The notes below the pieces were generated by a model. That model did not search any database. It worked only from the letters and a program-made list of their open reading frames with translations, and was not told where the DNA came from. From the NCBI RefSeq assembly GCF_000280925.3, contig NZ_CP012109.1, positions 7,894,501 through 7,958,500 of the forward strand: DNA of 64,000 nucleotides. Reading direction: 5' to 3'. The stretch is from Myxococcus hansupus (GTDB lineage Bacteria; Myxococcota; Myxococcia; Myxococcales; Myxococcaceae). Positions 1 to 64,000 of the stretch are shown here, piece by piece (positions within the stretch are counted from its first letter, which is position 1; each line of letters begins with the position of its first letter). The position numbers and the translations under genes are program-made.

Positions 1-987
1 GCGCCGCTGGTGACGCTGCTGGCGCAGGCGTGTGACGCGCTGGAGGCGGCGCACCGGTGCGGCGTGGTGCACCGGGACTTGAAGCCGGACAACCTCTTCG
101 TGGTGCGGCACGCGGGGGAGCCGCCGTCGCTGCGCGTGCTGGACTTCGGCGTGGCGAAGGCGCGCCGGCCCCATCCCGGGGACGACGAGACGGCGGCGGG
201 CATCATCCTGGGTACGCCCGCGTACATGGCCCCGGAGCAGTCCGCGGGGCAGCCGGTGGACGGGCGCGCGGACATCTACGCGCTGTCGGTGACAGCCTAT
301 TACCTGGCGACGGGGCAACTGCCTTTCGAGCGAGGGCAGATGGTTGAGCTGGCCCTGGGCACGGGGCCCGTGGGCGCGCCGCCGCCGCACCTGCTGGTGC
401 CGGGGGTGCCGCCCGCGCTCTCCGAGGTGCTGCTGCGCGCGCTGGCCCGCCGCTGCGAGGACCGCTACGCCACCGCGTTGGAGTTCAAGGAGGCCCTGCT
501 GTTGGCCGTCGCCCAGCCGCTCGCGGCCACGCCGCCGGCGGATACGCCTCCGCCGATGAGCCACACACCGATTCCGTCCCTGGCATGGCTGGACACGGAG
601 AGTCCCGTGACTGAATCCAACATCCTCACGCCGCCCCTGACGTGGGTGGCCCGGGTGCGTCGCCGCTCGGGCGCGGGCGACGTGGAGGTGCTGTGCACGG
701 AGCTGAGCCGCGGCGGCCTGTTCATGTGCTGCGCGGACCCCTTCCCGCGCCTGTTCAACCGGCTGGAGTTCACGCTGCTGCTGGCCGGCGAGCTGGTGGA
801 GTGCGCGGGCGAGGTGGTGCGCCACGTGGACGCCGCGCAGGCGCAGACGTGGGGCATGTTGTCCACGGGCGTGGGGGTGCAGTTCATCAACCCCTCCGCG
901 CGCCTGTGCGACCTCATCCGCCGCGTGCAGCCGCACCGGCTGACCACGCCCGCCTCCACGCTGATGCGCGCGGAAGTGGTGCTCTGA
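1..987 (+). CDS. Ser/Thr protein kinase with C-terminal PilZ domain (5' truncated)
   Basis: The reading frame is open from base 1, so the N-terminus, including the ATP-binding glycine loop, lies outside the window. What remains begins in the kinase C-lobe: catalytic loop HRDLKPDN, metal-binding DFGVAKA, then the activation-segment end GTPAYMAPEQ, all typical of active Hanks-type (Pkn) kinases. After about residue 180 comes a Pro-rich linker, then about 100 residues that resemble PilZ (ELSRGGLF and GVGVQFI match the conserved xSxGG and GVxF patterns). PilZ domains commonly bind c-di-GMP, although the N-terminal RxxxR motif is only loosely present here (RVRRRSG). Kinase-PilZ fusions are a known myxobacterial theme. 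No transmembrane segment lies between the domains, so this part is cytoplasmic. Confidence 0.88.
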   Translation, partial: APLVTLLAQACDALEAAHRCGVVHRDLKPDNLFVVRHAGEPPSLRVLDFGVAKARRPHPGDDETAAGIILGTPAYMAPEQSAGQPVDGRADIYALSVTAYYLATGQLPFERGQMVELALGTGPVGAPPPHLLVPGVPPALSEVLLRALARRCEDRYATALEFKEALLLAVAQPLAATPPADTPPPMSHTPIPSLAWLDTESPVTESNILTPPLTWVARVRRRSGAGDVEVLCTELSRGGLFMCCADPFPRLFNRLEFTLLLAGELVECAGEVVRHVDAAQAQTWGMLSTGVGVQFINPSARLCDLIRRVQPHRLTTPASTLMRAEVVL

Positions 988-1164
988 CCCGCCTTTCGCC
1001 ATTTTGAGCGAGGGGCCGCGATTCAAGCGGCCTTCGCCGCATCAACCCGCGATTTCGATTCGGCGGATGCTGCCCCCGCCTTCGGATTCGACACACAGGT
1101 CGGCCGTGCCGAAGCCCGGAACACGCTACGCCACTCCCCCCTCATTCCACGCGGGGAGAGCCAC

Positions 1165-1680
1165 TCATTTTCCAGGGTAGCCGTTCGCGTCCAGCGCCTC
1201 GTAGTACTGGTCAATCCAGGCCCGAGTGGGCCCCTGTGGATCTTCCTCCAAGCAAAACTGATTCAGCACCTTCCGCGTCATGGCCAGCGCGGAAAGGGAC
1301 ATGTCCGTGGAGATTACTACCGAGGGATATGCCGTCGTACCCGTGGAGTCGCGGACCTCATCCAGCCACAGGTCGAGGGGCAGAAAGTACTCTCCATGCA
1401 TCTGCGGAGCCCCAGGGGGAAAGAGCGGCTTGTCGCCAGCGTTGAGGCGTAGGTGGATGCGCACAGCCCGGTTGCGACTGGCATTGGCCACGACGAGGAT
1501 GGGCACACCATCTCGCTCGGCGGGGAACAGCGACTCCCAGTCCTTCACATGCTCGGGCTTCTCAAGACAGTCCCTAAAGAACTCGGCCCAAAACATCTCC
1601 AGCAGGAGGAACTCCAGGTCGTTTTCTCTGAAAGCCAGGAAGGGGAAGAACGGATGCTCTCGCAGTTGCTCAAGGTTCAT
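1165..1680 (-). CDS. Hypothetical protein, 171 aa
   Basis: I do not recognise this protein. It is 171 residues, acidic and soluble, with no signal peptide or membrane segment. The N-terminus is rich in aromatic residues (PFFPFLAF, then MFWAEFF). ATG at 1680 is preceded by GAGG four bases upstream. It faces away from the gene at 2077 across a 396-bp gap. Local DNA is less GC-rich than the flanking genes and uses codons such as TTT and AAA more freely, which hints at transfer. Small soluble orphan pairs like this can be immunity or accessory proteins, but nothing in the sequence proves that. Confidence 0.6.
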   Translation of the reverse strand: MNLEQLREHPFFPFLAFRENDLEFLLLEMFWAEFFRDCLEKPEHVKDWESLFPAERDGVPILVVANASRNRAVRIHLRLNAGDKPLFPPGAPQMHGEYFLPLDLWLDEVRDSTGTTAYPSVVISTDMSLSALAMTRKVLNQFCLEEDPQGPTRAWIDQYYEALDANGYPGK

Positions 1681-2076
1681 GGCGCCTCAAGTAACGCCGT
1701 TATTGGAAGCTCCGCAGGAGTCGATATCGTGCAGAATGTCTCTTTGAGTTCCACTGACTCCGAAGGACTTTTGCCCTAAGCCCCGATCATCCATGTTGTC
1801 CACCTACACGAACGCAGCGTAGGTCTTTTCAGCGACGACGTGCGGCAACCGCGTTCAGTGGGAATCAGGGCGACGCAACCAACGTGCTGCTTATCTCAGG
1901 ATAGCCATGACGAACTGAAGGAGAGAGAGTTCAAGGTGGGTGCGAACGGCAAAGGACCGTTCGAAATCGCCCAGAATTTGCGTCCAGACATCATCAGCTA
2001 ACAGTGCCAAAGTGGAGTGTGGCAACAAGGCTACAGGATGAGATGAATGACGGTCGCTGAAGAGGAGGACGTGGTG
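1681..2076. other. Intergenic gap between divergent orphan genes, possible gene remnant
   Basis: This 396-bp gap must hold the outward promoters of the two orphan genes; I see no convincing -35/-10 pair. On the plus strand one frame stays open from about 1786 to a TAA at about 1999. Its last part reads like protein (KEREFKVGANGKGPFEIAQ) but has no clear start or ribosome site. It may be the tail of a decayed gene, or chance. A long minus-strand frame at 1891-2319 overlaps the better-supported plus gene and I do not accept it. Confidence 0.3.
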
Positions 2077-2745
2077 ATGGAACTGGCTTTCGTCGTCAAG
2101 TTCAAGGACGGCATTGATCTCTTGCTTCTTGCCGAGCTTGGCCTGGACAAGGGCAGCAACGTAACGTTCGACAAGGATGGGAAACAAGCGACGTTTTCTT
2201 TGGCGAAATTCGACGCCAAGTCCGAACGAGAACTCGACCTCGACTCTTCTGAGCTGTCCGACGAGCAGCGTGCTGCCTATGTGGCGTACTGGGCGCAGCG
2301 AGATCTCTCCTCTGTCCAATCAAAGGAAGTAAAACAACTCCTAGCGCACGCGGAGCGGCATCCATTCCGACATGGGATAGAGAGGCAAGGGGGAGGCTCC
2401 CTTCAGAAGGGGACCTATTCATTGGGGTCACTCACACGCATGCTCCATACTTGGCTGGAGCGTGACATCAGCGAGGACGTTGTTGGGGAAATTGGCAGCT
2501 ACGGTGGTGCAGTCTGGCTACGTTCGTCCGTGCCCGACAAGGATACTGGAGAGCCAATTCCATTCGAGGTTCATGCGGACTCACGCGCCATCGGGGTGGC
2601 CCTCTTCCTCGCGTTCGTAAGTCATTGCAATGGCACAAACCATATCCGTGCGCGACGGAGCAGCGGCCAGATCATGCTCATGTCTACCGATGGAGAGCGG
2701 GAGTTTAACAGCGGTCGCTACTTCTATTTTTCGCAATCCCCCTGA
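2077..2745 (+). CDS. Hypothetical protein, 222 aa
   Basis: Unrecognised cytoplasmic protein. ATG at 2077 is chosen over an in-frame ATG at 2047 because AGAGGAGG (2061-2068) lies eight bases before it. The first half is acidic (LDLDSSELSDEQ). The second half is mixed alpha/beta and ends in a Gly/Arg/Tyr-rich segment (NSGRYFYFSQSP). There is no signal peptide or membrane helix. GC content is visibly below that of neighbours, as in the divergent gene at 1165-1680, so the two may have arrived together. There is no clue to function. Confidence 0.65.
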   Translation: MELAFVVKFKDGIDLLLLAELGLDKGSNVTFDKDGKQATFSLAKFDAKSERELDLDSSELSDEQRAAYVAYWAQRDLSSVQSKEVKQLLAHAERHPFRHGIERQGGGSLQKGTYSLGSLTRMLHTWLERDISEDVVGEIGSYGGAVWLRSSVPDKDTGEPIPFEVHADSRAIGVALFLAFVSHCNGTNHIRARRSSGQIMLMSTDGEREFNSGRYFYFSQSP

Positions 2746-2978
2746 CGCAACCAGTCCTTCATCGCCACTAACTGACGACCGAGCGGCCTACGGTGCTCAC
2801 CGTTGCCTACGCCGCTCACCCTGTGCGCGTCCCTCGCGGTGCTTCCATGCCGCAGGCCCCGCCTACCTCCGTTTGGATAAACGACCCCGCGCGGCTTTCT
2901 GCCTCACAGGAAGCTGCGCAGTAATCTCTCGAACTCACTGTCAAACTCGCGTTAACAGGTTCGGCCCGACAAGCCACG

Positions 2979-5039
2979 TCAGCGCACGGTGAACGCCCGC
3001 GAGGCGCCTGAGTAGGGCCGCACGTTCCCATCCCAGCCCGACTTCCAGTTGCCCTCGTGGACCAGCCGGTACGTGCCGGGCACCGTGTCCGCGGGGATGT
3101 CCCACGTCACGGTGACGTGGGAGCACGCCAGCGTGGGCACGCAGTTCTCGCGCCGCCACTGGTAGCGCGTGGACCAGTCCGAGTCCGTCGCCACGTCCGT
3201 CCAGCCACCTCCAGCATCACGCCGCTGCACGCGCAGCAGCGTGCCCTCCGTACGCAGGTCGTTCTTCGGATGGCCGCCCCAGAAGGTGACACTGACGGTA
3301 CCGCCGCGCGTGTACGCGGCCTTCGCGTCGGTGACGACCTCTCCGAAGTCCACCCAGAGGAGCTTGTCGTCGAACACCACGCCGGGCTGGAGGCTGAGCT
3401 GCTCGCCGCGCAAGTCCCTCGGCGTGGGCCCAGGCGGCACGCCCGCGCCGTCCCGTAGGGACGTGGCCAGCGTGTCGAACGACTGCTGGAGCGCCGCCAG
3501 CGTCCAGGGCCCGAAGTGCGTGGACGCACCTTCGTAATCCTGGCGCGCATACTCCTCCCGCGTGGACACGTAGCCCGAGTACGCATTCGACAGCCCCGCG
3601 ATGACGACATCCGTCACGCCCGTGGGCGCCAGCGCCGTCTCCACCGTCTGGCGCAGGCGGCGGCCGGCCATGGTGGTCAACTCGAAGGGCACCGCCACCA
3701 ACGCCAGGTTGCCAATGGTGACGAGCTGCATCGGCAGCACCTCGGGCGTCCACGGATAGGGCCGCATGCTGCCCGTCTCCAACGCGATGGGCTTCTCGCC
3801 CTGGCACGGCGTGGTGGTGAGCGAGCAACTGAACTGCCCCCAGGCATTGCTCGTCCCGGAGCAGGTGACGCCCTCCTGCCCCACGCCAGGACCGTCCTCC
3901 GCCCCCGCGAGCATGGACACGCCGATGGCGGCCGGACAGGTGCTGCGCGGCGTGCCGTCCGCGAACGAAGGCGCCACATCCACCGCGTCCATCTTCACGT
4001 AGCTGTGCCGGTAGTCCACCCCTCCCTTGAGGGGCGTGGCCGCCTCCGCCCACAGCTTCGCGGCGAAGTCGTACTGCTTCCGGGCCGAAATCGACGTGTC
4101 CTCGAAGTCGTTGGCGCCGCCGCCGTTCGTCCCGCCCAGGATGTTGGGCGTCACATCCCCCTCGTTGGCGTTGGCGAAGGCGGCCACGAAGCCGTCCCCG
4201 TGGGACTGCTCGGACAGGTACGAGGCCAGGCCCTTGTTGTCGCCGCTGATGAGCGTGTTGTCGTTGCCCATGGACGTGGCGTGCACGGCGAACCAGTCGA
4301 TGAAGCCCAGGTCCGTCCCGTCCTCGCGGGTGAGGCGCAGCAGCGTCATGCGCGTGTCCACGTCACGCGCGTACCGGGCGCGCTCCTCGGCCGGGTTGAG
4401 CAGGTAGGCTTCGGGCGAGCGGTTGCGGCTCGCGCCCAGCAACTCCCCAGAGGACACGCGCAGCGTCCCCTCGGAGAGCCGCTCATGGGCCCGGACGATG
4501 GAGGCGACGATGCCGGAGACGATGGCCTCGAAGTTCTGCGGCGAGAAGCCCAGCGTCGTGAGGTTGTAGAAGGTGTAGTGCGAATAGCCCCCCGGCCCGG
4601 AGTGGGTGTGGGTGGCGCTGAGGAGCACGTTGTCGTCGGTGTAGAGGTCGCCGTAACGCGCGCGCAGCCGCTCCACCACCTGCTGCTTCACGGCCTGGAA
4701 CACCATGCCCAGGTCGGCGCTGACGAAGACCACGCGCTTGCCGTTGCAGGGCGAGGCGATGACGAACGCCCGCGAGAGGAGCCGCTGGTGGATGCCGGAG
4801 GTCTGCTGCTCCACCATGCCGTAGCCCATCATCCCCACCTCGGCGGCGGGGCCGGTGATGTCGGCGCTGGCCGCCCCGAGGAGGAAATTCCGCGCGTCCT
4901 CACACGCCCCGGACAAGGCGGGGCCCGCCACCTCGGGATGCGGAGAGGTCCGCCAGGCCTGACCGGCACCGTGGGCCGCGGTCGCCGTCGCGAGGACGAG
5001 CAAGAGCGCCAGCGAGCGCCGGATGAAGTGGGTGCGCAT
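2979..5039 (-). CDS. Neutral/alkaline ceramidase, secreted
   Basis: Hydrolyses ceramide to sphingosine and fatty acid; bacterial members are secreted. The 686-residue protein starts at ATG 5039, which places a clear signal peptide (two Arg then a Leu/Ala-rich core ending AHGAGQA) at the N-terminus; an upstream in-frame start would add about 49 implausible residues. Family hallmarks are present: an N-terminal DITGP/MMGYG segment, the zinc-site block SATHTHSGPGGYSHY, ISGDNKGLASYLSEQ around the proposed active-site region, and NEGDVTPN, matching the conserved GDVSPN hexapeptide. The C-terminal third is beta-rich like the family's immunoglobulin-like domain, with paired cysteines. Length fits neutral ceramidases (650-780 aa). 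It is transcribed alone. A myxobacterium could use it to attack sphingolipids of prey or to remodel its own. Confidence 0.93.
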   Translation of the reverse strand: MRTHFIRRSLALLLVLATATAAHGAGQAWRTSPHPEVAGPALSGACEDARNFLLGAASADITGPAAEVGMMGYGMVEQQTSGIHQRLLSRAFVIASPCNGKRVVFVSADLGMVFQAVKQQVVERLRARYGDLYTDDNVLLSATHTHSGPGGYSHYTFYNLTTLGFSPQNFEAIVSGIVASIVRAHERLSEGTLRVSSGELLGASRNRSPEAYLLNPAEERARYARDVDTRMTLLRLTREDGTDLGFIDWFAVHATSMGNDNTLISGDNKGLASYLSEQSHGDGFVAAFANANEGDVTPNILGGTNGGGANDFEDTSISARKQYDFAAKLWAEAATPLKGGVDYRHSYVKMDAVDVAPSFADGTPRSTCPAAIGVSMLAGAEDGPGVGQEGVTCSGTSNAWGQFSCSLTTTPCQGEKPIALETGSMRPYPWTPEVLPMQLVTIGNLALVAVPFELTTMAGRRLRQTVETALAPTGVTDVVIAGLSNAYSGYVSTREEYARQDYEGASTHFGPWTLAALQQSFDTLATSLRDGAGVPPGPTPRDLRGEQLSLQPGVVFDDKLLWVDFGEVVTDAKAAYTRGGTVSVTFWGGHPKNDLRTEGTLLRVQRRDAGGGWTDVATDSDWSTRYQWRRENCVPTLACSHVTVTWDIPADTVPGTYRLVHEGNWKSGWDGNVRPYSGASRAFTVR

Positions 5040-5229
5040 GGTGGCCTGCCTCCAAGGCGCCAGGGGAGACACACCCCCGGGATGGAAGTGGATAACGCTC
5101 CGGGGCCATCGCGCAGTTCCGGAAGCTCGAGCCGTCGAGAGGGCTACAGTCCGCGAAGTTCCCCGAACGGACAGCAGCCCTCGCATCGCACGTCCCGTGC
5201 GCCGTGGCCACGGAACGGTGAGGCAGCGC

Positions 5230-7305
5230 TCACATGCCCGGCCGGTTCGCCGGGGCCTTGGGGGGCGAGGCGTTGAGGGCCACGCGGAAGGTGGTGCCCC
5301 CGCCCACGGACGACTCCACGGAGATATGGCCCCCGAGCGCCGTCACGATGGTGTCGCAGATGGACAACCCCAGGCCGGTGCCCAGGCCGGAGGACTTGGT
5401 GGTGAAGAAGGGGTCGAAGATGCGGCGCAGGTGTTCAGGGGGGATGCCCTGGCCCGTGTCGCTCACCACCACCAGCACCCGGCCGCCCACCTCCACGCGG
5501 GTGGTGAGTCGGATTTCGTTCGTCTCCGACGCGCCCTCTTCAATGGCGTGCGCCGCGTTGATGATGAGGTTGAGGAACACCTGGAACAGCTTGCCCTCGT
5601 TGCCCCGCACGAGCGGCACCTCGCCATAGTCCTTCACCAGCCGGGCGCGGGCGCGCACCACGCTGGCGGCCATCTGCGACACGGACTCCAGCACCTGATG
5701 GACGTCCACCGGCTCTTCCTTGCCGTCCTCCACGCGTGAGAAGACGCGGAGCTGGCGGACAATCTGCCGCATGCGCTCGGCGCCCTCGCGGGCATCGTCG
5801 AGCACCTGCCGCAGCTCCACGATGTCCTCCGGCGACAGCATGCGCGGGCGCCCGCTGCCCACGGCGCTGTGCAAGAAGTCCAGGTTGGACAGCACGTAGG
5901 CCAGCGGGTTGTTCAGCTCGTGCGCGATGCCGGCGGCCAAAAGGCCCATGGAGGCCATGCGGTCGGTCAGCATCAACTGCGCCTGGGTGCGCTTGCGCTC
6001 GGTGAAGTCGCGCGCCACGGTGATGCGCGCGGGCGAGCCGTCCAGCACCACCGCCAGCGTCACCAGGTCGGCGATGACCACCTCGCCGTCGCTGCGCACC
6101 AGCGGCATCTCCACCACGCGCGCCGCGCTCTTGCCCTCCAGGGCCTGGCCCAGGTGGAGCTGCGCGGCGCCCCGGTCCTCGGGGCGGACCAGGTCCAGCA
6201 TGTGGCGGCCCATCAGCTCGGACGCGTCCCGGAAGCCCAGGTACTGCACCAGCGCCGGGTTGACGGAGAGCAGCACGCCGTCGCCCACGTGCACCAGCAC
6301 CGGGTCCGGGAAGGCCTCGATGAGCAGGTGGACGCCGGCCTCGGTGCGCCGCAGCGTCGTCTCCGTGCGCACGCGCAGCGCGTTGGCCGTGCGCTGCTCC
6401 AACGCAAGCGACAGCGCGCCCGCGGCGCCCGACAACAGGTTCACCTCGATGGGCCCCCAGGGGCTCGGCTCGCGGCAGTTGTCGAAGCCGATGACGCCGA
6501 AGAGCTGGTCATGCACGTGCAGGGGCAGCAGCAGCACGGAGCGCACGCCCTGCGCCTCCAGCATGGGCGCCAGCAGGTCGGTGAAGTCGCGGGGCACGCC
6601 CTGCACGGGCTCGCCCCGGAGCAACTGCTCGGCCTGGTGGGGTTGCAGCGAGCCGTGGAAGGGCAGGCCGTGCATGTTGGGGTCCTCCAGGTTCGGAGGA
6701 ACTCCGGGGGCCACCCACTCCGCGCGCTGCGACGCCAGCAGGGTGCCGTCCTCGCCGGTGTGCATCTCGAAGACGTACACGCGGCTGGCGGCGGACACGT
6801 GGCCCAGCGGCTCGACGACGGCGCCGTACAGGTCCTCCGGACGCGCGTGGCCCATCATCCGCCGCTGCACCAGCACCATGGCTTCCAGGTAGCGCTCGCG
6901 GGTGGTGACAGCCTCCTCGGCGGAGCGCCGCGGCGTCACGTCCAGCAGCGTGCCCATGACCTCGCCGGGCACGGACGCCAGCGCGCGGGCGGACAGCTCC
7001 ACCCAGCGCAGGCCCTGGCCACCGCCCACGTCCACGCGCACCTCCCGGCGCGGCGCGGGCGCACCGGGCGCGGCCGACAACACCGCCAGGGCGCAGTCCC
7101 GGTCCTCGGCGTGGATGGCCTCCAGCAGCGGACGTCCCTGCCAGACGGACACCGGCACACCGGTGAGGCGCTCCCAGGCACCGCCGAGCAGCGTGAGCCG
7201 CCCCTGCGCGTCGAGCTGGAACACCACCTCGTGCAACAGCTCCGACAGGTGATGGAAGCGCTCCGACTCCACCGCGCTGCTGGCGAGCGAGGGCTGGGGC
7301 TTCAT
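5230..7305 (-). CDS. PAS-GAF-PAS sensor histidine kinase
   Basis: Two-component sensor kinase, probably cytosolic since no membrane helix is evident. From start 7305 (691 aa) the order is a PAS domain (about 15-125), a GAF domain (about 150-330), a second PAS ending DFTERKR, then HisKA and HATPase_c. The phospho-acceptor His is residue 462 in [11 protein letters not shown]. The ATP-binding lid has N-box [13 protein letters not shown]1 [15 protein letters not shown] and G2 GLGTGLGLS, so the kinase looks intact. No response regulator is adjacent, making it an orphan kinase, as is common in myxobacteria. The start is uncertain: an upstream GTG at 7452 is also in frame, and neither has a strong ribosome site. 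An AT-rich dyad lies upstream at 7519-7535. Confidence 0.9.
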
Positions 7306-7518
7306 GGGCGTCAGCAAGGAGCATCCCTCGCCGGAGGGGACCACGCCTGAAGCCTTCTCGGGAGCGTCGATGACTGCCGCTTCCCGCTGCTCGTCTGCCA
7401 CTTGCCGGCCTCCTAGCGCCTCAACGGAGAGGGGCCGGGGCCCTGACAGCACGTGCGGCTGCCGGGAGCGAATCCAGACCCTGCGGTTCCCCCTCCCGTG
7501 GCGACGTCAGCCCGAAGC

Positions 7519-7535
7519 ATATTGGGTGTCAATAT
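7519..7535 (-). promoter_or_regulatory. AT-rich dyad ATATTG-N5-CAATAT, possible promoter/operator
   Basis: A perfect 6-bp inverted repeat with a 5-bp spacer sits in otherwise GC-rich DNA upstream of the histidine kinase at 5230-7305. On the minus strand it overlaps a TTGACA hexamer, and another TTGACT lies about 16 bases before CAATAT. That fits a sigma-70-type promoter overlapped by a symmetric operator. The assignment is by eye. Confidence 0.4.
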
Positions 7536-7562
7536 CTGGAAGTCAATGAAGGCGGGAGAACT

Positions 7563-8222
7563 TCACGCTCCGTCTCCGGGCTCCCACCCGCCCGGAGCAC
7601 CTGTCCGGGGCCGCTCCCGCCGGTCGCCAATGACGCGAGCGGGCACTCCCGCGACGATGGCCCAGGCCGGAACGTCCTGCGTCACGACGGCCCCCATGGC
7701 CACCACGGCGTGGTCGCCCACGCTGACACCGTCAGTGATACCGGCGTTCGCCCCCACCCAGACGTCCGCGCCGATGACGAGCCCTCGGGATGTCACGGGC
7801 TGGTCACGAACCGGCCGGTCCGGGGCGATTCCATGGTCGAAGGCATAGAGGGTGGCGCCGGTGGCGATGCGAGTCCCCTCGCCGATGCGGATGCCCGCCG
7901 CGCCGCCGTCCAGGCTCGCCCGGGCGTTGATGCTCACCCCCGGCCCCAGCACCACGGGGCCATGGAGGAAGACGTCCGCGGCGATGCTGCACCCCCGGCC
8001 GATGACGACGGTGCGCCCGAGCTCGGCGAAGATGCGTGCCTCGGGGGCGATGAAGCACCCTTCCTCGATTTCCACCGTCTCCATGTCGCGCAGGTGCTGC
8101 TGCACCTCGCGCTGCCAGGCCTCCGCCCACCCGCGGTGACGCGGCTTGAGGACGAAGTAGAGCCACGGCATCCAGGAGAGCCGTCGCTTGTGCTGCTCAC
8201 GGCGAAGCGCGTCCAGGTCCAC
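7563..8222 (-). CDS. Left-handed beta-helix (hexapeptide) acyltransferase
   Basis: Acyl/acetyltransferase of the LbH/XAT superfamily, 219 aa. The central region shows repeated hexapeptides ([LIV]-G-x4 pattern) such as VVIGRG, VVLGPG and IRIGEG. It ends in the extended coil VIGADVWVGANAGITDGVSVGDHAVVAMGAVV and AGVPARVIG, typical of maltose/galactoside-type O-acetyltransferases. FDHG supplies a candidate catalytic His. The first 60 residues are basic and partly hydrophobic (WMPWLYFVLKPRHRGW), possibly a membrane-associated segment. GTG at 8222 lies 12 bp after the stop of the deacetylase-like gene, with AGGGA six bases upstream, so the two form one transcription unit. The acceptor substrate is unknown. 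Confidence 0.85.
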   Translation of the reverse strand: MDLDALRREQHKRRLSWMPWLYFVLKPRHRGWAEAWQREVQQHLRDMETVEIEEGCFIAPEARIFAELGRTVVIGRGCSIAADVFLHGPVVLGPGVSINARASLDGGAAGIRIGEGTRIATGATLYAFDHGIAPDRPVRDQPVTSRGLVIGADVWVGANAGITDGVSVGDHAVVAMGAVVTQDVPAWAIVAGVPARVIGDRRERPRTGAPGGWEPGDGA

Positions 8223-8234
8223 GCCCGTTCCCTA

Positions 8235-9995
8235 TCACGCTCCGGTGGCCAGACGTGCGGGTTCCCAGGTGAAGCGGCACCGCTCGCGCTCCCGCGCGGT
8301 GGCCTCCGCGTCCTCCTGCGTGGGCTCCAGGCGTGACACCAGGTCGCCCGGCTCCCAGGTGTAGGGCTCGCCGTTGAGGCGCACCTGCCCGTCCACCAAC
8401 GCCTGGGAGACCTCCAGCACGGGGACCTGCTTCAAGTCCCGCAGCAGGGCCTCGAAGCGCCCCTGCCGCGCCGGGTCCAGGAAGCGGAAACGGAAGCGCG
8501 CCAGGGCCGCCAGGTGGAACCACATGGGCCGGAAGGCCACGCCCGTGAGGGAGAGCCGCTTCGCCATCAGCAGGAGCATCTCCGTCGCCTCGCGCGCCAG
8601 CCCCAGTCCGGGCACGTCCTGCCCCGGGAGCCGCTGACGGCCCTCGCCAAAGCGGGCGCGCGGGTGGCGCAGGCTGAGCCAGTTGACGAAGAGGAAGGGC
8701 TCACCCGCCAGTGAGCGGCGCTCCACGACACAGTCCACCAACAGGTGCTCCTGGCCGCCCGCGCTGCCGAGCACCTCCATGCGGTCGCCCTCCCCCACCG
8801 AGCCCACCTGCACGCGCACCCGGCTGTACCCCAGGCGCTCCACGTAGGAGAGGATGCCGTAGCGGAAGAAGGCGTACTCCAGCACCTGCGCCGTGTAGTA
8901 GCCCAGCACCCGTGGCTGGAGCCTGCCGCCGCCCAGGCCCAGCGAGCCCTCCAGGTCCTCCTGGGTGATGGGCTCGTCCAGCGGCGTGGCGCCTTCACGC
9001 GTCAGCAGCCGGGCGATGTGCTGGTAGCGCGCGCTCAGCGGATCATACCGGGCCTTGATGCGGCGGCGCCCCTGCCCCGCCAGCACGAGCACCGTGCCCG
9101 CGAACACCTTCCACGCGTCGCGGTGGTAGCCGCCGCCCGGGAGCCAGACGCTGGGGATGCCCCGCAGCGCGCGCGCCACGGCACGGTCCCTGCGCCGCGC
9201 GCCGTCCAGCGACAGGCCCACGCGGCCGAAGCGGTCGCCTTCCAACACGTCGCTGCCCGCGATGACGAAGGCCACGTCGGGCCTGGGCATCCGCGATAGG
9301 AGCCCGTCGAGCAGGGCCAGGTAGGTCCGGTCATCCGTGTGCGCGGGGACGCGCGTCTCGTCCACCTCCGGCGCGAGCGCACCCCAGTCACTGCCAGACA
9401 GCGAGCCAATCCAGGCCCGCTTCTGCCCCGCGAGACACTCCGCCGTGCCGTCGGGCGGGTGGGCGTCCAAGTCCAGCACCACGGCCTGCCCCTCGAAGCC
9501 GTCCGCGTGCAGCGCCGCGAGCGCCACCGCGATGTCATTCACGGCGCAGAAGCCGCCACCACGCGCGGGGGCGGCGTGGTGGAAGCCGCCCGCCATGTTC
9601 ACCACCGGGCCACCTCGCGCCACCGCGAGCCGCGCGGCGGCCAGCGTGCCACCGCAGACACGGCGCAGGTTGGACAGCAGGGCGTCCACCGGTATCTCCG
9701 CGGGGTCGGTGGCGAAGATGCGCGCGAGCGTCTCGGGCTGGCCGAGCGATTCCAGGTAGGCGGCGTCATGCACGCGCGCGAGGTCCGCGAAGCCGACGGG
9801 CTGCGGGTGGTGCACGTCCCGGGAGCGCAGGGCGCGCGCCTCCAACAGGTACCAGGTGGTGAAGTCCACGCCGCGGGGCTCGATGCCCACCGAGGACTCG
9901 ATGCCCGTGAGCGGCAAGCGGTAGGACTCGTCGTAGAAGGCGGGCACCGCGGCGCCGCCCCACCTCATCCACGACAGCCAGTCCCGCGGGCTCAT
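8235..9995 (-). CDS. Histone-deacetylase-like (acetoin utilization family) hydrolase with C-terminal extra domain
   Basis: A 586-aa protein with two parts. Residues 1-330 match the arginase-fold deacetylase family: GGFHHAAPARGGGFCAVND (active-site His pair), LDLDAHPPDGT (zinc Asp and His), AGSDVLEGDRFGR (third zinc Asp) and PGGGYHRDA with the catalytic Tyr. All chemistry residues are therefore in place for a Zn-dependent amidohydrolase. Bacterial relatives act on acetylated polyamines, acetoin-system proteins or other N-acyl substrates. The remaining 250 residues, containing YYTAQVLEYAFFRYGI, are not part of the usual domain and I do not recognise them. ATG 9995 is chosen because family homology starts there; an in-frame upstream start adds 17 unlikely residues. 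It is directly followed by the acyltransferase gene. Confidence 0.87.
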   Translation of the reverse strand: MSPRDWLSWMRWGGAAVPAFYDESYRLPLTGIESSVGIEPRGVDFTTWYLLEARALRSRDVHHPQPVGFADLARVHDAAYLESLGQPETLARIFATDPAEIPVDALLSNLRRVCGGTLAAARLAVARGGPVVNMAGGFHHAAPARGGGFCAVNDIAVALAALHADGFEGQAVVLDLDAHPPDGTAECLAGQKRAWIGSLSGSDWGALAPEVDETRVPAHTDDRTYLALLDGLLSRMPRPDVAFVIAGSDVLEGDRFGRVGLSLDGARRRDRAVARALRGIPSVWLPGGGYHRDAWKVFAGTVLVLAGQGRRRIKARYDPLSARYQHIARLLTREGATPLDEPITQEDLEGSLGLGGGRLQPRVLGYYTAQVLEYAFFRYGILSYVERLGYSRVRVQVGSVGEGDRMEVLGSAGGQEHLLVDCVVERRSLAGEPFLFVNWLSLRHPRARFGEGRQRLPGQDVPGLGLAREATEMLLLMAKRLSLTGVAFRPMWFHLAALARFRFRFLDPARQGRFEALLRDLKQVPVLEVSQALVDGQVRLNGEPYTWEPGDLVSRLEPTQEDAEATARERERCRFTWEPARLATGA

Positions 9996-10258
9996 GACCC
10001 CATGTCTCTCACGGGGGTGCCCTGGGGGCCAGGGGCCACGAGCCACCTCGGCTCGGAGGCCCGGGTGAGCTTCGCGAAGTGAACGGCGTCGAGCGTCATG
10101 ACGCGGACCGCCACGCCAGCCGGCGCGACACCGGAACGAGGGGCACCGCGCGCCCTGGCCCGCCCGCCGCTGGCGGAATCACGGCTCCGCTGTGCCACGA
10201 AGCGCCCCCAAGACACGCGAGGCCCGGCGACGACGGCGCCACCGCGATGGAAGCGACC

Positions 10259-10987
10259 TCACTCCACCGGGCGCCGTGCCTCCGCGCGCAAGGCGGGACT
10301 GCGGCGGCGCAGCGCCCGCGCGCAGACGGCCATGAGCAGCGCCCACGCCAACCCGGCCACCCAGCCGCCCAGCACGTCCGTGGGGTAATGCACGCCCAGA
10401 TAGACACGCGTCAGGCCCACGAGGAAGGGCAGCAGCAGGGACACCGCGAGGACATAGATTTTGAGCCGCTTGCGCTCGGCGAGCTGTCCCAGCAGCGCGC
10501 CCAGCGTGAGGTACACGGTGGCGGACAGCATCGCGTGCCCACTGGGGAAGCTCTGGCTCATCACCTCGGTGAGGTGCGGCACCACGGACGGGCGGGGCCG
10601 GGCGAAGAACTGCTTGAGCAGGACGTTGAGTCCCGCGCCGCCCAACGTCGCGCCGAGCACCAGCAGCAACGTCCGGTAGCGCCGCACCAGCAGCAGGAAG
10701 CCGCACACCGCCAACGTGACGAGCGCCAGCACCGGGACGCCGCCCAGCGCCGTCACATCCTCCGCCGTGCGCCGCAGCCACCAGGGCCCCCGAGGCCTCG
10801 CGGGGTCCTCGGGGCTGCGCAGGGCCAGCAGCACGCGTTCATCGAGCTGCTGCGTCTCGCCCTCGAGCACCTCGTCGGACAAGACGATGAAGCCGAGGCA
10901 GCAGAGCAGCAGGAGGAGCAGCAGCCCCAAGAGCCGCGTCACCGCCACGTCCCATCCCGACATCCACTGCCAGAGCCTGCGCCACAT
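10259..10987 (-). CDS. PAP2-family membrane phosphatase
   Basis: Integral membrane lipid phosphatase of the PAP2 superfamily, about 242 aa with five or six hydrophobic helices. The three signature motifs are complete: KQFFARPRP (K-x6-RP), QSFPSGHAM (PSGH) and LTRVYLGVHYPTDVLGG (SR-x5-H-x3-D, with Thr for Ser). Likely substrates are phosphatidic acid, phosphatidylglycerophosphate or undecaprenyl pyrophosphate; sequence alone cannot decide. The active site would face the periplasm. An in-frame GTG at 11005 is an alternative start, and neither has a strong Shine-Dalgarno. It lies head-to-tail with exbD. Confidence 0.9.
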   Translation of the reverse strand: MWRRLWQWMSGWDVAVTRLLGLLLLLLLCCLGFIVLSDEVLEGETQQLDERVLLALRSPEDPARPRGPWWLRRTAEDVTALGGVPVLALVTLAVCGFLLLVRRYRTLLLVLGATLGGAGLNVLLKQFFARPRPSVVPHLTEVMSQSFPSGHAMLSATVYLTLGALLGQLAERKRLKIYVLAVSLLLPFLVGLTRVYLGVHYPTDVLGGWVAGLAWALLMAVCARALRRRSPALRAEARRPVE

Positions 10988-11054
10988 GTCCGTGACTGTA
11001 TGCACTCACGCGCGGAACGGGGCGACGCTCACGCGGAACGTCCGCTGGCGCGCG

Positions 11055-11474
11055 CTAGGGACGCTCGACGACCTCCACGCCCAGGGCCACCTGCCCCACG
11101 CCCGCCACCCGGACCTTCTGGACGATTCGCCCGACGTCCCCGTACGTGAGGGACTGGTCCGCCTTGAGCAGGAGCCTCCGCCCCGGCTGCTTCCGCATCT
11201 CCGTCTGGAGCCGGGCCAGGAAGGCGGCCTCATCGGGATAGAGGTCGTCTTCGACGTACAGCTTCCGGTCCGCCGTCATCGACAGGAAGAGGGGCTCTTC
11301 GGCCGCCTTCGCCTCCGGTTGGGAGGCCTTGGGCAGCGTCACGTCGCGCCCGCGCTTCATCAGGGGCGTCACCACCATGAAGATGATGAGCAGCACCAGC
11401 ACCACATCCACGAGCGGGGTGACGTTGATGTCGCTCTTGATTCCACCCCGGCCAGCACCAGCGGACATACCCAT
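11055..11474 (-). CDS. exbD: ExbD/TolR-family biopolymer transport protein
   Basis: Small inner-membrane protein of the proton-driven ExbB-ExbD/TolQ-TolR motor. The 139-aa protein has the usual layout: short cytoplasmic N-terminus, INVTPLVDVVLVLLIIFMVV with the membrane Asp that carries protons, then a periplasmic domain containing LLLKADQSLTYGDV. ATG 11474 is preceded by GGAG nine bases upstream. No exbB or tonB lies adjacent, so its partner must be encoded elsewhere; a TonB-like gene occurs at 58810 in this window but is far away. It probably energises an outer-membrane process. Confidence 0.9.
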   Translation of the reverse strand: MGMSAGAGRGGIKSDINVTPLVDVVLVLLIIFMVVTPLMKRGRDVTLPKASQPEAKAAEEPLFLSMTADRKLYVEDDLYPDEAAFLARLQTEMRKQPGRRLLLKADQSLTYGDVGRIVQKVRVAGVGQVALGVEVVERP

Positions 11475-11593
11475 GCGCGGTTGCTCCAATTGAAGAGGCA
11501 ACCCGAGAGGTAGCTGGGCATGAAGGGACGCTGGCGGGCAGCCCGCCAGGATTCCGTCACCGTTGCGTCATGGTGACGAGGGCCTCTCGGCCG

Positions 11594-11836
11594 CTAGCCC
11601 GGCATGCGGATGTGGTCCTTCCCCGCGCTGCCGAAGGCCGCGCCGAGCACGCAGAAGACGTGCAGCACGAAGCCGGGGATCAACAAGAGCCAGTAGCCAG
11701 CGCCCACCATCAGGAACCACAGGACGGCGCGGATGAACTGCCCCTTGTAGAGCTGCCCCAGCCCGGGGATGAAGAAGGACAGCACCCCGGCGATGAGGAA
11801 GTTGAAGCGACGCTCGCGGATGATGTCGGTGGCCAT
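11594..11836 (-). CDS. Small TM2-like membrane protein
   Basis: An 80-aa protein with two hydrophobic helices. FFIPGLGQLYKGQFIRAVLWF matches the TM2 domain pattern (hydrophobic, Pro-Gly, GxxxFYxG-like turn). ATG 11836 is chosen since the protein-like sequence begins at MATDIIRER; longer in-frame starts run into the opposing aldehyde dehydrogenase promoter. The function of TM2-like proteins in bacteria is not established. It is divergent from the aldehyde dehydrogenase gene across 142 bp. Confidence 0.75.
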   Translation of the reverse strand: MATDIIRERRFNFLIAGVLSFFIPGLGQLYKGQFIRAVLWFLMVGAGYWLLLIPGFVLHVFCVLGAAFGSAGKDHIRMPG

Positions 11837-11978
11837 GGCGGTCTCCAGTCCTGCTCCCCATATAAAGGAGGGGCCAGGGCGGCGAAAGCCCTGGAGTGAA
11901 CGGCTGGACGCTCGGGCCACGAGCGGCACGGTCTCCCCGAGCCTGGCTGCTATCAAAGAGCCCCCAGGAGGCACTTCC

Positions 11979-13394
11979 ATGGCCATTGCCACCATTGACC
12001 CGGCGACGGGCAAGACGCTGCGCACCTTCACGCCCCTCACCCCCGAGGAGCTGGAGGCGAAGCTCCAGACCGCCGCCGAGACGTTCCGCACCTACCGCCA
12101 GACGACCTACGCCGACCGCGCCGTCTGGCTGAGGCGCGCGGCGGACCTGCTGGAGGCCGAGGCCGGCCGCTACGGCCGCATCATGACGCAGGAGATGGGC
12201 AAGCCCCTGGAGGCCGCGAAGGCCGAGGCGAAGAAGTGCGCCACCGCCTGCCGCTACTACGTGGAGAAGGGGGAGGCGCTCCTGCGCGACAAGCCCGTCG
12301 ACCTAGGCAGTGGCCGGGCCTTCGTGCGCTACCAACCGCTGGGGCCCGTGCTGGCCATCATGCCGTGGAACTTCCCCTTCTGGCAGGTGGTCCGCTTCGC
12401 CGCGCCCGCGCTGATGGCGGGGAACGTGGGCCTGCTCAAGCACGCGCACAACGTGCCGCAGTGCGCGCAGGCCCTGGAGGAGCTGTTCCTCCAGGCCGGC
12501 TTCCCACGTGGCGCGTTCCAGAACCTGCTCATCGAGACATCCGAGGTGAACCGCGTCATCGAGGACCCGCGCGTCCGCGCGGTGACGCTCACCGGCAGCG
12601 AGGGCGCCGGACGCGCGGTGGGCGCCGCCGCGGGCAAGGCCATCAAGAAGGTGGTGCTGGAGCTGGGCGGCAGCGACCCGTTCGTCGTCATGCCCAGCGC
12701 GGACCTGGAGAAGGCAGTGGAGACGGCGGTGTCCGCGCGGCTCATCAACAACGGTCAGTCCTGCATCGCCGCCAAGCGCTTCATCGTCGCGGACGCCATC
12801 TACCCGGAGTTCGAGCGCCGCTTCGTGGAGCGCATGAAGCGCGTCACCGTGGGCGACCCCATGGAGGCGAAGACGGACCTGGGCCCGCTGGCCACGCGGA
12901 GCATCCTGGACGGGCTGCACGCGCAGGTGGAGGCCAGCGTGAAGGCCGGCGCGAAGCTCCTGCTGGGCGGAAAGCCGCTGGAGCGCCCGGGGAACTTCTA
13001 CCCGGCCACCGTCCTCGCCGAGCCGCCGCCCGAGGCGCCCGCCTTCCACGACGAGCTCTTCGGCCCCGTGGCCACGCTGCTGCGGGCCCGCGACGTGGAC
13101 CATGCCATCACGCTGGCCAACGCGACCCCGTTCGGCCTGGGCGCCAGCGTGTGGACGCAAGACGAAGCCGAGCAGCGCCGCTTCATCGACGGCATCGACG
13201 CGGGCATGGTGTTCGTCAATGCCCTGGTGGCCTCGGATGCGAGGCTGCCGTTCGGCGGCGTGAAGCACTCCGGCCACGGACGCGAGCTGGCGGACGTGGG
13301 CATCCACGAGTTCCTCAACATCAAGTCGGTCCGCATCGCCGAGCCAGACGGAGGCGCGAAGCAGGCGCCTCCCTCCAGCAAACTTGGCGAGTAA
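11979..13394 (+). CDS. NAD(P)-dependent aldehyde dehydrogenase, succinate-semialdehyde type
   Basis: Oxidises an aldehyde to the acid with NAD(P). The 471-aa length and the sequence fit the succinate-semialdehyde dehydrogenase group. Motifs are MPWNFPFWQVVRF (cofactor site), LTGSEGAGRAVG (Rossmann-type turn), LELGGSDPFVV with the general-base Glu, and NNGQSCIAAKRF with the catalytic Cys. The C-terminal PFGGVKHSGHGRE is also typical. ATG 11979 is preceded by AGGAGG (11966-11971) at seven bases. Neighbours give no pathway link; a role in GABA/4-aminobutyrate or general aldehyde catabolism is inferred from the family only. Confidence 0.92.
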   Translation: MAIATIDPATGKTLRTFTPLTPEELEAKLQTAAETFRTYRQTTYADRAVWLRRAADLLEAEAGRYGRIMTQEMGKPLEAAKAEAKKCATACRYYVEKGEALLRDKPVDLGSGRAFVRYQPLGPVLAIMPWNFPFWQVVRFAAPALMAGNVGLLKHAHNVPQCAQALEELFLQAGFPRGAFQNLLIETSEVNRVIEDPRVRAVTLTGSEGAGRAVGAAAGKAIKKVVLELGGSDPFVVMPSADLEKAVETAVSARLINNGQSCIAAKRFIVADAIYPEFERRFVERMKRVTVGDPMEAKTDLGPLATRSILDGLHAQVEASVKAGAKLLLGGKPLERPGNFYPATVLAEPPPEAPAFHDELFGPVATLLRARDVDHAITLANATPFGLGASVWTQDEAEQRRFIDGIDAGMVFVNALVASDARLPFGGVKHSGHGRELADVGIHEFLNIKSVRIAEPDGGAKQAPPSSKLGE

Positions 13395-13416
13395 CGCGCA
13401 CGCGTCGCGCGTGGGC

Positions 13417-13629
13417 TCAGCTCCCCGCGCACTCCACTCGGCACGCCGCCTTGCACTGATTGACCTGCGTGGTCGTACCCACGCAGGACGGATAACAGTT
13501 CGCCAGACACGGTGTCAGGCGCTGCTCGGTGGACGAGGGCTCGAAGCCCACGTCTTCGGCGTCCTCCGCCGGACCACAGCCAGAGACCATGCAACCCGCC
13601 ACCGCCAGCATCGCGACGATTCGCTTCAT
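13417..13629 (-). CDS. Small Cys-rich lipoprotein, 70 aa
   Basis: Exported lipoprotein: MKRIVAMLAVAGCMVSGC is a signal peptide with a lipobox ending at Cys18. The mature part begins with an acidic spacer, and its last 31 residues hold six cysteines (CLANCYPSC, QCKAAC, VEC), suggesting a disulfide-knotted mini-domain. AAGGAG lies eight bases before ATG 13629. It is convergent with the aldehyde dehydrogenase and divergent from the next small secreted protein. Function unknown; small Cys-rich lipoproteins of this kind are abundant in myxobacteria. Confidence 0.8.
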   Translation of the reverse strand: MKRIVAMLAVAGCMVSGCGPAEDAEDVGFEPSSTEQRLTPCLANCYPSCVGTTTQVNQCKAACRVECAGS

Positions 13630-13767
13630 GCGCACGACTCCTTGCAGGTGATGAAGCGAGGATTCTCCATTCCAGACACGCACCGGACAAGGGACCCCGC
13701 CGGTTCGGATTGAAACCCGTTGGCGCGACACGTCATGTCCCATGGCAGGCTTTGTCAGCGCGCGGGC

Positions 13768-13773
13768 TATAAT
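13768..13773 (+). promoter_or_regulatory. TATAAT -10 box of the gene at 13813
   Basis: A consensus TATAAT stands 39 bases before the ATG at 13813, giving a leader of about 33 nt. No good -35 is visible at 16-18 bp, so the promoter would be weak or activator-dependent. Confidence 0.45.
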
Positions 13774-13812
13774 GCGGCACAGCAATCCCTCGCAGCCCCC
13801 CGGAGCGTGCCC

Positions 13813-14103
13813 ATGAAGAAGGTGTTCCTCGCCGTGCTGTCGTTGTCGCTGCCCGCCTTCGCCGCGCCCGAGTTCGACCCGGAAGACGTGTCGGTGGACC
13901 CGGAGGAACTCGTGAGCCAGGAGGCGTTCGACGAGGCCAGCAAGGGCCGTGACCTGCTCCCGTTCTGCTGGAACCTCCACTACACCTCCTGTGCCCGTCA
14001 GAACGCGACGCAGGCTTGTACGGATGGCATCTGGTCCGACTACGTCTGCGTCTGCCGGCCGCTCGGGACGCGCAACGTCTGGGACTGCCCCGAGGTCCGC
14101 TGA
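13813..14103 (+). CDS. Small secreted protein, 96 aa
   Basis: MKKVFLAVLSLSLPAFAAPEF is a typical cleavable signal peptide (AFA cut). The mature chain is acidic at first (FDPEDVSVDPEE), then carries five cysteines in the last 50 residues (PFCWNL, SCARQ, ACTDG, CVC, DCPEV). ATG 13813 has GGAG seven bases upstream. I recognise no family. It lies directly upstream of the triplicated exported-protein genes but has its own TATAAT-type promoter rather than the sigma-54 element those genes share. Confidence 0.75.
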   Translation: MKKVFLAVLSLSLPAFAAPEFDPEDVSVDPEELVSQEAFDEASKGRDLLPFCWNLHYTSCARQNATQACTDGIWSDYVCVCRPLGTRNVWDCPEVR

Positions 14104-14151
14104 CCCGCCCCAAGCCAGGGTCCGGGCTGACATTCGTGCCACCCGGGCCCT

Positions 14152-14223
14152 GACATGGAAGTCGTGACTTCCTACCAGGGAGCAGCCGCGCTGCCTCGGA
14201 GACCGTGCGGCATGGGTGTTGCT
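14152..14223 (+). promoter_or_regulatory. Sigma-54 promoter plus upstream dyad, copy 1
   Basis: CGGCATGGGTGTTGCT matches the -24/-12 consensus TGGCACGRNNNTTGCW with GG at 14209-14210 and GC at 14221-14222, exactly 10 bases apart. The expected start is near 14234, some 24 nt before the GTG. A dyad GAC-N6-GTC (14152-14163) followed by GACTTCC begins 57 bases before the GG. In this copy GGAAGTC-GT-GACTTCC is also a perfect inverted repeat, and a second CTGACAT occurs at 14127. The same block recurs upstream of the next two genes. Confidence 0.7.
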
Positions 14224-14257
14224 TTGTTGCATCCGCAATCACCCCTCTGGAGGCACC

Positions 14258-14893
14258 GTGCATTCATCGAAGTCCGTCGCGCCCCTCGGCTCGCGATTCC
14301 GTCACTGGGCCGGCCGAGCAGTCCTGCTCATCGCCTGCGTCGGCAGCATGGCCACCTCCCGCAATGAGCCGCCGCCGTCCCCCAAGCCAGACGGTCCGCC
14401 CCCGGAGGAGCCGACGATCGCGACCTTCAGGGGGAGGCCTTTTGACTTCACGGACCAGCAAGCGCTCGTGACGCGTCGCGTGCTCGTCTCCATCCCGCCG
14501 CAGGAAGAGGCGCTCTCCGGAGACATCGTCGTGGAGGCCGAAATCCAGGCCCGCTGGCAGCCCGCCACGCCGCCGCCCCGAGGAAGCGCCTCGCTGTATC
14601 TGTCATTGACGCGTGAGGACGGAGACGGCCACAGCGAGCCCGCCACCATCCCCTACCCGGAATACGACCCACCGCTGAACCCTCTCTCGCGACGGGTCCA
14701 CCTCTCCCACTTCATTGAATGCATCCCCCTCCAGCCCTGCTCGTGGGAGGCAGACCTCGATTTCCACCTCGACGGCGATGCGCAGGGCACGGTCCACATC
14801 CAAGAATGGATGTTGCGCGTCCGGGTCAGCCCCAGCGTCGTCGAGAGACCCCTTCAAGGCTCCGTTTCCATCCTCGGAGTCGAGGAGCCCTGA
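14258..14893 (+). CDS. Exported protein, tandem family copy 1
   Basis: First of three tandem paralogues, 211 aa from GTG 14258, with GGAGG four bases upstream. An in-frame ATG at 14216 falls inside the sigma-54 -12 region and is rejected. The N-terminus is basic, then GRAVLLIACVGSMATS forms a signal or lipoprotein-like segment. A Pro-rich stretch is followed by a beta-rich domain. Residues shared with the other copies are a V-T-R-x-V start strand, ALSGDIVVEAEIQARWQP, and a C-x5-C (CIPLQPC) followed by SWEADLDFHLDGDAQGT. No known domain is recognised; one beta-sandwich fold per protein is an inference. The sigma-54 promoter suggests expression under activator control. Confidence 0.78.
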   Translation: MHSSKSVAPLGSRFRHWAGRAVLLIACVGSMATSRNEPPPSPKPDGPPPEEPTIATFRGRPFDFTDQQALVTRRVLVSIPPQEEALSGDIVVEAEIQARWQPATPPPRGSASLYLSLTREDGDGHSEPATIPYPEYDPPLNPLSRRVHLSHFIECIPLQPCSWEADLDFHLDGDAQGTVHIQEWMLRVRVSPSVVERPLQGSVSILGVEEP

Positions 14894-14899
14894 GGCCCC

Positions 14900-14971
14900 G
14901 ACATAAAAGTCGGGGTTTCCCCTGGGCCCGCCCCGGAATCTCCTCGGGGCCGATACGGCATGGGCGTTGCT
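14900..14971 (+). promoter_or_regulatory. Sigma-54 promoter plus upstream dyad, copy 2
   Basis: CGGCATGGGCGTTGCT has GG at 14957-14958 and GC at 14969-14970 with 10 bases between. The dyad GACATAAAAGTC (14900-14911) plus GGGGTTTCC again starts 57 bases before the GG. Extended by flanking C and G, this dyad forms a 7-bp hairpin followed by TTT just after the stop of copy 1, so it could also serve as that gene's terminator. Confidence 0.7.
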
Positions 14972-15004
14972 TCGTTGCATCTGCAACCGCCCCCCGGGAA
15001 CCCC

Positions 15005-15604
15005 GTGCCTTCGTCGACGTCCGTCATCGCCCCTGACTCCCCGCTCCGAAGTGGACTCATCCGTGCCGCGCTGCTCCTCACCAGCGTCGGCACGCTGGCC
15101 ACCTCGGAGCCCCGCGCGACCATCATCATCAGCTTCCCCGACCATCCCATCCCCCCCGTCACGCTCACGAGCCAGCAGGGCCACACGAAACGCCACGTGA
15201 CGGTTCGCATCGCGCCCCAGGCGCAGGCCTTCTCCGGGGACGTCTCCGTGTCAGCCAGCATCCTGGCGCGGTGGATCCCCGCCAGTCCGTTGCCGGCCAC
15301 CGGCGCGCCCCCCACGCTTCACCTGGCCTGGACACACGCGAACCAGCGAACCGCCTTCGCGTCCAACCTCCGGATGGTCGAACACGACGCCTTGCAGTTC
15401 CAGGGCAGCGTGGACGTTCCGCGTCCCATCGACTGCGAAGCCCAACAAGAATGTCTGTGGGAGGCCGACCTCGAATTCAAGCTCGAGGACAAGGCCCCGG
15501 GGCGGTTCGAAGTCTTTCAATGGGAGCTGCGCGCCGAGCTCCATCCGAGCTCTGGCAAGAAGCTCCCCGCGAAGGATGTCTTCCTCACCGTCGCGCAGCG
15601 CTGA
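15005..15604 (+). CDS. Exported protein, tandem family copy 2
   Basis: Second paralogue, 199 aa from GTG 15005. An ATG at 14960 is in frame but lies within the -24/-12 element, so GTG is preferred, as in the sister genes. The N-terminal hydrophobic segment GLIRAALLLTSVGTLATS aligns with those of copies 1 and 3, but Ser replaces the Cys of their LIAC/LLAC, so lipidation is unlikely here. The body shares RHVTVRIAPQAQAFSGDVSV, SILARWIP and the pair CEAQQEC followed by LWEADLEFKLEDKAPGR. It ends AKDVFLTVAQR, matching QDIFITFSDR in copy 3. Function unknown. Confidence 0.78.
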   Translation: MPSSTSVIAPDSPLRSGLIRAALLLTSVGTLATSEPRATIIISFPDHPIPPVTLTSQQGHTKRHVTVRIAPQAQAFSGDVSVSASILARWIPASPLPATGAPPTLHLAWTHANQRTAFASNLRMVEHDALQFQGSVDVPRPIDCEAQQECLWEADLEFKLEDKAPGRFEVFQWELRAELHPSSGKKLPAKDVFLTVAQR

Positions 15605-15630
15605 ATCACAACCAGCGACAGCCAGGGCCG

Positions 15631-15702
15631 GACACCCACGTCAGGGTTTCCTCACGGCCCGGTGAAGGCTCCCCTCGAAACAACCCTGGCATGACCGTTG
15701 CT
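15631..15702 (+). promoter_or_regulatory. Sigma-54 promoter plus upstream dyad, copy 3
   Basis: TGGCATGACCGTTGCT differs from the -24/-12 consensus at a single base. GG is at 15688-15689 and GC at 15700-15701. The dyad GACACCCACGTC (15631-15642) with AGGGTTTCC stands 57 bases before the GG, as in the other two copies. The gene's GTG follows the GC by 33 bases. Confidence 0.75.
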
Positions 15703-15734
15703 CTCCGGCCCCAGCATCCACCCCTGGGGGTACC

Positions 15735-16301
15735 GTGCATTCCTCGAAGTCCTTCACCCGCGCAGGCGCATTGATTCGCAACGGGGCTGCTCGCGCGGCG
15801 CTTCTCCTCGCCTGTCTCGGAACCGTGGCCACGTCCCAAAGCCACACCACGACGGCTCAATTCACCGGGCCGACGTTCACGATGTCCGCGGAGCAAACCA
15901 AGGTCACCCGCCACGTCACCATTCGCCTCACGCCGAAGGAGGACATCAGCGCCTCCGTGAGCGTGGACGCACATGTGAAGGTCCGATGGACGCCGGAGGA
16001 TGCGAGCGCGCCCACGCCCCGCTTCCATCTGCGCTGGGCCGACGCCCTCCGGGATGGCCATGACGAACCGCCCTTGAGTGCCCAGCCGCTGCCCGTGGAT
16101 CACCACGCCGAGTACAGCCTCACCCCGAACTGCACCTCCAGGCAGGAGTGCATCTTCGAAGGGGACCTGGAGTTCCACCTCGACAGCGAGGCCCCGGGCA
16201 CCCTCGACATCACCGAATGGAACCTGGGGGTCGCCGTCTATCACGACACCCCGGACGAGCTGTCCAAGCAGGACATCTTCATCACCTTCTCGGACCGCTG
16301 A
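15735..16301 (+). CDS. Exported protein, tandem family copy 3
   Basis: Third paralogue, 188 aa from GTG 15735. The start VHSSKS is nearly identical to that of copy 1. GAARAALLLACLGTVATS carries a possible lipobox (LLAC). The domain repeats the family pattern: TRHVTIRLTPKEDISASVSV, KVRWTPED, CTSRQEC then IFEGDLEFHLDSEAPGT, and ends QDIFITFSDR. It is the shortest copy, lacking the Pro-rich linker of copy 1. Three bases separate its stop from the membrane-protein gene at 16305, so both should be on the sigma-54 transcript. Confidence 0.8.
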   Translation: MHSSKSFTRAGALIRNGAARAALLLACLGTVATSQSHTTTAQFTGPTFTMSAEQTKVTRHVTIRLTPKEDISASVSVDAHVKVRWTPEDASAPTPRFHLRWADALRDGHDEPPLSAQPLPVDHHAEYSLTPNCTSRQECIFEGDLEFHLDSEAPGTLDITEWNLGVAVYHDTPDELSKQDIFITFSDR

Positions 16302-16304
16302 AGC

Positions 16305-16808
16305 ATGGCCACCGCACTTGAACGGCCGACGCCGGGCAGCGCCATGCTCCATCCCGCCATCCTCGTGGCGGTGGCGCTGCTCATCCTCAACGACCACGTG
16401 TTCAAGGCGCGGTGGCCATCCTGGTGGACCGGTAAACTCTCGGACGTGGCGGGGCTCGCCATGTTCCCGCTGCTGCTCCAGGGTTTGTGGGAACACCTGA
16501 GCCCCCGCGATGCCCGGAACTTTCAACCATCCCGGGCGGTGCTCCACGCCTGCGTCCTGGCGACAGGCGTGTGCTTCTCCGTCATCCAGGTCTCCGAGCT
16601 CGCGGGGGACGCCTGGCGCTGGGGGCTGGGCCTCCTGCAATGGCCCGTGTACGCGGCCTGGGCGCTCGTCACGGACGCGTCCTGGATTCCGCCCGTGCGC
16701 CCCGTCAGGCACACCGCCGACGTCGGGGACCTCCTGACGCTGCCCGCCTTGTGGGTGGCCTTGAAGGTCGGCTGGCAGCGGTGCGCGCCCGTCGACACAC
16801 AGCCGTGA
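16305..16808 (+). CDS. Conserved membrane protein, 167 aa
   Basis: Polytopic membrane protein with about four hydrophobic segments. HPAILVAVALLILNDHVFK, then WWTGKLSDVAGLAMFPLLL, is a motif I associate with a widespread uncharacterised bacterial membrane family; the charged TGKLSDVAG lies between helices 1 and 2. It starts three bases after exported-protein copy 3, implying translational coupling and shared sigma-54 control. A role in export or anchoring of the triplicated proteins is possible but only inferred from position. Confidence 0.75.
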   Translation: MATALERPTPGSAMLHPAILVAVALLILNDHVFKARWPSWWTGKLSDVAGLAMFPLLLQGLWEHLSPRDARNFQPSRAVLHACVLATGVCFSVIQVSELAGDAWRWGLGLLQWPVYAAWALVTDASWIPPVRPVRHTADVGDLLTLPALWVALKVGWQRCAPVDTQP

Positions 16809-16830
16809 CACACGCCACGGCGAGGTGAGG

Positions 16831-17832
16831 CTACCGCGTCCGGACGCGGCCACCGGGCGCGCCGTGGACCTCCTCCAACGCCTGCGTCACCGCCTCCACC
16901 TCCGCGCCCAACTGCTCCACGCTCTGGCGGAGGCCCTGGCCCGCGACGTCCTCGTCCACGGTGTCCGCCGAGCGCACGCGCAGCACCTGCGCGTAGAGGC
17001 CCTCCAGCGTGTAGTAGAGGCGCATGTGCTCGGCCTCCAGCCGCGCCGCCGCGGTGACGAGCTCCGCGCGCTGGTGCCGCTGCGCATCTAGCGCGGCCAG
17101 GGCTCCGGACAGCCGCTCCTTCACCACCGCGTCGGACTCCGTGGCCACGCGCGCCGCCAGCGTCTCGCGCTCCTCCGCCAACCGCTGGGACGCCTCCGCG
17201 GGCACCAGCGCGCGCAGCTCCCGCTCGCGGCGCACCAGCGCGTGACACCCCTGCCGCAGGGCCTCCACGGTGCGCTCGGGCGCGTGCACCACCTCGCGCA
17301 GCACCGGCGGCCCGTCACGCAGGGCCTCCATCAACCGGGCACAGAGGGCATCCACCTTCGCCACCCGGGGGTCCTCGTCCACCGCGCCCGAAGGGGTCCG
17401 CGGCGGAGGCTCGGCCTCACCCGCGCGGGACTCGTCGCGGCGGGGCCGCTCCAGGTGCTTCACCGACGCCAGCAGGAGCCCCAGGGCCACGAAGGCGAGC
17501 CACCACAGCCGCCGGGGCTGCCCCAGCGCCATGAGCACGCACGTTATCGCGATGGCGACGTACGCGGCGCCCCGGCCGGGGTTGCGCGAGCGGTTGGAGC
17601 GGAGCGCCTGCTCGGCGCGGCGGGCCTCGTGCTTCGCCTCCCGCCGCCACTGCTTCTCCCACTTGCGGCGAATCTTCCGGGGCGGCATCTGCCCGGTGCG
17701 GCGCACCCAGGCCTCCACCGCCGCGTCCTCGCGCGCGCGGCCCTCCGACAGCGCGTCCTCCAACCTGAGCAGGCGTTCATGTTGGAGCCGGGTGGGTGTG
17801 GAAATCGGTGGTTGAGAACGTCCGCGGGGCAC
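16831..17832 (-). CDS. Membrane-anchored coiled-coil protein
   Basis: About 333 aa from GTG 17832; the alternative TTG at 17928 adds an unlikely Gly/Arg-rich stretch. The N-terminal 80 residues are highly charged and helical (LRLEDALSEGRAREDAAVEAWV, then RKIRRKWEKQWRREAKHEARR). Two adjacent hydrophobic segments follow (YVAIAITCVLMAL and WWLAFVALGLLLASV). The rest is a long Ala/Glu/Arg coiled coil. The layout resembles 2TM-domain proteins with a cytoplasmic coiled-coil tail. It is convergent with the 16305 gene and divergent from the sigma-54 activator. Function unknown. Confidence 0.7.
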   Translation of the reverse strand: MPRGRSQPPISTPTRLQHERLLRLEDALSEGRAREDAAVEAWVRRTGQMPPRKIRRKWEKQWRREAKHEARRAEQALRSNRSRNPGRGAAYVAIAITCVLMALGQPRRLWWLAFVALGLLLASVKHLERPRRDESRAGEAEPPPRTPSGAVDEDPRVAKVDALCARLMEALRDGPPVLREVVHAPERTVEALRQGCHALVRRERELRALVPAEASQRLAEERETLAARVATESDAVVKERLSGALAALDAQRHQRAELVTAAARLEAEHMRLYYTLEGLYAQVLRVRSADTVDEDVAGQGLRQSVEQLGAEVEAVTQALEEVHGAPGGRVRTR

Positions 17833-17912
17833 GAGGTGACGATAACGACGACACCCCCTCCCTGGGAGGGCAAGCGCACCATTCGCCGCCTGCTGAATAT
17901 GCAGTCCGTAAG

Positions 17913-17934
17913 AAACGGAAATGCTCAACCGTTT
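17913..17934 (+). promoter_or_regulatory. Dyad AAACGG-N10-CCGTTT between divergent genes
   Basis: A perfect 6-bp inverted repeat with further CCGT/ACGG half-sites either side (CCGTAAGAAACGG begins at 17906; CTCCGT lies near 17951). It sits between the coiled-coil gene and the activator, in the one AT-richer patch of the gap. It is a candidate operator, possibly autoregulatory for the activator's N-terminal helix-turn-helix. Confidence 0.35.
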
Positions 17935-18000
17935 GCATTCGCCCAGGGAAACTCCGTAGAGAATGTGCGCCGTCGGGGGGCGAAAAAGGGGGCAGGTGCC

Positions 18001-20939
18001 GTGGAGTTACCGGAGGAGAAGGGGGAGAGTGCTGGGTGGGAACCCGAGACCATCCGCGCGTTGCGGGGTGAGCAGAGCCGCGCGGCCTTCGCTCGCCTGC
18101 TGGGCGTCACCCCGCTCACCGTCTATCGCTGGGAGCTGCCGAGCGAGGCCCCCCAGGCCCGCCGTCCGCGCGGCCGCGTGGCCGTCGCGCTCCGCCAGCT
18201 CGCGGCCCGTGGCGGCGCGCCGTCCCCCACCGTCACGTTTTCCAAACGTCAGGAGCTGCACCCCGAGGAGCTGGCGCGCATCCTCCCCTGCGTCACCCAT
18301 TTGACACGCGCCGAGTGGCGCGCCGCCGAGGAGGACCTGCTGTCGCTGCTGGCCTCGGGCGTGCTGCGAACCCCGGTGGCCGGGCCATGGCGGCGGTGGG
18401 ACTGGCGTACCTCCAACGCTGGGGCCGCGAGGACAGCCGGGGCGCCTTCACCACGCTGTTGCCGCACCTGGCCACCGCGGAGGCCGGCATCCTCCCTGAA
18501 GAGGTGGAGCTGCGCGTGCTCGCGATGGCGGCCAACCTCTACGCGTCTCCGGACGGCAAGCTGTTCGACGCGAACAAGTCCGCCGCGTGCGTGGCGCGCG
18601 CGGAGGCCCTGCTGGCCAACCACGATGACCCGGAGGTGCGCTGCCAGTTGCGCATGGCCGAGGTGGCCTGCGGCTTCTACCTGGGCGAGGCGGAGCGCAT
18701 CACCCACGGCTCCGGGCGGCTCAGCGAGGCGCTGGTGGGCGTCAAGGACCCGGCGCTGCGGCTGCTGGCCGAGGACGCCTGCGCGCACGAAGCGGCCCTG
18801 CGCGGCGAGGCCACCGCGGCCACGCGCCGCTTCCGCGACGTCGCGCAGGGCGCGGCGCGCATGGGCTACGCCTTCCTGGAGGCGCGCAACCTGGCCTTCC
18901 TCGCCCAGCGCAGGTTGGAAGAAGCCTGTGAGCCGTCCGAGGCGCTCCAATTGGTGCGCCGCGCGCGCGAGGCCGCCTACGGCGGGCGCATGGCCCGGGG
19001 CTTCTCCTTCATCTTCGCCGCGCGCGCGGAGGCCGAGGCCCTGCTGCGGCTGGCGCGCTTCACGGAAGCCGAGACGGTGTTGGACGAAGCGGACGCCGTG
19101 GTGGAGGAGCTGCGCTGGACGCCGCTCTACCTGACGGTGACGCGCGCGCGGCTGTACCTGCTCACGGGCCGGTACTCCGGCCTGCGCCGGCTGGCCCGGC
19201 ACCTGACGGCGTACGACGGCACCATCCAGCGGGCCCTCACGGGCGCCTACGCCCAGTTCGCGGAGTCACTGGCGGACCTGGCCGAGGGCCGCGCGCTGCG
19301 CGCCGCCGAGGGCTTCGCCGCCGCCGGTCAGCGCGTCCTGGAGCTGGGCGGCTGGCCCTACCTGCGCCGCGAGTGCCTGCTGTATGAGACGTACGCGCGC
19401 GTCTACGCGTGCCAGCGCGACGAGGGCCGCGTGCTGCTGCGGCGGGCTCGCGCCTTCCTGGAGCGCATGCCGTCGGCGTGGCACTCCGCCCTGCTCCACC
19501 GCTTCGAGGCCTTGCTGCACGTGCTGGATGGCCGCACCGCCGAGGCCCGGGAGCTGCTCCAGGCCTCGCTGGGCACCTTCAGCCTCACCGGCGACCTGTG
19601 CATGGCCGTCTACACCCGCCACCTGCTGGCGCTGCTGGCGCGCATGGACGGCGACCCCGCCGCCGGCGAGCTGCTGGCCGCCAGCGAGGCGGAGCTGCAC
19701 CGCGTGGGCATGGCGGTCCACCAGCAGCACTTCATCCACTACGTGGCCCATGAGCCCTCCGTGGGCGTCGACCCGGCCACCGCCAGCGAGGGCCGGCGGC
19801 TGGGAGCGGAGGCGCTGGTCGTCCCCTTCGAGCGGCTGTCCGTGCGCGGCATGGGCGCCCCCCTCATCCAGCGCGAGCTGATGGCGGTGGTGGAGGGACT
19901 GTTTCCCCAGAGCGCCCCCCGGCTGGAGGAGCTGGACTCGCAAGGCCAGGCCACGCCGGTGGCGGGCGAGTCGTCCGTGCCGGCCACCGAGTCCGTGGAG
20001 TTCGGGGACGGCTGTGGCCGGCGGCTCCGGCTGGGCGTCGCGGGCACGCTGCCACCGGATGGCCGCGCGCTGCTGACCGCGCTGTCCCGACTGGGCGGCT
20101 TCGCGATGGAGGTCGCCACCCTGCGGGGCTTCGCGCAGTCCGACCTGCCCGCCGACACAACCAGCGGCGAGGACACGCGCGACGCGGACGTCCCCGGCTT
20201 CATCGCCGCGTCCCCCGCCATGAAGCGGCTTCGCGCCGACCTGGCGAGCCTGTCCTCCAGCCGCGCGACCGTCATCGTCACCGGTGAGTCCGGCGCCGGA
20301 AAGGAGCTGGTCGCCCGAGCGCTCCACGCCCTGTCCGCCCGCTCGCAGCAGCCCTACGTGGCCTTCAACTGCGCCGCCGTGCCCCGGGACCTCTTCGAGG
20401 GCCAGCTCTTCGGCCACCGGCGCGGCGCGTACACCGGCGCGGCCACGGACCACCCGGGCGTCATCCGCGCCGCGCACGGCGGCACCCTGTTCCTGGACGA
20501 GATTGGCGAGCTGCCCCTGGAGGTCCAGCCCAAGCTGCTGCGCTTCCTGGAGAACGGCGAGGTCTTCCCCCTGGGCGAGACGCGGCCCGTGGAGGTGGAC
20601 GTGCGGGTGGTGGCGGCCACGCACCGGGACTTGAGCCAGTTGGTGAGGGAGGGCCGCTTCCGAGAGGACCTCTACTACCGCCTCCAGGTGGTGCCGGTGC
20701 GCGTGCCCCCGCTGCGGGAGCGGCGCGAGGACGTGGTGGCGCTCGCCCGGCACTTCGTCCGGCAGCTCACGCCCCAGGGCATGGACCCACCCCAGTTGGG
20801 GCCGGACGCCATCGCGGCGCTGATGGCGCACCCGTGGCCCGGCAACGTGCGCGAGCTGCGGAACGTGATTGAGCGGTCGATGGCCTACGGGCCCTTCCCG
20901 GCGGTGCTGGGAGCGGAGCAGATGCGCATCGCGGGCTGA
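18001..20939 (+). CDS. Sigma-54 enhancer-binding regulator with N-terminal HTH; frame broken by a 1-base shift
   Basis: Two frames make one protein. From GTG 18001 the first encodes an XRE-like helix-turn-helix (RAAFARLLGVTPLTVYRWELP). Near 18371-18374 coding moves to the next frame, which runs to 20939 (an internal ATG is at 18387). One more C in the run CCCC restores continuity as LRTPGGRAMAAVG. The middle 500 residues are TPR-like helices. The C-terminus is a full AAA+ sigma-54 activation domain: Walker A GESGAGKE, GAYTGA in the sigma-contact loop (usually GAFTGA), Walker B GGTLFLDEIGELP, REDLYYRL, and HPWPGNVRELRN. It stops right after this domain, so no C-terminal Fis-type HTH exists and DNA binding must use the N-terminal HTH. 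The shift could be a sequencing error, a true mutation or slippage. Confidence 0.8.
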
Positions 20940-21393
20940 AGTCAGAGGAGTGTCCTCAACCCGCGATGCGCTCCGCCCTGTTTCCCCACACCCCTGTGGG
21001 AAGCGACTCCAGAGGAACGTGCCTCTGGAAAAACACACCCGCGGGACGGAGAGGGGGGAAACTCCGGCCCGGGGTGCCGAGGCCACCGAAGCGGCCTCCA
21101 TGTGGAAGGTTCGTGCTGGGACGCCCGCGCAGCGCCGGATGCACTTGTCCTGAGTGTTAAGCACCCGGCGTGCCAGTGCCCGGGAGGGCCATTGACTCAA
21201 ATGGAAATCATCCGCGCGCCCGTCCGGGGCCCGGGCATATCCAATGGGTGCAGCACGGCATCCATCTGAATCATTCCGGAAACACTGGATGTGTCCTACC
21301 CAGGGGCCGAGCAGCCTCGCTGATGGCCGGGGTGAGCCGGCGGGGGCGGTGTGGGACAGCGGATCGGATGGAAGTGGGTTAAGGGGGAGGCCG
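20940..21393 (+). other. Intergenic region with two hairpins upstream of ctaA
   Basis: No gene seen in 454 bp. After the activator's stop come two perfect inverted repeats: CCCACA-CCCC-TGTGGG (20985-21000) and CCAGAGG-AACGTG-CCTCTGG (21009-21028). These are probable transcription terminators, although no T-run follows. The remainder should hold the ctaA promoter; a TTGACT occurs near 21191 without a matching -10. A small unannotated RNA cannot be excluded. Confidence 0.4.
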
Positions 21394-22365
21394 ATGACCC
21401 ACGCTGCCTCGTCCCGCCGGTTCCAGGCCTTCAGCCTGGGGGTGCTCGCCTTCACGCTGGTCGTGATTCTGTGGGGGGCCTTCGTGCGCGCCACGGGCTC
21501 CGGCGCGGGCTGTGGTGACCACTGGCCGGTGTGCAACGGCGAGGTCATCCCCCGCGAGCCCAGCGTCCAGACGCTCATCGAGTACACGCACCGGCTGACG
21601 AGCGGCCTGGTGATGATTCTGGCGCTGGCGCTCTACGTCTGGGCGCGGCGGGGCCACGCCAAGGGCCATCCGGTGCGGAGCGCGGCGGCCTGGGCCCTGT
21701 TCTTCATGGTGACGGAGGCGCTGGTGGGCGCCGGCATCGTCCTCTTGAAGTACGTGGCGGACAACGCGTCGGTGGGCCGGGCGCTCTGGATGGGCGTGCA
21801 CCTGGTGAACACCTTCCTCCTGGTGGGCGCGCAGACGCTGGTCATCTGGTTCGCCCGGGGCCGGGCGGCGCTGAGCCTGCGCGGCCAGGGGCTGCCGGGC
21901 GCGCTGATGGGCCTGAGCATCCTGGGGCTGCTGGTGCTGGGCGTCAGCGGCGCCATCGCCGCGCTGGGCGACACGCTCTTCCCCTCCACCACGCTGGCGG
22001 AGGGCCTGCGCCAGGACGTGTCCGAGACGGCGCACATCCTCATCAGGCTGCGCGTGCTGCATCCGTTGATCGCCGTGGGGATGGGCGCGTTCCTGGTGGT
22101 GGCCTCACGCTGGGTGGCGCGGCTGCGGCCGTCCGAGGACGTGCGGCGCGCGGCGTCCGCCATCACGGTGCTGTACGCGGTGCAGTTGGGCGCGGGCGTC
22201 ACGAACCTCCTCCTGCTGGCGCCGGTGTGGATGCAGCTCGTGCACCTGCTGCTGGCGGACTTCGTGTGGATGTCCGTGGTGGTGATGTGCGCGTCGGGCC
22301 TCGCGGCGGATGCGCCCCGGCTCGTGGCCGAGACGGCGCCCGCGTCGAGCGCCGAGCCCGTCTGA
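21394..22365 (+). CDS. ctaA: Heme A synthase (COX15/CtaA family)
   Basis: Converts heme O to heme A for aa3-type cytochrome oxidase, in the inner membrane. The 323-aa protein has about eight hydrophobic helices. Family marks are WGAFVRATGSGAGCGDHWPVCNG (first helix with the paired cysteines of type-1 enzymes), EYTHRLTSGLV with a heme-ligand His, VHLVNTFLL, and LHPLIAVGMGAFLV; the last helices contain LVHLLLADFVWMS. The N- and C-terminal halves are related, as known for the family. ATG 21394 follows an AGGGGGAGG stretch. No other oxidase assembly genes are in the window. Confidence 0.93.
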   Translation: MTHAASSRRFQAFSLGVLAFTLVVILWGAFVRATGSGAGCGDHWPVCNGEVIPREPSVQTLIEYTHRLTSGLVMILALALYVWARRGHAKGHPVRSAAAWALFFMVTEALVGAGIVLLKYVADNASVGRALWMGVHLVNTFLLVGAQTLVIWFARGRAALSLRGQGLPGALMGLSILGLLVLGVSGAIAALGDTLFPSTTLAEGLRQDVSETAHILIRLRVLHPLIAVGMGAFLVVASRWVARLRPSEDVRRAASAITVLYAVQLGAGVTNLLLLAPVWMQLVHLLLADFVWMSVVVMCASGLAADAPRLVAETAPASSAEPV

Positions 22366-22403
22366 CGGACGGTCAGCGGCGCGGGGCGCCACACCATCAC
22401 GCC

Positions 22404-23918
22404 TCAGCGTGAACGCGCGGCCGCCCCCAGTCGCAACCCCTTGGGCACCACGAGGCGCTCCACCCCGTCGAACAAGCCGCTGGCGAGCAGCGCCAGCGCC
22501 GCGGCGGGGACGGCGCCCTCCAGGATGAGCCTCACATCATCCAGCCGGATGCCCGTGAGAATCGGCTGGCCGTAGCCGCCCGCGCCCACGAGCGCGCCCA
22601 GGGTGGCCGTGCCCACGTTGATGACCGCCGCCGTCTGGACCCCCGCGAGGATGGACGGCGCGGCCATGGGCAGGTCGATGCGCCACAGCCGTGCTCGCGC
22701 GGGCAGCCCCAGGGCCTCCGCCGACTCGCGAACCTCCAAGGGGATTCCCGCCAGCCCGGCCGCCGTGTTCCGCACGATGGGCAACAGGCTGTAGAGAAAC
22801 AGCGCCGCGATCGCCGGGCGCGAGCCAATCCCCAGCAACGGAATCATCACCACCAACAACGCCAGCGACGGCACGGTCTGGATGACCCCCGTCAGCCCCA
22901 GCACACCCCGCCCCAGCCGAGGCCGCCGCGCGGCCACCACGCCCAACGGCACGGCGAGCAGCACCGCCCCCAGCAAGGACACGCCCACGAGGAACAGGTG
23001 CTCGCGCGTGCGCTTCCACACGCGGGAAACCAGCCCCTCACCGCGCACCTCCGAGGTGACGCCCAACGCGCGGCCCAGGAAGTCCGCGGCCACACGCCCC
23101 TCCGGCACGCGCTCCAGCCGCGCCTGCGCGTTGAGCTTCACCATGTCCTCCTCGGACACGCGACCTTCCAGGCGAAGCATCGCGGACAAGGCGTCGGGCG
23201 CGCGTGACGCCAAGTCGTCGCGGTACAGCAGCACGGCGTCGTAGGCGGGGAAGTGGTGCAGGTCGTCTTCCAGGACCCGCAGCCCGTACGCCAGAATCTC
23301 CGCGTCCGTGGAGTACAGGTCCGTGAGCTGGAGCGCCCCGCTCTCCATTCCTCGATACGCCAGGTCATGGTCGAGCCCGCGCACGTCTCGCTGGGGAAGC
23401 TGGTAGCGGCTTCTCAGCGCGGGCCATCCATCCGCGCGGTCCATGAACTCATTGCTGAAACCGAAGCGCAGCTCCGGGTGCTTCTTCAAGTCGGAGATGC
23501 TTCGAATGCCCAGCCGCTGCGCCTCCGCCTCCTTCATGCCCAGCGCATACGTGTTGTTGAAGCCCAGCGGCTCGCTCATCCGCAGACCGGATTCCGCCAG
23601 CGCCTCGCGCAGCGCCGCATCGTCCGGCAGGTGGCGGCCCGACAGCAGCTCCTGTCGCAACGTGCCCGTGTACTCGGGATACACGTCGAGCTCGCCCCGC
23701 CGCAGCGCCTCCCACAGCACCGCCGTGCCGCCCAGCTCCCGCCGGTGCGTCACCTTCGCCCCCGTGCTCCGCGCGAGCTGGGTCACCGCCTCGCCCAGGA
23801 TGACGGACTCGGTGAACTTCTTGGAACCCACGCGCACGGTGGGCGTCCCCTCTCCAGGGGCCGAGGACCGTCCACAGGCACTCGCGAGCAGGCAACACAC
23901 CACCACCCAGGCCCTCAC
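22404..23918 (-). CDS. Osmoprotectant ABC transporter, fused substrate-binding protein and permease
   Basis: Imports glycine betaine/choline-type compounds with the ATPase encoded just upstream. The 504-aa protein has a signal/lipoprotein-like N-terminus (VVVCCLLASACG), then an OpuC/YehZ-type binding domain (RVGSKKFTESVILGEAVTQ; GELDVYPEYTGT; GFNNTYALGM). From about residue 300 comes a permease with roughly five helices and the EAA-like loop ESAEALGLPARARLWRIDLPMAAP. In most fused members the binding domain follows the permease; here it comes first. GTG 23918 overlaps the ATPase stop by four bases (GTGA), so translation is coupled. Confidence 0.88.
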   Translation of the reverse strand: MRAWVVVCCLLASACGRSSAPGEGTPTVRVGSKKFTESVILGEAVTQLARSTGAKVTHRRELGGTAVLWEALRRGELDVYPEYTGTLRQELLSGRHLPDDAALREALAESGLRMSEPLGFNNTYALGMKEAEAQRLGIRSISDLKKHPELRFGFSNEFMDRADGWPALRSRYQLPQRDVRGLDHDLAYRGMESGALQLTDLYSTDAEILAYGLRVLEDDLHHFPAYDAVLLYRDDLASRAPDALSAMLRLEGRVSEEDMVKLNAQARLERVPEGRVAADFLGRALGVTSEVRGEGLVSRVWKRTREHLFLVGVSLLGAVLLAVPLGVVAARRPRLGRGVLGLTGVIQTVPSLALLVVMIPLLGIGSRPAIAALFLYSLLPIVRNTAAGLAGIPLEVRESAEALGLPARARLWRIDLPMAAPSILAGVQTAAVINVGTATLGALVGAGGYGQPILTGIRLDDVRLILEGAVPAAALALLASGLFDGVERLVVPKGLRLGAAARSR

Positions 23919-24673
23919 GCCGAGCCCTCCGTTCCGCCACCGGGCAGGGGCCGCTGCGCCTGGATGAAGCGCGTGACGAAGTCATCCGCGGGCCGTGCCT
24001 CCAGGTCCGCGAGCCGTCCCTGCTGCACCACCCGCCCCTCTCGCATCAGGAGGATGCTGTCACCCAGGAAGCCCGCCTCGGCCAGGTCATGCGTCACCAG
24101 CACCACCGTCTTGCGCAGGCGCGCGAAGATGCCGCGCAGGTCGCCCTGCAGTTCGTGACGCACCAGCGGATCCAAGGCCCCCAACGGCTCGTCCAGCAGC
24201 AGCACGTCCGGGTCCAACATCAACGCGCGCATCAACGCCACCCGCTGACGCTGCCCCCCTGAGAGCTGCGAGGGATAACGCGCCAGCGCGTCCGTGGGGA
24301 AGCGCGTCAGCTCGACCAGGGACTCCAGCCGCTCGCGCAGCTTCGTGGCGGGCCAGCGCAGGTGGTGGGCCATGAGGGTGACGTTCTCCTCGCCCGTGAG
24401 GTGCGGAAAGAGGCCGCCGCCCTGGAGCGCGTACCCCACGCGGTGCCGCACCGCGAGCAGCGCCTCGCCCTCCGCGGGCAAGGGCTTCCCATCGAAGAGC
24501 ACGCGGCCGGTGTCCGGCGGCAACAAGCCATTGAGCAGCCGCAACAACGTCGACTTGCCACAGCCGCTGGGCCCGAGCAGCACCGTGGTGCGTCCCGTGG
24601 GCAGCGTCAGGCTGAGCGGATGCAAGGCCTGCATCGACCCGTAGGATTTGGAGACGTCCTGAAGCTCGTACAC
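23915..24673 (-). CDS. Osmoprotectant ABC transporter ATP-binding protein
   Basis: Cytoplasmic ATPase of the betaine/proline-type importer (OpuCA/ProV group), 252 aa. Walker A is GPSGCGKST, the Q-loop region YALQGGGLFPHLT, the signature LSGGQRQRVALMRAL, Walker B VLLLDEPLGALD and the switch His in VTHD. It lacks the C-terminal CBS domains found on many OpuCA/ProV proteins, so the usual ionic-strength sensor is absent. GTG 24673 begins the conserved part. Its end overlaps the fused binding-protein/permease gene. Confidence 0.92.
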   Translation of the reverse strand: MYELQDVSKSYGSMQALHPLSLTLPTGRTTVLLGPSGCGKSTLLRLLNGLLPPDTGRVLFDGKPLPAEGEALLAVRHRVGYALQGGGLFPHLTGEENVTLMAHHLRWPATKLRERLESLVELTRFPTDALARYPSQLSGGQRQRVALMRALMLDPDVLLLDEPLGALDPLVRHELQGDLRGIFARLRKTVVLVTHDLAEAGFLGDSILLMREGRVVQQGRLADLEARPADDFVTRFIQAQRPLPGGGTEGSA

Positions 24674-24700
24674 GCGGTGCCGTCCTTCGCTTCGCCAGCA

Positions 24701-25654
24701 TCAAGGCAGGGTGAATGCGCCGTTGCAGACCGCGGGGAACGGCGCCTCGGACGCGCGATGGCTGCACGCGGCGAAGAGGGCCCGGTCCTCCCATTCCACG
24801 GCGGCGGCCCACACGACGAGCGCCCCTTCCGGAGCGGGCACGGTGAAGCGCGAGCAACGCGTGTCCAGGTTCTCCAACTGGCAGGACACCTCTTCCACCG
24901 CCCCCGCGCCGGGCAGCGATTCCCACAACGCCTCCACACTCCGCGAACGCCACCGCGCCGTCACCGCGGGCCGGGCCGGCGTGTAGAGGCTCCACAGGAA
25001 CGAAGCGTCCTCGCAGCGGAGGCGTCCCGAGCGCGCCGTGGACACGGAGAGCTGACACCCGTCCGGGACGGCCAGCGGACGCCACGGCAACCGCGGTGGA
25101 ACGAGCAGCGCGTCCGCGCCCAGGGGTTCGCCCTCCGGAGTGCCATTCGACGCGAGGTACTCGAGCAGCTCCACGCAGCGCGCCAGCAGCGGGCGGGCGT
25201 TCGCTCGCGCCACACACCCGAGCTGCCGCACCCGGTCCAGCTCGCCCGTAACCGCCGAGACATAACCTCCCGCGCGGCAGTCCCCCGCGGCACACGCCTC
25301 GAAGCGCACCGCGGGCCACGGCCTGCCCGCGAGCGGCAGCGCATCCTCGACAGACGTCACCCCGGCCCCCAGGCGCTGGGTGACGCGGACCTGGGCCTCG
25401 GCGAGCGCCTGCTCGAGCGTCATGCCGTCGCGCTCGGCCAACCAGACGGTGAGGCCCTCGCAGCGGTACAGCCGGGAGCGCTCGCTGTCCGGCACGGGCA
25501 CGCAACCTTCGAAGAGGTCGCGGGCCTCGGGCACGAAGGGCCCCACGGACGTCGCGCCCTCCGGTGCCACGGGCGGCACACGGGCCGGAGACATGGCGCA
25601 CGCGCACAAGGCCCCGGCCAGGTACACCGACAGCAACCTCGCGGCGGTCCTCAT
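24701..25654 (-). CDS. Hypothetical lipoprotein, 317 aa
   Basis: MRTAARLLSVYLAGALCAC gives a lipoprotein-type signal, so the protein is probably anchored in the envelope. The mature chain has about 13 cysteines (for example FEACAAGDCRAGG and FAACSH), suggesting disulfides outside the cytoplasm. I recognise no domain. It ends 27 bp before the ABC ATPase start on the same strand and may head the transporter operon, though a link to osmoprotectant uptake is only positional. Confidence 0.75.
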   Translation of the reverse strand: MRTAARLLSVYLAGALCACAMSPARVPPVAPEGATSVGPFVPEARDLFEGCVPVPDSERSRLYRCEGLTVWLAERDGMTLEQALAEAQVRVTQRLGAGVTSVEDALPLAGRPWPAVRFEACAAGDCRAGGYVSAVTGELDRVRQLGCVARANARPLLARCVELLEYLASNGTPEGEPLGADALLVPPRLPWRPLAVPDGCQLSVSTARSGRLRCEDASFLWSLYTPARPAVTARWRSRSVEALWESLPGAGAVEEVSCQLENLDTRCSRFTVPAPEGALVVWAAAVEWEDRALFAACSHRASEAPFPAVCNGAFTLP

Positions 25655-25721
25655 GCTCGCGGAGTTAGGCGCCGCCGTCGTGCCACGTCAACCCGTCAGG
25701 CCCGGTGAAACGTCGGCGCGT

Positions 25722-26381
25722 TCACTCGAAGGACTCTTCCAGCCCTCGCGCCCGCTGCAAGTGGCGGTCAGCGAGGTTCCCCGTCCTGTCGAGCATGAGC
25801 GTGAAGCCCCCGTCATTCTTGTAGTCCGCCTGCGCCTGCTTCACCAGGTGGAGCCCCTGCTCCTGGTCCTCGACGACGCGCTTCAAGAAGGCCTTGTCGA
25901 AGTCCTCGCCCTGCGCTTTCCGAAGCGCTGCCAGGTGCTGCTGCGCCTCGCTCACCCCGCGCTCGATGCGCGCATCCGCGCGCTGCATCGGCATGCTCTG
26001 GTCGTCGCCGCCCGAGCCCCCCACGCCCTGCCCCTGCGTGACCCTGGGCTGGACGAGGTCCGCCACCACGACATCCATGGACGGAGAGCTGCCCCACTGC
26101 TTCAGCGAGTCGAGGTGCCTGCGGTGGTCCTCGACCATCCGGAGGGCGAACTGACGCACCTGTGGATTGGCCGACTTCTCCAGCGCCAGGTTCGCGGACG
26201 CGATGGCGCTCGCGTCGAAGAGGGCGAGCCGCGCCAGGAGCAAATCCCGCTCCGCCAACACGTCCCGCGTCTGCCGCGCCTGGCTCGCCTCCGCCCGGGG
26301 CGCGAGCCCCACGAAGGGAGCGCCCCCCAGCATGGCCGCCAGGACCACCACGCCGCCCGCACTGCCAAGCCTTCCAGCCAT
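25722..26381 (-). CDS. Secreted DUF4142-like protein
   Basis: A 219-aa exported protein: signal peptide AGGVVVLAAMLGGAPFVGL, then a helical domain of the DUF4142 type (ferritin-like bundle). Matching features are an early FDASAIASANLALEKS helix, NPQVRQFALRMVEDHRRHLDSLK, and late AFLKRVVEDQEQGLHLVKQA. GGAGG sits five bases before ATG 26381. Members are often near stress or envelope genes, but their biochemical function is unknown. It follows the MscS gene by 100 bp on the same strand. Confidence 0.82.
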   Translation of the reverse strand: MAGRLGSAGGVVVLAAMLGGAPFVGLAPRAEASQARQTRDVLAERDLLLARLALFDASAIASANLALEKSANPQVRQFALRMVEDHRRHLDSLKQWGSSPSMDVVVADLVQPRVTQGQGVGGSGGDDQSMPMQRADARIERGVSEAQQHLAALRKAQGEDFDKAFLKRVVEDQEQGLHLVKQAQADYKNDGGFTLMLDRTGNLADRHLQRARGLEESFE

Positions 26382-26481
26382 GTCCACCTCCAGACTGTCC
26401 GAAGGTGGGCGCCGCACATGCCGTCCGGCAAACAGGGCCTGCCCGGCGGGACCTCCCCATGGGGCCCCGTGGACACGCGGC

Positions 26482-28137
26482 TCAGTCCTGACGCCTGCTC
26501 GCTGGCACCACGGTGTTCGCGCCCGCCGCGCCACCGCCCAGGGGCACCACGCCCAACGTGACGGCGGCGCCCTCCTGCGCGCTCGTGTGGGAGGCCTCGG
26601 CGCGGAGCATCGGCAGGCCGTGCGGCTGCTTCTGGAGGTACTCGATGAACTTCTCGCGGACCACGCAGCGCAGGTCCCACGCCTTGCCCGAATCCGACGC
26701 GCTCACCAGGGCGCGCAGCTTGATGGTGCGCTCGGTGCAGTCCGTCACCTGGAGCCGGACGACCTTGCCGTCCCAGAGCCCCTTGCCGTCCGTCGCGACG
26801 ATGCGCTCCAGCTCCGCGCGCGCGGCCGGCACGTTGGTGCGGAAGTCCGCGTAGATTTCGGCCGTGCCCAGGATGTCCGGCGACACCTTGCTCCAGTTCT
26901 GGAAGGGCTTGTCGAGGAAGTGGCTCATCGGCACCACCAGCCGGCGCAAATCCCACACCTTCACGACGATGTACGTGAGGGTGATTTCCTCCACCCAGCC
27001 CCACTCGCCCTCCACGATGACGGTGTCGCCGATTCGCACCGGCTGGGTGATGGAGAGCTGGATGCCCGCCAGCAGCGTGGAGATGGACTTCTGCGCGGCG
27101 AGGCCCAGCACCAGGCCCGCGATGCCCGCCGAGGCCAGCAGCGACACGCCCACGTTGCGCACCGCCTCGAACTGGAGCAGCAGCAACGAGCCCGCCACCA
27201 GCACGATGGCGCACTCGATGACCCGGCGCATGACGGCCAACTGCGTGCGCAGCCCGCGCACCCGGGCCACGTTCTGCCCCTCCGTGCCCACGCGGTCCTC
27301 CACGAAGCCCGCGGCCAGCCGCACGAAGCGCACGAGGAACCACGCCACCGCCACGATGACGACCGAACGCGAAATCACGTCCACCAGGTGCTGCGCGGGC
27401 GGCGGGAACAGCAGCAGCCGCGTGCAGGACGCCACCATCACCGCGGCCACCGGGTGACGCAAGGGGCCCTTCGCCGCCGCCACGAACTGGTCATCCCACC
27501 CTGACGCCGTCATGCCCGCCGCACGCGCGCCCACCCGCAACACCACCGCCTCCGCCAGCCGGCCCGCGAGCCACGCGCCCACGAGCAACACGCTCAGGCC
27601 CAGCCACTGCCACAGCTCCAGCACCCACACCGGCCGGACGAAGAGGAACGGCGGCAGCTTCTCCACCATGGGCGAGCCGTACACCGTGAAGAGCGTGTCG
27701 ATGGCGCGCACCGTGTCCTCGCTGACCACCCAGACCGGCCCCTCCGGGGCGTCCACGCGCTGCAGGCGGATGTCCACCGAGCCCCGCGGCAATGGAATCT
27801 GTCCCAGCGATTCGTAGACGGAGTCGGGCGAGTCGCCTTCCGGCTTCTGGCTGATGTTCGCGAAGTCCAGCCACAGCATCCGGTCCAGCACGAAGACGAG
27901 CCGCTTCGCCAGCCGCAGGCCCTCCGCCGCCTGCTGCTCCGGCGGCAGATGTGACAGCGACAGGTAGTGGGGCGCACGCACCGCGTCTCGCGCATGCGCG
28001 GTGTCCAGGAAGCCTGCCGCCGTGGCCATGGGCGTGCGGCGATCCACGTCCGCGGGTGGCTCGCCCAGACCTCCATTCAGCGCGAACCCCGGCAGGGGCA
28101 GCAGCAACAGCAGGAGCAAGGCGAGCGAACGGCGCAT
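26482..28137 (-). CDS. MscS-family mechanosensitive channel with periplasmic N-terminal domain
   Basis: Tension-gated inner-membrane channel protecting against osmotic downshock. The 551-aa protein starts with a signal peptide (RRSLALLLLLLLPLPGFA) and a periplasmic domain of about 150 residues, then four or five helices. The pore helix is GVSLLASAGIAGLVLGLAAQKSISTLLAGIQL, with the Gly/Ala pattern and AQKS of MscS TM3. Next is IGDTVIVEGEWGWVEEITLTYIVVKVWD, the conserved beta domain. ATG 28137 is chosen because the signal peptide begins there. It fits functionally with the osmoprotectant transporter nearby. Confidence 0.92.
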   Translation of the reverse strand: MRRSLALLLLLLLPLPGFALNGGLGEPPADVDRRTPMATAAGFLDTAHARDAVRAPHYLSLSHLPPEQQAAEGLRLAKRLVFVLDRMLWLDFANISQKPEGDSPDSVYESLGQIPLPRGSVDIRLQRVDAPEGPVWVVSEDTVRAIDTLFTVYGSPMVEKLPPFLFVRPVWVLELWQWLGLSVLLVGAWLAGRLAEAVVLRVGARAAGMTASGWDDQFVAAAKGPLRHPVAAVMVASCTRLLLFPPPAQHLVDVISRSVVIVAVAWFLVRFVRLAAGFVEDRVGTEGQNVARVRGLRTQLAVMRRVIECAIVLVAGSLLLLQFEAVRNVGVSLLASAGIAGLVLGLAAQKSISTLLAGIQLSITQPVRIGDTVIVEGEWGWVEEITLTYIVVKVWDLRRLVVPMSHFLDKPFQNWSKVSPDILGTAEIYADFRTNVPAARAELERIVATDGKGLWDGKVVRLQVTDCTERTIKLRALVSASDSGKAWDLRCVVREKFIEYLQKQPHGLPMLRAEASHTSAQEGAAVTLGVVPLGGGAAGANTVVPASRRQD

Positions 28138-28392
28138 GTCGGTTTCCTGGAGGAATGAAAACTGTGATTTGACCTCCAACAACCACGAAGAGCACCCTGT
28201 GTCCAGGACCCACGCCACGGCGCGTCACGTCGGCGCGCCCGCCCGGCGTGCGGGCGAGAAGGCCCCAGTCGAGGGGACGCTCGCCGGTGACGGTTGGGTC
28301 ACCCGAGCACATCCAAGCGCGTGCGCGGGGGGTTCCATCGAGCAGGCGGACCCGGACCAGGACGCCCGACACGGACTGATACGCTCGGCCGC

Positions 28393-29685
28393 ATGGCGCG
28401 GATTCTCATGGCGGCCCATCCGACGGCGGGACACACCAATGCGTTGCGCGCGATGGGAGGGCGCCTGCGGGAGTTGGGCCATGACGTGGCCATGGCCGTC
28501 ACGGTGCCTCCGGCGCTTCCTTCCGCCCTGATGCCCGAGCCGCTGCGCTACGCCACCCAGCTCCCCGAGGCACTACTCCGCGACGGCTTCCGGCTGGTCC
28601 CCTTGCGGCCCGCCCCTGCTTCGCTCTGGTACGGCGCGCGCATCACCCGCGCCCGGGGATTGGATGAGCTGGCCTTGGCCCTGAAGCTGTTCACCGCCGG
28701 CATGGAGGCCCAGGCCCGAGGCATCGCGGCGGACATCGAAGCCTCCGGCATCGACGTGGTGCTGGCGGACTACCTCATGCCCGCGGCGCTGCTCGCGGCC
28801 CGGATGACGCGGCGGCGATACGTCGCGCTGTATCACTCCGCCCTCCCCTTCCCTGTCGAGGGCGCGGCCCCGTTCGGCAGCGGCCTCCCGGATGACGCGC
28901 CTCGCGACACCGCGTGGATTCGGGCCGAACAGCGAGGCGTCGAGCTGCTGCGAGGCTTCGACGCTCGCGTCGCCCGGGCGGCGAAGGCGCTGGGCGTCTC
29001 GATGAAGACCGACGGCCTGCTGGCGACCCCCATCTCCGAGGACCTCAACCTGATGGCGACCACGCCCGAGCTGGAGCCCGGCTTGAAGCCATTGCCCGGC
29101 CCCGTGGAGCTGACGGGCCCGTGCCTCCCGAAGCCCACGCTCGCGAACCAGGACGACCCCGTGCTCGCTACCCTCCGGCCCGGGCGCACGCACGTCTACG
29201 TGTCACTGGGCACGGTGTTCAACGGCCAGCCGCAGGTCTTCCACGCGATTCTGGATGGGCTCGCACGCCACGACGTGGACGTCGTGGTCAGCGCGGGCGC
29301 CAGCTTCGAGCGGCTCCAATCCCGCGCGGGCCCCAGAACGCGGGTGTTCCGCCACGTGCCACAGGTGCCCCTGCTCCAGAAGGTGGACCTGGTGGTGACG
29401 CACGGCGGGAACAACACCGTGCAGGAGTCGCTCGCGGCCGGACGGCCCATGGTCGTCGTCCCCTTCGGCGGCGACCAGCTCGCGAACGCGCGGCGCGTGG
29501 AGCGGCTCGGCATGGGCCGCGCCGTGCTTCCCTCCGCGCTGAGCGCGACCTCCATCGCCCACGCGCTCACCGAAGTGTCACAGGCCCGCTTCTCCACGCG
29601 GGCCCGCGCGCTCGCCGCGACGCTGGAGGGCGTGGACGGAACAGAGCGCGCGGTCCGGGCCGTGCTTCGACTCATCGAGACATGA
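28393..29685 (+). CDS. UGT/MGT-type glycosyltransferase (GT1)
   Basis: Transfers a sugar from a nucleotide-sugar to a small hydrophobic acceptor, in the cytoplasm. The 430-aa protein has the GT-B layout: N-terminal acceptor domain starting ARILMAAHPTAGHTNALRAM, and C-terminal donor domain starting HVYVSLGTVFNGQ. The donor site reads HVPQVPLLQKVDLVVTHGGNNTVQESLAAGRPMVVVPFGGDQ, the UDPGT/macrolide glycosyltransferase signature. ATG 28393 lacks a clear Shine-Dalgarno. It is transcribed alone, divergent from mscS; macrolide, flavonoid or carotenoid-type acceptors are all possible. Confidence 0.9.
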   Translation: MARILMAAHPTAGHTNALRAMGGRLRELGHDVAMAVTVPPALPSALMPEPLRYATQLPEALLRDGFRLVPLRPAPASLWYGARITRARGLDELALALKLFTAGMEAQARGIAADIEASGIDVVLADYLMPAALLAARMTRRRYVALYHSALPFPVEGAAPFGSGLPDDAPRDTAWIRAEQRGVELLRGFDARVARAAKALGVSMKTDGLLATPISEDLNLMATTPELEPGLKPLPGPVELTGPCLPKPTLANQDDPVLATLRPGRTHVYVSLGTVFNGQPQVFHAILDGLARHDVDVVVSAGASFERLQSRAGPRTRVFRHVPQVPLLQKVDLVVTHGGNNTVQESLAAGRPMVVVPFGGDQLANARRVERLGMGRAVLPSALSATSIAHALTEVSQARFSTRARALAATLEGVDGTERAVRAVLRLIET

Positions 29686-29743
29686 CACGGAGACGGAGCG
29701 TCCCCCTCTGCGCGCTCCGCCCCCGCATCCGTCCCCCCCTACC

Positions 29744-30475
29744 TCACGGCGTGCAGGCGCCGTGCGTCACGCTGCTGCACGGGTCATCGTCCCCGCACCG
29801 CGTCCAACGCGCGCAACGTTCGGCGTTGAAGTCTTCGAACGCCTGCACGCTCGTCGTCCGCCGGCCCTGGCCCGCGGACACGAGGCACATCTCGAAATCC
29901 CGCAAGGGCGTGTTGGGAATCTCGTAGAGCTCCTCCGTCGCCGAGTTCAACATCCCGGAGCTGCCCGCGCACTGCATGGCATTGGCGAGTGACGAGGCAC
30001 GCACCTCCACCACGCGCAGACCACACCGGGCCGGCTTGCTCTGGACGCCCACGGCGAAGATGGTGCCGTTCGGGTCACAGGTGAGGTCCGCCACGGACTG
30101 GCACATCCCGCTGACACACACGGCGTTCGACCGGCAGAACTGGCTGTTCCCGGACGACGTGCAGCAGGACTCGCCCACCTCGCCGCAGTTGCGGCACCGC
30201 TCGCCCGCCGCCTCCATCACACACGACAGCGTGCCGTTGCAGGAGGTCGTGGCGCCACTGACGCAACAAGCGCCACCTTCGGCGCCACACGGTCCACAGG
30301 TGCCGCTCTGGCAGGTCAGCCCGGCGTTGCAACTGTTGGCGTCCGTGCGGCAGGCACAGCCGTTCGTTCCATACTGACTGGGGTCACATGACGAGCTGCT
30401 CTGGCAGCTACCGCAGCCCGCCAGGATGGCCATGAAGAACATCAACAGCCCCCGCAGGGGAGAAGTCATTTTCAC
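29744..30475 (-). CDS. Cys-rich lipoprotein
   Basis: About 243 aa. GTG 30475 (VKMTSPLRGLL) is preferred because AAGGA lies eight bases upstream; ATG 30469 is the alternative. LLMFFMAILAGC is a lipoprotein signal. The mature N-terminal 120 residues hold many cysteines in a repeating pattern (GCACRTDANSCNAGLTCQSGTCGPCG, EGGACCVSG, GESCCTSSGNSQFCRSN), like the knotted repeats of myxobacterial cell-surface proteins. The C-terminal half has fewer cysteines and ends CGDDDPCSSVTHGACTP. It is the last gene of a four-gene run of exported proteins. Confidence 0.82.
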   Translation of the reverse strand: MKMTSPLRGLLMFFMAILAGCGSCQSSSSCDPSQYGTNGCACRTDANSCNAGLTCQSGTCGPCGAEGGACCVSGATTSCNGTLSCVMEAAGERCRNCGEVGESCCTSSGNSQFCRSNAVCVSGMCQSVADLTCDPNGTIFAVGVQSKPARCGLRVVEVRASSLANAMQCAGSSGMLNSATEELYEIPNTPLRDFEMCLVSAGQGRRTTSVQAFEDFNAERCARWTRCGDDDPCSSVTHGACTP

Positions 30476-30525
30476 GAGGAGAATCCTTGTTCTTGGAGTG
30501 AATGAGGAAGGGACCACCGCGCGGC

Positions 30526-32298
30526 TCACGGGCGCAGCACCAGTTGGACGCGCTGGCCCTGGCCATCCGTCGCGAGCACCGCCACGCCGAAGTCATCCGC
30601 GAGCGCGAGTGCCCGCGTGACGCGGTACTCCGCCTTCTTCAGGTCCTCCGGAAGCAAGTCATCCAGGCGCAGGGCCTGCTTGGCACCCGGCGGCACGAGG
30701 AACGCCGTCTGCGTCTTGCCATCGTCGGCGGTCGCGTTGCCCAGCACCCATCCGCCGTCGTTGATGGCCACGGCCTTCGCGGACACGAAGCCCTCGGGCA
30801 GCGGCAGCCACTGGAGCTCCTTCTTGTCCGACCAGATGAAGGGCCGGAAGTACTTCTCCCCTTCGAGGACCGCGCCCACGAACACGCCCACGTCGTTCAC
30901 CGCGTGGATTTCCGACTCGGTCTCCACGAACACGTCCACCTTGTCGCCGTAGACGCGCGCGGCCCGGAGCCCCTTGTCCGTCTCCAGCGTCACCGCCGCC
31001 TCACCCAGCGCGTTGAAACGCAGGCCCCGGGTCTTCAGCTTCGACACGAGGGACAGCGGCGCCGGTCCCACCTCGTCCACGAGGAAGAGGCCCTCGGGCT
31101 TGTGCGGGTCGCGCACCAGCAGGGTTCCGTGGGCGTTGGCCGTCACGGCCTCCCAGCCGTCCAGCCACACCTCGGGTTCAGCCTTCACATCGTCCGAGCG
31201 GAACCGGAACGCGTGCGCGCCCTTGGACGTATACGCGGTGCCGAACACGTCACCCGCCGTGTTGATGCCCACCACGTGAACCTTCTCGGCGCGCAGCACC
31301 CCGTTCAGCTTATGCGTCTCACCCTTCGCGGTGACGAAGACGTCCGAATCCGTCTCCCGGTCCCGGGCCACCAGCGCGCCGCCATTCAGCAGCCCCAGGA
31401 GCGCGAGGCGGTACTCCACCTGGACATAGCGGACGAACTCGAACGGCTTGCGGACACACTCCGGGACGCTCAACCGCACGCTCCTGCGGACGCCACCGGA
31501 CGCCGCGTAGATGACCGTGGGCCCCGTCCAGTTCGGAGGCAGGCGGACGGTGAACCGCGCGGACCGTTGGGCCTCGGGAATGCGCACGGGCAGCACGCCC
31601 ACGCGCGCGTCCACGCTCATCAGGTCCACCAGGATGCCGCCCGTCGGCGCGGGGCTGCTGAGCACCACGTCGCCGTACAGCTCCGTGGCGTTGGGCGACG
31701 GGCAGCGGCTGACGGGGGTGGTGACGACCATCGACGACAGACGGGGGCGTGGCACGCCGCCATAGGCGATGAACTGGCGCATCGCGACGGGCTCCGTCCA
31801 ATAGTGTTTCCAGATGATGTCCGTGTAGCCATCGATGAAGACGCTGGAGCCGGACGTCAGCACCAGCTCGACGTTGTGGGGGCACGCCGCGCTGTTGCAG
31901 TACGGGTCATCCGCGCCGCGCACCTGCCGGGCCAATGCCTTCAGGGTGCCCCGCACCCGGGTCACGCTGTTGGCGCTGCCCAGGTAGTAGGGAGAAGGCA
32001 GGGTGTCGTTGAAGGTCCAGGTGATGACGTTCCCGGAGCGCGAGCCATACATGCGCAGCACCAGGTCCGAATTGATGCCGAACTGCCGCGCCGGAACGTT
32101 GAGGTTCAGCGTGCCCGCCGCCTTGGGCAACAGCCAATAGCCGGTGGAGTAGTCATTGCCCCTCACGTGGATGCGGGCGGCGTTGAGGCGGAGGTTCGTC
32201 CCACGCACGACGTCATCAATGACATCCGCGTGGGCCGCTTGCGCCAGGAAAAAGCCGAGCAGGGCCAGGGGCCACAGCCCGTTGAGACTGCGCTTCAT
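30526..32298 (-). CDS. Exported protein with HAF-like beta-propeller region
   Basis: A 590-aa protein with signal peptide (RSLNGLWPLALLGFFLAQAAHA). The N-terminal 280 residues are beta-rich with two close cysteines (DDPYCNSAACP) and resemble nothing I can name. The C-terminal half has short repeats with A-V-N-x-x-G/INxxG turns (ALGEAAVTLE, AVNDVGVFVGAVL, AINDGGWVLGNAT), characteristic of HAF-type extracellular repeats and likely a beta-propeller. GAGG lies five bases before ATG 32298. It is third of four consecutive exported proteins, 44 bp after the HEAT-repeat gene. Confidence 0.78.
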   Translation of the reverse strand: MKRSLNGLWPLALLGFFLAQAAHADVIDDVVRGTNLRLNAARIHVRGNDYSTGYWLLPKAAGTLNLNVPARQFGINSDLVLRMYGSRSGNVITWTFNDTLPSPYYLGSANSVTRVRGTLKALARQVRGADDPYCNSAACPHNVELVLTSGSSVFIDGYTDIIWKHYWTEPVAMRQFIAYGGVPRPRLSSMVVTTPVSRCPSPNATELYGDVVLSSPAPTGGILVDLMSVDARVGVLPVRIPEAQRSARFTVRLPPNWTGPTVIYAASGGVRRSVRLSVPECVRKPFEFVRYVQVEYRLALLGLLNGGALVARDRETDSDVFVTAKGETHKLNGVLRAEKVHVVGINTAGDVFGTAYTSKGAHAFRFRSDDVKAEPEVWLDGWEAVTANAHGTLLVRDPHKPEGLFLVDEVGPAPLSLVSKLKTRGLRFNALGEAAVTLETDKGLRAARVYGDKVDVFVETESEIHAVNDVGVFVGAVLEGEKYFRPFIWSDKKELQWLPLPEGFVSAKAVAINDGGWVLGNATADDGKTQTAFLVPPGAKQALRLDDLLPEDLKKAEYRVTRALALADDFGVAVLATDGQGQRVQLVLRP

Positions 32299-32342
32299 GA
32301 AGACCTCGGTTGAAGTGGGTGGTGGAATGAAACGAATGAGAC

Positions 32343-34259
32343 TCAGCCGCCCCGGCTGGCCGAGGCCTGCGCCATCAGCGCCATGACGCGGGCGCGGGTG
32401 GCCGGCTGCTGACCGGGGCGCATCGACAGGGCCTGGAGCATCCGGAGGACGGCGTCGCTGTCATCCATCCGGACCGTGAGGACGTTCAGCAGGGGCGCCT
32501 CGGCCCCCACCGCCAGCCCGCCCGAGATGACCCAGACGCTCAGACGCTCCAGCTCGGCGCCGCCCAAGGTGCGCCCGTTCAGCGCGTCCAGATACACCGC
32601 CTGCACGGCGCGCTCGGTCTCGGACGACAGCGCCTCCAGCAACATGCCCGTGGCGGCTTCCTGCGGCGCGGTGCGCAGCGCCGACGCGGCCGCGGCGCGC
32701 ACGGTGGGCGACGCGTCACGCAGGTGGGGCGAAGCCAGGTCCATGACGCGCTCCGCGCCGCTGTTGCCCAGCGCTCGCAGGGAATGCTCCAGCGCCTCCG
32801 GACTGTCCGCCTGGATGAGCGCGTCCTCCAGCGGGCGCAGGAACTCGACCGCCTCCGGGCTGCCCGCGGGCAGGTGCGAGACGACGGCGCCCAAGGCGTA
32901 TGCGGACGCGCGCTCGGTGCCGACATCACCGGAGGCGCGGGCCTCCGCGTTCATCCGGGCCAGCAGCCGCCCCGTCTCCGGCTCCGGCTCCCGGAAGAAG
33001 CCCGCGCGCTGCACCATCATCGCGTGCGCGCCGGGGTGCTCGCGGGCCTCCTTGGAGACAATCAGCTCGCGCAGGGCCGCCTGGGCCTCCGCGTGCCCCG
33101 CGCCCGCCAGCAGGTCCAGCATCAGCTCGCGCATCGCGGGCGCGACACCCGGCCGCTTGAAAAGCGCGCCCAGCTCCCCCGTCCGATGCGGCTCCAGTTT
33201 GAGCGCCGCGATGGCCCTCCGCGCGAAGGTACCCGTGTCCCCCACGGCGGCCGGGTCGTTCGCGGACGCCAGCGCCTCCAGCATCAGGTCCACCGTCATC
33301 CCGGCGGCCTGGCTCGTGGCCAGCGCGCGCTCCTCATCGCCCTCGAAGACGAGCTGCGACGGCGCGCGGACAATGGACTTGGCCTCCGTCGAAGGCGGGA
33401 GCGGCTTCTGCTGGCGCGTGGAGAAGGTCAGGCGCAGGCGGACGCGGCGTGACAGCAGCGGGCGGCCATCGGTGTGCGTGGCGTCCAGGATTTCGTTGAG
33501 GGAGACGGCGGCCAGGAATCCGTCCGGGTCCCGGTCGAACTGCGTGAGGGAGCTCAACTTCTGCTGGAACGCTGGCACGTGCGAGGCGGCGCGCAGGGAC
33601 TGGTAGCGCGTGCGGCGGCGCGACAGGCGCGCGCGGTCATCCTGGAACTGGAAGTTCGCCTCGACCTGCCCCAGGTGCGTGGACTCGACGGCAGTCCACT
33701 CGGTGGCGTCGCGCAGCTCGGTGGGGAACAGCTCCGCCGCCAGCGACTGCGTGAACTGCCGGAACATGGGGGGCTCCGCGTCCGAGTACCGGACGCCCAC
33801 GAGCGCGCCCTGGCCATTCAGCTCCAGCCACGCCGACGCGGACTCGGGCAGATGCTCCTGGAGGGAGGCCGCGTCGGGGAGCAGGGACTGGCCGGAGAAC
33901 GTGACCTCATGCCGGCTCAGGCGCTTCAACGCCAGCCGCAGCCGCGCCCCATTCTCACGGACCTCGAGCGCCTGGAGCGTGAGCTCGCCATCCAGGTTCA
34001 TCACGCCATCGAACCGCTGGAGCTCCTCACCGCCAGGAACGGTGAACGCAATCCGCTGCAAGTCGTTCCAGACGAAGTGATACGTGCGCTCCTCCCCCAC
34101 GGTCCACTGATAGAGCGGCAGCCGGGAGGGGCTCACCGCCGCCTGCGGGGTGGCCACGACGGGCGCGGAACGGTGGAAGAAGTGCCAGGCAGGCACCGCA
34201 CCGGCGAGCAGCAGGGTGGTCAGCGCGGCCGTGCGGACGGCGAGCTTCGAGCGACGCAT
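32343..34259 (-). CDS. Exported HEAT-repeat protein with vitellogenin-like N-terminus
   Basis: 638 aa from ATG 34259 (GGGAG six bases upstream). A signal/anchor helix (AALTTLLLAGAVPAWHFF) is followed by a beta-rich region beginning YQWTVGEERTYHFVW. Further along are LNGQGALVGVRYSDAEPPMFRQFTQSL, reminiscent of the vitellogenin/lipid-transfer N-terminal beta-barrel. The second half is an alpha-helical repeat array (TFARRAIAALKLE; ALEHSLRALGNSGAERVMDLASPHLRDASPTVRAAAASAL) typical of HEAT repeats and also of the helical domain in vitellogenin-type proteins. The vitellogenin likeness is by eye and needs a profile search. It is second in the exported-protein run. Confidence 0.75.
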   Translation of the reverse strand: MRRSKLAVRTAALTTLLLAGAVPAWHFFHRSAPVVATPQAAVSPSRLPLYQWTVGEERTYHFVWNDLQRIAFTVPGGEELQRFDGVMNLDGELTLQALEVRENGARLRLALKRLSRHEVTFSGQSLLPDAASLQEHLPESASAWLELNGQGALVGVRYSDAEPPMFRQFTQSLAAELFPTELRDATEWTAVESTHLGQVEANFQFQDDRARLSRRRTRYQSLRAASHVPAFQQKLSSLTQFDRDPDGFLAAVSLNEILDATHTDGRPLLSRRVRLRLTFSTRQQKPLPPSTEAKSIVRAPSQLVFEGDEERALATSQAAGMTVDLMLEALASANDPAAVGDTGTFARRAIAALKLEPHRTGELGALFKRPGVAPAMRELMLDLLAGAGHAEAQAALRELIVSKEAREHPGAHAMMVQRAGFFREPEPETGRLLARMNAEARASGDVGTERASAYALGAVVSHLPAGSPEAVEFLRPLEDALIQADSPEALEHSLRALGNSGAERVMDLASPHLRDASPTVRAAAASALRTAPQEAATGMLLEALSSETERAVQAVYLDALNGRTLGGAELERLSVWVISGGLAVGAEAPLLNVLTVRMDDSDAVLRMLQALSMRPGQQPATRARVMALMAQASASRGG

Positions 34260-34372
34260 GAAGAACTCCCAACAGGAAAAGAAAGGGGCCGCCGCGGGAA
34301 GCAAGACACCACGGCGGCGAACTTCGGACCTGGCGCGCGCCACTCACGCGCGCCAGGAAACAGTGGCGTGGC

Positions 34373-36553
34373 CTAGTAGATGCGCACCAGCGGCAACGAC
34401 TTGCTCTCGTCGTAGATGTTCCACGTGTGACCGAAGCCGGTCCAGCTCACGATGGCAACCTCGGCCTTCAGCGGACCCAGCTCGCCGAACAGCTTGATGG
34501 CGCCGTCCAGCGTGCGCGCCGTGATGTCCAGCTTCGAAGAGACGCGCAGGAAGAGCGTGTTCGGGTTCGTCGGGTGCACGGGGGAGCTGATGTGGAGCCC
34601 GATGTCGCCGTACAGCGGGAGGCTGACGCGGACGATGACGACCTCGCCCTTCACGCCCGCCTGGAACCCCGGGAAGCCAATGCCCACGGACGCGAAGCCC
34701 TTGGCGGCCACGAACGGGGTGATGGTCCCGTACAGGTCCGCGCCCAGCAGGTCCTCCGCGCAGTTGCGCGTGACGGCGCCACCGATGTTGATCTTCACGC
34801 CCACTTCCGCGGACACACCCGCCGCCACCGTGACGGGGACGTAGAACACGAAGAAGGTCGAGGAGGCCTTCGCGGTGTCCTTGTCGAAGTAGAGCGTGTC
34901 GTCGAAGAACGTCTTGCGCAGCGGGTAGTGCTCGTCGTGCTGGTAGAGGGTGATGGTCAGCACGCGGGCGTCACCCTTGATGCGGATGCCATTGCCCTCG
35001 GTGCTGGCCTCACCACTCAGGTGCGCCATCTCGAACCGCGTGGGACCGAACACGTTCGCGTAGGCGTTGAACTCGGCGTAGACGCGCGCATCGGTGTCGC
35101 ACCAGGCGCCCGACTTGTTACGCGCGTTCGCGGCGCCGCCCTGGAGGACCTCCCAGCCCGCGGCGAAGTCGTAGCCGCCGCCGAAGGTGTCGCCGCCCAC
35201 ATAGCCACCATCGCTGAACTCACCGCTGTGCCGCACCGTGCCGGTGGACGGGTTCGTCGGCGTGCTCTGGTCGCGGATGAAGGCGCCGTAGATGCCGAGG
35301 TACTGGCTCAGCAGCGTGGTGTTCAGCGTGTAGTCCTTCAACTTCAGGTCCGGCAGCTTGAGCCGCTGCGCGTTGCGCACGAAGCTCTCCGGGCCGAAGT
35401 CGTTGCCCGTCAGGGAGATGCACGCCTGGAGGTCGGCCTGACGGCGCGGGGCCATGGCCGCGTCGAGCATCGTCTTGTAGCGGCGCGGGCTCCAATCACA
35501 GACGCTCGCCTCACGGGCGTCGAGGCAGCCCTCCTTCTCGGCCTTGACCAGCGCCACCTCGATGGACTTGTCCAGCCCGTAGAGCTGCTGCGCCGTCCGC
35601 TTGTCGAGCTCCACCGTCGAGTGGTCGCGCTTGCGAAGGATCTCCGCGGCCACCTCCCACTCCGCGTAGATGGACTGACGCTGACGCAGCAGCTCCTCGA
35701 AGGACTCCTGCTCGACCTGGTGGTGGTTGAGCACGTCATCCGGGACGCCGTGGAACTTCTCGCTCTGCTCCTGGTGCCACGAATCCGACGGCGTGGCCCA
35801 GTTGCGGGCCTCCAGGTTGTTCGCCAGGCGCGCGGCCTCGGTCGAGAAGACGTAGCCCTCCGTGCCCTTGGGATACGCGCCGGGCGTGAAGCGGAAGTAA
35901 GCGTTCTTCGCCACGCGCTGCTTGCTCCAGATGGGGGCCAGCTTCTCCTGGTCCCGGCTGTAGAGCGTGCGGTGCGCGATGCCGTCCTTGTCGTACGCGG
36001 CCTGGAAGAGGGCGCGGTAGTCGTCGCCGAACCGGCCCGCCTCGCGCTCGAAGCGGCTGTAGCCCAGGTACTTCTCGTCGACGAACTCCTGGCAGGACGT
36101 CACCTGCGCGCCGTTCTTCTCCCAGCCGCGGATCTGCTCCAGGTAGGCCTGCTCCGCCTTGGTCAGGTTCTCCAGTTGCTTGCGGTAGAGAATCTGGCCC
36201 TTGAGAATCTGGCCCGTGAGGTTCTGGTCCAGGCCCTGGAAGCGCGTCTTGACCGGACGGAAGGACTCGTAGGCCACGGTGTCGACACCGCCGCCCAGCT
36301 CGTCAGGGAGCAGCGCCAGGCGCTTGGGAGCCGCATCCCACTGGGCCTTCCACGCATCCTGGACGATGCCCTGGCAGTAGCCGTCGTGGACGCTGCCGCA
36401 ACTGCTGGCGCGGTAGTCGACGTCCACGCACTGCTGCAGCGTGGGCTTGGGGCAGTCCTGCGCGAGGCTCGCGGGAGCCGCCAGCACCGTCGCGGACAGG
36501 CTCGCCCAGCGCAGGTGGCGCGCGAGCTGTTTCGTGTGTTTCCGCTGATTCAT
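34373..36553 (-). CDS. Large exported protein of unknown family
   Basis: 726 aa from ATG 36553, where AAGGA is 10 bases upstream; ATG 36562 is in frame but sits only two bases after it. Signal peptide ends ASLAQDC. The N-terminal 380 residues are helical and charged with several Cys (CPKPTLQQCVDVDYRASSCGSVHDGYCQG). The C-terminal 330 residues are Gly- and beta-rich (FFVFYVPVTVAAGVSAEVGVKI, FASVGIGFPGFQAGVKGEVV) and could form a large beta structure. It is first gene of the four-gene exported set, so the promoter lies in 36554-36724. No function can be assigned. Confidence 0.72.
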   Translation of the reverse strand: MNQRKHTKQLARHLRWASLSATVLAAPASLAQDCPKPTLQQCVDVDYRASSCGSVHDGYCQGIVQDAWKAQWDAAPKRLALLPDELGGGVDTVAYESFRPVKTRFQGLDQNLTGQILKGQILYRKQLENLTKAEQAYLEQIRGWEKNGAQVTSCQEFVDEKYLGYSRFEREAGRFGDDYRALFQAAYDKDGIAHRTLYSRDQEKLAPIWSKQRVAKNAYFRFTPGAYPKGTEGYVFSTEAARLANNLEARNWATPSDSWHQEQSEKFHGVPDDVLNHHQVEQESFEELLRQRQSIYAEWEVAAEILRKRDHSTVELDKRTAQQLYGLDKSIEVALVKAEKEGCLDAREASVCDWSPRRYKTMLDAAMAPRRQADLQACISLTGNDFGPESFVRNAQRLKLPDLKLKDYTLNTTLLSQYLGIYGAFIRDQSTPTNPSTGTVRHSGEFSDGGYVGGDTFGGGYDFAAGWEVLQGGAANARNKSGAWCDTDARVYAEFNAYANVFGPTRFEMAHLSGEASTEGNGIRIKGDARVLTITLYQHDEHYPLRKTFFDDTLYFDKDTAKASSTFFVFYVPVTVAAGVSAEVGVKINIGGAVTRNCAEDLLGADLYGTITPFVAAKGFASVGIGFPGFQAGVKGEVVIVRVSLPLYGDIGLHISSPVHPTNPNTLFLRVSSKLDITARTLDGAIKLFGELGPLKAEVAIVSWTGFGHTWNIYDESKSLPLVRIY

Positions 36554-36724
36554 GTAACGCATCGTCCTTGTTGTGGGACCGGCTCCGGGCTCGGCCCGGG
36601 CGGGGCCTAGAGCACGGCGCGTGCCGTGGGTGTTTCACCCGGGCTCCCGAGGAGCGACACGGGGAACGCGAGGCCCCACGGGCAACAAGGCGATGCGAGG
36701 TGTTGTCTGGGAAGCTACGGGCGC

Positions 36725-36744
36725 GGGTGACGACAAGGTCACCC
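36725..36744 (-). terminator. Hairpin after protease A
   Basis: GGGTGAC-GACAAG-GTCACCC, a perfect 7-bp stem with 6-nt loop, lies 15 bases beyond the stop of the protease gene at 36760. No T-run follows, as often in very GC-rich genomes. Confidence 0.5.
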
Positions 36745-36759
36745 ACGCCGTGAAACAGG

Positions 36760-38079
36760 CTACTGGATGGTGTAGGCCACCGTGCCGCTGCAGGAGCCGC
36801 TGGAGAAGCAGCCCGCGCGCATCTGGTACGTGCCCGCGGTGGGCGCGGTGAAGGTCACCAGGGACAGGAGGCTGCAGCTATCGTCGTTGGCGGCGACCTG
36901 GGTGTTCGTCGCCGCGTTGAACAGGCGCAGGTAGGTGTCACCGGTGCCCGTGGCCTGCGGCAGCGAGCAGGTGCCGAAGGTCAGCGTCTGGCCCGCGGCC
37001 AGCGTCACGTTGACGTTGGTGGTGTTCTGCTGGGCGCTGTTGGTGTTGGAGGCGGTGAAGGTGAAGGTCTCGACCGGCGGGGGCGGCGGAGGCGGCTCGT
37101 AGCCTTCGCACAGACGCTCGCTGGTCGCGACGGCGCAGTACGCGTCGATGGCGGGACGCGCATAGGTGATGGACTCGCCGCCGCAGCCCGTGTCGGTGCA
37201 CTGATTCACCACGTTGCAGCCGCCCCGGCTCACGTAGTCCGTCACGCCACGCACCAGGATGCCCGCCACGGTGACGTCATTGTTCTCGTAGACACCCGAG
37301 CCGGAGTTGCCACCAAACGTGTCCGTGTTGGCGACGAAGTAGTCCCGCGTGGCCGCGCGGCCGTCGCGCACCCAGCCGCCGTCATCAATCTTGAACGGGA
37401 TGCCGCTGCCGGAGCCAATCACGCTCACGCCGGTGTTCAGCGGGAGGGCCGTGCTGCCCGGGCGGATGGGCGCCGGCACGAAGCGCGGCGTGGCCGCGCG
37501 GTCCAGGCGGACGACGGCGTAGTCCAGGTTGCGGCCGCCCGTCGTGCCCACCTGGCGCGCGACGACGGACGAACAGGCATACACGTCCGCCGTCGTCACC
37601 GTCTTCAGGGCCGTGGCCGACGTCCGGTAGAAGTTGAAGACGAAGCGCGTGTTCGAGCAGTCCGAGGAGGTGATGCAGTGGCCCGCGGTGAGCACCAGGT
37701 CGTCATCGATGAGCGTGCCCGAGCAGAACGCGGGCGTCGGGTCCTCCAGGAAGCGCTGGTCCGAGCAGAGGTTGTAGGCGGTCCGCAGCGGGGACGCATT
37801 GAACGTGACGTTGTTGGGATTGGAGGTGTTGATGGCGGAGGGCCGCATCAACGCCACGGTGGACTGCTCGGCGCGGTCACGCAGCACGGACGCCGGATAG
37901 GCGTAGACATCCGTGCGGTGGTCCACGCCGTAGACGACAGGCTGCTGCTGCGCGCCTGTCTCGGGGGACTTCTCACCGGGGAGCTCTCCTTCGGGCGCCG
38001 GACCACAGGCCGCGACGGAGAGGCTACACAGCAACGCGCCGAACAACGTTCTGCGAGAGGCGGTACGGGTGATGCGCAT
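36760..38079 (-). CDS. Trypsin-like serine protease lipoprotein A, one C-terminal PPC-like domain
   Basis: Surface or periplasmic protease, 439 aa. The signal LLCSLSVAACGPAPEG has a lipobox. A propeptide-like stretch (VVYGVDHRTDVYAYPAS) precedes a chymotrypsin-fold domain with the full triad: His in LTAGHC, Asp in NLDYAVVRLD, Ser in FGGNSGSGVYEN. A Cys-rich segment and a poly-Pro linker lead to one beta-sandwich of the pre-peptidase C-terminal type (TASNTNSAQQNTTNVNVTLAAGQTLTFGTC; GDTYLRLFN; GCFSSGSCSGTVAYTIQ). AGGAG lies nine bases before the ATG. First of three related genes on the minus strand. Confidence 0.9.
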   Translation of the reverse strand: MRITRTASRRTLFGALLCSLSVAACGPAPEGELPGEKSPETGAQQQPVVYGVDHRTDVYAYPASVLRDRAEQSTVALMRPSAINTSNPNNVTFNASPLRTAYNLCSDQRFLEDPTPAFCSGTLIDDDLVLTAGHCITSSDCSNTRFVFNFYRTSATALKTVTTADVYACSSVVARQVGTTGGRNLDYAVVRLDRAATPRFVPAPIRPGSTALPLNTGVSVIGSGSGIPFKIDDGGWVRDGRAATRDYFVANTDTFGGNSGSGVYENNDVTVAGILVRGVTDYVSRGGCNVVNQCTDTGCGGESITYARPAIDAYCAVATSERLCEGYEPPPPPPPVETFTFTASNTNSAQQNTTNVNVTLAAGQTLTFGTCSLPQATGTGDTYLRLFNAATNTQVAANDDSCSLLSLVTFTAPTAGTYQMRAGCFSSGSCSGTVAYTIQ

Positions 38080-38126
38080 GGGCGACCACTCCTGGCGATG
38101 AGTGCCCGCCGGAAGGGGCGGGCAAC

Positions 38127-38138
38127 GACACGCTACGC
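38127..38138 (-). promoter_or_regulatory. Conserved upstream box of protease A
   Basis: On the minus strand GCGTAGCGTGTC, 48 bases before the ATG. It matches GCGTAGAGTGAT of protease B and GCGTAAAGTGAT of protease C at nearly the same distance. Probably a -10 region, which would give a leader of about 40 nt. Confidence 0.4.
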
Positions 38139-38262
38139 CCGGCCTTCGCTCGATTTCCTGAAACTCCAGCTACATAAGGGATTCCACGAATAATCAAATG
38201 TCCAACATCCGCCACTCCCAACGCCGCCTGCTTTCGCGTTCGGGATGAGCCCAGGGCAGCAA

Positions 38263-38292
38263 CGGGCGCGGGCGGCGAGGCCCCCGCGCCCG
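38263..38292 (-). terminator. Hairpin after protease B
   Basis: CGGGCGCGGG with CCCGCGCCCG, a perfect 10-bp stem and 10-nt loop, 16 bases past the stop of the gene at 38308. The preceding AGGGCAGCAACGGGCGCGG recurs downstream of protease C, so the duplication includes the terminator. Confidence 0.6.
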
Positions 38293-38307
38293 CACATCCC
38301 TCCGACG

Positions 38308-39981
38308 CTACTGGATGTTCCACACCACGGTTCCGCTGCAGGCGTTGCCGGCATAGCAGCCCGCGCGCATCTGCAGGGTGGTGGTGGTGTGCGCGATGTA
38401 CGTCAGGCTGGAGCCCACGCCGCCGCACGCGTTGTCATTGGAAGCCACCAGCGCGGCGTCGCTGAAGAGCCGCAGGATGGTGTCGCCCGAGAACGACGCC
38501 CCCGCCTGGCCGCAGGTCGCCACGGTGATGCGCTGGCCCTCGGCGACGAAGACGTCCTGATTGACGGTGTTCTGCTGGGCGAAGTTGGTGTTGCGGGCAC
38601 TGAAGGTGAAGCTGCCGCGGGTGGGGGCCGCGTCGCCAGAAACCATCCAGGCGACGTCCCCGCTGCAAGCGCCGCTGGCGTAGCAGCCCGCGTTGACGAC
38701 GTAGTTGCCGTCAGCGGGGGCGCGATACGTGATGCTGGAGCCCTGACCACCGCAGGCGCCATGACTGTAGGCCACCTCGGTCCCCCTGACGCCGCGCAGG
38801 CGCAGGTACGTGTCACCCGTGAAGGACGCGCCCGCCTGGCCGCACGTCCCGATGGTCAGCGTCTGGCCCGCCAGCATCGCGATGGCGTAGTCGGTGGTGT
38901 TCACCTGGGCGCTGTCGGTGTTGCTCGCGGAGAAGGAGAACGGGGTGCCCGGGGGCGAAGGGGGCAGCGGCGGGGGCGGCGGCGGCAGGGGGGGCGGCTC
39001 GGAGCCATCGCACAGGCGCGGGCTGGCAGCGACCCTGCAGAAGTGGTCCACGGCGAGACGCGCGTAGGTGATGTCCTCGCCACGGCAGCCCGTTTCGGTG
39101 CACCGATTCACGACGCGACAGCTCCCCCGGTTGATCAAACCCATTTCACCCCGGACCCGGATGCCCGCCACGGTGAAGGTGTCGTTCTCGTAGACGCCCG
39201 AGCCCAAGCTGGCACCCGACGTATCCGTGGTGGCGACGAAGTAATCCAGCGTGCCAGCGCGGCCGTCGCGCACCCTGCCGCCGTCATCAATCTTGAACGG
39301 AATGCCGCTGCTCGAGCCAATCACGCTCACGCCGGTGCCCACCTGCAGGGCCGTGTTGCCCGGCCGGATGGGCGCTGGAACGAAGCGCGGCGTGGCGGCG
39401 CGATCCAACCTGACGATGGCGTAGTCGAAGACGCGCCCCCCTGACACGTTCACACTGTGCACGACGACAGAGCGGCAGGAGAAGACGTCCGCCGTCGTCA
39501 CCGTTTTCAACGCCGTGGCGGACGTGCGGTAGAAGTTGAAGACGAAGCGCGTGTTCGGGCAGTCCGAGAGGCGGATGCAGTTCCCCGCGGTGAGCACCAG
39601 GTCGTCATCGATGAGCGTGCCCGAGCAGAAGGCCGGCGCCGGGTCCTCCAGGAAGCGCTGGTCCGAGCAGAGGTTGTTGGCGCTCCGCAGTGTGGACGCG
39701 TTGAAGGTGATGTTGTCGGGGTTGGAGGTGTTGATGGCGGAGGACCCCATCAGCGCCACGGTGGACTGCTCCGCGCGGTCACGCAGCACGGACAACGGAT
39801 AGGCATAGACATCCGTGCGGTCGTCCAAGCCGTAGACGACAGGCTGCTGCTGCGTGTCTGTCTCGGGGGACTGCTCACCGGGAAGCGCGCTTTCGGGCGC
39901 GGGACCGCAAGCCAGGACGGAGAGGCCACACAACAACGCGCCGAAGAAGCTCCGGCGCCAGGGGACACGGGTGATTCGCAT
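38308..39981 (-). CDS. Catalytically dead trypsin-like paralogue (pseudoprotease) B, two PPC-like domains
   Basis: 557-aa lipoprotein closely related to the genes at 36760 and 41947, including signal, propeptide region and Cys pattern. Two of three triad residues are lost. The His motif reads LTAGNC (AAC codon, Asn) instead of LTAGHC, and the Ser motif reads TSGASLGSGVYEN, placing Leu where the siblings have Ser (TFGGNSGSGVYEN). The Asp in FDYAIVRLD remains. The frame is open throughout and the upstream box, Shine-Dalgarno and terminator are kept, so it appears expressed. After a Pro-rich linker come two PPC-like beta-sandwiches. A binding, decoy or regulatory role is inferred; simple decay is the alternative. 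Confidence 0.88.
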   Translation of the reverse strand: MRITRVPWRRSFFGALLCGLSVLACGPAPESALPGEQSPETDTQQQPVVYGLDDRTDVYAYPLSVLRDRAEQSTVALMGSSAINTSNPDNITFNASTLRSANNLCSDQRFLEDPAPAFCSGTLIDDDLVLTAGNCIRLSDCPNTRFVFNFYRTSATALKTVTTADVFSCRSVVVHSVNVSGGRVFDYAIVRLDRAATPRFVPAPIRPGNTALQVGTGVSVIGSSSGIPFKIDDGGRVRDGRAGTLDYFVATTDTSGASLGSGVYENDTFTVAGIRVRGEMGLINRGSCRVVNRCTETGCRGEDITYARLAVDHFCRVAASPRLCDGSEPPPLPPPPPPLPPSPPGTPFSFSASNTDSAQVNTTDYAIAMLAGQTLTIGTCGQAGASFTGDTYLRLRGVRGTEVAYSHGACGGQGSSITYRAPADGNYVVNAGCYASGACSGDVAWMVSGDAAPTRGSFTFSARNTNFAQQNTVNQDVFVAEGQRITVATCGQAGASFSGDTILRLFSDAALVASNDNACGGVGSSLTYIAHTTTTLQMRAGCYAGNACSGTVVWNIQ

Positions 39982-40026
39982 GGAGAAACCTCTCAGGGGG
40001 TGGGCCCGCCGAGAAGGTCGGGCGAA

Positions 40027-40038
40027 ATCACTCTACGC
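40027..40038 (-). promoter_or_regulatory. Conserved upstream box of protease B
   Basis: Minus-strand GCGTAGAGTGAT, 46 bases before the ATG at 39981, aligned with the boxes of the other family members. Confidence 0.4.
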
Positions 40039-40109
40039 TCGCCCTTGAGTCATCTCGTTGATTTTCCAGGATTTCCGGAACACCGCCCGTGCCCTCACCT
40101 CGAACTGGC

Positions 40110-40250
40110 CTAGCGCGTGTCTGCAAATGAGAGCCAGAGCCGGATGGAGGTGATGAGGACCATCGCCAGGGGGTTGGCTGCACGCTTCTCGTAGCGTGTC
40201 GCCACCCGCCGGTTCCGCGCGGCAGCACTTGCGGTAGGCCGCGTGGCGCA
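40110..40250 (-). pseudogene. IS5-type transposase C-terminal remnant
   Basis: About 35 residues ending at a TAG at 40110 (NRRVATRYEKRAANPLAM, then IRLWLSFADTR) look like the C-terminus of IS5/IS4-family DDE transposases (typical: RRVATRYEK.A.NYLAM..IASIRLWL). Upstream the match is lost, so only the 3' end of the element survives. No intact inverted repeats or target duplication were found. It lies between protease B and the gene at 40289. Confidence 0.65.
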
Positions 40251-40288
40251 AAGAGCGAAGTGGCTGGGCGATGGAGCAACGTCCGGGG

Positions 40289-41230
40289 TCACTGCTTCGG
40301 CGCGGGCTTCCGGGCCGAGGTGTCGCGCAGGTCCGCGCGCACCACGGCGTCGCCGAAGCGCTCCACGTTGACCAGCCAGGCCGCCGCGTTCTTCACGTAG
40401 CGTGCGGTGCCCGCCGTGTCCCACTTGTTGTAGAGGCGCGTGAAGCCGCCGTCGAAGATGGCCCGCTTGCCGTTCTTGTCATGGAAGGCCGCCACCAGGT
40501 TGCCCGCGGAGCCATGAAGCAGCGGCGTGAGCTGCTGGCTCGGCTGGATGGTGGCGATGGTGATGCCCTCGTAGAGGTACTCCAGGCCGGTGGTGAGCAG
40601 GTGCCGGCGCAGCAGCCCCGGCCCCTCCCCGTCCTTGCGCAGGCCGACCGTCTGGTCGCCGGGGATGTTGCCCTCCATGGCCGTGCCGAGCAGCGCCTGG
40701 CCCACCACGTTGGCATCCGCGTAGTAGGGCGCGTTGTCGCCCCAGATGTACACGCCATGCCCCGCGTCGAAGAATTCCTTGATGACCTTCACATGCTCGG
40801 GCGTCAGGCGCTGCGTCGAGTCGGAGATGATCCACAACTGACACGCCTTCTGGAGCCCCTCGCGCAGCGCCTTGGGGCTGGGGGCTTGATTGACCCAGCG
40901 GAACACGGAGAAGCCCTTCTCCTTCAGCGCGGCCTTCGGCAGCGAGAAGTCGAAGTCCTGCGTGTAGAACTGGAGCACCGCCACCGTCTGTCCTTCGAAG
41001 GCGCCATCCACCGCGAGGTCGTTCTGGTTGCCCTTCGCGTTGCCAAAGCCGTCGCGCGCCGCGGGGCGCACCGTTTCACGTACCTCCTGCGTGCCATCAT
41101 TGCGCGTCACCGTCCGGAGGACGCTCTCCATGGGGGCGTTCTCACCCGCCGCCTTGTTGTACTGCGCGAGCGCTGGCGTGGAGGACAGGAGGAAGGCAAT
41201 GCAGCAGAACAGCGGACGGAGGGCACGCAC
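40289..41230 (-). CDS. Exported protein of unknown function, Rossmann-like
   Basis: 313 aa from GTG 41230, with CGAGG five bases upstream. The signal peptide is RPLFCCIAFLLSSTPALAQ. The body alternates strands and helices: TVAVLQFYTQDFDFSLPKAAL, QLWIISDSTQRLTPEHVKVIKEFFDAGHGVYIWGDN, then HGSAGNLVAAFHDKNGKRAIFDGGFTRLYNKWD. This is reminiscent of GATase/ThuA-like alpha/beta folds, with D/N-rich loops but no cysteine nucleophile elbow that I can see. It is embedded in the protease cluster between an IS remnant and a deleted protease copy. Confidence 0.75.
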   Translation of the reverse strand: MRALRPLFCCIAFLLSSTPALAQYNKAAGENAPMESVLRTVTRNDGTQEVRETVRPAARDGFGNAKGNQNDLAVDGAFEGQTVAVLQFYTQDFDFSLPKAALKEKGFSVFRWVNQAPSPKALREGLQKACQLWIISDSTQRLTPEHVKVIKEFFDAGHGVYIWGDNAPYYADANVVGQALLGTAMEGNIPGDQTVGLRKDGEGPGLLRRHLLTTGLEYLYEGITIATIQPSQQLTPLLHGSAGNLVAAFHDKNGKRAIFDGGFTRLYNKWDTAGTARYVKNAAAWLVNVERFGDAVVRADLRDTSARKPAPKQ

Positions 41231-41340
41231 GAGAACCTCGATGGATGAAACCTGGGCCCTCTTCCACGCACGGCCCCGCGAAAAGTTCTTCGGCTCGCGT
41301 CCGCCACGAGGACAGGCCCGGGCGGAGCCCCGAAGAAGCG

Positions 41341-41705
41341 CTACCGCGAGCGCTGGCCCTGGTTCGCGGACACGCCCTCGTCGATGAACCACACCAGCGT
41401 GCCACTGCAGGCGCCTGCGCCGTAGCAACCCGCGCGAATCGTCACGGAGACGTTGGTGGTCGGGAAGTGCACCACGCTGGCCCCCCGGCCGCCGCACGCG
41501 TCGTCATTGGCGATGAGCTGCGTGCCGCCGTTGAAGAGCCGCAGGTAGGTGTCACCATTGAAGACCGCTCCCGGCTGGCCACAGGTCGCCGCGACGAAGC
41601 GCTTCCCCGCGGGGACGGTGACAGTCTCATTGACCGTATTCTGCTGGGCGCTGTTGGTGTTGCTGGCCGAGTAGCTGAATGGGTTGCCCGGCGGCGGGGG
41701 CGGCC
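41341..41705 (-). pseudogene. Deleted protease-family copy: promoter region joined to one PPC-like domain
   Basis: The minus strand from 41705 to the TAG at 41341 encodes PPPPGNPFSYSASNTNSAQQ through GDTYLRLFN and GCYGAGACSGTLVWFID, clearly the linker and C-terminal domain of the neighbouring proteases. Upstream, the sequence switches within a few bases to DNA matching the upstream region of the family, including GCGTAGCGTGAT. The start codon, signal peptide and whole catalytic domain, about 1.1 kb, are missing. No start codon serves the remaining frame, so it is a deletion pseudogene. Confidence 0.85.
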
Positions 41706-41714
41706 CGATGCGGC

Positions 41715-41726
41715 ATCACGCTACGC
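41715..41726 (-). promoter_or_regulatory. Orphaned protease-family upstream box
   Basis: Minus-strand GCGTAGCGTGAT followed by family-like leader sequence, ending at the deletion junction near 41705. The flanking CATGAGATGTCGTCAGGGCCG resembles the DNA upstream of protease C, showing which part of the lost gene survives. Confidence 0.4.
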
Positions 41727-41898
41727 ACGGCCCTGACGACATCTCATGCCACTCTGAAACAATTCAAACAGCGCCACCGAATCATCAGAGTGTCATTATT
41801 GGGGCTCAACACCCTGAGCCACCGCGAGCGGCGCTGGGTGTCCCGTGCCCTTGGCGGCCACTGGATGCCTTTGCACTCCCGCACCCTGGGAAAGCAAC

Positions 41899-41930
41899 GG
41901 GCGCGGATGGCCGTGAGACCACCCGCGCCC
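41899..41930 (-). terminator. Hairpin after protease C
   Basis: GGGCGCGG and CCGCGCCC form an 8-bp stem around 16 nt, starting 17 bases after the stop at 41947. It is homologous to the hairpin after protease B. Confidence 0.5.
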
Positions 41931-41946
41931 TCACGTCAAAGCAGCG

Positions 41947-43605
41947 CTACTGGATGTTCCACACCACGGTGCCGTTGCAGGCGCCGGTGGAGAAGCAGCC
42001 GGCGCGAATCTGCAGGGTGGTGGCCGAGGTCGAGGTGTACGTCAGGCTGGAGCCCCGGCCGCCGCACGCGTCGTCGTTGGCGGCCGCCTGCGTGGCGCCG
42101 CTGAAGAGCCGCAGGTAGGTGTCGCCCGTGAAGGACGCGCCCGTCAGGCCGCAGGTGGCCACGGTGAGGGTCTTCCCCGCGGCGATGGAGACGTTCTCGT
42201 TGACGGTGTTCTGCTGGGCGCTGTTGGTGTTGCTGACGTTGAAGTTGAAGCTGCCGGAGGTGGGGGCGGTGGTGCCGCCGGAGATGGTCCAGGCGACGGT
42301 GCCGCTGCAGCTCCCCGAGCTGTAGCAGCCCGCGTTGATGCTGTAGTTGCCCGTGGTGGGGGCGACGTAGGTGATGCTGGAGCCCCGGTCGCCGCAGGCG
42401 TCGTCGTTGGCGGACACTTGGGAACCCGCGGCGTTGCGCAGGCGCAGGTACGTGTCACCCGAGAAGGACGCGCCCGTCAGGCCGCAGGTCGCGATGGTGA
42501 GCGTCTGCCCCGCCGTCAGCGCGATGGTGCGGTTGGTCGTGTTCTGCTGGGCGCTGTTGGTGTTGCTCGCGGAGTAGGCGAACGAATCCGGCGGCGGAGG
42601 CGGCGGCGGGGGCGGCTCGGAGCCGTCGCACAGACGCGCGCTGGCGGCGACCCTGCAGTAGTGGTCCACGGCGGGACGCACGTAGGTGATGTCCTCGCCA
42701 CGGCACCCCGTCTCGGTGCACTGGTTCACGACGCGGCAGCTCCCCTGGTTGACGTAGTCCGTGTCACCCCGGACCAGGATGCCCGCCACGGTGAAGGTGT
42801 CGTTCTCGTAGACACCCGAGCCCGAGTTGCCGCCAAACGTGTCCGTGGTGGCGACGAAGTAGTCCAGCGTGCCGGAGCGGTTGGTGCGCACCTTGCCGCC
42901 GTCATCAATCTTGAACGGGATGCCGCTGCCGGAGCCAATCACCGTCACGCCGGTGTTCACCGGCAGGGCCGTGTTGCCCGGCCGGATGGGCGCGGGCACG
43001 AAGCGCGGCGTGGCGGCGCGGTCCAACCGGACGATGGCGTAGTCGAGGTTGCGGCCCCCCGCCGTGGTCAATCCGTGCGCGACGATGGACCGGCAGGAGA
43101 AGATGTCCGCCGTCGTCACCGTGTTCAGTGCCGTGGCCGACGTGCGGTAGAAGTTGAAGACGAAGCGCGTGTTCGAGCAGTCCGTCGCCGTCTCGATACA
43201 GTGCCCCGCGGTGAGCACCAGGTCGTCATCGATGAGCGTGCCCGAGCAGAAGGCTGGCGTCGGGTCGTTCAGGAAGCGCTGATTGGTGCAGAGGTTGTAG
43301 GCGCTCTGCAGCGTCCGCGCGCTGAAGGTGACGTTGTTGGGGTTGGAGCTGTTGATGGCGGATGGCGCCATCAGCGCCACGGTGGACTGCTCCGCGCGCT
43401 GGCGCAGCGTCGGGCGCGCCGTGTACGCGTAGACGTCCGTCCGGTTGTCGGTGCCGTAGATGACTTCCTGCTCCTGCGCTCCCAGCTCCGGGGACTTCTC
43501 GTCCAGGGAGTCCATCTCGGAAGCGGGGCCACAGGCCGCGACGGAGAGGGAACACAGCAACGCGCCGAAGAAGCTCCGGCGCAAGGGGGTACGGGTGATT
43601 CGCAT
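41947..43605 (-). CDS. Trypsin-like serine protease lipoprotein C, two PPC-like domains
   Basis: 552-aa lipoprotein (signal ...LLCSLSVAACGPASE) with an intact triad: LTAGHCIET, NLDYAIVRLD, FGGNSGSGVYEN. The catalytic domain is followed by a Cys-rich turn (VNQCTETGCRGEDITY), a poly-Pro linker and two tandem PPC-like beta-sandwiches. Each has NTNSAQQNT, ATCGLTGASF, GDTYLRL and a terminal GC-x4-G-x-C-x-GTVxW. PPC domains are usually removed on maturation or help with surface attachment and substrate binding. AGGAG precedes the ATG. It probably acts outside the cell on proteins of prey or matrix. Confidence 0.92.
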   Translation of the reverse strand: MRITRTPLRRSFFGALLCSLSVAACGPASEMDSLDEKSPELGAQEQEVIYGTDNRTDVYAYTARPTLRQRAEQSTVALMAPSAINSSNPNNVTFSARTLQSAYNLCTNQRFLNDPTPAFCSGTLIDDDLVLTAGHCIETATDCSNTRFVFNFYRTSATALNTVTTADIFSCRSIVAHGLTTAGGRNLDYAIVRLDRAATPRFVPAPIRPGNTALPVNTGVTVIGSGSGIPFKIDDGGKVRTNRSGTLDYFVATTDTFGGNSGSGVYENDTFTVAGILVRGDTDYVNQGSCRVVNQCTETGCRGEDITYVRPAVDHYCRVAASARLCDGSEPPPPPPPPPDSFAYSASNTNSAQQNTTNRTIALTAGQTLTIATCGLTGASFSGDTYLRLRNAAGSQVSANDDACGDRGSSITYVAPTTGNYSINAGCYSSGSCSGTVAWTISGGTTAPTSGSFNFNVSNTNSAQQNTVNENVSIAAGKTLTVATCGLTGASFTGDTYLRLFSGATQAAANDDACGGRGSSLTYTSTSATTLQIRAGCFSTGACNGTVVWNIQ

Positions 43606-43650
43606 GAGGCGACCACTCCTGATGAGGGCCCGCCGAAAAGGTCGGGCCGT

Positions 43651-43662
43651 ATCACTTTACGC
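43651..43662 (-). promoter_or_regulatory. Conserved upstream box of protease C
   Basis: Minus-strand GCGTAAAGTGAT, 46 bases before the ATG at 43605; the most AT-rich version of the family box. A TTGCAT lies 22 bases further upstream, too far for a standard -35. Confidence 0.4.
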
Positions 43663-43740
43663 CCGCCCCTGACGCCATTTCATGCAATTCCGTCACATTC
43701 TGAACAACGGCACAGCCCCTCAAGAAGTTATTATTTGATT

Positions 43741-45948
43741 TCACGGCCCATAAGCACCCTCGAGTATCGCGTCACTGCGTCCCCCCGAGGCCTTGGCGGC
43801 CTCGACATCCAGGCCCTCGCCATGTCCGCGCCCACGTCCCTCGAACACCAGGGACGCGCCGTTGAACGAGGCCGTGCGCGGACATGAAGGCAGCTTCAAG
43901 CCGGAGCGCAGCAAGTCACACGGCAGCGAGCGCGCGGACTCGAAGGTCGCGTCTCCGTCGGACTCCGTGCGCAGGAAGTTCACCCGCCCCGCCTCGAAGC
44001 GCAGCGACACCAGGCCCTGCCCCAGCAGCCTCTCCACCTCCGCGCGGGAGCGCTCCTGCCGCCAGGGCTCCTCTCCCCCCTGGGAGAACGTCAGCCATTG
44101 GCGCCACTTCAACGGCGCCATGCCCACGGCCTTCGACTCCTCGGCGCGCACGCGCACCGTGCCCCGGAAGGCCTGACAGTGCGTGGTGTCACAGACAGGT
44201 CGGTGAGGATGCCGGCTGTGTTGCTCGTTGTGAGCCACCACCCGCGCCAAGGCAATCCGGGCCTCGCCCGTCAGCGTCACGTCCTCCGCGGACACCACCC
44301 CCGCGGTGTATTGCAGACGCGTGGTGCGGAAGATGAAATCGGAGCCACGCCGCGCCTTCAACGCGCTGGGCGTGGTGGGCACCCCAGGCGGCGGGCGATA
44401 CGGCGGCGGCGCGGAGCTGATGAAGACCCCCGCGTAGTCGCGCCCCTCCTCCGGCCCCCCGGGAAAGCGCACCCGCCAGGGCGCACCCAGGCACACCGCC
44501 GCGCCTCGCCGCGTCAGTGACGCCAGCGGTGACCACGCCTCCGTGCCCGCACGAGGAACACCGTCCTCCAACGCGAAGCCCGCGCCAGCACAGCGCGCCT
44601 CCACGTCGCCTGGCGGCAGGAGCCCCAGCACCTGCACCCGCGCGGCGTCCAACCCCGCCTGCTTGCGCGCCCGCGCGAGCGCCCGTGGCACCTCGTCCGC
44701 GAACTGCCGAGGCATGACACCCGGGCGCATCACCACCACCACCAGGTCCGCATCCACGGCGGCAATCCAGCCGAACTGGGGCCGGCTCGCCGCGTCGCGC
44801 ACGGTGCCCGTCTTCGTGGCCACGCCCGCCAGCGCCTTGGACGCGGGCAGGTCCGACAGCGTGCCGCGCGCGGCGTTGTCCGCGAGCAAGGCGATGACGT
44901 CCGGCCGAGCCTCCGCCAGCAGCCGGTACGCCTGCGCCACGCCCCAGGGCGACACGGACACGGTGGAGCGCAGGCCAATCGTGTCCGCCATGTCCTCCGG
45001 CATCCGCGTCAGCCCGAGCGCCCCCAGCACCGGCCCCCAGACACCAAAGGCCTTGGGCGCCGAGCCCTGAGCCTCCCAGTCCAGGAAGTAGCCGTTGCAC
45101 GAGCGCAGCATGGCGACACGCGCGTCCACCTGCGCCGGCAGGCCCGCGCCGCAGGCCCACTCCTGCACGCCCGCGCGCGGAGGAAGCACCGGGTGCCGCG
45201 CGCCCGCCGCGTACACGAAGGGCTTGAGCACCGAGCCGTAAGGCAGCGCGCGCTGCACGTCACCTTCCGACCACAGCACCTCGCCGGAATGGCGGCTCAG
45301 CACCACCGTGGCGGGCGTGGCCGCGCGGACGCCGACACCGGCCAGTTCGTCGATGGACAACGGCGACGCCCACCGCGCGCCGTCCTGGCACTGCCGCAGC
45401 CGGCGAGACAGCGCGGCGGGGAAGCCCGAAGCGGACTCGCTCAACACCCGCGCCAGCGCGCGCCGGGCCCGGGGCGTATCCACGTCCGGGGAGCGGGCCA
45501 GGTCCGACGCCGCGCGCGAGAGCGAGAGGTAGGGCCCCTCCTTCCACGCGGGCAGCTCGCCGCTCACCGCCACGGCGAAGGCTTCGTGGAAGAGCCGGTC
45601 CTCGCTGGACTGGGGACAGGCCCACCACAGGAACTGGTGCGCCAGCTCGTGCCGGAGCGCCAGGCGCAGCCGCTCATCCAACACGCCCGGCGTGTTCTGC
45701 CGCAGCTCCACCCACCCGGGCCGCCCCTGGCCATTGCGCTGGGGAGAGAGGGCGGCGCCCTTCTGGAGGGTGATGGAGGCCGGCGCCTTCGACGGCGCCC
45801 CACCCGCCGCCTCGACGTAGCGGGACGCCAGGGCCGTCCAGGCGGCCTGCGCCTCGCGGCGAAGGTCCGCCTCGGGAGTGACGTCGCCCCGGGTGACGAA
45901 GGTGGGGGTGGCCGCGAGCAGCACGGCCACCGTGACGGCCAACCCCAT
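43741..45948 (-). CDS. HExxH / penicillin-binding transpeptidase / SpoIID-like fusion protein
   Basis: 735-aa exported protein combining three parts. Residues 85-135 hold HELAH (100-104) followed by FHEAFAVAVSG, a zinc-peptidase-like (MA) pattern. Residues 210-400 look like a transpeptidase: SVLK (Ser239, Lys242), SCN (283-285), KTG (379-381). Residues 540-735 resemble SpoIID/LytB: YTAGVVSAED with a Glu at the position of the SpoIID catalytic Glu, CDTTHCQAFRG, then RGRGHGEGLDVEAAKASGG. It starts three bases after the macroglobulin stop, where E. coli has yfaQ and other bacteria have pbpC. A role in peptidoglycan repair or sensing alongside the macroglobulin is inferred from family and position. 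Confidence 0.82.
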   Translation of the reverse strand: MGLAVTVAVLLAATPTFVTRGDVTPEADLRREAQAAWTALASRYVEAAGGAPSKAPASITLQKGAALSPQRNGQGRPGWVELRQNTPGVLDERLRLALRHELAHQFLWWACPQSSEDRLFHEAFAVAVSGELPAWKEGPYLSLSRAASDLARSPDVDTPRARRALARVLSESASGFPAALSRRLRQCQDGARWASPLSIDELAGVGVRAATPATVVLSRHSGEVLWSEGDVQRALPYGSVLKPFVYAAGARHPVLPPRAGVQEWACGAGLPAQVDARVAMLRSCNGYFLDWEAQGSAPKAFGVWGPVLGALGLTRMPEDMADTIGLRSTVSVSPWGVAQAYRLLAEARPDVIALLADNAARGTLSDLPASKALAGVATKTGTVRDAASRPQFGWIAAVDADLVVVVMRPGVMPRQFADEVPRALARARKQAGLDAARVQVLGLLPPGDVEARCAGAGFALEDGVPRAGTEAWSPLASLTRRGAAVCLGAPWRVRFPGGPEEGRDYAGVFISSAPPPYRPPPGVPTTPSALKARRGSDFIFRTTRLQYTAGVVSAEDVTLTGEARIALARVVAHNEQHSRHPHRPVCDTTHCQAFRGTVRVRAEESKAVGMAPLKWRQWLTFSQGGEEPWRQERSRAEVERLLGQGLVSLRFEAGRVNFLRTESDGDATFESARSLPCDLLRSGLKLPSCPRTASFNGASLVFEGRGRGHGEGLDVEAAKASGGRSDAILEGAYGP

Positions 45949-45951
45949 GGA

Positions 45952-48900
45952 CTACAGGTCGCCCAGGCGCTTCTTCGAGGGCACCACCTTCAGCACGTCC
46001 GCGCCCGTGCGGCCGTGGATGCTGGCGGCGTACATGTCCTCGATGTGCGCGGGCGGCGCGGAGAAGGTGCCGGCGAACTGCGCGCGCAGCACGTAGCCCA
46101 CGGTGCGCGGGCTGTCGCTCCACCAGGCCGGCTCCTCGAAGAAGAAGGTCGCCCGCTCCGGGTTGAGCACGCGGCGCTTGAGCGCCTCGGGCACCAGGGG
46201 CAGCGCGTGCGGCGGACCGCGGAACGCCTTGTCCTCCTGGAGCGGCACGAAGCCCGCGGGCACCGCGTCCTCCACCACGTAGTAGGCCGAGCGCACGCGG
46301 TTGTCGCCGCGCGCGTCCATGGTCAGCTCCACGTAGACCTCCTCGCCCTGGGCCACGGTGTCACCGGCGCCCAGCAGCACCTTCCCGCCCTCGCGCAGCG
46401 CGTAGTAGGCGCGCTGCAGGGACATGCCCTCCGCCTTCGCCTTCACCGCGGGCAGCGGGGTGAGCGTGGTGGCGCGCAGCGTGGCCACGCCGTCGAAGCC
46501 GCCCACGTCCACGGTGCGCGTGCCCGGCTCCAGCACCGCCACCAGGCCCAGGCCGCGCGGCGAGAACTTCACCGGCGACTTCACGCCCTTCACCTCGGGC
46601 GCCTTCATGCCCTGCATCGCCTTCGCGTCGCGCTCCAGCAGCCACAGCGAGTGCAGCAGCGCGGTGCTCCGGTCGAAGGTGGACAGGTCCGGCTCGGACA
46701 GCAGCTCCAGGATGCGGCGCCGGGCGCGGGTGATGTCCAGCGTGCCGAACGAGGCCGCGTGCGCGGCGATGGCCGTCATGCCCACGCGCCGCAGCGGGAA
46801 GCGGAAGAAGGCCTCCGACTGCTCCAGCGGCTGGTTGGGGTTGTGCGAGGCCAGCGTCGCGTAGCCCTGCGCGCTGCGCGACACCAGGGTGTTGATTTGC
46901 GACTGGAGCGCCGGCTCCTTCATGATGCCCGCCTTCTCCGCGGCCAGCACCGCCAGGGCCAGCGGGTACAGGTCCCCGCCCTCGGCGCCCTGCACCAGCG
47001 CCCGCACACGCGCGGCCTGCTTCGAGCCCTCCAGTCGCGCCAGCACGTACGCGCGCGTGGCGTCGTACTCGGGCGGCAGGCCCTCCTGCGCCTCCAGCCA
47101 GCGCGCGCTCTCCACCAGGCGCGGGTCCGCGCGGTCCACCAGCCCGGCCTCGGCCGCGTAGGCCAGGCCGTCCAGCGCGATGAGCGTCAGCGGCAGGCTG
47201 GGCGTGCTGTAGCCGCCGAACCAGGTGAAGCCGCCGCCCTTCACGGACAGGTCGAGGATGCGCGCGGTGCCCTGCACGGAGCGGCTGCGCGCCTCCGCCA
47301 GCAGCGCCTGCGTGTCCGTGTCCAGCTTCGCCAGCGCGCCGGCCTGCTGGAGCACCTGGTACACCGCCACGTTGGGCACGGTGGTGGACACGAGCTGCTC
47401 CAGGCAGCCGTACGGATACGTGAGCAGCTCGCGCACGTTGGAGAGCGCCGCGTCCACGATGGACGGCTGGAGCACCAGCTCCACCCGCGACAGCGTGGCC
47501 TCTTGCGGCGCGGGCACCTCCAGCGCGCCGCCGCCCCAGGCGCTCACCTTCACCACGTCCTCCACCGCGGAGGGGGACACGTCGAAGCGCTTGAGGTCCT
47601 TCAGCGGGTCCTTGCCACCCGCCACATTCACCATGAGCTGCGCGGCGCCCGTGGACGCGGCCTTCAACGTCAGCGGCACCACCTGCTCGCCGCCCTTGGC
47701 CAGCTCCACCTTGTGCTCCAGTTGCTCCGCCTTCAGCGCGCCCAGCGACGCCAGCTTCACGTCCAGCAACTGGCTGCCCGGCGACTTCTCGCCCGCGGAC
47801 AGGCGCACGGAGGCGAGCGCCTCGTCCCCCTCGCGAAGGAACTGCGGCAGCGCGGCGTAGAGGTTGAGGCCCCCGCGCGTGGCGAACTCCGAGGTGCCTT
47901 CACCGAAGCGGCCGGACGTGTCCGCCGCCACCGCCGTCACCACCCACAGCGTCTGGTTGGAGGGCAGCTTGAAGCGCACCGTGGCGCGCCCGTCCCGGTC
48001 CGTCACCACCGCCGGGTCCCAGTGCGCGGTGTCGCGCTCCAGGTCCTTCGTCTGGCGGCTGGGCGGCTTGATGGAGGCGAAGGCGTGGTCCGGCAGGCCC
48101 GACATCTTCCGCGCCAGGGCCTCGCCGTAGCCGTAGCCCTGGAACTCCGAGGAGAAGAAGTTGGACACGTTGTTGCGCGCCGGCGGGTAGAAGAAGTCCA
48201 GCACCTTGGGGCGGAACTCGCTCTGGATGGCGTAGACGGCCTTGTCCACCACGCCCACGGACAACTGCGCCACCACGCCGCGGCCCTCGTGGTCCACCAC
48301 GCGCACGTCGATGCTCTGCTCGGTGAGCGGCGTGGCCTCCACGCGGCGGGGCTGCAGCTCCACCGTGAGGGTGCGCTCGCGCGGAATCACGCGGAAGGCC
48401 ACCGTGCGCTCCTCCCAGCGGCCCGTGGCCGTGGGGTACGCAATGGACGCGTAGACGGCACTGCCGAAGCGCTTCTCCACGTTGAAGCTGTGCACCAGCG
48501 TGCGGCCCTTCAGCGCCACCACCTGCGTGTCGTAGAGCGAGGCGCCCGCCAGCGTCACCCACACCGGGCCCGCGTCACGGCCACCCTCGCCCCAACCGTC
48601 CGGCATCAGCGCCACCAGCTTCGCGGTGTCCCCGGGCGCCAGCGTCCCGGACAGCGAGGCCAGCGTCAGGTTGGGCACCCGCGCCACCGGCTCGTCCGCG
48701 CCGCCGATGACGAGCAGCGACTCCTCGCCCTGCCACGTCTCGCCGTTCTTGTCCTTCACCACCACGCGCGCCAGCACCGTGCCCACCTCCGAGGTGGGGA
48801 CCTTCTCGCGGTGCGTGCCGTCCGCCGCCGTGGAGAACGAGCGCTTGCCCAGGCTCTTCTCCGCGCCGTCCGCCTTGCGCAGCACGAAGTCCACCTCGCC

Positions 48901-50670
48901 CTGCGTCACGCCGTAGGGCTTGCCCGACAGCGTGGTGGCGCGCACCGCCAGCGTCGCCTCGCCCGCCTTGGCCACCACCGCGTCGGAGTAGCGCGCCAGG
49001 CCCAGCACCTCCACCTTCGACAGGAAGAAGGCGGCGGTGGCGTTGGCGAAGGTCTCCTGGTCATCCCGCGCGCGGATGGTGAGCGAGTAGCGGTACGGCA
49101 GCATGTCCTCACCCGCCGCCAGCGCGGGCACGGCCACCTCGATTTCGGCCTCGCCGTCGGCGTTGAAGCCGCTGGCGCTGGACCAGGGGTCCTCATACGC
49201 GCTGCGCGACTCCACGGAGGAGAACAGGCGCTCGGGCACGCTCAGCTTGCCCTCCGTGCTGGAGGCGCTGCCGTACGTCACGTCACTGCCCTGCCCGCCC
49301 TTGCCGGCGTCATCCACCCAGGCGGGGGCGTCCAGCAGGCTGCGGTAGAGGAACACCTCGTACTTCGCGCCGTCCGGCGTCCCACCGGCGTAGCGGCGGG
49401 CGCGCACCTTCGCGCGCAGCGTCTGCCCGGGCACCACCGTCTCCGAGCCGGGCTCCACCTCCAGGTAGAACGTCGGCTTCACGTAGTCCTGCACGCGGGC
49501 CTCGCCCTGGTGCGGGTGCTCGTCCACTTGCGCCTCCACGCGCAGCACGCCGGTGCCCAGGTCCTCCGGCACCTTCAAGGTGCCGTGGAAGGCGCCGAAC
49601 TCGTCCACCGCGGCGCGCGTCGTCAACGCGCGGCCTTCCTGCGAGATGAGCTTCACCTCCACCTGGCGCTTCTTCGGCGTGAAGAGGCGCGCCAGGTAGG
49701 TGTCCGGCTGGCGCACCACGCCGCGGAACTTCACCTCGTGGCCCGGCTTGTAGATGGGCCGGTCGCTGTAGATGAACACGTCCGGCGCCACCGCCAGCGC
49801 GGAGTAGAAGTCCGTGTCGACGATGGCGGTGTCCCCGCCCACCGACGCGGTGGCCATGATGCGCGGCTCCGACACCGCCAGCGTCACCTCGCCCTTCTCG
49901 TTCGTCTTCCCGGTGGGGCCCTTGCCCTTGGGCAGGTACACCTGCACCTCGGCGCCCGCGCGCGGCTTCTGGTCGCGGCCCGCCACGCGCACCAGCACCT
50001 GGCCATCCGTCTGCTTGAGCTGCACCGTCAAGTCACTGACGACCAGCACCACCTGCCCCTCCACCCGGCCCTGCACCAACTGGAGCACGTAGGTGCCCGC
50101 GGGCAGCGGCGCCAGGGTGACGCGGCGCTCCTGGAAGCCGCTGGAGCTGCTCGCGTAGAAGCCGGGGACGTTGAACTCGCGCTCGGCGCCGCCGAGGTCC
50201 AGGTTCAGCCACTGGCTGCGCGTCACCTTGAAGCCGGGCGGGATGCCCACCAGCCGCTCGGGGCCCTCGGCCACCTTGGACAAGGGCTCACCCGCGCCCG
50301 GCGTCTCTGGCGGACGGGGCAACACGTCGCCCACCACGTCACGGAAGTGAGGGTTGAGCGTTTCGAGCAGGAACATGCCCGGCGTGCGCACCGCGTTGAG
50401 GCCGCGGCTGAGCGCGCGGCCCGGGTTCTTCAACGTCGGCGGCGTCTCGTACGCGCGCCGCAGGTCCCCCTGGGCGCGGATGAAGGCGTCCAGGTTCTCG
50501 GGCTGGAGGACGCGGAGCTCGACGGGCCCCTTGTCCTCGAAGGCGACGTCCACCGCCACCGGCTCCTGGCTGCCATAGGAGCGCGGCACGGTGATGTAGA
50601 GCGGCTTGGCCAGGGCCATGCCGGACAGCAGGAGCGCGGACAGAGCCGCCATGCGGATGACGCACTTCAT
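45952..50670 (-). CDS. Bacterial alpha-2-macroglobulin with CLEQ thioester
   Basis: 1572-aa periplasmic protease trap. It has a signal peptide (MAALSALLLSGMALA) without a clear lipobox, N-terminal MG-type beta-sandwiches, the conserved FVYSDRPIYKPGHEVKFRG segment, and a central WDPAVVTDRDGRATVRFKLPS region. The thioester YPYGCLEQ (Cys1089) precedes a long alpha-toroid with WFGGY and AYVLARLEGS repeats, ending in a receptor-type domain. An intact CLEQ implies covalent capture of attacking proteases. ATG 50670 overlaps the upstream gene's stop by four bases. Gene order matches E. coli yfaPTSQ and Pseudomonas magA-F, whose macroglobulins are reported to lack the thioester, so this copy differs. 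Confidence 0.92.
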   Translation of the reverse strand: MKCVIRMAALSALLLSGMALAKPLYITVPRSYGSQEPVAVDVAFEDKGPVELRVLQPENLDAFIRAQGDLRRAYETPPTLKNPGRALSRGLNAVRTPGMFLLETLNPHFRDVVGDVLPRPPETPGAGEPLSKVAEGPERLVGIPPGFKVTRSQWLNLDLGGAEREFNVPGFYASSSSGFQERRVTLAPLPAGTYVLQLVQGRVEGQVVLVVSDLTVQLKQTDGQVLVRVAGRDQKPRAGAEVQVYLPKGKGPTGKTNEKGEVTLAVSEPRIMATASVGGDTAIVDTDFYSALAVAPDVFIYSDRPIYKPGHEVKFRGVVRQPDTYLARLFTPKKRQVEVKLISQEGRALTTRAAVDEFGAFHGTLKVPEDLGTGVLRVEAQVDEHPHQGEARVQDYVKPTFYLEVEPGSETVVPGQTLRAKVRARRYAGGTPDGAKYEVFLYRSLLDAPAWVDDAGKGGQGSDVTYGSASSTEGKLSVPERLFSSVESRSAYEDPWSSASGFNADGEAEIEVAVPALAAGEDMLPYRYSLTIRARDDQETFANATAAFFLSKVEVLGLARYSDAVVAKAGEATLAVRATTLSGKPYGVTQGEVDFVLRKADGAEKSLGKRSFSTAADGTHREKVPTSEVGTVLARVVVKDKNGETWQGEESLLVIGGADEPVARVPNLTLASLSGTLAPGDTAKLVALMPDGWGEGGRDAGPVWVTLAGASLYDTQVVALKGRTLVHSFNVEKRFGSAVYASIAYPTATGRWEERTVAFRVIPRERTLTVELQPRRVEATPLTEQSIDVRVVDHEGRGVVAQLSVGVVDKAVYAIQSEFRPKVLDFFYPPARNNVSNFFSSEFQGYGYGEALARKMSGLPDHAFASIKPPSRQTKDLERDTAHWDPAVVTDRDGRATVRFKLPSNQTLWVVTAVAADTSGRFGEGTSEFATRGGLNLYAALPQFLREGDEALASVRLSAGEKSPGSQLLDVKLASLGALKAEQLEHKVELAKGGEQVVPLTLKAASTGAAQLMVNVAGGKDPLKDLKRFDVSPSAVEDVVKVSAWGGGALEVPAPQEATLSRVELVLQPSIVDAALSNVRELLTYPYGCLEQLVSTTVPNVAVYQVLQQAGALAKLDTDTQALLAEARSRSVQGTARILDLSVKGGGFTWFGGYSTPSLPLTLIALDGLAYAAEAGLVDRADPRLVESARWLEAQEGLPPEYDATRAYVLARLEGSKQAARVRALVQGAEGGDLYPLALAVLAAEKAGIMKEPALQSQINTLVSRSAQGYATLASHNPNQPLEQSEAFFRFPLRRVGMTAIAAHAASFGTLDITRARRRILELLSEPDLSTFDRSTALLHSLWLLERDAKAMQGMKAPEVKGVKSPVKFSPRGLGLVAVLEPGTRTVDVGGFDGVATLRATTLTPLPAVKAKAEGMSLQRAYYALREGGKVLLGAGDTVAQGEEVYVELTMDARGDNRVRSAYYVVEDAVPAGFVPLQEDKAFRGPPHALPLVPEALKRRVLNPERATFFFEEPAWWSDSPRTVGYVLRAQFAGTFSAPPAHIEDMYAASIHGRTGADVLKVVPSKKRLGDL

Positions 50671-52235
50671 GACCCGAAACCTCCAGGAACCAGCGAATCT
50701 CCCTGCACGGTGCCGCGCAGGCCCAGGTACGGCAGCGACTCCAGGTCGCGCCGCGCCACATCGATTTCCGGGGGCGGCGCGCTGGGCATCGGCGCTTTGC
50801 GGCTGACCCGGAACTCAGACAGATATCCATCCAGGGTGAGCCCGCTGAGCAGCCGGCCCGTGTTCACCCCGAAGGCCACCGACGTGGGCTGACGCAGCCC
50901 CGCCACCACCGGGCCCGCCGCGCTGAGCATGTTGGGCAGTTGGCCCGCGCAGGCCTTGCGCAGCCGCTCCAGCTCCGCCTCGCTGGACGCCAGCACCACG
51001 TGGTTGCAGTGGGTGGCGCGCACCAGCTTGTTGAACCCCTGGGAGAACAGGCCATTCAACGCGACCGCGTCCTCGGGGCTGCCCCACAGCACCGCCAGCT
51101 CCACCGGCATCAAGGCATCACCGCGCGGCGTCCACACCATCGCCACCTGCCGCGTGCGCGTGGGGCCCTTGCCGCCGTCCTCCTCCCAGTATTCCTTGAG
51201 CGTCTCCGGCGCCAGGGACTCCGGCAGCTTGAGCTGGAAGGCCAGCAGCACCGGCGTGTCCTCCGGCACCAGCTTGAGCAGGTCATCGGAGAGCGGCGCG
51301 GTGTCCAGGCGCGCGGGCCCGTCCATCAGCTTGCTCGCGATGCCCCGGGGCACCAGTTGGTTCGCCGTCACGCCGAACTGCAGCCGCGTGCCGGGCGCCA
51401 GTCCCAGCACGCTCGACAGGAGCTGCACCTCGCGGCCGTAGGCGTCCGCGTCGTAGCCCAGCTCGACGTCGACGCCGTCCGTGGGCTTCAGCTCCGGCAG
51501 CTCCGCGCACAAGCCATGGAGCACCGCCACCGGGTGGCGCGCGAGCACCAGCCGATCCGCGAGCCGGCCCGCCCACAGCGTCTGCTCCGCCACCAGCCAG
51601 CGCTTCATCTCATAGGCATCGGCGTGCCCACCGCCCGGGCAGTGCTGCGCCGTCATGCCGCCGCGGCTGGCCACGCCGTCCAGCGCGTCATACGCGGACG
51701 TCGCGGCGCGGCCCGGATTGGGAAGGATGAAGGCCGGCGTGCTGGAGCGCGCGTCGCCGCCGAACCACGTCACGCGGAACGGGGTGTCCAGGAGCTGACC
51801 CGCGAAGAGGTCCAGCACCGCGCCCTTGAAGCCCGCCTGGAGGTCCTCACCGGTGGAGCCGAAGAAGGCAGCCCACGCGCCGACGAAGCCCTGCCCCAGC
51901 GGCTTCTGGAGCTGGTCGCGCAGCCACGCGTTGGCGGCCAGCGCGTCACGCACCTTGCCCGGACGGTACACATCCACCCAGAGGGCGGAGGGCGCGGCGG
52001 TGCCGGGCACCTCGAGCTCCGTCATCGAGGGCTCGGGCATGCCTTCCGCGCTGGCGCCCGCGCTGGGAGGCCCCTTGCGCTCGTCACCCATCAAGTTCGT
52101 CACGGTGCCGCCGCCGTCGCCGGACGAGCCGCTGCGGCGCCCCAGGACGAAGGACCCGGCCACGGCGCCGCCCACGAGGACGGTGAACAGACCGATGAGG
52201 AGCGCCTTGGGAGGGCCGCTCTTGGGAGATGTCAT
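50667..52235 (-). CDS. Membrane-anchored protein of the macroglobulin operon (MagB-like position)
   Basis: 522 aa with one N-terminal helix (ALLIGLFTVLVGGAVAGSFVLG) and a large periplasmic part. The latter is alpha/beta with segments such as VTWFGGDARSSTPAFILPNPGRAA and VELAVLWGSPEDAVALNGLF, and two Cys. ATG 52235 overlaps the previous stop (ATGA), and its own stop overlaps the macroglobulin ATG, giving tight translational coupling. By position and topology it could match MagB of Pseudomonas, a partner of the macroglobulin MagD; I cannot confirm homology by eye. Probably anchors or regulates the macroglobulin. Confidence 0.72.
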   Translation of the reverse strand: MTSPKSGPPKALLIGLFTVLVGGAVAGSFVLGRRSGSSGDGGGTVTNLMGDERKGPPSAGASAEGMPEPSMTELEVPGTAAPSALWVDVYRPGKVRDALAANAWLRDQLQKPLGQGFVGAWAAFFGSTGEDLQAGFKGAVLDLFAGQLLDTPFRVTWFGGDARSSTPAFILPNPGRAATSAYDALDGVASRGGMTAQHCPGGGHADAYEMKRWLVAEQTLWAGRLADRLVLARHPVAVLHGLCAELPELKPTDGVDVELGYDADAYGREVQLLSSVLGLAPGTRLQFGVTANQLVPRGIASKLMDGPARLDTAPLSDDLLKLVPEDTPVLLAFQLKLPESLAPETLKEYWEEDGGKGPTRTRQVAMVWTPRGDALMPVELAVLWGSPEDAVALNGLFSQGFNKLVRATHCNHVVLASSEAELERLRKACAGQLPNMLSAAGPVVAGLRQPTSVAFGVNTGRLLSGLTLDGYLSEFRVSRKAPMPSAPPPEIDVARRDLESLPYLGLRGTVQGDSLVPGGFGS

Positions 52236-52852
52236 GACATCCACTCCTTGAAACGGAAGAAGCCGAGGAAGGAAGCGTTGCGCGGCACCGGGCGCCACTC
52301 CAGCGGCGCCTCGGTGGCCAGGTTTCGGAGGACGCCGGTGCGCACCGCGGCGCCCTTCTCCCCCGGGTGGTAGACGACGCGCGCGGGTGCGTGGGCCCGG
52401 TCCTCCGGGCGAACCACCAGCATCAGATGGAAGATGGGGCCGGCGTCCTGCTCCTGGCGGAAGGCCAGCACGTCGCCGGTGCGCAGCGACTCGCGCGTGG
52501 CGTCATCGCGGCCCAGGAGCTGGAAGTTGCGGTGGAGCAGCACCTCCGCGTCCGCGAACTCGGAGGGCTGGCCCTGGCCGTCGCGCCACAGCGGCGTGAC
52601 GAGCCGCTCGGGTGCCACGCGCTTGTAGGCGACGCGGTAGGCGAAGCGGATGAGGCCCGCGCAGTCACGCTGGTCCGGGTGCCACGCGGCGTCCTGCTTA
52701 CGCACCTGCGCCAGGGCCACCTGCGCCACCTCGCGCCGCAGCAGCACGTCGCGGGACTCGGGCGCAGCCGCGCTGAGCGCGTCCGGCTCCGCCACGCCCG
52801 ACGCGGGCGCCACGGAGGCATGCAGCAGCACGAGCAAGGGAAGGACGCGCAT
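52232..52852 (-). CDS. DUF1175 protein (YfaT/MagC-like)
   Basis: 206-aa exported protein with signal peptide (VLPLLVLLHASVAPASG). RDCAGLIRFAYRVAY and IFHLMLVV supply a Cys...His pair in the arrangement of NlpC/P60-like peptidases, to which DUF1175 appears related. GDVLAF between them is also typical. It occupies the same operon position as yfaT in E. coli and magC in Pseudomonas. Its last codons overlap the next gene by four bases. Enzymatic activity is not established for the family. Confidence 0.83.
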   Translation of the reverse strand: MRVLPLLVLLHASVAPASGVAEPDALSAAAPESRDVLLRREVAQVALAQVRKQDAAWHPDQRDCAGLIRFAYRVAYKRVAPERLVTPLWRDGQGQPSEFADAEVLLHRNFQLLGRDDATRESLRTGDVLAFRQEQDAGPIFHLMLVVRPEDRAHAPARVVYHPGEKGAAVRTGVLRNLATEAPLEWRPVPRNASFLGFFRFKEWMS

Positions 52853-52881
52853 GGAGGTGGACCCCGAAAGACGCGGAGGCG

Positions 52882-53772
52882 TCAGTACTCGCCCTCGCCG
52901 CCACCGCCGGACTGGAGCTCCTTGAGGGCCGCGTCCAGATTCGTCGGCCAGGCCGCGTGCTTCGGCTTCGGGTCCTGCGAGGGCACGTACACCTCCGCCT
53001 GACCGTTGCCGAGCATGTTCACCCAGGCCAGCACGCGCGTCGTGCCCGGCGTGGCCAGGGGGATGCGCACCATGCGGCGCACCTCGTTGGGCGTGCCCTC
53101 GAAGAGCGCCAGGTTCAGCGTGGCCACCGTGTGGGCCTTGTCGCCGCTGGGCCAGTAGTTCGTGGCCACCAGGTACACGCCCTTGGGCGGCGCGCGGTGG
53201 ATGTAGAGGTAGGGGCCGTACGCGGGCTGGTCGAAGTCACCGCCCTGCGAGTTGAGGAAGAACGTGCCGCCGGAGGGGCTCGCGGTGTCGGCCCAGTAGA
53301 CGTGCGCCATCTTCTGCACGTCGAGCGCGTCCCCCACGGCGCTCTCCGCGGTGGGCTCGTAGAGGTGCAGGTCGGTGTAGACGCCGTCGGTGTCGCTGGT
53401 GAGGACGACCTTGAAGGGCACCGGCGGAATCTGCGCGTAGCTGGTGGCCTGCGCGCGCGCGGTGCCGGCCTGATTGGTGGCCATCACCGTGACGATGTTC
53501 TTCCCGCTGGCCGCCGGGAACTTGCGGCTGAAGCGCCCGCGGTACGTGCGCATCAGGTAACGGTCACCGTTGATGGACACCACGATGGGGTCGATGGTGG
53601 TGTCGCTGACGGTGCCCTCGATGAGCATCATCCGGTCCACCGTCCAACCGCCCGAAGGCGCGGACAGCGTGACGGTGGGCATCGTCTGGCCCTTGCCAAT
53701 GGGCACACCCTGCTGGCGGGGATTGGCCGCGGGCGACTGCGACAGCAGCACGGCGAGGAGGACAGGCAGCAT
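52882..53772 (-). CDS. DUF2135 protein (YfaP/MagA-like)
   Basis: 296-aa exported protein, first gene of the macroglobulin operon. A short signal (MLPVLLAVLLSQSPA) is followed by an Ig-like segment (SGGWTVDRMMLIEGTVSD). The DUF2135 domain then contains VVLTSDTDGVYTDLHLYEP, LNSQGGDFDQPAYGPYLYIHRAPPKGVYLVATNYWPSG. ATG 53772 has AAGGA six bases upstream; the adjacent GTG at 53775 is less likely. MagA of Pseudomonas is described as part of the MagD complex, so a structural role is probable. Confidence 0.85.
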   Translation of the reverse strand: MLPVLLAVLLSQSPAANPRQQGVPIGKGQTMPTVTLSAPSGGWTVDRMMLIEGTVSDTTIDPIVVSINGDRYLMRTYRGRFSRKFPAASGKNIVTVMATNQAGTARAQATSYAQIPPVPFKVVLTSDTDGVYTDLHLYEPTAESAVGDALDVQKMAHVYWADTASPSGGTFFLNSQGGDFDQPAYGPYLYIHRAPPKGVYLVATNYWPSGDKAHTVATLNLALFEGTPNEVRRMVRIPLATPGTTRVLAWVNMLGNGQAEVYVPSQDPKPKHAAWPTNLDAALKELQSGGGGEGEY

Positions 53773-53796
53773 CACGCGTCCTTGAAGAAAGGAGGT

Positions 53797-53812
53797 CCGC
53801 GAGCGTTCGCGG
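53797..53812 (-). promoter_or_regulatory. Leader hairpin of the macroglobulin operon
   Basis: CCGCGA-ACGC-TCGCGG on the minus strand, followed by ACCTCCTTTCTT, lies 25 bases before the first gene's ATG. The stem plus pyrimidine-rich tract is terminator-like inside a leader, so attenuation is possible; GAACGCTCG may equally be a simple stabilising hairpin. Confidence 0.3.
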
Positions 53813-53974
53813 GCGGACAGACTGCGGCAGCACTGCCCTCCTTTTCAAGTCGCCTGCCAGCCGGCTGGGCGGGCGAACACCCCACGACGGGGCCGGACGT
53901 GTGGGCGAAAAGCCACGCCTGGCCGCCTGCCCGTGGTGCTCCAGCCGCGCTTTCCCATTTCCTGAGAGGCGCCG

Positions 53975-54002
53975 CACGCGGTGGGGGGCGACCCACCGCG
54001 TG
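53975..54002 (-). terminator. infC terminator hairpin
   Basis: CACGCGGTGGG with CCCACCGCGTG, a perfect 11-bp stem and 6-nt loop, begins 13 bases after the infC stop. No U-tract follows. It should isolate infC from the macroglobulin operon. Confidence 0.7.
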
Positions 54003-54015
54003 TCGGCGGCATCCC

Positions 54016-54768
<753 letters not shown>

Positions 54769-54796
54769 GGTGACTCTCCTCCGAATTGGGTTTCAG

Positions 54797-54823
54797 GCCT
54801 GCCCACCCAAAGGTGTGGCAGGC
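54797..54823 (-). promoter_or_regulatory. Leader hairpin upstream of infC
   Basis: On the minus strand GCCTGCCACACC-TTT-GGGTGGGCAGGC folds into a long stem a short distance upstream of the Shine-Dalgarno. It could modulate infC expression or mark processing. The rest of the 397-bp gap up to 55165 holds no gene that I can support; the infC promoter must be there, but I cannot place it. Confidence 0.4.
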
Positions 54824-55104
54824 AGGTCCGTGACAACAAGGGACCGTACACACATGTGAAGCGCCCCGCCCTGCTAGGGACCCAGGCCTGGCAGTGTAAC
54901 CCGCGGACCCAGGAGTGCATCCCAGTGCCCGCTCGCCCGGTAGAAAGGGGAGCCCTGGGTGAACTTTCCTCTTTGGGAGACGGTAACGCCAGAGATAACG
55001 CCCGAGCCGTCCACCTGCCGTGGAACCATGCCCCCAATGTACCCCCCAGGGGCCACGCCCGGGCGCCCCCGGGCTCCGCCCCCCAGGGCCGGGAATTGCC
55101 GGGT

Positions 55105-55136
55105 GGAAAACACACCGGACGGACAGGAACGTCCGG
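55105..55136 (-). terminator. Intrinsic terminator after the beta-helix lipoprotein
   Basis: Minus strand CCGGACG-TTCCTGTC-CGTCCGG followed by TGTGTTTTCC: a 7-bp stem and T-rich tail 29 bases past the stop at 55166. It is the clearest classical terminator in the window. Confidence 0.7.
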
Positions 55137-55165
55137 CCCGCCCATCCCCCTACCCGGACCCCGCG

Positions 55166-56845
55166 TCAGGGCAGCAGGCCCACGCTCCGTTCCGCCCACT
55201 CGGTTCCGGGGGCGGTGCGCAGGTCATCCACGGGAGGCGGCAGACGCTCCCAGTCGGACGGGCTCTCCGGCGGCACCTTGTTCGTGTTGGACACCCGGGC
55301 CCGGTAGAGCTGCCCGTCGTACATCACCAGGCGTCCGGCCGCATAGGTCACCAGCGGTGAGCCGGGCGCCCGGGTGGCCCGGTCCGTCCACATCTCCAGC
55401 GCCCGGGTGGGCGTGCCCGCCGGCAATCCGGTGTCCACGAACGCGAGCGGCGCCACCGCGCCATTCACGTTGCCCGTGGCCGTCACCACGCCCGAGGTGC
55501 CCGTCCCCCCGGTCAGCCCGTGAACGAGCCGGCGTCCGCCCTCCCAGCGGTTGTCCGTCAGCGTCACGGGCGAGCGGATGGCGTTCCCGAACCCGAAGAT
55601 GACGCCGGGGTCCGTCGCGGTCGGGTAGACCTCCGCGTAGCCGAAGTCGAGCCCCCGGAACGCGTTGCGCTCCCAGGTCAGCCGGTCCGTGTTCGCGGCG
55701 GTGCCGCCCACGTAGAGCCCCAGGCTGAGGGTGTCCGCGAAGTAGTTGTCGGTGAACTCGACGTTCAGCGGAGCATCCCCGGACTCCGCGCCCACGAAGA
55801 AGTTCAGCAGCGCCGCGGCGCCGCCCAGGAAGACGTTGTGATGGAAGCGGATGTGGCCACCGCGCACCTGCGCCTGGGCGTTGTGGTCCTGGTACTGCTG
55901 GAAGGCGGCCCGCCAGTCCAGGGCGCCGTAGGCGATGACGTTGTGGTGGACTTCGGCGCCGTCACCCAGGTTCTGGAGCTGGAGCGCCTCCGTGCCGGTC
56001 CGCACCAACCGGTTGTTGTAGACCTTGAGGCCCGAGCCCAGCGGCGTGGGCGCGCCCTGGGTGGAGCCGAAGTAGATGCCCTCGCTGGCGGTGTCGTGGA
56101 TGTAGAGGTCGTGCAGCCGGATGTCGTTGAGCGGCGGCACGGTGCCGCCCGAGCCCGACCGGTTGATGCGCAGGCCCGCGAAGCCCGCGCGGGTGATTTC
56201 GATGAACTCCACCTCGAAGCTGTGCGCGCCGCCGATGCCCAGCCCCATGTGGCCTTCGCTGAGGAACGCGTCGTCGCTCAAGAAGCCGTAGCGCTCGCGC
56301 GATGAGGCATAGGCGCCGCAGCGGTGGCCGGGGAAGTCCGCGTGGCCAGTGCCTGACTCCGGGTCGTAGCGGCCGGTGAGCACCCAGTGGGAGCCGCCGC
56401 CCATGGACCAGATGTAGCCCTGCGTGCTGCCCGGCCGGGGCCGCATGAGGACCTGTCCCCCGCTGTTGGTGATGACCAGCGGCCGGGACGCGCTGCGCTG
56501 CGGCAGGTTGCCCAGGTTGATGAGCGTGTAGTGGCCAGCGGCGACGTACAACCGGTCCAGCGTGCTCCAGTCCACGTCCGGGAAGCGCGCCTGCACGTCC
56601 GGGACGTACAGCTCGCCATTCGCGTTGGGGCCGGGGAGCGTGAAGGTGTTTCCGGGCGGTCCGAAGCGGCCAAAGGGCTCGCACGCCGAGGTCCCCGCGT
56701 CCCCCGTCCCCGCATCCGTCAGGCCCGCGTCCGAGCTGCCCGCGTCCGGCGAGGTGCCGCTGTCCGAAGGCCCGTCATCAGGGTCCCCCGAACACGCCGT
56801 GGCCACGAGAGCGAGGAGGACGAAAGCGGCGGCGCGTCGGTGCAT
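55166..56845 (-). CDS. Right-handed parallel beta-helix lipoprotein
   Basis: 559 aa from ATG 56845. The lipoprotein signal (AAAFVLLALVATAC) is followed by an Asp/Ser/Gly/Ala linker with SDAGLTDAGTGDAG repeats, common in myxobacterial surface proteins. The body has the rung pattern of pectate-lyase-like helices (NDIRLHDLYIHDTASEGIYFG, VYNNRLVRTGTEALQLQN, VHHNVIAYG, IRFHHNVFLGG, EFTDNYFADTLSLGLYVG). Such folds bind or cleave polysaccharides; no catalytic set is recognisable here. The far C-terminus (YAAGRLVMYDGQLYRARVSN) is a carbohydrate-binding-like strand pair. A terminator follows at 55105. Confidence 0.85.
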   Translation of the reverse strand: MHRRAAAFVLLALVATACSGDPDDGPSDSGTSPDAGSSDAGLTDAGTGDAGTSACEPFGRFGPPGNTFTLPGPNANGELYVPDVQARFPDVDWSTLDRLYVAAGHYTLINLGNLPQRSASRPLVITNSGGQVLMRPRPGSTQGYIWSMGGGSHWVLTGRYDPESGTGHADFPGHRCGAYASSRERYGFLSDDAFLSEGHMGLGIGGAHSFEVEFIEITRAGFAGLRINRSGSGGTVPPLNDIRLHDLYIHDTASEGIYFGSTQGAPTPLGSGLKVYNNRLVRTGTEALQLQNLGDGAEVHHNVIAYGALDWRAAFQQYQDHNAQAQVRGGHIRFHHNVFLGGAAALLNFFVGAESGDAPLNVEFTDNYFADTLSLGLYVGGTAANTDRLTWERNAFRGLDFGYAEVYPTATDPGVIFGFGNAIRSPVTLTDNRWEGGRRLVHGLTGGTGTSGVVTATGNVNGAVAPLAFVDTGLPAGTPTRALEMWTDRATRAPGSPLVTYAAGRLVMYDGQLYRARVSNTNKVPPESPSDWERLPPPVDDLRTAPGTEWAERSVGLLP

Positions 56846-56923
56846 GGACCAACTCCTGAGGCAGTGAGCGCTTCGGTGGACTTCCCGTGAGAGAGTGGGC
56901 GGTACCCGCATCGGAGTTACACC

Positions 56924-57979
56924 ATGAGTTCGCCCTCCTCGCCCATCGCCGCCGTGATTGCAGGACTGCTCGACACGCTGAACCGGGAGTCCCTCCCCGT
57001 CGCCGCGCCGCCCTCGGTGCAAACTTTCGATGAAGCCGCGCGAGCGCTCTATTCCATCGCGGCGCAGACACGGGCCACGCGGTTCTCCGTGTGGGCCGAC
57101 ACGCTGGATGACGGACAGGACGGCGCGGGCATCAGCCTCTTCTATGACGTCCCCGAAGCGCCGAACCCAACGGGGCTGCTCGGCGGCGAGCAGCGCGCGG
57201 TGCGACACCCTGTGGACGTGTCGCTGCATGGGCCGCTCACCGACGCGATGGCGGCGCTCGCGAAACGCGGCGCCGATGCCCTCCGCCCCAACCGAGGCAG
57301 CGTGAACGTCCCCTTGGACGCCGCCTCCCCGGAGCTGGAGTTCCGGGTCGTCTTCCAGCCGGGGACGCTGGGGCCGTGGGTCATCTCCGTGGCGCGGGAC
57401 TCACGGGTGCGCGACGCGTTCCCTCCGCTCTCCTCGCTGCCACTGTCCGCCGAGGAAGCCCGCTTCCTGTCCGAGCGCTTCTTGAAGCTCGACACCCTGC
57501 TCCAGGGACAGATGGTGCTGTTCACCGGAGCGCGAGGCTCGGGCCGGACCACGTCGTTGCACGCGGCCATCGAGGCCCTGCCCGACGACGTGCGGGGACT
57601 GGCCGCGCTGGAGGCGCCGCGTGCCTCCGACATCCGCATCGGCATCACCCGCCCCGACGGCGAGACGGCGATGCCCGGCACGCTCCGCGCCTTCCTCCGG
57701 CAAGACCCGGACCTGGTGTTCGCGGACGAGGTCCGCTCCGATGACGCGATGAAACTGCTCATCAACTCGGCGCTGACGGGGCACGGAGCGGTGGGCGTGC
57801 TCGAAGCCACGACGCCCGAAGCCGCGCTCCAGCGGGTGCGCGCCGCGCTCCCTGGCATTCCCGTGGCGCCGCTCTTCGTCCACCACAGCGTGGACGCGGC
57901 GTCTGGCGAACGGTCCATGGCGCTGTACCGCGTGGCCCAGGACAACGCGGACCACCTGGAGCGGTGGAAGCCCGACTGA
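56924..57979 (+). CDS. Degenerate GspE/PilT-like secretion NTPase
   Basis: 351 aa, cytoplasmic. The N-terminal part (residues 20-160) resembles the N2 domain of PilT/GspE ATPases. Then come [68 protein letters not shown] and the matching tail. The Walker A Lys is Arg (GSGRTT, codon CGG) and the His box lacks its His (VLEATTP for the usual STLHTND). Walker B Glu remains. It therefore looks like a pseudo-ATPase or one with altered activity. No pilin, secretin or GspF gene is nearby. ATG 56924 lies 78 bp from the divergent lipoprotein gene. Confidence 0.78.
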
Positions 57980-58071
57980 GCCACGCGCGGGTGTCACGCG
58001 GCGAGCAGGTGGCGCGGGGGCTCCGCGCGCTGACGCACACGAAGCACGGAGGATGTGCGAAACCCAGGGGC

Positions 58072-58686
58072 ATGAAGCGTCATGCCCCCGCCACGGAACG
58101 CAATCGCGAACCCCTCCTCGCCGTCCTTCGCGAGGTCCTCCCCGCCTCCGGCACGGTGTTGGAAATCGCCAGCGGCACCGGGCAACACGCGGTGTGGTTC
58201 TCTCGCGCGCTGCCCCACCTCACCTGGCAACCCACCGACATGGATGCCGACGCCTTGGAGAGCATCGAGGCCTGGCGTGAAGCGGAGGCCCTGCCCAACC
58301 TGCTGCCACCCCGCCGGCTGGACGCGAGCGCCGAGTCCTGGCCCGAGACTCGCGCGGACGCCATCCTCAACGTGAACATGATTCACATCAGCCCCTGGTC
58401 CGCCTGCGAGGGACTGATGCGCGGCGCGGGCCGAGTGCTCCCGCCCGGCGGCCTGCTCGTCATGTATGGCCCCTACTTCGTCGAGGGCCGCGAGACGGCG
58501 CCGAGCAACCTCGAGTTCGACGCCTCGCTCCGCGACAGGAATCCGGCGTGGGGCGTGCGCACGCTGGAGGCCGTCACCGCCGAGGCCGCGCGGCACGGAC
58601 TGGAGCGCGAGCGCGTGGTGGACATGCCCAGCAACAACCTCACCGTGGTCTTCCGTAAAGCCCGCCCCTCGGTCGCACCGCACTGA
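58072..58686 (+). CDS. DUF938 SAM-dependent methyltransferase-like protein
   Basis: 204 aa. The N-terminus [14 protein letters not shown] and [20 protein letters not shown] (motif I, SAM-binding) define the DUF938 group of class I methyltransferases. QPTDMD supplies the acidic residue for ribose, and [14 protein letters not shown] and [16 protein letters not shown] complete the fold. The substrate is unknown; relatives are found in bacteria and animals. ATG 58072 begins the conserved part. It stands between the NTPase-like gene and the TonB gene without overlap. Confidence 0.88.
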
Positions 58687-58809
58687 GACGGCGCCAACAC
58701 CCCTCGGGCGGAGTGAGGACCGCCGCACACGCCCGAGCCCCCCCGCCCGCTTCACGCGCGCGCCGCACGCCACTAACCCCACGGGTGGCGCGATGGGGAA
58801 GGGGGCACC

Positions 58810-59748
58810 ATGCCGGAGGATGAAACAGAAACGCGCACGCCCGAGACGCCGCTGTTCACCTCGGTCGCCCAGCCTCATGCGGCAGCGCCTCCAGGCCGCA
58901 AGCGGCTCTTCAGCCTGGTCCTCGTGGCCGTGGGGCTCCACGCCGCCATGCTCTTCGGCGTGGCCACCCTCTGGCGCGGCGTGCCGCGACGCATGGAGGG
59001 CGAGGCGACGCACGGCGAGGTCCTCGTGCTCCGACTGACGACGCCGCGCGCGCGGTCCGCTCCGGCCACCACCACGCCGCCCTCGTCGGACACCTCCGCC
59101 GCGGTCGCCACGCCGGACACCACCACGGCCCCCAAGCAACCCTCCCGGCTTCGCGCCGCGCGCAGGCCCCGACCCTTCCGAGCCCCCACGCCCCCGCGTG
59201 TCCCGCCCGAACCCCGCCCCCAAGCGCCCCCGCTCACGCGGCACGAGCCCGTGCCCGCGCCGAACATGCCAGCCTCCGGGCCCGGCGCGCCCACGCTCGC
59301 AGAGCCCCTGTCCGCCGCGCCGCCCGCGGGCCCTGCTTCAGACATCGAGGGCAGCCTGGCGGGACGTTCCGTCGCGGGCGCCGTCCAGCGCTCGCTCGGC
59401 CCTGGCGTCCCGGGGCTGCTCGTGGAGGCTCCTCCCGAGGTGTCCCCGGACGACACGGCGGACGCGGACCGCCGCGCGTTCGAACAGATGTTCCGCGACC
59501 GCTTCGAGGACCTGCCCTACCCGCATCAAGCCCGGATGGCGGGGCTCGAAGGCCAGTTCGTGCTGCGCATCTCCGTGGGCGTGCAAGGCCAGCTCGTGGA
59601 CCTCGGCGTGGTGGGCGCCTGCCCGCACTCCATCCTGTGTGATGCCGCGCTGGACGCCGTGCGCAAGGCCGCGCCCTTCCCACCACCGCCGCCCGCGCTC
59701 GGCGGCAGGGTCACCGTCGAGCTGCCATTCAACTTCCACCTGGAATGA
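58810..59748 (+). CDS. TonB-family energy transducer
   Basis: 312 aa. A cytoplasmic tail is followed by one membrane helix (RLFSLVLVAVGLHAAMLFGVA, with the Ser/His typical of TonB). A long Pro/Ala/Arg/Thr-rich periplasmic spacer reaches residue 200, and the C-terminal domain FEDLPYPHQARMAGLEGQFVLRISVGVQG, ending VTVELPFNFHLE, is the TonB_C fold. It couples the ExbBD motor to outer-membrane receptors. No exb genes are adjacent; exbD at 11055 is an orphan elsewhere in the window. A Cys pair (GACPHSILC) in the C-terminal domain is unusual. Confidence 0.88.
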   Translation: MPEDETETRTPETPLFTSVAQPHAAAPPGRKRLFSLVLVAVGLHAAMLFGVATLWRGVPRRMEGEATHGEVLVLRLTTPRARSAPATTTPPSSDTSAAVATPDTTTAPKQPSRLRAARRPRPFRAPTPPRVPPEPRPQAPPLTRHEPVPAPNMPASGPGAPTLAEPLSAAPPAGPASDIEGSLAGRSVAGAVQRSLGPGVPGLLVEAPPEVSPDDTADADRRAFEQMFRDRFEDLPYPHQARMAGLEGQFVLRISVGVQGQLVDLGVVGACPHSILCDAALDAVRKAAPFPPPPPALGGRVTVELPFNFHLE

Positions 59749-59879
59749 AGCCCGCCCCTTCACGGCAGCGTGCGAACAAGCAGGCGCCCGGAGGGCCCCC
59801 AGGTGGCGACCCGGGCCGTGCGCCGCCAGCCGTGCCCGGGAGAACGCTTGCACGCAGGCATGCATAGGTTCACCAAGCG

Positions 59880-60842
59880 ATGCCGAACGTGCCGCCGTGG
59901 ATGTGGATGGCCTTCTGGGCCACGGTGTTGGTGCTGCTCGCGGTGGACCTGCTCGCCCATCGCGGGCGGCATGGCGAGTCCCACCGCGCCGCCATTGTCT
60001 GGAGCGGCGTCTGGATTGCCGCGGGGTTGCTCTTCGACGTCCTCATCTGGCGGGTGCTGGGGGCGCGGGCCGCGCAGGAATACCTGGCGGCCTACTTCAT
60101 CGAGAAGAGCCTCAGCCTGGACAACGTCTTCGTCTTCCTCGTCATCTTTCGCAGCCTGGCCATCCCCACGCGCGTCCAGCACCAGGTGCTCTTCCTGGGC
60201 ATCTTCGGAGCGCTCGTCTTCCGCGCGCTCTTCATCTTCCTGGGCGCGGCGGCCATGGAGCGCTGGGGCTGGGTGTCCTACGTCTTCGGCGGCATCCTGC
60301 TCTTCACCGCCTGGCGCGTGCTGCGCGAGAACCCCGCCGAGCAGTCCGACAACAAGGCCGTCCGCTGGCTCGCGAAGCGGCTGCCGGTGACGCACCAACT
60401 CCACGGCAAGTCCTTCATCGCCAGGCTCGCGGATGGTCGGCGCGTGGCCACGCCGCTGCTGCTGGCCCTGCTGGGGCTGGAGCTGACGGACATCGTCTTC
60501 GCGGTGGACTCGGTGCCCGCGGCCTTCGCGATTACCGACCAGACGTTCGTGCTCTACAGCTCCAACGCCTTCGCCATCCTGGGGCTGCGCGCGCTCTACC
60601 TGGTGCTCGCGGGCACGGTGGGCAAGCTGCGCTACCTGCACTACGGATTGGCGGGCGTGCTCGCGTTCGCGGGGCTGAAGATGGTGCTGGAGCCCTGGCT
60701 CCACGTCCCGCCCATGACGTCCGTGGTCATCATCGTCGCGCTCATTACCGCGGCCGTGTGGGCCAGCCAGCGCGCCCGGCGACGGGAGGCACGCGCCCAG
60801 GGGACCTCCCGGCCCGACACCACCCGGAAACGGGAGGCATGA
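59880..60842 (+). CDS. TerC/Alx-family membrane protein
   Basis: 320 aa with about nine helices. Signature segments are YFIEKSLSLDNVFVFLVIF and LLALLGLELTDIVFAVDSVPAAFAIT, the conserved acidic intramembrane motifs of TerC proteins. These are linked to manganese export/metallation of exported proteins or tellurite resistance in various bacteria. The tail is basic and cytoplasmic. No yybP-ykoY (manganese) riboswitch is visible in the 131-bp leader, although such elements often precede homologues. Convergent with the 60875 gene. Confidence 0.92.
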   Translation: MPNVPPWMWMAFWATVLVLLAVDLLAHRGRHGESHRAAIVWSGVWIAAGLLFDVLIWRVLGARAAQEYLAAYFIEKSLSLDNVFVFLVIFRSLAIPTRVQHQVLFLGIFGALVFRALFIFLGAAAMERWGWVSYVFGGILLFTAWRVLRENPAEQSDNKAVRWLAKRLPVTHQLHGKSFIARLADGRRVATPLLLALLGLELTDIVFAVDSVPAAFAITDQTFVLYSSNAFAILGLRALYLVLAGTVGKLRYLHYGLAGVLAFAGLKMVLEPWLHVPPMTSVVIIVALITAAVWASQRARRREARAQGTSRPDTTRKREA

Positions 60843-60874
60843 GCCAGGAGCCCCTGGAAACCTCGCACGACGAC

Positions 60875-61708
60875 TCAGTCCACGTCGACGGCCTGCCCGT
60901 GGGCGCCCGCGCCACCCAGCACGAAGCCGTCGAAGGCCACGTTGGCCATCAGCTCCACGCGCTCCTTGTGCTTCTTCAGGAGCTCCACGTTGGCGGTGGC
61001 CGCCTTCTTGGACTCCTCGGACAGCGGCTCCACTTCGTCGTTCGCGCTGTCCGCCTCAATCGAGTCGAGCGTGTCCTGGAGCTGCGCCCGTGACTCCTCC
61101 AACTGCGCGCGCTCCGCGTCGGTGAGCGAGTCACCCGCCAGCCGCTTGTCCACTTCCGCGAGCTGGGTGGCCATCATCTTCTTGCCCTGCTCGGCCATGC
61201 CGCGAATTTGGTCCGTGCTGTCCGCCACCATGGAGGCGTAGACGGTGCCGGTGATGCTCTGGAACTCAGCGGGCGACATCCCCTGCGTCTTGAGCGCGCC
61301 GATGTACGCGGTGCGCACGTCCACCATGAGCGCCATGAACATGTTCGCCGCGTCCATGGCCGCGTTGAAGCCCGCCTTCCCTTCCGCGTCGCCCTCGTGC
61401 TTCGCCTCGAACTCCTTGGACTTCACCTCGAAGTCCTTGAACGCGGGCAGGGCGGCCTCACGCACCGACAGGTAGGCGAGCAGCCGCTTCTCGTCGAGCG
61501 GCAGCACCTGGCCCTCCGGCGGCGGCGTGAAGGGGTTGCTGGAGTTGAGCTGCTGCAGCTCCTGCTCCTGCGTCTGCATCTTCTGCACGGCCTCGAAGCT
61601 GCCGCCGAACGTGTTCTTGGCCCAGATGCCACCCGCCAGCAGCAAGCCGATACCCGCCAGGACGAAGACACCACAGCCGATGCCCAGTCCGATGAGGACC
61701 TTCTTCAT
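60875..61708 (-). CDS. Membrane-anchored helical protein, 277 aa
   Basis: A single N-terminal helix (VLIGLGIGCGVFVLAGIGLLLAGG) anchors a soluble, highly helical Glu/Ala/Lys-rich domain. That domain includes long coiled-coil stretches (QMATQLAEVDKRL type, DAERAQLEESRAQLQDTLDSIEAD) and many Met residues in the centre (MDAANMFMALMVDV). GGAGG is five bases before ATG 61708. No known domain is recognised. It lies 39 bp downstream of the large histidine kinase on the same strand and may be co-transcribed with it. Confidence 0.75.
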   Translation of the reverse strand: MKKVLIGLGIGCGVFVLAGIGLLLAGGIWAKNTFGGSFEAVQKMQTQEQELQQLNSSNPFTPPPEGQVLPLDEKRLLAYLSVREAALPAFKDFEVKSKEFEAKHEGDAEGKAGFNAAMDAANMFMALMVDVRTAYIGALKTQGMSPAEFQSITGTVYASMVADSTDQIRGMAEQGKKMMATQLAEVDKRLAGDSLTDAERAQLEESRAQLQDTLDSIEADSANDEVEPLSEESKKAATANVELLKKHKERVELMANVAFDGFVLGGAGAHGQAVDVD

Positions 61709-61747
61709 GAAACCCTCCAGGGAAGACGTGTCACCACGGACCCAGTG

Positions 61748-64000
61748 CTAGCCGGGCTCGTCTCCTGGAGCAAGGGCCTCGGCGTCAGAGGTGGGGGGCG
61801 GCGTCCCCCGAGGCAGGCGAACCAGGAAGGTCGTCCCGTCATGCGCGGAGGAGTGGACGCGGATGGCGCCGCCGTGCGCATCGACAATGTGTTTCACGAT
61901 GAAGAGGCCCAAACCCAGCCCACCCCGAGGCCCCTTGTGCTCGGGGCGCTTCATGGGCTCGAACATGCGGGGCCGCAGCTCCGGGTCAATGGGTGGCCCG
62001 GGGTTGTGCACGGTCAGCACGACGCTGTCGCGCAGGCCACGCGTGCGCACGCACACGACACCGCCATCCGGGCTGTAGCTGAGCGCGTTGTTGACCAGGT
62101 TGGTGATGACCTGCGCCAGCCGGTCCGGGTCCCACGCGCCATATCCATCGCCCCGGCACTCGAACTCCAGCGTCCGTTCGGGCCGGGCGAGCCGGACCTC
62201 CTCCACCACGTGCCGCGTCAGCACGTGCAGGTCCACCCACTGGGACTCCATGGGGATGCCACCGCCCAGGCGGGCCTGGGTGAAGTCGAGCAAATCCCTG
62301 AGCATGCGCGTGGCGCGCCCCGCGCTGGAGAGGATGCGGCCCAGCGCCTTGCGCTGCCGGTCATCCTGACCGTCCCGCCGGAGCAGCGCGGTGGCGGCCA
62401 TGCTGATGGCGGAGAGGGGATTGCGCAGGTCATGGCTGACGATGCCGATGAGGAGCTGCTCGAACTCCGCCCGCCGCTTCGCCTCCTGCTCGGTGGCCCG
62501 CTGCTCGGAGATGTCCTGCATGGCGCCCACCATGCGCACCGCGCGGCCGTCGGCATCGCGCACCACCTGCCCCCGGTCGGCGATGACGGCCCAGCTCCCG
62601 TCTCCCCGCAGGAAGCGGTACTCGTCCGTCCAATGCGCCGCACCCTGGTCGATGACCATCTGGATGTCTTGCGCCACCCGTTCCCGGTCCTCCGGATGGA
62701 TGCGGGCGCTCCACCCGTCGACGTTGAGCGCCGCCTCCTCGACGGTCAACCGGAACTGGACGGCGGCCAGCTCACTCCATTCGATGTCCCCCGTGTCCAG
62801 GTTCCAGTCGTAGATGACGTCGCTCGTCGCCAACGTGGCCAGCCGGTAACGCATCTCCGACTGGCGCAGCACTTCTTCCGCGCGGCGCCGCTCGGAGATG
62901 TCCAATGACACACCCGCCACGCTCACCACGTTGCCGTCCGGGCCGATGACGGGAGACACGCCCGTCATGAACCAGGACCCGCTCATCTCCACTTCCAGGA
63001 TGAAGGACTCGCCCTCCTGGGCACGCATCGTGGCGGCCAGCAGGTCCGGACGGTCCCGGTATACGTCGTAGGCGGAGCGCCCCACGTACGCGCCTCGCTC
63101 CAGCCCCAGCGCGCTCAGCCGCTCGCCCTCGAAGAGGGTGATGACGCCCTGCGCGTCCGTGGCCCAGAGGACGACGGGCAACTGCGTGACGATGCGGCGC
63201 AGATGCTCGCGGGCTTCATCCCGCTCGCGCTCCAGCCGCTTCGCCTCCGTGGAGTCCGTGGAGAAGCCACACACGCCCATGACCCGGCCCTGCGCATCCG
63301 GCAGGGGGAACTTGAGCGTCTGGAACACGTGCACGCCGTCGTGCAGTGACACGTGTTCGTCGGTGGTGAACTGCTTGCCGGTGACCAGGACCTGCCTGTC
63401 ATTGCCGGAGAAGATTTCGGCCACCTCCGCGCTGAACAGCTCGTGGTCCGTGCGGCCCACCACGTCGCGCCGGAGCAGGCCGGACGCCTTTTCGAAGCCG
63501 TGGTTCACGTACAGATACCGGCCCGCCGTGTCCTTCGCGTAGACCACCGTCGGCGCATGGTCGAGCAGCCCATGCAGCCAGGCGCCCGGCGCGCGCTCGT
63601 CCTCCAGGGAGGACTGCCCCACCGCCTCCTCGAGCCCGATGTCCAACACCTGGTTCAAGGCGCGCAGCTCCGCCAGTCCAGGGGTCCATCCCTCCGCCTC
63701 CAGCGTGTCGAAGATGGCGCTTCGCAGCGCCCCGTATTCGAGCACCAGCGCGCGCATGCTGAAGCCCGCCAGATAGCGCTCCCGCCCATGCTCCCGGCCC
63801 AGGGCGCGGGCATGCGCCAGCCGGGTCTCCGCGGATTCGGTCCGCAACACCGCGCCCAGCTCGGCCACCAGCTTCCGCATCCCCACCGGGTGCTCTCGCT
63901 CTGGAGGCACCAGCGCCCCGAGCACGGAGCCCACGCCCACCCGCCAGCGCAGGGCAATCTCCTCCCGAAGGGCCTCGAGCAGGTCCGGGAGCGTGCGCGG
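61748..64000 (-). CDS. Multi-PAS sensor histidine kinase with RsbRD-like N-terminus (5' truncated)
   Basis: The frame is open to base 64000, so the start is outside; at least 750 residues are present. The visible N-terminus (LPDLLEALREEIALRW, then HGRERYLAGFSMRALVLEYGALRSAIF) resembles the RsbRD-type N-terminal sensor domain found on stressosome-like proteins and some kinases. Three PAS/PAC units follow (markers VGRTDHELF, SLDISERRR, MQDISEQRA). HisKA has VSHDLRNPLSAISMAA, then N-box ITNLVNNALSYSP, a degenerate G1 NPGPPIDPE (Asp replaced) and GGLGLGLFIVKHIVDAHGG. A cytosolic orphan kinase without an adjacent regulator. Confidence 0.9.
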   Translation of the reverse strand, partial: PRTLPDLLEALREEIALRWRVGVGSVLGALVPPEREHPVGMRKLVAELGAVLRTESAETRLAHARALGREHGRERYLAGFSMRALVLEYGALRSAIFDTLEAEGWTPGLAELRALNQVLDIGLEEAVGQSSLEDERAPGAWLHGLLDHAPTVVYAKDTAGRYLYVNHGFEKASGLLRRDVVGRTDHELFSAEVAEIFSGNDRQVLVTGKQFTTDEHVSLHDGVHVFQTLKFPLPDAQGRVMGVCGFSTDSTEAKRLERERDEAREHLRRIVTQLPVVLWATDAQGVITLFEGERLSALGLERGAYVGRSAYDVYRDRPDLLAATMRAQEGESFILEVEMSGSWFMTGVSPVIGPDGNVVSVAGVSLDISERRRAEEVLRQSEMRYRLATLATSDVIYDWNLDTGDIEWSELAAVQFRLTVEEAALNVDGWSARIHPEDRERVAQDIQMVIDQGAAHWTDEYRFLRGDGSWAVIADRGQVVRDADGRAVRMVGAMQDISEQRATEQEAKRRAEFEQLLIGIVSHDLRNPLSAISMAATALLRRDGQDDRQRKALGRILSSAGRATRMLRDLLDFTQARLGGGIPMESQWVDLHVLTRHVVEEVRLARPERTLEFECRGDGYGAWDPDRLAQVITNLVNNALSYSPDGGVVCVRTRGLRDSVVLTVHNPGPPIDPELRPRMFEPMKRPEHKGPRGGLGLGLFIVKHIVDAHGGAIRVHSSAHDGTTFLVRLPRGTPPPTSDAEALAPGDEPG

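Follow-up and report, generated by a model that had tools for sequence, protein, structure and literature searches.

The large lipid transfer proteins (LLTPs), which include lipovitellin, MTP, and apoB, make the lipoproteins and egg yolk of animals possible and are usually treated as a metazoan family. The known bacterial intermembrane lipid transporters include AsmA/YdbH/TamB, Mce, Lpt, and Lol. According to an excerpt of PMC7444587, N479 of human MTP hydrogen-bonds the C-sheet backbone of the lipid-binding site, a contact that links the helical domain to this sheet.

The window analysed here is a stretch of 64,000 nucleotides from Myxococcus hansupus (G000:C1:7894501-7958500), whose genome is one contig of 9.49 Mb. 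Its genes A to D were originally predicted as four genes on one strand with gaps of 113, 44, and 50 bp, and both the coordinates and the gaps were reproduced (Table 1). Gene D was given a GTG start, and an ATG is located two codons further on. The genome carries three full-length Bs and two A domains, and every A adjoins a B. Among named records, a B with 95% identity is found in one labelled 'Comamonas sp. KCTC 72670', which is probably a Myxococcus as judged by its gene neighbours. The next-nearest Bs (77% identity) belong to Myxococcus vastator and Myxococcus sp. CA023. We propose, with a probability of roughly 0.7, that A and B together make up, as its two subunits, a split LLTP of bacteria that would work as a periplasmic lipid shuttle.

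Table 1. Positions of the genes, domains, and signals in the window
Feature	Position	Strand	Description
Gene A	34373..36553	minus	726 aa; exported; N-terminal part helical and variable, beta domain at the C-terminus; proposed subunit for the lipid cavity
Signal peptide of A, residues 1-31	36461..36553	minus	Basic start, hydrophobic core, ASLA-Q; read from sequence
C-terminal beta domain of A	34376..35263	minus	Model residues 400-695; would form the C- and A-sheets around the LLTP lipid cavity
Gene B	32343..34259	minus	638 aa; proposed scaffold subunit, equivalent to the N-terminal half of an LLTP
N-terminal hydrophobic segment of B	34179..34259	minus	Probable inner-membrane anchor (inference)
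N-sheet (half beta-barrel) of B	33366..34094	minus	Model residues 29-271; aligned to lipovitellin and MTP N-termini
Helical (HEAT-like) domain of B	32349..33335	minus	Model residues 282-610; HEAT_2 and Vitellogenin_N
Codon of B Asn499	32763..32765	minus	Motif LRALGN; Asn472 in alignments A1 and A5; aligned with MTP N479
Gene C	30526..32298	minus	590 aa; exported; weak HAF-repeat match; lineage-specific neighbour
Gene D	29744..30475	minus	243 aa; Cys-rich lipoprotein; lineage-specific neighbour

The relationship of B to the animal LLTPs appeared both in profile searches and in the predicted fold. B was matched by Pfam Vitellogenin_N (PF01347) at E 1.1e-6, with 28 bits against a cut-off of 24, and by HEAT_2 at E 5e-7. 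The PF01347 match was obtained at E <= 0.01 in 32 of 40 B family members, and it exceeded the cut-off in 53 of 195 Myxococcota genomes and in 0 of 14 control genomes. The profile of the 40 members was searched against the PDB and reached lipovitellin at 4.6e-11 in one stretch (profile positions 61-516) and MTP at 3.6e-5. Artificial HEAT-type alphaReps outscored lipovitellin in this search, as they did in two further searches. When the C-terminal HEAT part was left out, lipovitellin was the top PDB match (2.8e-8), followed by alphaReps (3.7e-6 and 6.1e-5) and MTP (7.1e-5). The N-sheet stretch of B was aligned to lipovitellin in the same search and is not significant by itself (i-E 2.6). The predicted model of B has a pLDDT of 92.1. 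Its top eight PDB rows in Foldseek were all LLTPs (MTP, lipovitellin, apoB, and honeybee vitellogenin) with values from 1.4e-15 to 2.1e-9, and the first non-LLTP row came at 7.6e-5. In the VIA comparison, B was superposed on lipovitellin with a Z of 18.3 and an rmsd of 6.7 Å over 540 aligned residues; an alphaRep tied with it at Z 18.7, covering helices only. The VIA ranges of B were 21-619 on MTP, 17-623 on lipovitellin, 19-780 on honeybee vitellogenin (9ens), and 42-634 on apoB. HEAT-repeat proteins, artificial alphaReps and others, strongly match the C-terminal repeats of B but cover its helices only, and they fall behind lipovitellin once these repeats are left out. A chance HEAT-repeat match was ruled out because lipovitellin precedes the alphaReps in that search and the fold match covers both domains of B. 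Therefore, it is well supported that B is a real relative of the animal LLTPs. As judged by the predicted model, it spans only the first half of an LLTP, up to about residue 620 of MTP or lipovitellin. The vitellogenin/HEAT-like character and the lipid-transfer-type reading originally given to the second gene are upheld by profile, by fold, and by a conserved residue described below. A search for plasmid-borne relatives of B in PLSDB gave no match.

The missing second half looks to be the beta domain at the C-terminus of A, a less strongly supported assignment that comes from the predicted fold. The model of A (pLDDT 77, pTM 0.52) places strands between residues 408 and 690, with about 15 long strands in the C-terminal domain, and thus bears out the beta-rich end that had been noticed in the first gene. 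With the A model alone, the top five Foldseek rows were LLTPs (MTP, lipovitellin, and vitellogenin) at 1.9e-6 to 7.5e-4 and the next row came at 1.7e-2; the TM-scores to the LLTPs were low (0.10-0.13). In VIA, MTP gave a Z of 9.2 with an rmsd of 19.4 Å over 140 residues and lipovitellin a Z of 6.3, and the competitors 2q03 (Z 8.5) and outer-membrane proteins (Z up to 7.7) came close to the value of MTP. The C-terminal domain of A was placed by VIA on residues 613-859 of MTP, 620-1073 of lipovitellin, 776-1135 of vitellogenin (9enr), and 637-1035 of apoB. In all four proteins (MTP, lipovitellin, honeybee vitellogenin, and apoB) this range begins within six residues of the end of the B range. 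The half-to-half complementarity of the two fold matches is well supported at the level of the predicted models. Since the Gly-rich beta region of the first gene looks like the other half of the fold of the second, a link that the original prediction did not draw, the two genes would most simply be a split LLTP.

Attempts to prove from sequence that A is an LLTP domain failed. The A profiles found no LLTP chain in the PDB up to E 10. The Pfam family matched by most A members was Vit_open_b-sht (PF09172), which appeared in 5 of 31 members (best 0.0048) and in 4 of 28 members of a second set. Across the 195 Myxococcota genomes, PF09172 gave 28 rows at E <= 1 and exceeded the cut-off in none, and one of 14 control genomes (Lactococcus) also has a row at E <= 1. 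Five of the 28 rows, as matched by eye, lie inside A domains and come from about three families, and the best-scoring rows are not A genes. An unlikely alternative is that B is an LLTP-derived scaffold and A a beta protein unrelated to it, such as an outer-membrane barrel that B assists or binds across the periplasm. The number of long strands, the outer-membrane proteins among the VIA rows, the lack of a sequence match between A and PDB LLTPs, and the aromatic last residue of some A proteins would all suit a barrel. However, Foldseek puts LLTPs first and barrels only at E 0.04 or worse, the last residues of A vary without a conserved C-terminal aromatic beta-signal, and several A proteins run 50-76 residues past the domain. 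Moreover, the start of the A match at the point where the B match stops favours the split LLTP.

The two genes are found together far beyond the window. In the 195 Myxococcota genomes, A domains gave 143 rows in 76 genomes and B gave rows in 82 genomes, of which the best 150 rows were used for pairing. A B was located within 4 kb of at least 127 of the 143 A domains, a lower bound because only these best 150 B rows were compared. Among these at least 127 pairs, A is upstream on the same strand in 95, downstream on the same strand in 25, and on the opposite strand in 7, and the median gap between the two domains is 171 bp. Chance adjacency was rejected on this count. In the reverse direction, 20 of the best 150 Bs had no A and 130 were counted as paired. 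Four of the latter (in G106, G054, G077, and G073) lie on the far side of dnaA and are merely within 4 kb of the A of a neighbouring pair, so that 126 is the fairer number. The iterated profile detected A in 35 of 40 neighbourhoods of B homologues (L032-L071; A is absent from L061, L062, L065, L068, and L070). Many of these Bs are less than 30% identical to the B of the window, and alignment A1 omits L053, L054, and L070. Across named genomes, A was present at 31 of 36 B loci; the other five are L111, L119, L121, L123, and L126, two of them with short upstream flanks. The pair also appeared outside the Myxococcota. Cyanobacteria bacterium FACHB-63 has two Bs with an A directly upstream of each, and three MAGs of another, non-Myxococcota lineage carry the pair (L124, L125, and L127), A being found in 3 of 149 genomes of that phylum. 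Deltaproteobacteria bin73 has an A followed by a B that contains a run of N. With weak rows included, A is rare in these groups, with 2 of 194 genomes in Cyanobacteria and 3 of 247 genomes in the phylum to which bin73 belongs. Several paralogous pairs occur per genome, and the N-terminal parts of A are variable. It is well supported that A and B are partners and that the pairing is real; the original checks on structural similarity and on conserved gene order both came out strongly in favour of these two genes.

A residue of B offered a further view of the partnership. In the profile alignment, the B family consensus LRALGNAG stands opposite LKALGNAG of lipovitellin, and its Asn is aligned with MTP N479, whose position in the 894-residue chain was counted back from residue 487. 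Should the C-sheet come from A, a B that lacks an A may lose this Asn. The 119 distinct Bs comprised 82 paired ones, 19 with no A and with flanks of 2.5 kb or more on either side, and 18 with short flanks, which were left out. Four of the paired Bs end before the Asn, leaving 78 readable. The Asn is kept in 72 of these 78, and the six exceptions, all from Corallococcus-type loci, have Gly. On the other hand, only 7 of the 19 Bs without A keep it, with Arg in ten and Leu in two. In A1 numbering, E165, G170, G430, R494, and V525 are unchanged in all 19 A-less Bs, and P330 and R502 also vary among them. Seventeen of the 19 belong to one clade (22 tips, support 1.0), which adjoins dnaA in both loci tested; the two outside it are L111 and L126, and the genome of L126 carries an A elsewhere. 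Few independent events therefore lie behind the Asn pattern, which at the sequence level fits co-evolution of A and B. The assignment of Asn499 as an interface residue is suggested by it and is less strongly supported than the pairing.

The N-termini of the two proteins differ. A residue of the set W/Y/R/K/H directly follows the hydrophobic core in 73 of 100 distinct B N-termini and in 7 of 57 distinct A N-termini, and a strict AxA is found in 25 of 100 and 40 of 57, respectively. A few A N-termini are lipoprotein-like. The original prediction had assigned signal peptides to all four products. As far as the sequences can be read, those of A and C look cleavable and D has the lipobox LAGC, but B more probably has an uncleaved membrane anchor. 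Thus, A is probably exported, and B is probably tethered to the inner membrane on its periplasmic side; this anchor is less strongly supported than the A-B pairing.

A working model of the pair can be drawn from these observations. B, with its membrane anchor, N-sheet, and helical horseshoe, would be the counterpart of MTP or lipovitellin up to about residue 620 and would sit in the inner membrane, facing the periplasm. The exported A would dock on the helical domain of B through a surface including Asn499, and its C-terminal beta domain would provide the C- and A-sheets, which in MTP and lipovitellin line the lipid cavity. The complex would enclose a hydrophobic cavity, load lipid at the inner membrane, and hand it across the periplasm to another membrane or carrier. 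We infer the physical A-B complex, its lipid binding, the direction of transfer, and the cargo. Phospholipid transfer has been proposed as the original activity of MTP orthologues in the same excerpt of PMC7444587. The split-LLTP reading predicts that A and B co-purify with lipid and that Asn499 of B lies at the interface. Less probable than a barrel-like A is an LLTP-like A-B complex that serves lipid storage or binding or surface recognition rather than transfer between membranes. Vitellogenins bind pathogen and damage patterns according to an excerpt of PMC8727950, and the paralogous pairs with their variable A N-terminal parts would agree with recognition. However, the probable anchor of B suits loading at the membrane, and no storage locus or adhesion gene recurs near the 35 paired loci compared (16 groups).

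Genes C and D look like lineage-specific additions to the pair. C was matched by TIGR02913 at E 4.5e-6 (26.5 bits against 22.65), and D had no match in Pfam or NCBIfam. The 35 paired loci were compared with genes called by a simple codon-usage caller, groups set by hand, and A and B in one cluster. The A/B cluster appeared in 15 of the 16 groups, and C and D in 2. The next most widespread neighbours, as read from sequence, were clusters resembling response regulators or kinases (7 of 16 groups) and ABC ATPases (4 of 16), and no recurrent third partner was found in these groups. Among the loci compared, Myxococcus-type loci, Citreicoccus, and one MAG are the only ones with C and D beside A-B; the two genes are absent beside the pair in Corallococcus (L039, L040, and L100-L103). 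Beyond close relatives, the four-gene unit originally proposed was therefore rejected, since Corallococcus and 14 of the 16 groups have the pair but not C and D, and the conserved gene order fails there once C and D are included. A single secreted lipid-carrying system made up of the four exported proteins is very improbable, because the single strand, the short gaps, and the company of C and D in Myxococcus-type loci and Citreicoccus are outweighed by the pairs that lack them. The original reading is partly supported: the vitellogenin type of B holds, and the four-gene set does not hold beyond close relatives.

A literature search that left out preprints and most subscription journals found no paper on bacterial relatives of vitellogenin or MTP. 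The Pfam model already scores Bs above its cut-off, and databases may therefore hold bacterial members that nobody has remarked on. What is new here is the split, together with the pairing, the probable anchor, and the residue test. A broader history is possible and is offered tentatively. The LLTP fold would be shared with bacteria, and its older form would be a two-gene complex of an inner-membrane-anchored N-sheet/helical subunit and an exported two-sheet lipid subunit. The single-chain vitellogenin, MTP, and apoB of animals would be a fusion of such a pair, and the myxobacterial pair a periplasmic lipid shuttle that has escaped recognition and has expanded into several paralogues. A bacterial LLTP divided between scaffold and lipid cavity would give the family a bacterial branch and would suggest a route to the one-chain form.

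Compared with the known systems, A-B would be a candidate periplasmic lipid transport system beyond those described in bacteria. It resembles AsmA/YdbH/TamB, Mce, Lpt, and Lol in the proposed role only, lipid movement through the periplasm; no relation to them was found, apart from one weak YdbH-like row (E 0.012) in 1 of 31 A members. The pair shares with lipovitellin/vitellogenin (1LSH, 9ENS, and 9ENR) and apolipoprotein B (9BD1) the same N-sheet and helical domain in B; lipovitellin also has a sequence-level match to B, and the A domain maps onto the sheets that follow in these proteins. In contrast to these proteins, A-B is split and much shorter. The von Willebrand type D domain, a vitellogenin trait, gave no Pfam row in members of A1, A2, A3, and A6, which are matched stretches and not always whole proteins. 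Both the window and the other paired loci inspected have two genes in place of the single chain of animals. The M subunit of MTP (6I7S and 8EOJ) is likewise a single chain and a heterodimer with protein disulfide isomerase, none of which was found beside the A-B pair, whereas the present system is bacterial, encoded by two genes, and probably anchored in the membrane through B. Nevertheless, B and the beta domain of A fall on successive parts of this one subunit, with Asn499 of B aligned to its N479.

The four-gene set A-B-C-D, in which the exported protein A is the proposed lipid-cavity subunit and B its partner related to large lipid transfer proteins, is flanked on the upstream side of A by two tandem genes (Table). 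Relatives of these trypsin-like genes were likewise found upstream of A at two other loci, L033 and L034. On the opposite side, a UDP-glycosyltransferase-type gene is convergent with D, and its homologue holds the same position at L033. The lineage-specific gene C matched the HAF-repeat model, and its Citreicoccus homologue matched DUF3466 above the cut-off (27.5 vs 25.1).

Table. Features of the window and of one related locus
Feature	Position	Strand	Remark
Trypsin-like exported proteins, two tandem genes	window 36760-38079 and 38308-39981	-	upstream of A
Gene C, HAF-repeat match	window 30526-32298	-	TIGR02913, 26.5 bits vs 22.65
UDP-glycosyltransferase-type gene	window 28384-29685	+	PF00201, 1.1e-16
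MscS-type mechanosensitive channel	window 26482-28137	-	PF00924, 1.1e-12
A protein, Deltaproteobacteria bin73	L151:6266-9151	+	extension past beta domain

One clade of B proteins without A comprises the one at G000:C1:8643300-8645045 of the M. hansupus genome (L130, L152), those of L061 and L044, and their relatives. The dnaA gene adjoins the A-less B at both of the two loci tested. L044 and L056 each carry an ordinary A-B pair, separated from the A-less B by the DnaA-like gene.

The A protein of bin73 carries about 340 further residues C-terminal to the beta domain; the repeats within them read like those of a beta-propeller. A-B-C-D is also present in L092 (BNCN01000008.1), labelled 'Comamonas sp. 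KCTC 72670', with a B 95% identical to that of the window. This record is therefore probably mislabelled and derives from a Myxococcus.
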